From positions 1-22,879 of IMG/VR virus record IMGVR_UViG_3300044950_000448: a stretch of 22,879 nt of DNA. The stretch is one strand, 5' to 3'. Below, one piece after another: positions 1 through 22,879 of the stretch. The notes under the pieces were generated by a model. It did no database searches and was not told the DNA's origin. It saw only the letters and a program-made list of their open reading frames with translations. The stretch comes from a virus. Position 1 is the first letter of the stretch, and every line of letters begins with the position of its first letter. The position numbers were made by a program, and so were the translations under genes.

Positions 1-993
1 CTACGTGGACAACTAGAACGAGCGGTACAGCTAACGGGCTGTACGGAATCACCTACTCTTCCGCTGAAGACCTCTTTGTTGCTGTAGGCAACGTAGGCAC
101 AGTCATCACGTCTCCTGACGGAACGACATGGACAACTCGCACGAGTGGTACAACTAGCGTTCTGTGGGGAGTCACTTACTCATCAACCGAAGACCTCTTC
201 GTTGTTGTAGGCGCGTCGGGTACCGTCATCACTTCGCCTGATGGCACAACGTGGACAACTCGTACTTCTGGTACGACTGACACTCTGCGTGGAGTCACCA
301 ACTCATCATTTGATGACATCTTCGTAGCGGTAGGCGCGTCGGGTACCGTCATCACTTCGCCTGATGGTACAACATGGACAACTCGTACTTCCGGTACGGC
401 TAACTACCTGACCGCAGTCACTTACTCATCTACAGATGATCTATTCGTCGCAGTGGGTAACACAGGTACTGTTATCACATCGCCTGACGGAATTAATTGG
501 ACAGTACAAACCAGTGGTACGACTGAAGCACTAAACGGAGTCACTTATTCTTCCACTGAAGACCTCTTCGTAGCAGTAGGTACTGTAGGTACAGTTATCA
601 CCTCGCCTGACGGTACAACGTGGACAACTCGCACAAGCGGTGTGGCTAACTGGCTGATCTCAGTTGCTTACTCAGCTACTGATGATCTCTTCGTTGCTGT
701 AGGTGACGAAGGTGTGGTCATCACGTCTCCTAACGGTACAACGTGGACAATTCGGACGAGCGGTACGACTAACACACTGTACGCAGTCACTTATTCTTCC
801 GCTGATGATCTGTTCGTCGCTGTTGGCTTATCAGGCACTGTCGTTACTTCCCCTAATGGCACTACGTGGACAACTAGAACGAGCGGTACAGCTAACGGGC
901 TGTACGGAATCACCTACTCTTCCGCTGAAGACCTCTTTGTTGCTGTAGGCAACGTAGGCACAGTCATCACTTCACCTAACGGCATCAATTGGA
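1..993 (+). repeat. Tandem 123-bp coding repeats (41-residue blades)
   Basis: Units start at 96 and recur every 123 bases (96, 219, 342, 465, 588, 711, 834, 957) with no length change, each coding one blade. Most units have diverged, but bases 1-109 are identical to 862-970, an offset of 861 bases or exactly seven units. Units at about 212-270 and 335-393 are also nearly identical. This fits duplication or gene conversion in blade multiples. Confidence 0.9.
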
Positions 994-1256
994 CGTGTCC
1001 TGTACTTAAAACCGGCGACCTATTTGTCGCCATGATCGCTTATCGCAGTAACGCCGCATTCTCGTTGCCTTCAGGCTGGAATCTAGTCGCAACACAACAG
1101 AGTTCAGGTAACACATCAACTACGACCTTGGCTTCCATAGGCTCTGGCTTAATGGCATACTGCATCTATGACGCCGCTTCACCGCCGGGTTACACGTTTA
1201 CGCGCACAGGTGGTGATGTGGCTTATGGACGCTTGGCAGTGTATAGGGCTGAATAG
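1..1256 (+). CDS. Tail fibre/adhesin with Asp-box beta-propeller repeats, partial at 5' end
   Basis: The reading frame (codons beginning at base 3) is open from the window edge to TAG at 1254-1256, so the start lies outside the window. A GTG at 453 is an internal valine. The visible product has seven complete 41-residue units plus partial units at each end, consensus G-T-V-I-T-S-P-D-G-T-T-W-T, then a variable stretch, then L-F-V-A-V-G. The S-P-D-G-x-x-W core resembles the Asp-box (BNR) turn of beta-propellers. From about base 995 comes a beta-sandwich-like domain (G-D-L-F-V-A-M-I-A-Y ... L-P-S-G-W ... F-T-R-T-G-G-D-V) of a type I recognise from phage fibre and virion proteins. It probably binds a host surface polymer; that role is inferred. 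The protein ends just before the second sandwich domain, which is fused on in the paralogue at 1871-4951. An AGGAG overlapping the stop serves the next gene. Confidence 0.85.
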   Translation, partial: TWTTRTSGTANGLYGITYSSAEDLFVAVGNVGTVITSPDGTTWTTRTSGTTSVLWGVTYSSTEDLFVVVGASGTVITSPDGTTWTTRTSGTTDTLRGVTNSSFDDIFVAVGASGTVITSPDGTTWTTRTSGTANYLTAVTYSSTDDLFVAVGNTGTVITSPDGINWTVQTSGTTEALNGVTYSSTEDLFVAVGTVGTVITSPDGTTWTTRTSGVANWLISVAYSATDDLFVAVGDEGVVITSPNGTTWTIRTSGTTNTLYAVTYSSADDLFVAVGLSGTVVTSPNGTTWTTRTSGTANGLYGITYSSAEDLFVAVGNVGTVITSPNGINWTCPVLKTGDLFVAMIAYRSNAAFSLPSGWNLVATQQSSGNTSTTTLASIGSGLMAYCIYDAASPPGYTFTRTGGDVAYGRLAVYRAE

Positions 1257-1265
1257 GAGCGTAAA

Positions 1266-1796
1266 ATGTCGATCACATACGACACCGGCAGTGCGAACAC
1301 GCTAGCCGCGAACAGCAACATCGTAACCACCGAGTCGATCACAACCGTCGAGGACAACGAACTTCTAATATCGTTTTTCTTCGGTGCGGATGACATGGGG
1401 GTAGTCGCGGCAACTTCACTCTTCACCGCAGCCACTAGCCCCAATAATCAGTCTTCAGCAACGGGTGGGGCGCATATGCCTAACCCTAACTTTTGGGGCG
1501 AGGTTGGCGACTACAAAACAACTACAGGTGCGGATACCTCTAACGCTTTCGCACACGCGGTCAAGGTCACATCAGGTGCTACGGGTATGCTGCAAACCAC
1601 AGCAGGAAACTCATCACGTCACGGCTTGATTGTCGGTGCGTTCAAACTGCCTCCGCCTGTATTAGTTAATGAACAGTTATCGAGCACTAACAACATAGAA
1701 TCAACGAATCTTATCGTTTCAGGATTCTCATTTTTGCTTTCATCTCTCGTGTCGAGTGAGATAACTAGCAGTGGCGGTCGTTTGACCGTAAATTGA
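1266..1796 (+). CDS. Fibre C-terminal beta-sandwich domain encoded as a separate ORF
   Basis: A 176-residue protein in the same frame as the preceding fibre gene, three codons after its TAG. The ATG at 1266 has a strong AGGAG site at 1255-1259 with 6-nt spacing, and that site overlaps the upstream stop, so the two genes look translationally coupled. Residues 1-127 (Y-D-T-G-S-A-N-T-L-A-A-N-S ... H-G-L-I-V-G-A-F-K) are clearly homologous to residues about 690-809 of the fused paralogue at 1871-4951. The last about 50 residues, rich in Ser, Leu and Asn, have no counterpart there and I do not recognise them. Probably a fibre subunit or accessory domain; alternatively the distal part of a readthrough product. 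Expression is likely given the SD, but function is inferred only from the paralogue. Confidence 0.75.
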   Translation: MSITYDTGSANTLAANSNIVTTESITTVEDNELLISFFFGADDMGVVAATSLFTAATSPNNQSSATGGAHMPNPNFWGEVGDYKTTTGADTSNAFAHAVKVTSGATGMLQTTAGNSSRHGLIVGAFKLPPPVLVNEQLSSTNNIESTNLIVSGFSFLLSSLVSSEITSSGGRLTVN

Positions 1797-1810
1797 AAAG
1801 GAAATATTAT
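1782..1810 (+). promoter_or_regulatory. Candidate sigma70-type promoter before the second fibre gene
   Basis: TTGACC (1782-1787) and TATTAT (1805-1810) are separated by 17 bases, each one mismatch from the -35 and -10 consensus. Transcription would begin near 1817, ahead of the fibre gene at 1871. It lies over the end of one CDS and over the start of a 20-codon ORF, so chance is possible. It is the best sigma70-like match I noticed in the intergenic stretches. Confidence 0.35.
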
Positions 1811-1871
1811 GCACAACATGAATAATATAAGAATAACTAAGACGCGGTTAGATACGACGGGAGCAACTTAA
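1809..1871 (+). CDS. 20-codon leader ORF overlapping the next start (TAATG)
   Basis: ATG at 1809 is preceded by AAAAGGAAA (1796-1804), a good ribosome site. The frame runs 20 codons to TAA at 1869-1871, whose last A is the first base of the fibre ATG at 1871. The peptide is basic in the middle and begins M-H-N-M-N-N; no family is recognised. The geometry suggests a translational-coupling leader, but the fibre gene also has its own GGGAG site, so it may be incidental. If the promoter at 1782-1810 is real, its transcript would lack this start codon, so only readthrough transcripts would carry it. Confidence 0.35.
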   Translation: MHNMNNIRITKTRLDTTGAT

Positions 1872-4800
1872 TGACCTCCTGGCGTTACATCGGTCAGAGC
1901 CTGTCCACTACTGTGGCGTCGGGTAATTTGACGCTGGATTATCCGACCAAAGATGACGTACTGGCTAATTCCCTGAGCTCAGTCACTTACTCATCCACTG
2001 AAGACCTCTTTGTCGCTGTAGGCATGTCAGGCGCTATCATAACCTCCCCTGATGGTACGACGTGGACACCTCGCGCAAGCGGTACGACTGACCAGTTGAA
2101 CTCAGTCGCTTACTCACCTACAGAAGACCTTTTCGTCGCTGTAGGTGACATGGGTACAGTCATTACTTCACCCGATGGTACGACATGGACAACTCGAACA
2201 AGTGGTACGACTAGCGTACTGTACACGGTTACCTACTCATCCACTCTCTTCGTCGCTGTAGGCGATGTAGGCACCATCATAACTTCCCCTGACGGTACAA
2301 CATGGACAACACAAGCAAGTGGTACGACCGACATACTGTTAGGAGTCACTTACTCATCCACCGCCGACCTCTTCGTCGCTGTAGGCTCATCGAGCGTAGT
2401 TATCACCTCACCAGATGGTACAACGTGGACAGAGCGAACCAGCGGTACGCGTGACTACCTAAGCTCAGTCATTTATTCATCAACAGAAGACCTATTCGTT
2501 GCCGTAGGTGACTCTGGCATTGTTATCACCTCACCAGATGGTACAACGTGGACAGAGCGAACCAGCGGTACGGGTAACTTCCTGAGCTCAGTCACTTATT
2601 CACCAGCAGATAATTTATTTGTAATCGTAGGTGACCCTTGGACTGTTATCACCTCACCAGATGGTACAACGTGGACGACGCGAACGAGCGGTACGATTAA
2701 ATACCTGAGCTCAGTCACCTACTCATCTGCTCTATTCGTCGCGGTAGGTGAAGAAGGCACTATCATCACATCGACTGACGGTATGGAGTGGCTAACTCGT
2801 AACGTTTACGCTACTAACGAATTGTACGGAGTCACCTATTCAACCATCGACAACCTCTTCGTCGCTGTAGGCAACGTAGGCACTGTTATTACTTCACCAG
2901 ATGGTATGACATGGACGACGCGAACAAGCAGTACGGCCGAATGGTTGAACGGCGTTATTCACTCTCCCATTAACAGTTTATTCGTCGCTATAGGTGACTC
3001 AGGAAGCCTTATAACCTCACCTGACGGTACGACATGGACAACCCGTACCACCGGTATTAACGGCTCGCTATGGGGAATTACTAATTCGACCGATGACGAG
3101 CTACTCGTAGCCGTAGGTGACGAAGGCACTATCATCACATCGACTGACGGGGCTAACTGGACAACGTGCACCAGCGGTACGACTACCCAGTTGACCGCAG
3201 TCACCTATTCAACCACCGACAACCTCTTCGTAGCGGTAGGATTGTCGGGCACTGTAATAACTTCCCCTGATGGTACGACATGGACAGGGCGAACCAGTGG
3301 TACGGCTTCTACATTGCTGTCAGTCACCTACTCATCCACGGAAGACCTTTTCGTGGCGGTAGGCGCGTCAGGTACTGTGATAACCTCCTTTGATGGTGTT
3401 ACATGGACAACGCGAACCAGTGGTACGGGCAATGAGTTATGGTGGGTCACTTACTCACCCACCGAAGACCTATTCGTCGCTGTAGGCGTGTCAGGTACTG
3501 TGATAACCTCCCCTGATGGTGTTACATGGATGATTCGAACGATTTATACGGATATCACTTTATACGCGGTCACTTATTCATCAACGGATGGCCGCTTCGT
3601 AGCTGTAGGTGACTTCGGTAACAACAGCATCACATCGACTGACGGTGCTAACTGGATGTGGTCGGGTGTAAAAACCGGTGATCTCTTCGTTGCCATGATT
3701 GCCTACCGTGGCAACGCCGCGTTCTCGTTACCTTCTGGTTGGAATCTGGTCGCCACACAGCAGAGTTCAGGTAACACATCAACGACAACATCAACAGCCA
3801 TCGGTTCCGGCTTGATGGCGTACTGTGTCTATGATGCCGCTTCACCGCCGGGATACACGTTCACCCGTACAGGTGGTGATGTGGCTTACGGTCGCTTGGC
3901 TATGTACCGAGAGGCGTATGGCTATGCAATACCCGTTACTTACGACACCGGCAGTGCGAACACGCTAGCCGCGAACAGCACCACCGTAACCACTGCGTCG
4001 ATCACGACTGCCGAGGATGGCGAGCTTCTCATCTCGTTCTTCTTCGGTGCGGATAACGCATTAGCATCACTCTTCACCGCAGCCACCAGCCCCAACAATC
4101 AGTCCGCTACGATGGGTGGGGCGCATATCCCCAACCACAACTTCTGGGGCGAGGTTGTAGACAGCCCCACAATGACAGGCGCAGACACCCAAAACGCTTT
4201 CGCGCACGCGGTCAAGGTCACGGCGGGTGCTACTGGTACGTTGCAAACCACAGCACAAGTCTCATCGCGGCACGGCTTGATTGTCGGTGCGTTCAAACGA
4301 TCTGATTTACAGACACTGTTTATCGTCACATATCCTTCAGGACTTAACACACCGTCGAGTACTCAGATAGTCGCGGGTAAAGATGTTACCGATTCAATGG
4401 CAATATGGTCAGATAATGCAACGTGGACCGGCCCTGGACAATATCTGGAAGTTGACGGTTTATCCCCAGATACTGAATACGATTCGGCTGCGGTAATATT
4501 CGACGGCACTAGGTACTCCAATATAGTGGAAATCTCCGGTGTATGGACTACACTAAGCGGTGTAAATTTACGTTTCGGTAGACCTTCATCAGACACATCA
4601 TCTGGCGAATGGCTACCTTCGACGGGATTGGTTCTTTATGCCATGCTGGATGAAGAAACGGCAGATGATAATGATTACATCTATACAGATTCAGCCAGTA
4701 CTTGTGAATTGAATTTAACTGATATCACAGATCCTTCGACGTCAACCAATCAGATATTGACCATACGAGCTAAATCTCAATACGGTGACACGTTGACGGT

Positions 4801-4951
4801 TACGTTGAAACAAGGCTTGACGTCTATAGCCACCAGGACATTCAATACTTTAGCCACCGAGTGGACAGATTATCAAATCACATTAACCGGCGCCGAATGT
4901 GATACAATCACAGATTATAGTGCGCTTAGCGTACAATTAGAAGCGTTGTAA
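1871..4951 (+). CDS. Large tail fibre/adhesin: Asp-box propeller repeats, sandwich domains, FN3-like and C-terminal domain
   Basis: A 1026-residue protein. The ATG at 1871 follows GGGAG with 7-nt spacing. After a short N-terminus, residues 33-595 hold 13 full blades (39-41 residues, S-P-D-G-x-x-W core) with half units at each end, which would make 14 blades if the ends pair. Residues about 597-690 and 690-809 are two beta-sandwich-like domains, paralogous to those encoded separately at 995-1256 and 1266-1796. Residues about 811-895 look like a fibronectin type III fold (V-D-G-L-S-P-D-T-E-Y-D-S-A). Residues about 898-1026 resemble a C-terminal beta domain common in phage virion proteins (L-Y-A-M-L-D-E-E-T-A-D-D-x-D-Y-I). 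This is probably the main receptor-binding or polymer-binding fibre; no enzymatic residues can be claimed. It is not obviously a depolymerase, since no right-handed beta-helix signature is seen. Confidence 0.88.
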   Translation: MTSWRYIGQSLSTTVASGNLTLDYPTKDDVLANSLSSVTYSSTEDLFVAVGMSGAIITSPDGTTWTPRASGTTDQLNSVAYSPTEDLFVAVGDMGTVITSPDGTTWTTRTSGTTSVLYTVTYSSTLFVAVGDVGTIITSPDGTTWTTQASGTTDILLGVTYSSTADLFVAVGSSSVVITSPDGTTWTERTSGTRDYLSSVIYSSTEDLFVAVGDSGIVITSPDGTTWTERTSGTGNFLSSVTYSPADNLFVIVGDPWTVITSPDGTTWTTRTSGTIKYLSSVTYSSALFVAVGEEGTIITSTDGMEWLTRNVYATNELYGVTYSTIDNLFVAVGNVGTVITSPDGMTWTTRTSSTAEWLNGVIHSPINSLFVAIGDSGSLITSPDGTTWTTRTTGINGSLWGITNSTDDELLVAVGDEGTIITSTDGANWTTCTSGTTTQLTAVTYSTTDNLFVAVGLSGTVITSPDGTTWTGRTSGTASTLLSVTYSSTEDLFVAVGASGTVITSFDGVTWTTRTSGTGNELWWVTYSPTEDLFVAVGVSGTVITSPDGVTWMIRTIYTDITLYAVTYSSTDGRFVAVGDFGNNSITSTDGANWMWSGVKTGDLFVAMIAYRGNAAFSLPSGWNLVATQQSSGNTSTTTSTAIGSGLMAYCVYDAASPPGYTFTRTGGDVAYGRLAMYREAYGYAIPVTYDTGSANTLAANSTTVTTASITTAEDGELLISFFFGADNALASLFTAATSPNNQSATMGGAHIPNHNFWGEVVDSPTMTGADTQNAFAHAVKVTAGATGTLQTTAQVSSRHGLIVGAFKRSDLQTLFIVTYPSGLNTPSSTQIVAGKDVTDSMAIWSDNATWTGPGQYLEVDGLSPDTEYDSAAVIFDGTRYSNIVEISGVWTTLSGVNLRFGRPSSDTSSGEWLPSTGLVLYAMLDEETADDNDYIYTDSASTCELNLTDITDPSTSTNQILTIRAKSQYGDTLTVTLKQGLTSIATRTFNTLATEWTDYQITLTGAECDTITDYSALSVQLEAL
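1967..3658 (+). repeat. Tandem coding repeats of 117-123 bp in the second fibre gene
   Basis: Full units begin at 2030 and continue to a half unit at 3617. Eleven are 123 bp; two (the second and sixth) are 117 bp, lacking two codons in the loop before L-F-V-A-V-G. The best-conserved neighbours share about 51 identical bases at 2399-2449 and 2522-2572. The half units at the two ends are complementary parts of one blade, as in propellers that close by joining N- and C-terminal strands. Confidence 0.88.
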
Positions 4952-4962
4952 TATCAACCGTT

Positions 4963-4978
4963 GATGACAGATGTCATC
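4963..4978. other. Perfect 6-bp inverted repeat in the intergenic gap
   Basis: GATGAC, loop AGAT, GTCATC, lying between the fibre stop (4949-4951) and the next gene's SD. No T-run follows, so it is not a typical terminator. It could be an RNA hairpin or a small protein-binding dyad; nothing else supports a role. Confidence 0.3.
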
Positions 4979-5006
4979 GCTTGAAGATTAATTATAAGGA
5001 TTATTC

Positions 5007-6194
5007 ATGCTGTTACTAAATTCTACTAGCGACGTCGTTCGTGTTGTCACCGGTTCCGCCGCAAACTCAATTGATGTTCACACTTCATGGGTTGATCTAA
5101 ACGGGACTACGGTTACTCCGGGAAGACAGAACACGGTGATCACCACGGCCACCACGACGACCATCGTCCCGTCACCGGGGGCAGGAACCGCACGAAACCT
5201 CAAGGCGCTGTACGTCACGAACGATTCAGTCGGAACAAGTTGCATAGTAGCTGTTGAGATATTTGATGGCATAAATCAGGTGGAGTTGATGCAGTTCGTC
5301 CTGCTCCCCGGCGAAAACATGACGTTTAATGAGGAAGGCGGTTGGCGGCATCGTGACCAGAACGGCGCGGACTATCCCCCGTCCGGTCTTGGTTCTTATT
5401 CTGGTAGTGCCATCCCCTTCATGAAGTCCGGAACAGCGGCTGACACCGCAGGATACTGGTACTGCACTTCCAAGGACGCAGGCTTTCCGGGGGCGTGGGC
5501 AGTGGGTACTCCAGGGCTTAATGGTCGTGTGACAGACGGGACAACCGCTACTGATAACGGATGCATCCCGGTTAAAAACCCGTCGGTAGGATCAAACTAC
5601 CTAACCGAAATACAAATGGCTGCTAGCGTCAACCACTCACATTTGTTCTTCGATGTGTTGTGGGTGAACTCGGGTATAGTAGTTACCACTACCACAGCGC
5701 AAGCCATTACAACACCGACGTTACCTGCACGAGATGCTAACGGCACCACGAACGGGGAAGGCTGCATGATTGGCTTGCTGACAACTACGGCCAACACTAA
5801 CGCCGCAGCCATTGCCAACGCGACGGTTAGTTATACGAACAGCGACGGCACGGCAGGGCGCACAGCTACGCTTTCAGCTATCGCAGGTTCTCAGATTCCC
5901 GTGTCTCCGGTTATCGGTACGATTGTCTGGTTCAACCTCGCCGCTGGTGATAAAGGGGTGCGCTCTATTCAGTCAATCACGCTCGGGACATCCTTGGTTG
6001 CCGGCGCGGTTTCATTGCTGATCGCCCGAGACATCGCAACCATCGGAACCACCATCGCAAACGTGTCGGCCCAGAAGATTATTGGTAATCCGGGTATCAG
6101 GCTGTACAACGGGACTTGTATGCTGCACTGTATCTTGGCCAGTGCAACGACAGCCACGTTCTTCAGTGGCGAATTCACCATCATGGAGAAATAA
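5007..6194 (+). CDS. Phage virion structural protein (tail/fibre-associated)
   Basis: A 395-residue protein. The ATG at 5007 follows AAGGA with 8-nt spacing. The N-terminal about 110 residues (M-L-L-L-N-S-T-S-D-V ... L-L-P-G-E-N-M-T-F-N-E-E-G-G-W-R) form a beta-rich domain I recognise as recurrent at the start of phage structural proteins. The rest is rich in Thr, Ala and Gly with many short beta-type segments and ends in a compact hydrophobic strand region. No signal peptide, transmembrane helix or catalytic motif is evident. It sits between the fibre genes and a small tail protein, so a fibre, collar or decoration role is likely. The precise function is unknown. Confidence 0.75.
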   Translation: MLLLNSTSDVVRVVTGSAANSIDVHTSWVDLNGTTVTPGRQNTVITTATTTTIVPSPGAGTARNLKALYVTNDSVGTSCIVAVEIFDGINQVELMQFVLLPGENMTFNEEGGWRHRDQNGADYPPSGLGSYSGSAIPFMKSGTAADTAGYWYCTSKDAGFPGAWAVGTPGLNGRVTDGTTATDNGCIPVKNPSVGSNYLTEIQMAASVNHSHLFFDVLWVNSGIVVTTTTAQAITTPTLPARDANGTTNGEGCMIGLLTTTANTNAAAIANATVSYTNSDGTAGRTATLSAIAGSQIPVSPVIGTIVWFNLAAGDKGVRSIQSITLGTSLVAGAVSLLIARDIATIGTTIANVSAQKIIGNPGIRLYNGTCMLHCILASATTATFFSGEFTIMEK

Positions 6195-6195
6195 C

Positions 6196-6651
6196 ATGAT
6201 CATCGTTCTAGTGAAGGATGGTGTGGTTGAGCACTGCATAGGTGCTGACGAAGACCAGATGCAGAATGTCGCTGAAATGTATCCAGACCATCTAATTCTT
6301 CCCCAGATGGGGGAGGAAAACGTGGGATGGCATTACGACGGAGAATTGTTTACCCCGCCAGAGGGTTATGTGCCAGAAGGCTCCGTAAGGATTACGCAGT
6401 TGGCGTTTCTAAACAGGTTCACCGATACGGAAGCGATCACCATTGACTTAGCGTCTATGGGGGCAACGGTAGAAGCTGCGAGTCTACGACGTGAGTTGAA
6501 GAGAACTGATGCTGCCAAATACATAGATTTAAACGATCCTGGATTGATAGCAGGTCTCAATAAGCTTGAGCTATACGGTTTATTGGGAGAGGGTAGAGCC
6601 ACAGAGATTTTGACGGCACAAGTTACCGCCAAAGAATTGTACACGGATTAA
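6196..6651 (+). CDS. Small phage protein, possible tail fibre accessory
   Basis: A 151-residue protein. ATG 6196 is chosen over upstream in-frame alternatives because GGAGA (6185-6189) is well placed and the upstream extension would overlap the previous gene by over 100 bases. The N-terminal part (V-V-E-H-C-I-G-A-D-E ... P-Q-M-G-E-E-N-V-G-W-H-Y-D-G-E-L-F-T-P-P) resembles small proteins encoded next to phage fibre genes, where a short domain ends in a W-x-Y-D-G-x-x-F-x-P-P motif. The C-terminal half is helical and charged, with a segment like a minor-tail-protein helical domain (F-L-N-R-F-T-D-x-E-A). It could be a fibre-assembly helper or part of the fibre base. No catalytic residues are seen. 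Confidence 0.65.
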   Translation: MIIVLVKDGVVEHCIGADEDQMQNVAEMYPDHLILPQMGEENVGWHYDGELFTPPEGYVPEGSVRITQLAFLNRFTDTEAITIDLASMGATVEAASLRRELKRTDAAKYIDLNDPGLIAGLNKLELYGLLGEGRATEILTAQVTAKELYTD

Positions 6652-6654
6652 ATC

Positions 6655-9600
6655 ATGTCTACTCTAGGGCTATGGGCCGTAGAGCTCAAACCAGAAGCAT
6701 GGTTCAGTACGGAGATAGAAGCAATAGGCTGGTTTGACGGCGATTTACTGACAGGACAGATACCTACATACGTCACTGTTACGTCTTCACAAACTTCAGC
6801 AATATGTTCAACTTGTACCATTCAACACACCAATGGCGTACAAGCAAATAATTCCCAAATCATAGAGAATTGCTCCGCAACGACTGTTCGACAAACACAT
6901 AACACACAAGTCAATGCATCTCAATCATCCGCAATCTCATCATCAACGTCGATATCGCAAACACACCTAATCAGTTCGTCGAATTCACAATCGCTTTTGA
7001 GTTATTCCGACGCATCGATACAACAGACACGTAAGCTAACAGTTAATATATCGCAATTTAGTACGCAATGTTCGTTATGTGCCGTTTCACAGACACATAA
7101 TCTGACCGTACAGTCTTCTCAAAACACTTTAAATGCTACAAACATAGCGACATACCGTACAAGAGATGTTCAAGTCTCTTGGGTACAATTTGATACGTTG
7201 GCTGTAGGTGAAGACGTACAGGTTCTGACGACCAATTCAGTTGTGTCGAATGTCGCGAATGGCGTCTCTATCAACGTCACGAAGCTAGTCTCCGGAACTA
7301 GTTCGCAATCGCTGAATTCGTGTTCAACAGCAGCTATTCAACAGACACGTAAGATATCAGCTATAGGATCTCAAGTCCTTGATTCGTGTTCAACAGCAGC
7401 TATTCAACAGACACGTAAGATATCAGCTTTAAATTCACAGACAGTTGTACAAGTAAACTCTCTACAAACATATTACATAAATTTTGTCAATGCGTTAGGT
7501 TCACAAGTATCAAGCGCATTGAATGCGTCGAATATAAGACAAACACATAGTCTGATTCCGGAGAAGTCAGGCGCGGAAATATACAGTAATGCCATAGCAA
7601 TATATTATAGACGTCTTGTGTCGCCGGTGTCTTCCTCGGTTGTGGATATCGTCAGTACATCACAGATCATTCAGACACACAAAATATCTTTAGCCAATTC
7701 ACAAAATACAACTAATACAAACAATTCGGCGATACAACAAACACATAAGGTCTCGGTCAATAATTCTCAAAACTTAAACAGTTGCTCGACCGTAGCGATA
7801 CGTGGTGTACATCTTCTTTCTTGTGCTTCTAGTAACGTAAATGTTGATTGTAACTCTATTCAGACTGGCCTGACACATAGGTTAAGTGTCGCTGTAACTA
7901 ACGTAACGAATAGTGTAAATCCTGTTATCATTTACTACAAGCTTATTGTTGAAGGTTCTTCCAGCAACTTGTACACGGCGACTAACGATATATCGATCAG
8001 ACCAACACATCGTATTTCGTTAAACAATTCCAATTCATTTGTGTCGGCGAACGCCATAACCACAGATGACATAGCAATGTTAGCCGTTTCAAACTCGACC
8101 GTTTCGAGTTCCATCGGCAATGTTCCGTTAAAACAAACACATAAGCTATCCTTAGCGACAGTCACAAATACCATCAACGTCAGTACAGTCAGTATCGAGC
8201 AAACCCATCAAGTTAATGCGATGAGTTGTGTGGTATATGGACAAGTGTCTTCGTCCAGCATAAATCACACCAAGAAACCGTCATTGGCGTCGTCCGACAT
8301 AGACATAACGTGCTTCGACTGTACAATCAGACAGACGCATCTACTCTCGGCAAACAACTTAAGTATATTGTCTAATTTAAGTCCGATACAGACATACTAC
8401 AGTCGTAATGTTTCGGCTTCAAATGTCGTGGTCGATGTTGTAAGCAACCCAATCAATGTATTGCAAACACGTAGTCTGATTCCGGCGAATTCAAGCACGG
8501 AAATAGACAGTAATGCCATAACAATATATTATAAGCGTTTGGTGTTGCCTGTTGACAGTTCTGTATATTCGCTTACCGGTGACTGTTCGATAAATAGTAC
8601 ACAATTGTTGTCAGTTAGCGTGGGTATGCAACCTGCGTCTTGTTCTGGCATTTCAATAAGACAGACGCATAGGGTCAACGCCGCAAGTTCAGCATCACAG
8701 ACCGCGATTATCGATATAGATCTTGAATCAACTTCTTCGATTGCGGCTTCGAACACGAACCAAGGCATTTCGACGAATAACATCGAGATACTGCCCACCA
8801 ATCGTTGTCAAGTTTCGAATAGTGAAGTTAGTATCGGTGTTAATACCGTACAGATAAAAGCCACACATAAGATTAGTGTCAATGATAGCCAATCTTATGT
8901 ATTGTCTAATAATGTCACAACGGGTGCAGAACATCTGGTCGCGGCTGCTGTATCCGAAATCGACATAAGTTCAAGTCAGGTTGCTTTAAGACAAACCAGC
9001 GCACTATCGGCAACAGATAGCACAGCGTATAACCAGAGTTCGGCTGTTTCGACTTTAAGTACGCATCTGTTAAGTTGTGTCAGCAGTCAGTCTGGTTCGA
9101 CTGCTTCGACATCAGCTCTGAAACAGACGCATCTGCTACAATCAGCTAATAGTACGATCACATCGTCATCAAATAACGCAACCATCGGCAGCGAGGCTTT
9201 ACTTAATATAGCGAGTTCTCGTTCGACGAGTGCGACTGACGGTGTATATATCAGACAGACAAACTATGTTAACGCGATTGAATCTTTTGTAGCTTCTACA
9301 TTATCTACGGTCAGTACAGGTGCAGAGCATTTAATTAATCCCGCGAATAGTGTCGTACTTGGTTCACTGAATAATATACAGATCAGACAAACACATCGTG
9401 TTTCGACGGCAAATAGTGTATTCAACAGCAATGTTAACATATTAGAGATCGATCAAGAACAATTAATAAGAATTTTACCGGAATCGTCCGTTGTTGTATC
9501 GAATTTGAATTCATCGAATATCGTATCGACACATCTGATCACAGTATCGAATAGTAGAATCGATTCGAGTGCGGACAATGTGATTCTTGATGGAATAGAT

Positions 9601-10005
9601 CTTTATGAGATCCTTGCGACTCCGATTCATGTACCGGTCACGACGAATAATGTACAAGTACTTCAGACGCACTTATTGGGCTGTTCGGATGTAATATCGA
9701 ATATAACCACGCTTTCATTAGATATAAATCTGACACATATTCTTTATTGTGTAAACAGTCAGATCGCTTCTCAAACATCACGTGTGAGTTGTGTAGATGC
9801 GTCTAGGGTAGGCATAAGTCGTGTTTATTTAAAATCGTTGTTAAATCCAGATGTTTCTTTACAATCCAGAAATGGTAGTGAACTAAACGACACATCCCTT
9901 GTATCAAATAGATACGTTGATGACTCAAGTTTCAGCGCTTCTGCCTTACTAACGTCGAGAGTAAATAAACGTATTTCTCTCATCTCAAAGGTAAATAGAT
10001 TATGA
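6655..10005 (+). CDS. Giant 22-residue-repeat protein, putative beta-solenoid fibre
   Basis: A 1116-residue protein with no recognised enzymatic domain. The ATG at 6655 is three bases after the previous stop and lacks a clear SD, suggesting reinitiation. Residues 1-40 (W-A-V-E-L-K-P-E-A-W-F-S ... G-W-F-D-G-D-L) are a short N-terminal segment I have seen on other phage structural proteins. From about residue 41 to 1040 it is a tandem array of about 45 units of 22 residues: Q-T-H/R-x-L/I-S, three variable residues, S-Q, then a Ser/Asn/Thr-rich stretch and a closing I-x. Some units replace Q-T-H with Q-T-Y-Y or I-Y-Y-K/R. Ser, Asn, Thr, Gln, Val and Ile dominate, acidic residues are rare, and basic residues sit mainly after the H/R. 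Regular 22-residue spacing fits a beta-solenoid or trimeric fibre shaft. The last about 75 residues are non-repetitive. Function inferred: extended fibre or whisker. Confidence 0.8.
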   Translation: MSTLGLWAVELKPEAWFSTEIEAIGWFDGDLLTGQIPTYVTVTSSQTSAICSTCTIQHTNGVQANNSQIIENCSATTVRQTHNTQVNASQSSAISSSTSISQTHLISSSNSQSLLSYSDASIQQTRKLTVNISQFSTQCSLCAVSQTHNLTVQSSQNTLNATNIATYRTRDVQVSWVQFDTLAVGEDVQVLTTNSVVSNVANGVSINVTKLVSGTSSQSLNSCSTAAIQQTRKISAIGSQVLDSCSTAAIQQTRKISALNSQTVVQVNSLQTYYINFVNALGSQVSSALNASNIRQTHSLIPEKSGAEIYSNAIAIYYRRLVSPVSSSVVDIVSTSQIIQTHKISLANSQNTTNTNNSAIQQTHKVSVNNSQNLNSCSTVAIRGVHLLSCASSNVNVDCNSIQTGLTHRLSVAVTNVTNSVNPVIIYYKLIVEGSSSNLYTATNDISIRPTHRISLNNSNSFVSANAITTDDIAMLAVSNSTVSSSIGNVPLKQTHKLSLATVTNTINVSTVSIEQTHQVNAMSCVVYGQVSSSSINHTKKPSLASSDIDITCFDCTIRQTHLLSANNLSILSNLSPIQTYYSRNVSASNVVVDVVSNPINVLQTRSLIPANSSTEIDSNAITIYYKRLVLPVDSSVYSLTGDCSINSTQLLSVSVGMQPASCSGISIRQTHRVNAASSASQTAIIDIDLESTSSIAASNTNQGISTNNIEILPTNRCQVSNSEVSIGVNTVQIKATHKISVNDSQSYVLSNNVTTGAEHLVAAAVSEIDISSSQVALRQTSALSATDSTAYNQSSAVSTLSTHLLSCVSSQSGSTASTSALKQTHLLQSANSTITSSSNNATIGSEALLNIASSRSTSATDGVYIRQTNYVNAIESFVASTLSTVSTGAEHLINPANSVVLGSLNNIQIRQTHRVSTANSVFNSNVNILEIDQEQLIRILPESSVVVSNLNSSNIVSTHLITVSNSRIDSSADNVILDGIDLYEILATPIHVPVTTNNVQVLQTHLLGCSDVISNITTLSLDINLTHILYCVNSQIASQTSRVSCVDASRVGISRVYLKSLLNPDVSLQSRNGSELNDTSLVSNRYVDDSSFSASALLTSRVNKRISLISKVNRL
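6770..9790 (+). repeat. 66-bp coding repeat array (22-residue units)
   Basis: About 45 degenerate in-frame units of 66 bp. One pair remains nearly unchanged: 47 identical bases at 7316-7362 and 7382-7428. A longer block at about 7550-7630 (S-L-I-P-x-x-S ... Y-Y-R-R-L-V) recurs at about 8470-8550, showing duplication of several units at once. Confidence 0.85.
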
Positions 10006-10283
10006 CAAAGCTCTATGTAGGTGACGTGGGATCCGAAATCATCCTGGAAACAGGTATGGATCTCACAGGAGCGCTTTCACTTAATATCATCGGCAGACGA
10101 CCCGATTTTTCGGAGTTCGTCTGGACAGCTACCCAGCATGAATTGACGCACGTGAAACATGTGACGGCATTGGATGAGCTGAATATGGATGGTATCTGGA
10201 CATTACAGTCTGATGTGGAAATGCTTAATGGTAATTGGTTGGGTGAGTCAGTCTCACTTGAAATTTTCAGAAAGTTTAATTAA
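10002..10283 (+). CDS. Small phage structural protein, baseplate/fibre-associated type
   Basis: A 93-residue protein starting T-K-L-Y-V-G-D-V-G-S-E-I-I-L-E-T-G, then a beta-rich body ending L-G-E-S-V-S-L-E-I-F. The pattern (a linear polypeptide constraint such as D-G-I-W-T-L-Q-S-D-V-E) is like the BppU N-terminal type domain of phage baseplates, and I have seen similar small proteins beside fibre genes; that link is from memory. The ATG at 10002 overlaps the previous stop (ATGA), with AAAGG about 10 bases upstream. The next gene follows after 9 bases. No enzymatic residues. Confidence 0.6.
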   Translation: MTKLYVGDVGSEIILETGMDLTGALSLNIIGRRPDFSEFVWTATQHELTHVKHVTALDELNMDGIWTLQSDVEMLNGNWLGESVSLEIFRKFN

Positions 10284-10292
10284 AGGATTTTT

Positions 10293-10499
10293 ATGTCAAA
10301 CCCAAAATTGACCCCGGAAATAACACCTCAAGTCGTTCAGGAAGTTGTTGTCAAGAAAGAAGTTAACAACATGCCGACCACTGTATCTAATCCATCTGAC
10401 TGGGCTATTCAACCTATGGATGACGACACAATTGAGGCCACGATGGGTGCGTATCGTTTCGTTGGAACGATGGTTGAGTTTAATAGTCTGATCAAGTAA
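10293..10499 (+). CDS. Small hypothetical phage protein upstream of portal
   Basis: A 68-residue protein with AAAGGA 5-6 bases before ATG 10293. The N-terminal 25 residues are Pro/Val/Glu/Lys-rich and probably disordered. The C-terminal about 35 residues (W-A-I-Q-P-M-D-D-D-T-I-E-A ... Y-R-F-V-G-T-M-V-E-F-N) look like a compact beta fold. An internal ATG (codon 27) could give a shorter product. No family recognised. Its stop is one base before the portal ATG, so portal translation is probably coupled to it. Confidence 0.6.
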   Translation: MSNPKLTPEITPQVVQEVVVKKEVNNMPTTVSNPSDWAIQPMDDDTIEATMGAYRFVGTMVEFNSLIK

Positions 10500-10500
10500 A

Positions 10501-12039
10501 ATGGCGATCCAAGCAGTTCAGAAAACTCTGGCGGATCCCATTGCCGCTTATACTGAGGCGGAAAGAGGGTGGAAGATTGGAAGAGCTGCTTGTAAAGGTT
10601 CGTCCGATATAAAGGCACTCGACAGGTTTGTTTCGATTAGTGACAACCTGTTGATTCCTTTTTCACCGTCTATGACGCAACCACAATACGATTTTTATAA
10701 GTCTGAAGCTGAGTGGCCAGGTATTGTATCACAGTACGCCAAGATGCTGGTCGGTGGGTTATTGCGTAAGAAACCCGTATTGACACTGCCTGATGATGTC
10801 CCGGAAGACGCCAACGATTGGATCATGAACCAATTCGGTCAAGACGAAATAACGTTGGCCGCTTTTCTTGACGATGCGTTGTGGGAAGAGATGCAAACAG
10901 GTCGTGCATGGATTCAAGTCGATTTTCCCAAGGTATCCAAGCCGGATGAAATGACAAGAGAAGAACTTCTTGAATTACGCCCCTATGCTATTCTCCACAA
11001 AGCTGAAACGATAATCAACTGGACCATCACCACTGGCGAGGATGGTGCTCAGATGTTGAGTCGTCTTATCATCAGAGCCGTGGAAGAATCTTTCGACGAT
11101 GGTCAGTATGAATTTCATCCCAAGTTGACAAATATCATCTGGGTACATGAGATTCGCGAAGGTAACTATCGAATCAGGAAATATCGTGACAAATCGGACG
11201 GTACGGTACACAGTGCCGTAAGTTATGATTTGGAAGAGACGAATGAAAACATTCTATTCAACGGTGAACGCTTAAAATATATTCCAATATGGCCTTTGAA
11301 CGGTAGCGTGAAGATTGTCGGACAGATGTTGATGCCGATCATTGACAAAGAGATCGCTCTCTACAATAAAACCAGTCGCAGAAATCATCTACTGTATGGT
11401 GCCGCTACGTACACGCCTGTTATATTCTCCGACATGCCCGATGACGATTTTGATGCACTCGTCGAAGGTGGTTTGGGTACTTGGCTACGACTTAGAAGTA
11501 ACGACAGAGCTGAGATTCTCGACACACCCACGGCCGCATTGAAAGATATGGAGACGGCCATAGCCGCACATATCGAAGAAATGGCCAAGATGGGTATCAG
11601 AATGTTGTCTCCGGAATCCGCACAATCCGGTGTGGCTCTTGAGATTCGTAACGCCGCACAGACATCACAATTGGGAACATTAAATCAAAAAGTAAGTAAT
11701 CAGCTACGTTCGATTATTTGCTTTATGATCAATTGGCGTTACGGTACAGATTACAAGGAAACGGATCTTGAGTTTAATTTATCTGAAGATTTCAACCCGG
11801 TTCCGTTGGGTGCGGATTGGTTACGACTTGCCACTGAATGGTATCAACAAGGTTTCTTACCAAGAAGTATCTGGTTGTCATTGTTGAAACAAAACGATAT
11901 GATCACACCGGATTACGATGACGAAGAGGGTCGTAAAGAAATTAACGAAGATGAATTGATTGTATTGCAAAAAGACCAGAATATGGACTATGCAAATCAA
12001 TCATTCGAAGCGCAAAAGACATCGGAAAAAGAAGTTTAA
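10501..12039 (+). CDS. Portal protein, DUF4055 family
   Basis: A 512-residue protein that forms the dodecameric ring at one capsid vertex, through which DNA is packaged and leaves. The family is recognised by the N-terminal segment with W-P-G-I-V-S-Q-Y-A-K-M-L-V-G-G-L-L-R-K (about residues 72-90), I-P-I-W-P-L-N-G (261-268), and the C-terminal helix and loop M-A-K-M-G-I-R-M-L-S-P-E ... G-V-A-L-E-I-R-N-A (361-385) typical of DUF4055. The length is normal for the family. The ATG is one base after the preceding stop with no convincing SD, so it probably depends on reinitiation. Residues 475-512 are an acidic, polar tail. It is followed by a structured GC-rich gap before the MuF gene. Confidence 0.92.
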   Translation: MAIQAVQKTLADPIAAYTEAERGWKIGRAACKGSSDIKALDRFVSISDNLLIPFSPSMTQPQYDFYKSEAEWPGIVSQYAKMLVGGLLRKKPVLTLPDDVPEDANDWIMNQFGQDEITLAAFLDDALWEEMQTGRAWIQVDFPKVSKPDEMTREELLELRPYAILHKAETIINWTITTGEDGAQMLSRLIIRAVEESFDDGQYEFHPKLTNIIWVHEIREGNYRIRKYRDKSDGTVHSAVSYDLEETNENILFNGERLKYIPIWPLNGSVKIVGQMLMPIIDKEIALYNKTSRRNHLLYGAATYTPVIFSDMPDDDFDALVEGGLGTWLRLRSNDRAEILDTPTAALKDMETAIAAHIEEMAKMGIRMLSPESAQSGVALEIRNAAQTSQLGTLNQKVSNQLRSIICFMINWRYGTDYKETDLEFNLSEDFNPVPLGADWLRLATEWYQQGFLPRSIWLSLLKQNDMITPDYDDEEGRKEINEDELIVLQKDQNMDYANQSFEAQKTSEKEV

Positions 12040-12174
12040 TAAATAAGCAAATCCCTCGCGTCCGACTCCGCACCGCATTTTCGCCCCGTGGCGGGAGTGT
12101 CGGCGAGTCCCGCGAGTCCCGAGTGGGTATCTCAGCGGCCCAAGAAGGTACCATTTTGAAACAGGAGTTGGTGA
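12040..12174 (+). other. GC-rich structured intergenic stretch between portal and MuF gene
   Basis: The 135-base gap differs sharply from its AT-richer surroundings. Bases 12055-12116 can fold as nested stems: CTCGCG (12055-12060) with CGCGAG (12111-12116); CCGACTCC (12062-12069) with GGAGT and CGG (12094-12098, 12101-12103) around a 2-nt bulge; and an inner hairpin CGCC/GGCG with loop CCGT (12082-12093). A 9-bp unit CGAGTCCCG is repeated head to tail at 12104-12121. No T-run follows. An AGGAG at 12163-12167 serves the MuF gene. It may be an RNA control element, processing site or insertion remnant; no known RNA family is recognised. Confidence 0.45.
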
Positions 12175-13560
12175 ATGATCCCGAAAAACGCTAACACAGA
12201 GATTTACGATAAGACACTTGATCGAGCTGCGATGATACGTTTATACGAAAGGCGTGTAAACGGTAAGATCGAGCTTGTATTGAACGGCCACGTTGTACGG
12301 ACAGATAAACTTATTCGAGATGCAATATTGTCTCAAAAAGGCTTCGAAGCATTTCGAGAAGCTGTTGATCAAGAATTATTTAAGACGTTCAAAGAGGTAT
12401 ACGCAACTTCGAAACGTTCCCTACTGGATCTTGCAACAGATCAGGTCTCATTCGCGTATCAGACAATTGAAAACTCTATGGGACATATTTGGCGTACAGA
12501 ACGTCCTAAGATGCGAATTGCTGAAGATCTGGTATTAAAACGACCTATATATTCTGATAAGACACTGGAAGCTGGTTGGCATTCGATTTCATTAGGTGAA
12601 AAGAAACGCCTGGAAAATGTGATTCGAAAAGGGATGGCTGAAGGTAAGAATGTGAATCAAATAGCTTTAGATGTTCGTAAAGGCAACATTCACAACATAA
12701 CCATGAATCAATCTCGTGGATTGGTTGTGACGGCGATCACAAGTGTGAAATCACAAGCTGATCAGGCAGTGTATATGGCTAATGAAAAAGCCATTCAAGG
12801 TTGGCAATATGTGGCGGTACTCGACTCACGCACCACACCGCTGTGTGCACATAGAGACGGTACAATATATCCTGTGGAAGATACGAGCCATCTTCCACCT
12901 GCTCATTTCCATTGTCGTAGTACGACCGTTCCTGTGTTTAAATCATGGGGCGATATGGGATCGTTGGAAGGTGTTTCACAAGTACGTAAGCGTAATCTTG
13001 CCGGACTGTCGAAAGAACAGATAGCTTTTTATGACGGTCAGACACCGCTTAAAGAATCGTATAATGATTGGCTCCTTCGCCAACCGCGTGACGTACAGTT
13101 GCGTCATTTAGGTGATTACAAGAAAGTTGAATTGTTCAATTCCCACGAACTGTCTGTGGACAAATTTACTAATGCCGAAGGTAATTCAATCGGTATTAAC
13201 GAATTGAGAGCGATGACCGGTGTCGCACCTATGGACACAAAACGTTTTGCTAGCGCGAAGCAAAGACTTGATTCGATGCGCTTGTGGGCGACCACACCAG
13301 ATGATTTCATCAATGATCCGAAATTACAGAAGACGTTGAAAGATTACTATCTGCTACAGGCAGGCGAGCTTGACGGAACATTATCTCTGACGAATTATCG
13401 TGGTAATCTTTTACATACTAAAGCTGCGACCAAGCGGCGTGTATTACAAAATTCACCTACGGAAGAACAGCTTAAATATAATCCGATAACAGGAAGGTAT
13501 GATGACACACGTATGTTAACCCTCTCCAGAAACATTGGTCAGTCGTATACACTTAATTGA
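12175..13560 (+). CDS. MuF-like minor head protein (SPP1 gp7/Mu gpF family)
   Basis: A 461-residue protein; ATG 12175 follows AGGAG with 7-nt spacing. Residues about 140-256 form the MuF domain: an all-helical lead-in, then V-L-D-S-R-T-T-P-L-C224 ... D228-G ... P-P-A-H244-F-H-C247-R, the classic Cys/His signature of the family. Downstream, Y-D-G-Q-T-P-L-K-E-S-Y-N-D-W-L-L-R-Q-P (286-304) matches the extension I recall in MuF proteins of DUF4055-portal phages. MuF proteins bind the portal or capsid interior, take part in head assembly and DNA exit, and in many prophages carry C-terminal toxin domains. None is recognised here; instead the gene overlaps an RNA polymerase gene by 26 bases in the +1 frame. 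Residues 310-461 are a helical extension of unknown function. Confidence 0.88.
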   Translation: MIPKNANTEIYDKTLDRAAMIRLYERRVNGKIELVLNGHVVRTDKLIRDAILSQKGFEAFREAVDQELFKTFKEVYATSKRSLLDLATDQVSFAYQTIENSMGHIWRTERPKMRIAEDLVLKRPIYSDKTLEAGWHSISLGEKKRLENVIRKGMAEGKNVNQIALDVRKGNIHNITMNQSRGLVVTAITSVKSQADQAVYMANEKAIQGWQYVAVLDSRTTPLCAHRDGTIYPVEDTSHLPPAHFHCRSTTVPVFKSWGDMGSLEGVSQVRKRNLAGLSKEQIAFYDGQTPLKESYNDWLLRQPRDVQLRHLGDYKKVELFNSHELSVDKFTNAEGNSIGINELRAMTGVAPMDTKRFASAKQRLDSMRLWATTPDDFINDPKLQKTLKDYYLLQAGELDGTLSLTNYRGNLLHTKAATKRRVLQNSPTEEQLKYNPITGRYDDTRMLTLSRNIGQSYTLN

Positions 13561-16500
13561 AAATAGTACGTCGCTGCTAGACGATGATAAAATGTTCTTG
13601 AAGACATTTATCGATGATTTAGAAGATTCCATGAGTGTCAATGAACGTGCCGTTGTTGCTGATAATCTCCGTATTATGTTCACAAGATACCGTGTAAATA
13701 AAGAATTATGGACGAATTTCAAAGCTGTGTCGCAATCACAGCTGAAATTTGATTTGATGAATATATCAGATTACATAGAAACACAGGTACGTAAGGACTC
13801 TGACCTTCTCAAGAAACTTCTCCAAGATAATTATATAGATCCTGTGCTCGGGCCTGTGCAGTTACAAAGTCTTCATGATAGTTTCATTGATAATATCTTT
13901 AAACGTAATAAATGGGAAGACACCACGGCACCGAAGATAGCTCGAGAACTTAGAGGAATGATCGACACAAAGATTCCTCCCAAAATTCGTGTCAGAATGT
14001 CGGACAGAGATCTTCAAGGGTTCTATCTTCGTTTTGCACATCGCTTGAGTCTTGCTGATTCACCCGACAGAGACCAATTGGCCATTGCATTGGGACGTGA
14101 CTTACATAATGCCGCAAATCTCAATGGTTCAAGAAACGAGTGGTATAAAGTTGGTGTTAAACTTCTAGATGATGCGGATGATAAAGGCTTTTATAAGCTT
14201 GAGACGTTCGGTGTACAGAAACGTCGAATGAAATCGAGAAACGGCGGTCGTTTGTTTGGACCGTACTATGAAACATTTAGTGTTAATCTTCGCATTGTGG
14301 ACCCACGTATTCAAGAGTATGCCAAGTTGACACGTAGCGTAGATATAGGTCTTCGCGTGTCCGTGACCGATCCGAAGAATCAGTTGATCGTCAGAGAAGG
14401 TTACAAGACCTATTTTGTGAAACGCGGTTTGGGATACTCAGACACAAGAATTCCGATCACATCCACAGGAAGCTTCAGCGACTTCCCTGTAGAATTCATC
14501 GACAAGAATATGGCGGATGCTCTAAATTGGGCATCGGAAGCTAAATACAAAGTTGATCCAGAATTCCATAACTTCATCAAGAAGCTCTTGTATTTTGAAG
14601 ATGATAAAGGTAAGGCAACATACTTCAATGAATTGAATACGTATAAGCATTACATCGCTGAACGTGGTGATTCTTACGAACGTTTCAAGGCCATGGAATG
14701 GTTAACAGACAATGACAAAGCTTTCAGCAATCATCCTTTCCTTGACCATCGTGCGCGTATTTATGAACGTGGTTTGATCGGCCCACAATCCGGTGAGACG
14801 TTCAGACCGTTCCTCAACACAGAAGATGCTAAGATACTTGGTGTAAAAGGTTTTAAGAATCTTCAAGATCAGATTGGTGCTTTCATCGGTGGTTTGGATG
14901 ATTATTTTGAAGGCAATTACAATTCACTCACGTTCACAGGTAGGCAGAAGATAGCTGAGAAGTGGCGTCCCGAGATGGTTAAGCTTGGCAATCACATGCT
15001 TAGAGCTAAGCCCGGAGATATTCGTGCTGTACTTGAGTCTGAGATGTTCAAGAGAATCGATGGAGAAGACCTGGGTAAGTTTATGCGATTTGCTATGGAA
15101 ACTGCAAAACTTGATGGATACTTATCAGGTAATTACACGAGAGCTAGTCTATCGTCTTTAGATAAGTACAAGACAGCTTTGGCACTAGAACAAGATGCCT
15201 CATCATCCGGTGCTCAGATCATTGCATTGACGACGCGTAACAAACAACTCGCTGAATTGTCAAATGTCGTGCCCACATCTCAGAAACAACGTCTCTACGA
15301 TGAAATTGCCGGCGCGACTTATGATGATCCTCGTTTCAAGGAACTAAACAAGAAGTTTGGTTTAACTGAGAAAGACCTAAGAAAAGCATCTAAGGCTCAA
15401 AACATGGTCACGTTCTACGGAGCTGGTGTACGTACAGGTATTCTGAATGTCGAAGGAAAATTGTCAAAGATCCTTGGAAAAGAAGGCAATACATTAGTCG
15501 TGAAAGCTGCGGATCGTGACACGGTGCTAAATGAAATATCTGCGAGAATGGCACGTTATGAGAAATTCGATCAAGAAACGTATTTGGAATTGAAACAACT
15601 TCGAACAGACGTTAAAGACATATTCAACAAAGGCACACAACCAGGGGATGAGATTCTTGAGCAGTTATATTTCTTAGACAGCAAGACAAAAGATCTTGTA
15701 ACAAAACTCTCAGCCAACTACGATCGAGTTGTCACACCCGACGATTTCGCACAAATCGCTGCGATTATGAGTGACCATCTTCGGGAACAAGTACCTATAC
15801 TGAAGGATTTCACGAGCTTCTTTGGCAGGCTGGCAGAGGACTATCTCACACATGCTAAACCATCCAACAGTAATTTCGACTGGAAGTCTATCGCTAAGAC
15901 ACGTATCTTGCCACACAAAAAGGGTGGTTACAAATTGCCAGACCGTGTCAGTGAAGTATTGGGATTAAAAGCTGGTGAACCTGTATCTGAAAAGATACTT
16001 AAGAGATTTGGTTTTTGGAAACCCAACGGCACACTGGATGAATTGATCAACGGTGTTGCTGATCCGAAAACTCGTAGAATTGGTGCTAAGTATATGAAGG
16101 TTGAGGTCGTGTTGCCGATTCCTAATTGGAAAAAGAAGGCATTGGCGACGGAAGTCGAAGTGATTCCAGCGATTGAGGTATTCGAAGCGAATAAACTTCC
16201 TAAGTCCTGGACGAACGTACCTTGGATTAATTTTGACGGTAAAACAATAGAACAGAATTTCACACAAAGTTTTGAAGAGCGATTACGCTACAAAGACAAA
16301 AACGGTAATTGGATCACGAATATAATCCAAGTACCACAAAAGACTAATGCCACCTGGTGGGATCAAATAATAAATCGTGACGGGAAAATCAACGACATAG
16401 CGGATGCAATGAAAGCACGTACTGCTTATGCGGTTAACGGAAATCACAGCAATGACGCGACCATAGTGAAACGTTTTCATTTATGGGGGCGTAATAATAA

Positions 16501-16831
16501 TGTGCAAACAGGTACGATTCACGATGCTTTCTTCGCTAACGCGGCGGATATGTTATCCGGTCGTAAAGCATTACGAGAGATCTATGCAGATACACTTAAA
16601 CGAAATATCATCAGAGAAACATTACTGGAGATGCGCAAACGCGGTCTTCCTGAAGAACTTTACGAGAAGTACTTAAATGAGGCGATCGAAAAAGGTCTCA
16701 TTCCGATTTCGAGAAAATCAATGATAAATGGTAAATACATGACCGATAATGATATCTTGAACGAGCGTGATATTTTAAGGGACATCCCGGAAGATTTCTC
16801 GGATGATTTTGGTTGGTATGGAGTTGGTTAA
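13535..16831 (+). CDS. Single-subunit DNA-dependent RNA polymerase, T7/N4 type (putative virion RNA polymerase)
   Basis: A protein of up to 1098 residues. Family motifs, in order: H-P-F-L-D404-H-R-A-R408-I-Y410 followed by P-Q-S-G-x-x-x-R, matching T7 D421-W-R-G-R425-V-Y and its P-Q-G segment; motif A D554-A-S-S-S-G-A-Q (T7 D537); motif B R616-x3-K620-x7-Y628-G (T7 R627, K631, Y639); N970-H-S-x-D974 then motif C I-H996-D997-A-F (T7 H811-D812). The C-terminal L-R-D-I-P-E-D-F resembles the T7 C-terminal L-R-D-I-L-E-S-D-F. All metal-binding and nucleotide-binding residues are present, so activity is expected. Length and spacing recall the 1106-residue N4 mini-vRNAP. It lies between MuF and scaffold, so virion packaging is inferred. 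Start uncertain: TTG 13535, inside the MuF gene, or ATG 13592; neither has a good SD. Confidence 0.92.
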   Translation: MVSRIHLIENSTSLLDDDKMFLKTFIDDLEDSMSVNERAVVADNLRIMFTRYRVNKELWTNFKAVSQSQLKFDLMNISDYIETQVRKDSDLLKKLLQDNYIDPVLGPVQLQSLHDSFIDNIFKRNKWEDTTAPKIARELRGMIDTKIPPKIRVRMSDRDLQGFYLRFAHRLSLADSPDRDQLAIALGRDLHNAANLNGSRNEWYKVGVKLLDDADDKGFYKLETFGVQKRRMKSRNGGRLFGPYYETFSVNLRIVDPRIQEYAKLTRSVDIGLRVSVTDPKNQLIVREGYKTYFVKRGLGYSDTRIPITSTGSFSDFPVEFIDKNMADALNWASEAKYKVDPEFHNFIKKLLYFEDDKGKATYFNELNTYKHYIAERGDSYERFKAMEWLTDNDKAFSNHPFLDHRARIYERGLIGPQSGETFRPFLNTEDAKILGVKGFKNLQDQIGAFIGGLDDYFEGNYNSLTFTGRQKIAEKWRPEMVKLGNHMLRAKPGDIRAVLESEMFKRIDGEDLGKFMRFAMETAKLDGYLSGNYTRASLSSLDKYKTALALEQDASSSGAQIIALTTRNKQLAELSNVVPTSQKQRLYDEIAGATYDDPRFKELNKKFGLTEKDLRKASKAQNMVTFYGAGVRTGILNVEGKLSKILGKEGNTLVVKAADRDTVLNEISARMARYEKFDQETYLELKQLRTDVKDIFNKGTQPGDEILEQLYFLDSKTKDLVTKLSANYDRVVTPDDFAQIAAIMSDHLREQVPILKDFTSFFGRLAEDYLTHAKPSNSNFDWKSIAKTRILPHKKGGYKLPDRVSEVLGLKAGEPVSEKILKRFGFWKPNGTLDELINGVADPKTRRIGAKYMKVEVVLPIPNWKKKALATEVEVIPAIEVFEANKLPKSWTNVPWINFDGKTIEQNFTQSFEERLRYKDKNGNWITNIIQVPQKTNATWWDQIINRDGKINDIADAMKARTAYAVNGNHSNDATIVKRFHLWGRNNNVQTGTIHDAFFANAADMLSGRKALREIYADTLKRNIIRETLLEMRKRGLPEELYEKYLNEAIEKGLIPISRKSMINGKYMTDNDILNERDILRDIPEDFSDDFGWYGVG

Positions 16832-16861
16832 ATAACCTGTTAATTTAACCTAGTATCAAAT

Positions 16862-16900
16862 GGGAAGGCTGTGCCTTTCTAATTCTATGGGCTGTGCCCA
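16862..16900. other. Twin short hairpins with identical 3-nt TGT loops
   Basis: Hairpin 1: AAGGC-TGT-GCCTT (16865-16877), extendable to 8 pairs with G-T wobbles. Hairpin 2: TGGGC-TGT-GCCCA (16888-16900). Both share the 9-mer GGCTGTGCC and sit 23 bases apart in the gap between the polymerase and scaffold genes, the second just before the scaffold SD (GAGGA, 16905-16909). Neither has a long T-run. They may be RNA processing or stability elements, weak terminators, or DNA hairpin sites for the polymerase; the sequence does not decide. Confidence 0.5.
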
Positions 16901-16915
16901 GAAAGAGGATCTAAA

Positions 16916-17629
16916 ATGGCTGATGAAGACAAAATTGTTGAAGGCAATACCGAAGAGGATACTGTCGAAAACAAAAAGACTGAAGAGACCAAAGCTGCCG
17001 ATACTACCACGGTAGAAGCGCTTAATCGCAAGGCAGATGATGATCTCGTTGCCAAACTCGTTGAGGAACGATTGGCCGAAGCATTGAAGGACGTCAAACA
17101 AAATCTAGATAAGGCTTATCAGGCTCGTGACGAGCTTAAATCAAAAGTCACTGAGTATGAGAAGAAAGAGAAAGAAGCGACGATTCAAAGGATGCGTGAA
17201 GAAGGTAAACACAAAGAAGTCTATGAGATGCAGCTGAAAGAGCGTGACGATGCGCTGGAAGCTCTCCGTAAACAGAACATTGAGTTAACCAGAGACCTGT
17301 CAGTCAATGACGCTCTCAAAACGCTTCCCTTCAGGAGTGATAATGCTTCCAAGATGGCTTTTCGTGAAATCGTGCCACAACTGGTACAAAACGAAAATGG
17401 CAGCTGGGTGCATCGTTCCGGAGTCTCGATCAAAGATTTTGTCACTGTGTTCGCTAAAGATGAAGAGTTTTCTTTCCTGTTTAAGGCAAAAGGAAACAGC
17501 GGTAACGGCACGACCGTGGCTGCAACAAATGTGAGTTCGAGCCAAGGTTCGAAATCTTTATTCGATTTACCTCAGAAGGAAGTGCTAAAGCTAGCGGCTG
17601 AAGGCAAGCTTCCTCGGAGAAGTTCTTAA
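16916..17629 (+). CDS. Phage scaffolding protein
   Basis: A 237-residue protein; ATG 16916 follows GAGGA at 6-nt spacing. The N-terminal 40 residues are acidic and disordered. Residues about 45-130 form a highly charged coiled coil (V-E-E-R-L-A-E-A-L-K-D-V ... E-Y-E-K-K-E-K-E-A). The C-terminal part includes a compact segment (F-R-S-D-N-A-S-K-M-A-F-R-E-I, F-A-K-D-E-E-F-S-F-L-F-K) and ends with a basic tail, K-L-P-R-R-S-S. Acidic N-terminus, central coiled coil and basic capsid-binding tail, directly before the major capsid gene, are the usual marks of a scaffold, which guides procapsid assembly and then leaves. No maturation protease domain is seen in it. Confidence 0.85.
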   Translation: MADEDKIVEGNTEEDTVENKKTEETKAADTTTVEALNRKADDDLVAKLVEERLAEALKDVKQNLDKAYQARDELKSKVTEYEKKEKEATIQRMREEGKHKEVYEMQLKERDDALEALRKQNIELTRDLSVNDALKTLPFRSDNASKMAFREIVPQLVQNENGSWVHRSGVSIKDFVTVFAKDEEFSFLFKAKGNSGNGTTVAATNVSSSQGSKSLFDLPQKEVLKLAAEGKLPRRSS

Positions 17630-17639
17630 AGGAATTTAA

Positions 17640-18842
17640 ATGACAGTTCGTACCAATACAGCCGGCGCAACCGATTATGTACTGCAAGAAACTATTGGCG
17701 CGTATGCAGATGAGGCATACACCGCAGCCAAGAAGCTTTCCGGTACAGGTATCGTAAGCACCAATGACATGATTGATACCAGCACTGAGACTTATGTCGG
17801 TCAGCTGCGCTGGAACAAGCCTTTGACGCAAGTTATCAACGTGGCCTCGCTGACAGATGCCACAGAAGGTACTCCGTCTAACTACTCGCAAGACTACCAC
17901 ACCTACATCAAGACTGTTCGTACCGGTGGTGCCACCAAGGTCAACCTGCAACACGTTGTTACACAGGAAGATCGTCTGGCTAAATTTGGTCGCGACTTTG
18001 CTGAACTGCGTGCACAAGATGAGCATAACGCTCTTCTGGCTGTTCTTCGTGGTGTTGCCATTTCCGAAGCTCTGTTGGGTGCCGGTAAGGGCTCTGGTGC
18101 CAATGGTCTGGGCGGTCAAAGCTTCCTCGAAGCTTCTGTCACCGATCAGAAATATGGTTTCTATGTCGATTTGGGCAACAACAAAGCTGTTGTGGATGCA
18201 ACCACCACGGTACAAGGTGCAGCTCGTGCCGAAGGTTTCCTGCAAGCCTTTGGTAAAGCTTACAAAGACTATGAGCCCGACTTTGCGTACCTGATCACCA
18301 GTCCTGAGATCCTGGCTTCGTTGCGTTCGGCGAATCTGGTGGACCAAGACCGTGTTCAAGACGGTAATGTCAATCTGCAAACACTCTTTAACGGTAAATT
18401 CCGTTTGATTCAGACTCGTGCCACTCAAGGCTTCTCCACCGCTGAATTGACCAAACTCAATACAGGCCCTGGTGTGGATATCGGTGGAACCAAGACCTCT
18501 TTCATCGTTCTTCCCGGCGCAATCGCCATGAAGTCATTGATGATCGAAGAGCCTGTCGAAATCGAGCGCAGCGCCGCCAAGTACAAGGGTGGTGGTACCA
18601 CTCAAATCTGGCATCGTTGGGGTTATGTCGCACATCCGGCCGGTTACGACTGGAAGGGTAATGACAATGCTTTCCCGGAAGATGCTGACTACATGAAGGT
18701 TATCGAGAATGCCGCACACGTGGCTCTGACTGCCGCGACTGACGGTCTCGTCACCGGTTCTCCTGCTTATGTGCAAGGCGCATGGAAACGTAAGACCTCC
18801 AGTGCTCTGAGCCTGGGTATTCTGCCCGTATTCCACTCCTAA
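17640..18842 (+). CDS. Major capsid protein (HK97-fold type)
   Basis: A 400-residue protein; AAAGGA lies about 7 bases before ATG 17640. It has the size and order of a siphovirus coat protein: an N-terminal helix region, a central domain with D-E-H-N-A-L-L-A-V-L-R-G-V-A (a spine-helix-like segment), P-D-F-A-Y-L-I-T-S-P-E-I-L-A-S-L-R, and a C-terminal stretch G-G-G-T-T-Q-I-W-H-R-W-G-Y-V-A-H-P-A-G-Y-D-W-K-G, typical of coat proteins in DUF4055-portal phages. Codons lean to GGT, CGT, CTG and GCC more than in the neighbouring genes, as expected for the most abundant virion protein. There is no N-terminal delta domain long enough to suggest internal cleavage, and a separate scaffold is encoded just upstream. 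Confidence 0.9.
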   Translation: MTVRTNTAGATDYVLQETIGAYADEAYTAAKKLSGTGIVSTNDMIDTSTETYVGQLRWNKPLTQVINVASLTDATEGTPSNYSQDYHTYIKTVRTGGATKVNLQHVVTQEDRLAKFGRDFAELRAQDEHNALLAVLRGVAISEALLGAGKGSGANGLGGQSFLEASVTDQKYGFYVDLGNNKAVVDATTTVQGAARAEGFLQAFGKAYKDYEPDFAYLITSPEILASLRSANLVDQDRVQDGNVNLQTLFNGKFRLIQTRATQGFSTAELTKLNTGPGVDIGGTKTSFIVLPGAIAMKSLMIEEPVEIERSAAKYKGGGTTQIWHRWGYVAHPAGYDWKGNDNAFPEDADYMKVIENAAHVALTAATDGLVTGSPAYVQGAWKRKTSSALSLGILPVFHS

Positions 18843-18850
18843 TTCTCTAG

Positions 18851-19327
18851 ATGGCCTTAGCGAAAGGGACTAACTCGTATGTTACGCTCTCAGAAGCTAA
18901 TGCTTATTTGCTGGACAGACTATCAGCTGAAGTATGGTTGACAACGTCTGATCCTGACAGAGAAAGGGCATTGATAACGGCAACAAGTATGCTTGATGAC
19001 ATCGAATGGCTGGGTTACCCTGTCGACGATTCGCAAGCACTTGCCTTTCCGAGAGTCGGTACATATTACGATACAAAACTAGGCAGACATGCAGATTTGC
19101 CCGCGACAGTACCTGTTAGTATAACCAAAGCTTGTACTGAGCTGGCACTTCATTTGCTGAACAATACAGCCACGATGAATCTAACTGATTCTGTGTCTTC
19201 ATTATCTGTCGGTAATATCAATTTAGAATTAATCAGACCCACAAGTGCTTTTCCATTCAAGATCAAAAGTATCTTTAAACATTTGTTAAAAAACGGTACA
19301 GGAAAGATGTGGTGGAGGGCTAACTGA
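18851..19327 (+). CDS. Head-tail connector/adaptor, DnaT-like family
   Basis: A 158-residue protein. ATG 18851 is 8 bases after the capsid stop and lacks a strong SD. The sequence N-S-Y-V-T-L-S-E-A-N-A-Y-L-L-D-R ... D-R-E-R-A-L-I-T-A-T-S-M-L-D ... A-F-P-R-V-G ... V-S-I-T-K-A-C-T-E-L-A-L-H-L-L is the standard helical pattern of the phage 'DnaT-like' connector family, which is related to head-completion adaptors such as HK97 gp6 or SPP1 gp15 and binds below the portal. The position directly after the capsid gene agrees. The name comes from sequence likeness; a replication role is not implied. Confidence 0.85.
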   Translation: MALAKGTNSYVTLSEANAYLLDRLSAEVWLTTSDPDRERALITATSMLDDIEWLGYPVDDSQALAFPRVGTYYDTKLGRHADLPATVPVSITKACTELALHLLNNTATMNLTDSVSSLSVGNINLELIRPTSAFPFKIKSIFKHLLKNGTGKMWWRAN

Positions 19328-19680
19328 TGAGTTATCAGAAATTGATACAACAATCGGTGAATCTGGCATTCAACTCAGTTAAGGATCTCGCTGAGATAGG
19401 ATTAATAAGTCAGAAGAGCTCCACGTCATTTGATTTTAGTACAAATGAAACAACTACCACGAACACTATCACAAAGAATATAAAGGTGATAGTGACCAAT
19501 ATCAAAAGAAAAACCATAGATGGTTTCGTCACCACAAAGGCTGTATTATTGAAAGCCGTCGATGTAGATGATATAACATTATATGATAATATTCTTTTGA
19601 AAGATGGTAAGTGGAATTTCGGTAGTGTCCTTGAGAACAACGGATTCGTGATTACCGTTGCCATCTTCAAGGAAACATGA
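19327..19680 (+). CDS. Head closure/head-tail joining protein
   Basis: A 117-residue protein starting in a TGATG overlap with the adaptor gene (ATG 19327). The N-terminus is short and helical; the rest is beta-rich, with an internal loop of Thr/Asn (T-N-E-T-T-T-T-N-T-I). The pattern K-A-V-L-L-K-A-V-D-V-D-D-I-T-L-Y-D and G-K-W-N-F-G-S-V fits the small beta-barrel of head-closure (stopper) proteins of the SPP1 gp16 kind, which plug the portal after packaging. Assignment rests mainly on position, fold composition and length. Alternative: another neck protein. Confidence 0.65.
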   Translation: MSYQKLIQQSVNLAFNSVKDLAEIGLISQKSSTSFDFSTNETTTTNTITKNIKVIVTNIKRKTIDGFVTTKAVLLKAVDVDDITLYDNILLKDGKWNFGSVLENNGFVITVAIFKET

Positions 19681-20066
19681 TGGGAAAGTTTCATAGCATT
19701 GAATCGGACATCTTTGGTGTGTTCGCAACAAATGAATGGAAAGCTGAAAACATAAAGACTATTCCGATTAATTTCTCCGGAGATGTCGGCAGAGAGTATG
19801 TTCGTGTAAAGATACTATCTGAAAAAGATTCGAATATAAGATTTGCCAGAGGCGTTCTTATGATCGATATATTCACACCTGCAGGTGAAGGCCCAAATCG
19901 AGCCACCACTATAGCAGATAAACTTGATTCCTATCTTGTCGGTAAGAAATTTGATGGTACACAGTTTCAAGGTAGTTCCTTTGATACAATGGGTATCGAC
20001 AAAGACAATCCGACATTATTCAGATCAATTTATTCGATAATTTTTAATCATTTTGGAGTTTCATAA
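19677..20066 (+). CDS. Tail terminator/tail completion protein
   Basis: A 129-residue protein; the ATGA overlap at 19677-19680 couples it to the preceding gene, with AAGGAA 3-8 bases upstream. A second ATG follows immediately (19680), so either may be used. An alpha/beta composition with V-R-V-K-I-L-S-E ... G-V-L-M-I-D-I-F-T-P-A-G-E-G-P and A-D-K-L-D-S-Y-L resembles tail terminator proteins (lambda gpU, SPP1 gp17 type), which form a ring that stops tube growth and joins the tail to the head. The position right before the tube gene agrees. Confidence 0.75.
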   Translation: MMGKFHSIESDIFGVFATNEWKAENIKTIPINFSGDVGREYVRVKILSEKDSNIRFARGVLMIDIFTPAGEGPNRATTIADKLDSYLVGKKFDGTQFQGSSFDTMGIDKDNPTLFRSIYSIIFNHFGVS

Positions 20067-20067
20067 G

Positions 20068-20655
20068 ATGGCACATATTTCTTCTATCGGCGCTGGTATG
20101 TATTCTAACCTGGCTGTGCATTTCGGTGCAACCGCCAGCACGAATGTCGCTTTGCCTGCTACACCTGATGCTTACGCTTCTTGGGATCAGTTCTTCACCA
20201 CCGCAGATGCTTCTGCGGCCGGTGCAACTAAGTATACACTCATCGAAAACGTTCGCGAGTTCCCGTCTATGGGTACCCCTCCGAATATTGTTAACGTTCC
20301 CGTGTACGGTCAAGCTCAGTCTCAGCAAATCCAAGGTCAATCTGATGCTCCTTCTATGGAACTGACGATCAACTATGTACCTGACGATTGGGCTTCTGGT
20401 TCACTCTTGGGCAATTCGGTTGGTGACGGCGTTATGCACGCATTCCGTTTCACTCTGTTGAATTCGGAACCAGGCGCCAACACCGGTTCTATGGCCGGCG
20501 ATCCGGCTGTTATGACCGTACAAAACAGCCAGTATTTCTGGATGGGTAAGATCGAAGCCATGCTGGTTAATCCTCAACTGACGGACGCCAACACAGCCAC
20601 TCTGACCTTGTCTATTCAGTCTGACTTCTACGGCCCGTTCACCACGACTCCGTAA
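20068..20655 (+). CDS. Major tail tube protein
   Basis: A 195-residue protein; ATG 20068 is preferred over an in-frame TTG at 20053 because the GGAG at 20055-20058 serves it and the shorter form begins M-A-H-I-S-S-I-G-A-G. The beta-rich sequence, with E-F-P-S-M-G-T-P-P-N-I-V-N-V-P-V-Y-G and T-A-T-L-T-L-S-I-Q-S-D-F-Y-G-P-F, fits the lambda gpV/HK97 gp6-like tube fold. No sheath gene precedes it, so the tail is non-contractile. The codons are of the highly expressed type, like those of the capsid gene. Confidence 0.85.
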   Translation: MAHISSIGAGMYSNLAVHFGATASTNVALPATPDAYASWDQFFTTADASAAGATKYTLIENVREFPSMGTPPNIVNVPVYGQAQSQQIQGQSDAPSMELTINYVPDDWASGSLLGNSVGDGVMHAFRFTLLNSEPGANTGSMAGDPAVMTVQNSQYFWMGKIEAMLVNPQLTDANTATLTLSIQSDFYGPFTTTP

Positions 20656-20668
20656 CATTTTTAAAGGG

Positions 20669-20690
20669 AGCCTTGCAAAATGCTCAGGCT
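20669..20690 (+). other. Hairpin after the tail tube gene
   Basis: AGCCT (20669-20673) pairs with AGGCT (20686-20690), and GCA (20075-style inner arm at 20675-20677) pairs with TGC (20681-20683) around an AAA loop. It lies in the 75-base gap after the tube gene. No T-run follows, so termination is uncertain; RNA stabilisation of the abundant tube message is an alternative. Confidence 0.35.
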
Positions 20691-20730
20691 TAAACAACAA
20701 TAGTGTCCCTTATCTTTTAGTTGAGGTAGT

Positions 20731-20931
20731 ATGGAACAGAAACCATTCAGCCACTCCTATGTCTTACGTATGACCTATAAACACATGAAGAAATGTGTTG
20801 AAGTCAGTATCAGTAAGACTATTGAGCGTATCGGGGAATTCGCGGATGATCATGAAAAATCTAAAGAGATCTTTAAGACTCTTGCGGATCTTCATTCTCT
20901 TCGTCGTCAACTCGATGATTTTCAGTCCTAA
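20731..20931 (+). CDS. Small hypothetical protein before the tail chaperones
   Basis: A 66-residue protein; GAGG at 20723-20726 lies 4 bases before ATG 20731. It is mostly helical and charged (M-K-K-C-V-E-V-S-I-S-K-T-I-E-R ... H-E-K-S-K-E-I-F-K-T-L-A-D-L-H), ending with L-R-R-Q-L-D-D-F. No family recognised. Between the tube and chaperone genes, a tail-assembly role is possible but unproved. Confidence 0.6.
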   Translation: MEQKPFSHSYVLRMTYKHMKKCVEVSISKTIERIGEFADDHEKSKEIFKTLADLHSLRRQLDDFQS

Positions 20932-20954
20932 TCCACTCTTTAATTGAGGCAATA

Positions 20955-21293
20955 ATGCAAGCTCCTAATTCGGAAGTAAAAGGTATTCGTGGTCTCGTTG
21001 GTCGTAAGATGAGCAAAGATGTAAAATTCATGGGTGAAACCGTGAAGATTTCTAAACTTAGTGTTTCTGAAGTTATGCAAATTCAGGAAGCAGCTAAGAG
21101 CATGGAGAAAGATGATTCAGAGGGTTTCGGCATTCTGAAGACCGTCATTCGTTCTGCCGTTGAAGGTGCGAGCGATCTTAACGACGAAGATTTCGACACG
21201 TTCCCGATGGATGAGCTTTCCAAGCTTTCCACCGAGATTATGAAGTTCTCCGGTATCGGTCAAGATTCCGGAAAAAGTGGTTCTAATACCTGA
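20955..21293 (+). CDS. Tail assembly chaperone, zero-frame product (lambda gpG analogue)
   Basis: A 112-residue protein; GAGG at 20946-20949 precedes ATG 20955. An N-terminal beta segment (V-K-F-M-G-E-T-V-K-I-S-K-L-S-V-S-E-V-M-Q-I-Q-E-A-A) and acidic helical remainder are typical of G-type chaperones that coat the tape measure before tube polymerisation. Its C-terminus overlaps the next ORF, which is in a different frame and has no good start of its own. The usual arrangement is that a fraction of ribosomes shift frame to make a longer G-T fusion. Confidence 0.85.
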   Translation: MQAPNSEVKGIRGLVGRKMSKDVKFMGETVKISKLSVSEVMQIQEAAKSMEKDDSEGFGILKTVIRSAVEGASDLNDEDFDTFPMDELSKLSTEIMKFSGIGQDSGKSGSNT

Positions 21294-21630
21294 AGATCTC
21301 CTGGTATTTGAACTGGCTTTACATCTGGGAAAAACCGTAAGACAATTGTCTGAAGAAATGTCTTATGAGGAATTCCTTGGGTGGATCAATTATTTCGAAC
21401 AAAGACCGTATGGATGGCGTGACGATGATCGAGCTGCTAAGCTCATGCAGGCACAAGGTGTCAAAGAGAAACCTTGGAAGATCTTTTCATCGTTGGATGC
21501 TATATATCATGCAAAACCAGTTAATAAAGATCCAAATATGATATCAGCGGCGAATCTCAAAGCCTCCCCGATGTTCAGAAAGATGTTGGGTGCCAAGGGT
21601 GGCGATAAACTGGAGATATTTAATGATTAA
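21244..21630 (+). CDS. Tail assembly chaperone, frameshifted part (lambda gpT analogue, DUF4035-like)
   Basis: The frame is open from 21244 to TAA 21628-21630. The conserved part begins about 21277: P-E-D-L-L-V-F-E-L-A-L-H-L-G-K-T-V-R-Q-L ... E-F-L-G-W-I-N-Y-F-E-Q-R-P-Y-G-W-R, a pattern like DUF4035 T-type chaperones. No ATG is available before it; GTG 21277 has only a weak GGA upstream, so a frameshift from the preceding gene is favoured. A shift at 21273-21276 would give a fusion of 224 residues (+1) or 225 (-2). The T part recruits tail tube subunits to the tape measure. Confidence 0.8.
   Translation, partial: SSPVSVKIPEKVVLIPEDLLVFELALHLGKTVRQLSEEMSYEEFLGWINYFEQRPYGWRDDDRAAKLMQAQGVKEKPWKIFSSLDAIYHAKPVNKDPNMISAANLKASPMFRKMLGAKGGDKLEIFND
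21270..21279 (+). promoter_or_regulatory. Putative programmed frameshift site in the tail chaperone pair
   Basis: In the zero frame the codons read GGA AAA AGT. The downstream frame is +1 (equivalently -2). The five-A run at 21272-21276 lets a lysine tRNA on AAA move one base and re-pair perfectly with AAA. The overlap in which a shift is possible is 21244-21293. The exact site is inferred. Confidence 0.5.
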
Positions 21631-21922
21631 GATACAATTAAGAGGAAACCTAGAAAAGGAATTTTTGACCAAGGTCAATGATTCGAAAAAAGATGTGGTC
21701 TTGAAGGCCGTAGGAAGATTACGTAGAGATACACCTGTGGACACAGGATATGCGAGAGATCAGTGGAAAGTTGACAGTAAGGGCAGTATAATCAACGATA
21801 CACAATACTTACCCGAGCTGAATCACGGCTCATCCAAGCAAGCACCTGCATTCTTTATTGAATCAGCAATGCTTGAAGATCCTCGATTGAGTCCGAATGG
21901 AATGATCGTTACGTATAAGTAG
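21623..21922 (+). CDS. HK97 gp10-like neck/tail component
   Basis: A 99-residue protein. ATG 21623 is chosen because GGAG at 21612-21615 is well placed; an in-frame upstream start would only extend into the chaperone gene. The overlap with the chaperone stop is 8 bases. L-R-R-D-T-P-V-D-T-G-Y-A-R-D-Q-W-K-V (near the centre), I-I-N-D-T-Q-Y-L-P-E-L-N-H-G-S-S-K-Q-A-P-A-F-F-I-E is the hallmark of the HK97 gp10/neck protein family (T-P-V-D-T-G and G-S-S-x-Q-A-P). Members are usually in the connector region; here the gene lies between chaperones and tape measure. It ends with TAG. Confidence 0.8.
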   Translation: MIKIQLRGNLEKEFLTKVNDSKKDVVLKAVGRLRRDTPVDTGYARDQWKVDSKGSIINDTQYLPELNHGSSKQAPAFFIESAMLEDPRLSPNGMIVTYK

Positions 21923-21925
21923 TGC

Positions 21926-21957
21926 ACCCCGTTCGGCTGAAAAGTCGTTCGGGGTTT
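21926..21957 (+). terminator. Candidate intrinsic terminator/attenuator before the tape measure gene
   Basis: ACCCCG (21926-21931) pairs with CGGGGT (21950-21955); inside, after a 2x2 T-T internal loop, CGGCT (21934-21938) pairs with AGTCG (21943-21947) around a GAAA tetraloop. TTT then AAAATTT follows. The short U-tract suggests partial termination, lowering tape measure expression, or RNA protection. Confidence 0.55.
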
Positions 21958-21977
21958 AAAATTTAAAAGGAGTTTTT

Positions 21978-22879
21978 ATGTCAGGTGTTGTGATTGAAGT
22001 AGATTCACGCACAAATAAGGCGAGAAAGGAACTTGCGGAAATAAATCGTAATCTGGCTCAGATGGTCAGAAACGGCAATGCAGCACAAAAAAGTACAGTA
22101 GCTTTAGATAAGAAAGCTTTATCCAATGTAAATAAGAGCGTTAAAGATGTAAATCGTTCTTTCGCTGGATTCGACAAAAACATATCAGCGACAAAAGTGT
22201 TATCATCCGGTGCCGAAACAGCCACGAAAAGTTTCGGTGGTCTGAAGACAGCTGTATTTAGTTTAGCCGCAGCTTTTGCAGCGATAAAAGGTGTTGGTTT
22301 TTACAATGAGACGGCCGATGAGTTAACACGTATACAAAACAAGTTGCGACTTGTTACAGATACAACCGAAGAACTTATGATCGCGCAGAGAAAACTCTAT
22401 TCAATATCACGTGAGAGTTGGACGACATTTCAAGGTACTGCCGATGTGTTTTTCAACATCGCAAGGTCAATGCAAGAAACGGGCATGGCCACTAACGTTA
22501 TGTTTGAAATTACCAATACGTTACAGAAAACGATTGCAATATCGGGTACAACAGCACAAGGTGCTTCTGCCGCGCTTATTCAATTAAATCAAGGCATGGC
22601 GTCAGGTACACTTCGTGGTGAAGAGCTTAATTCAGTATTAGAGCAGATACCTCGTTTGGGTATGCTGTTGACAAAATCGTTAAATATGAACACAGGTTCT
22701 TTACGTAAGTATGCTGAAGAGGGTAAACTTACTACGAACGTTGTGTTGGGAATTATTCGTGATAACAAGGATATAATTGACAAAGAATTCAATGTAACTA
22801 TTCAAACAGCTAGTCAAGCTTTTGAACAATTAAATGGTGCTATTCGTTTGTTATTTGGTACATTGAATCAAAGAATGGG
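21978..22879 (+). CDS. Tape measure protein, N-terminal part (runs past window end)
   Basis: ATG 21978 follows AAGGAG (21967-21972) with 5-nt spacing. The frame stays open for 300 codons to the window edge. The N-terminal about 70 residues are charged and helical. A hydrophobic stretch (A-V-F-S-L-A-A-A-F-A-A-I-K-G-V-G) lies at about residues 90-110. Then comes the signature of the tape measure N-terminal domain: M-A-S-G-T-L-R-G-E-E-L-N-S-V-L-E-Q-I-P-R-L and L-R-K-Y-A-E-E-G-K-L-T. The protein sets tail length and helps the DNA cross the cell envelope. Placement after the chaperone pair fits. Confidence 0.93.
   Translation, partial: MSGVVIEVDSRTNKARKELAEINRNLAQMVRNGNAAQKSTVALDKKALSNVNKSVKDVNRSFAGFDKNISATKVLSSGAETATKSFGGLKTAVFSLAAAFAAIKGVGFYNETADELTRIQNKLRLVTDTTEELMIAQRKLYSISRESWTTFQGTADVFFNIARSMQETGMATNVMFEITNTLQKTIAISGTTAQGASAALIQLNQGMASGTLRGEELNSVLEQIPRLGMLLTKSLNMNTGSLRKYAEEGKLTTNVVLGIIRDNKDIIDKEFNVTIQTASQAFEQLNGAIRLLFGTLNQRM

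Follow-up and report, generated by a model that had tools for sequence, protein, structure and literature searches.

The gene at positions 6655-10005 (plus strand) of a 22,879-nucleotide stretch of viral DNA (IMG/VR record IMGVR_UViG_3300044950_000448; hereafter the window) encodes P0001, a capped tandem-repeat protein of 1116 residues. It is a member of a widespread capped family that is apparently undescribed in the libraries and papers searched and whose members probably attach host-binding proteins to the virus particle. For P0001 itself we favour, with moderate confidence, a role as the fibril (a 'rope' or stalk) that links an adhesin to the virion in a side or neck fibre of a siphovirus; this role is likely to be one version of a type of fibre attachment already known. 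In the proposed arrangement, the 22-residue units of P0001 would form one long extended beta-structured rod, probably oligomeric; the N-terminal cap would engage the payload of the fibre, most likely a 395-residue protein encoded just upstream, and the C-terminal tail would dock on the virion via a 93-residue protein encoded immediately downstream. We infer the presence of P0001 in the virion, its outward end, its oligomeric state, the beta-rod and the role of the gene cassette in adsorption.

The P0001 gene and its repeat array

The reading frame runs from an ATG at 6655 to a stop codon at 10003-10005, exactly as given in an earlier note made from the DNA letters alone, and the approximately 45 units of 22 residues claimed there are borne out by the repeat statistics: about 1000 of the 1116 residues are tandemly repeated in near-perfect register. 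The array (positions 6769-9774, plus strand; residues ∼39-1040) has hydrophobic unit positions 3, 6, 8, 14, 16 and 21 and, when its units are written in register, only a few shifts of 2-4 residues. Against 200 shuffles, the top self-similarity lags were 44 (z 17.3), 22 (15.4), 88 (13.0) and 66 (11.8), with the next lag at z 4.4. Every lag that is a multiple of 22, out to 27 units, scored between +0.49 and +0.90, compared with a baseline of -0.50 (sd 0.16, maximum 0.07) at the other lags; lag 44 exceeded lag 22. These statistics rule out chance or artefact as the source of the periodicity. The array has been enlarged via duplication: two segments of 98 nt, 924 nt (14 units) apart, are 83% identical, and the DNA of two neighbouring units is 89% identical.

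Columns within the units show a strong pattern. The hydrophobic fraction per unit column reaches 0.95 at position 14, 0.82 at 6, 0.79 at 8 and 0.76 at 16, and falls to 5-8% at positions 4, 11 and 12; Ser, Thr, Asn and Gln together account for 43.5%. The recurrent cysteine positions noticed earlier are real, nine of the 20 cysteines lying at unit position 3, four at 6 and four at 16. Acidic residues are indeed few (5.5%; the head proteins encoded in the window have 10.5-16%), though basic residues are just as scarce (55 K+R, 61 D+E). The 'strict' Q-T-H/R anchor described in the earlier note was an overstatement: the exact QT[HR] triplet occurs 17 times, and of 38 units in register, 18 have Q in column 10, 28 have T in column 11 and 27 have H or R in column 12, with TYY, GAEH or the like in its place in many units. 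The anchor is a preference and no rule.

Beyond the array, a C-terminal tail without units (9775-10002, plus strand) ends in SRVNKRISLISKVNRL and would be the virion-side end by analogy with the RxLxV tails found beside Gp77 adaptors (see below). Direct searches with P0001 found no relatives in IMG/VR or in phage records, both searches being hampered by low complexity; no Pfam or NCBIfam family scored above threshold, and PHROGs gave no match. A DNA pattern for IxQTHx..NSQ gave 12 matches, all at the level of chance.

A conserved cap heads a family of repeat proteins

The array is preceded by an N-terminal cap (6664-6753, plus strand; residues 4-33) of three ∼11-residue units, LGLWAVELKPEA / WFSTEIEAIG / WFDGDLL, in which motif search and alignment show conserved F/W-F-D-x-E-L units. 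The same motif heads 51 non-redundant repeat proteins. As a DNA pattern, WFxx(E/D)(L)xxxGWFD was found in 24 viral contigs, with an array behind the cap in nearly all of them; these arrays have periods near 22 and differ in unit type (Ala/Gly-rich, Ser-rich, Asn/Thr/Phe-rich or His-rich). Significant tandem periodicity (z >= 5) was detected in 50 of the 51 non-redundant capped proteins and in two of 120 control ORFs taken from the same kind of loci. The periods were 22 (17 proteins), 20 (13), 21 (7), 23 (5), 24 (1) or roughly double (7), P0001 itself giving 22/44 (z 15.5), and the arrays range from ∼100 to 1000 residues. Since nearly all capped proteins bear repeats and their unit sequences are diverse, what defines the family is the cap together with the length of the unit, whatever the unit sequence: one gene slot carries different repeat sequences in different phages.

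The capped proteins that were scanned against PHROGs, including P0001, gave zero matches. We attribute the lack of a name for these proteins in Pfam, PHROGs and NCBIfam to units that change faster than profiles follow; cap motif, unit length and gene order still identify them. Many hypothetical phage proteins are thereby tied to a testable role, that of attaching host-binding proteins, and the combination of a fixed unit length with a free unit sequence is a natural experiment on the features that a repeat rod requires. One ORF of 131 residues (L081:6966-7358) has the full cap and no repeat array; it is perhaps a degenerate or minimal form.

Resemblance to His-type 22-residue arrays

The earlier note had pointed to His-rich 22-residue arrays in other phage proteins. 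Such arrays exist, in L014, in Microcystis phage Mae-JY22 and in L045, and they share a register with P0001, but the profile statistics that would link them are weak. The array in L014, the single true array among three matches to a His-repeat pattern, holds 34 recognised His-type units, for example HNHTTENVDLVQSNILATNETT, and the units of Mae-JY22 and L045 are similar. When aligned with MAFFT, without being forced, P0001, L106, L014, Mae-JY22 and L045 fell into one register that is gap-free over most aligned columns. The 22-residue unit and the grammar V/I-x-L/I-x-Q-x-H/N-x-L/I/V-x-V/A-x-D/N-A/S are common to P0001 and the His arrays; the difference is that the His arrays have T-H-x-H where P0001 has S-Q, the S-Q standing opposite T-H in the alignment. 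The units of L106 (QNH...STQ) look intermediate between the two, and L045 provides a direct link, combining His units with a P0001-type cap and an upstream protein of 67% identity.

Hidden Markov models of 44-residue double units gave no cross-detection between P0001 and the His arrays, and those of L014 and L106 scored P0001 no higher than shuffles. In a column-profile test, the fractions were 0.061 for P0001-L106, 0.096 for P0001-His and 0.0005 for L106-His, with mutually consistent phases. From these comparisons of sequence, common ancestry of the P0001 units and the His-type units is plausible; that of the cap across the capped proteins is much firmer. Ladders of HxH motifs can bind metal, as in the tip of the T4 fibre. 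P0001 lacks HxH repeats, so that a ladder of this kind was rejected, and the His/Arg and Gln ladder claimed earlier is only partial.

The gene cassette around P0001

P0001 lies in a cassette. It is preceded by the gene for the 395-residue protein (5007-6194, plus strand), a candidate adhesin or payload of the fibre, and directly by that for a small phrog_25252-like protein (6196-6651, plus strand; E 3e-15), and it is followed by the gene for the 93-residue protein (10002-10283, plus strand), which overlaps the P0001 stop (ATGA) and occupies the slot held by Gp77 or Ig-like adaptors in relatives. The same order, from the 395-residue protein through the phrog_25252-like protein to the capped repeat protein, recurs in many of 59 loci.

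The 395-residue protein of the window is 65-67% identical to the proteins upstream of the capped genes of L043 and L045. A scan with an alignment of these three sequences found it in 60 viral loci (L059-L118), at 60-80% identity across most of the contigs, and in two metagenome-assembled genomes (of a Gallionellaceae bacterium and a beta-proteobacterium); Pfam, PHROG and NCBIfam gave zero matches. By motif search, a capped gene lies just downstream in 43 of 59 loci, as it does, with a variant cap, in L106/L107, and phrog_25252-like homologues stand between the two genes in about two dozen. Both upstream genes are frequent, not universal, companions of the capped family. Since the cap travels with the 395-residue protein, it probably holds the payload.

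The cassette is found beside head or connector genes of varied phages. The portal of the window had no match in ten repeat-bearing records searched, that of L043 included; since the order of the 395-residue and capped genes is conserved in records without this portal, the cassette looks like a mobile unit. Its position next to head genes would fit neck-attached fibres.

For the 93-residue protein, no Pfam match was obtained, hhalign against the Gp77 set gave a probability of 0.15%, and no homology to the adaptor-like L053 and L086 proteins or to the L031 neighbour was detectable; no relative was found in IMG/VR. Its putative adaptor role therefore follows from place and size only.

Comparison with known fibre systems

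The clearest parallels come from capped or similar repeat genes next to a recognisable adaptor. In L106/L107 the capped repeat gene is followed by one that matches Pfam PF23148, 'Podophage GP4 fiber-tail adaptor protein gp77' (E 4e-16); in L041 a protein with the cap, 20-residue repeats and an RxLxV tail is encoded ahead of Gp77 (E 4e-24), and in Mae-JY22 Gp77 lies a few genes downstream of the His array. Proteins of the Gp77 type match PDB entry 8jou_D. In Burkholderia phages BcepIL02 and BcepMigl and Pseudomonas phage Itty13, a repeat-like protein of 246-285 residues is encoded directly or one gene before Gp77 and ends PAPRxRxxRVxHExRxLIVPR; its periodicity is clear in BcepIL02 (period 20, z 7.9) and lower in BcepMigl and Itty13 (z 3.1). 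The BcepIL02 and BcepMigl records label both the repeat-like protein and Gp77 'virion-associated'. An RxLxV-style C-terminus also occurs on the L041 and Mae-JY22 proteins. Since the C-terminal tails vary with phage type and match the adaptor type where that is recognisable, the tail probably docks on the virion. Nevertheless, the tail of P0001 has no clear RxLxV motif, which counts against the fibril reading, as do the negative comparisons of the 93-residue protein with Gp77, the failure of P0001 to match a PDB chain, the low-confidence structure models and the finding that the portal relatives of the window carry no such repeats.

Many other capped proteins (L032, L035, L042, L043, L051, L068, L071, L073 and L087) end in an acidic-hydrophobic peptide, for example EEDIELLLMAAYS or DDELLFILDFALD; the Gp77-associated ones have RxLxV tails instead, and the classes of tail seem to depend on phage type. 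The 1257-residue protein of L106 (7619-11389) has a non-repeat domain at its N-terminus; midway, its 22-residue array is interrupted by a glycine-rich insert, much as if an adhesin domain were built into the rope.

The fibre-I linker of phage GP4 was reportedly termed an elongated rope protein. The GP4 fibril (PDB entry 8JOU, chain g) is described as linking an adhesin to the collar of the tail (PMC13243795), and a dimeric fibril in the virion would be one mark of the GP4 type. P0001 resembles this system in that a repeat protein gene stands at an Ig-like adaptor gene, with repeats of ∼20-22 residues in the GP4-like relatives, and in that L041 and L106 combine the P0001-type cap with Gp77. It differs in its length (1116 residues and ∼45 units compared with 246-285 residues in the relatives), in a downstream neighbour that is no detectable Gp77 and agrees in position and size only, and in its virus, a siphovirus, whereas GP4 is a podophage. 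In a phmmer search against the PDB, P0001 gave no hits up to E 10, a weak test as the BcepMigl homologue also misses the GP4 chain; the BcepMigl and BcepIL02 repeat proteins matched no PDB chain by sequence. Thus, identity of P0001 with 8JOU_g is not established.

Two further systems are similar by description. Phage LSH1 carries an independent three-gene module of adhesin gp34, fibril gp35, which matches GP4 chain 8JOU_g, and Ig-fold protein gp36; the module is optional among related phages, and its working model is the same as that proposed here for the P0001 cassette (PMC13243795). The likeness lies in the order adhesin, fibril and small Ig-fold gene. The neck fibre of Anabaena phage A-1(L) (gp80-gp81-gp82) is present as five fibres on a 15-fold ring (PMC10966104). 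It too is a long chain-like fibre attached at the neck, but it is built from many gp81 trimers, whereas P0001 is one long repeat protein.

Fold of the array and alternative roles

Monomer structure prediction (AlphaFold2) placed three strands in each 22 residues, at low pLDDT (49.6 for residues 1-286 and 43.7 for residues 331-550), and Foldseek found no fold match with E <= 0.001 for either model. The solenoid proposed in the earlier note is therefore suggested by low-confidence three-strand models only, and a beta-helix-like rod is plausible as a modelled shape of the array, an oligomeric rope being conceivable too. The authors of the LSH1 study described poor-quality beta-helix predictions beside the adhesin domain as perhaps hallucinations (PMC13243795), a warning that also applies to the P0001 models.

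Twenty-two residues are a usual rung length of right-handed beta-helices. If P0001 were such a helix, parallel and tailspike-like, it could itself be the receptor-binding fibre, with repeated faces that bind host glycans; the three strands per 22 residues in both models would agree with this, as would the presence of pectate lyases and tailspikes among the best, insignificant fold matches of the second model (331-550), and an array that changes fast while the cap stays is what a host-range part would show. We nevertheless consider this reading rather unlikely. The array is of low complexity, with no non-repeat insertions of a catalytic or pocket-like kind; almost any unit sequence is accepted within the family, as would befit a spacer more than a binder; a separate and strongly conserved candidate payload (the 395-residue protein) accompanies P0001; and Pfam, PHROGs, NCBIfam and the PDB hold no match to P0001. 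It is very unlikely that the array is a low-complexity spacer without a defined fold, for the most part disordered or resembling amyloid, as its Ser/Thr/Asn/Gln content and the low pLDDT in both runs might indicate: in a disordered chain, a strict 22-residue register over ∼1000 residues with alternating hydrophobic columns would be unexpected, and shallow alignments alone could yield low pLDDT.

Where such a fibre sits is a related question. Capped genes often adjoin portal, scaffold or major capsid genes (in the window and in L032, L035 and L043), as would befit a head fibre or capsid-surface whisker instead of a neck or tail fibre; but the recognisable adaptor in relatives, Gp77, is of the tail or neck type, and phage structural genes are often shuffled, so that position alone is weak. 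We hold a head fibre to be improbable. The long fibre-like structural protein that the earlier note proposed is well supported by gene context, and its guess of a whisker or host-binding fibre came close; the cassette points more precisely to the tether of such a fibre at the side or neck, and a neighbouring gene probably supplies the adhesin. A variant in which the array is a string for beads, one or two units per adhesin copy or oligomer, seems doubtful; if true, the number of units would set the number of receptor-binding proteins per fibre, and phages would tune reach and valency by gaining or losing units.

The virus and other genes of the window

On the 3' side of P0001, the window holds genes for portal, MuF, RNA-polymerase-like, scaffold, major capsid, connector, tail terminator, major tail and tape-measure proteins, a head and tail gene set that indicates a siphovirus; the 22.9-kb record is probably a fragment. 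The portal protein (10501-12039, plus strand; phrog_145, E 9e-58), the first head gene past the cassette, has its closest counterparts among phage records in Pelagibacter phage Kolga, EBPR siphovirus 1 and DSS3_VP1 (40-47% identity), and in a few IMG/VR contigs. No comparable 22-residue repeat protein was found in the loci fetched from these portal relatives, which places the P0001 gene outside the core of the lineage.

The MuF head protein (PF04233) and the single-subunit RNA-polymerase-like protein (PF00940) form one ORF of ∼1460-1544 residues in L003, L006 and DSS3_VP1. In the window (12175-16831) they lie in two overlapping frames, 12175-13560 and 13520-16831, so that the split is either genuine or a frameshift introduced by sequencing; a polymerase joined in one chain to an internal head protein would count as a virion RNA polymerase.

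Upstream of the cassette, a 1026-residue protein (1871-4951, plus strand) consists of 41-residue propeller-like repeats and a C-terminal non-repeat domain (period 41, z 23.2; weak DUF6242). The ORF at 3-1256 (z 33.7) carries the same kind of 41-residue 'SPDGTTWTTRTSGT...DLFVAVG..GTVIT' repeats, with a similar C-terminal domain behind both arrays, and the ORF at 1266-1796 resembles part of that at 1871-4951. The two repeat ORFs are possibly alternative or further fibre payloads.
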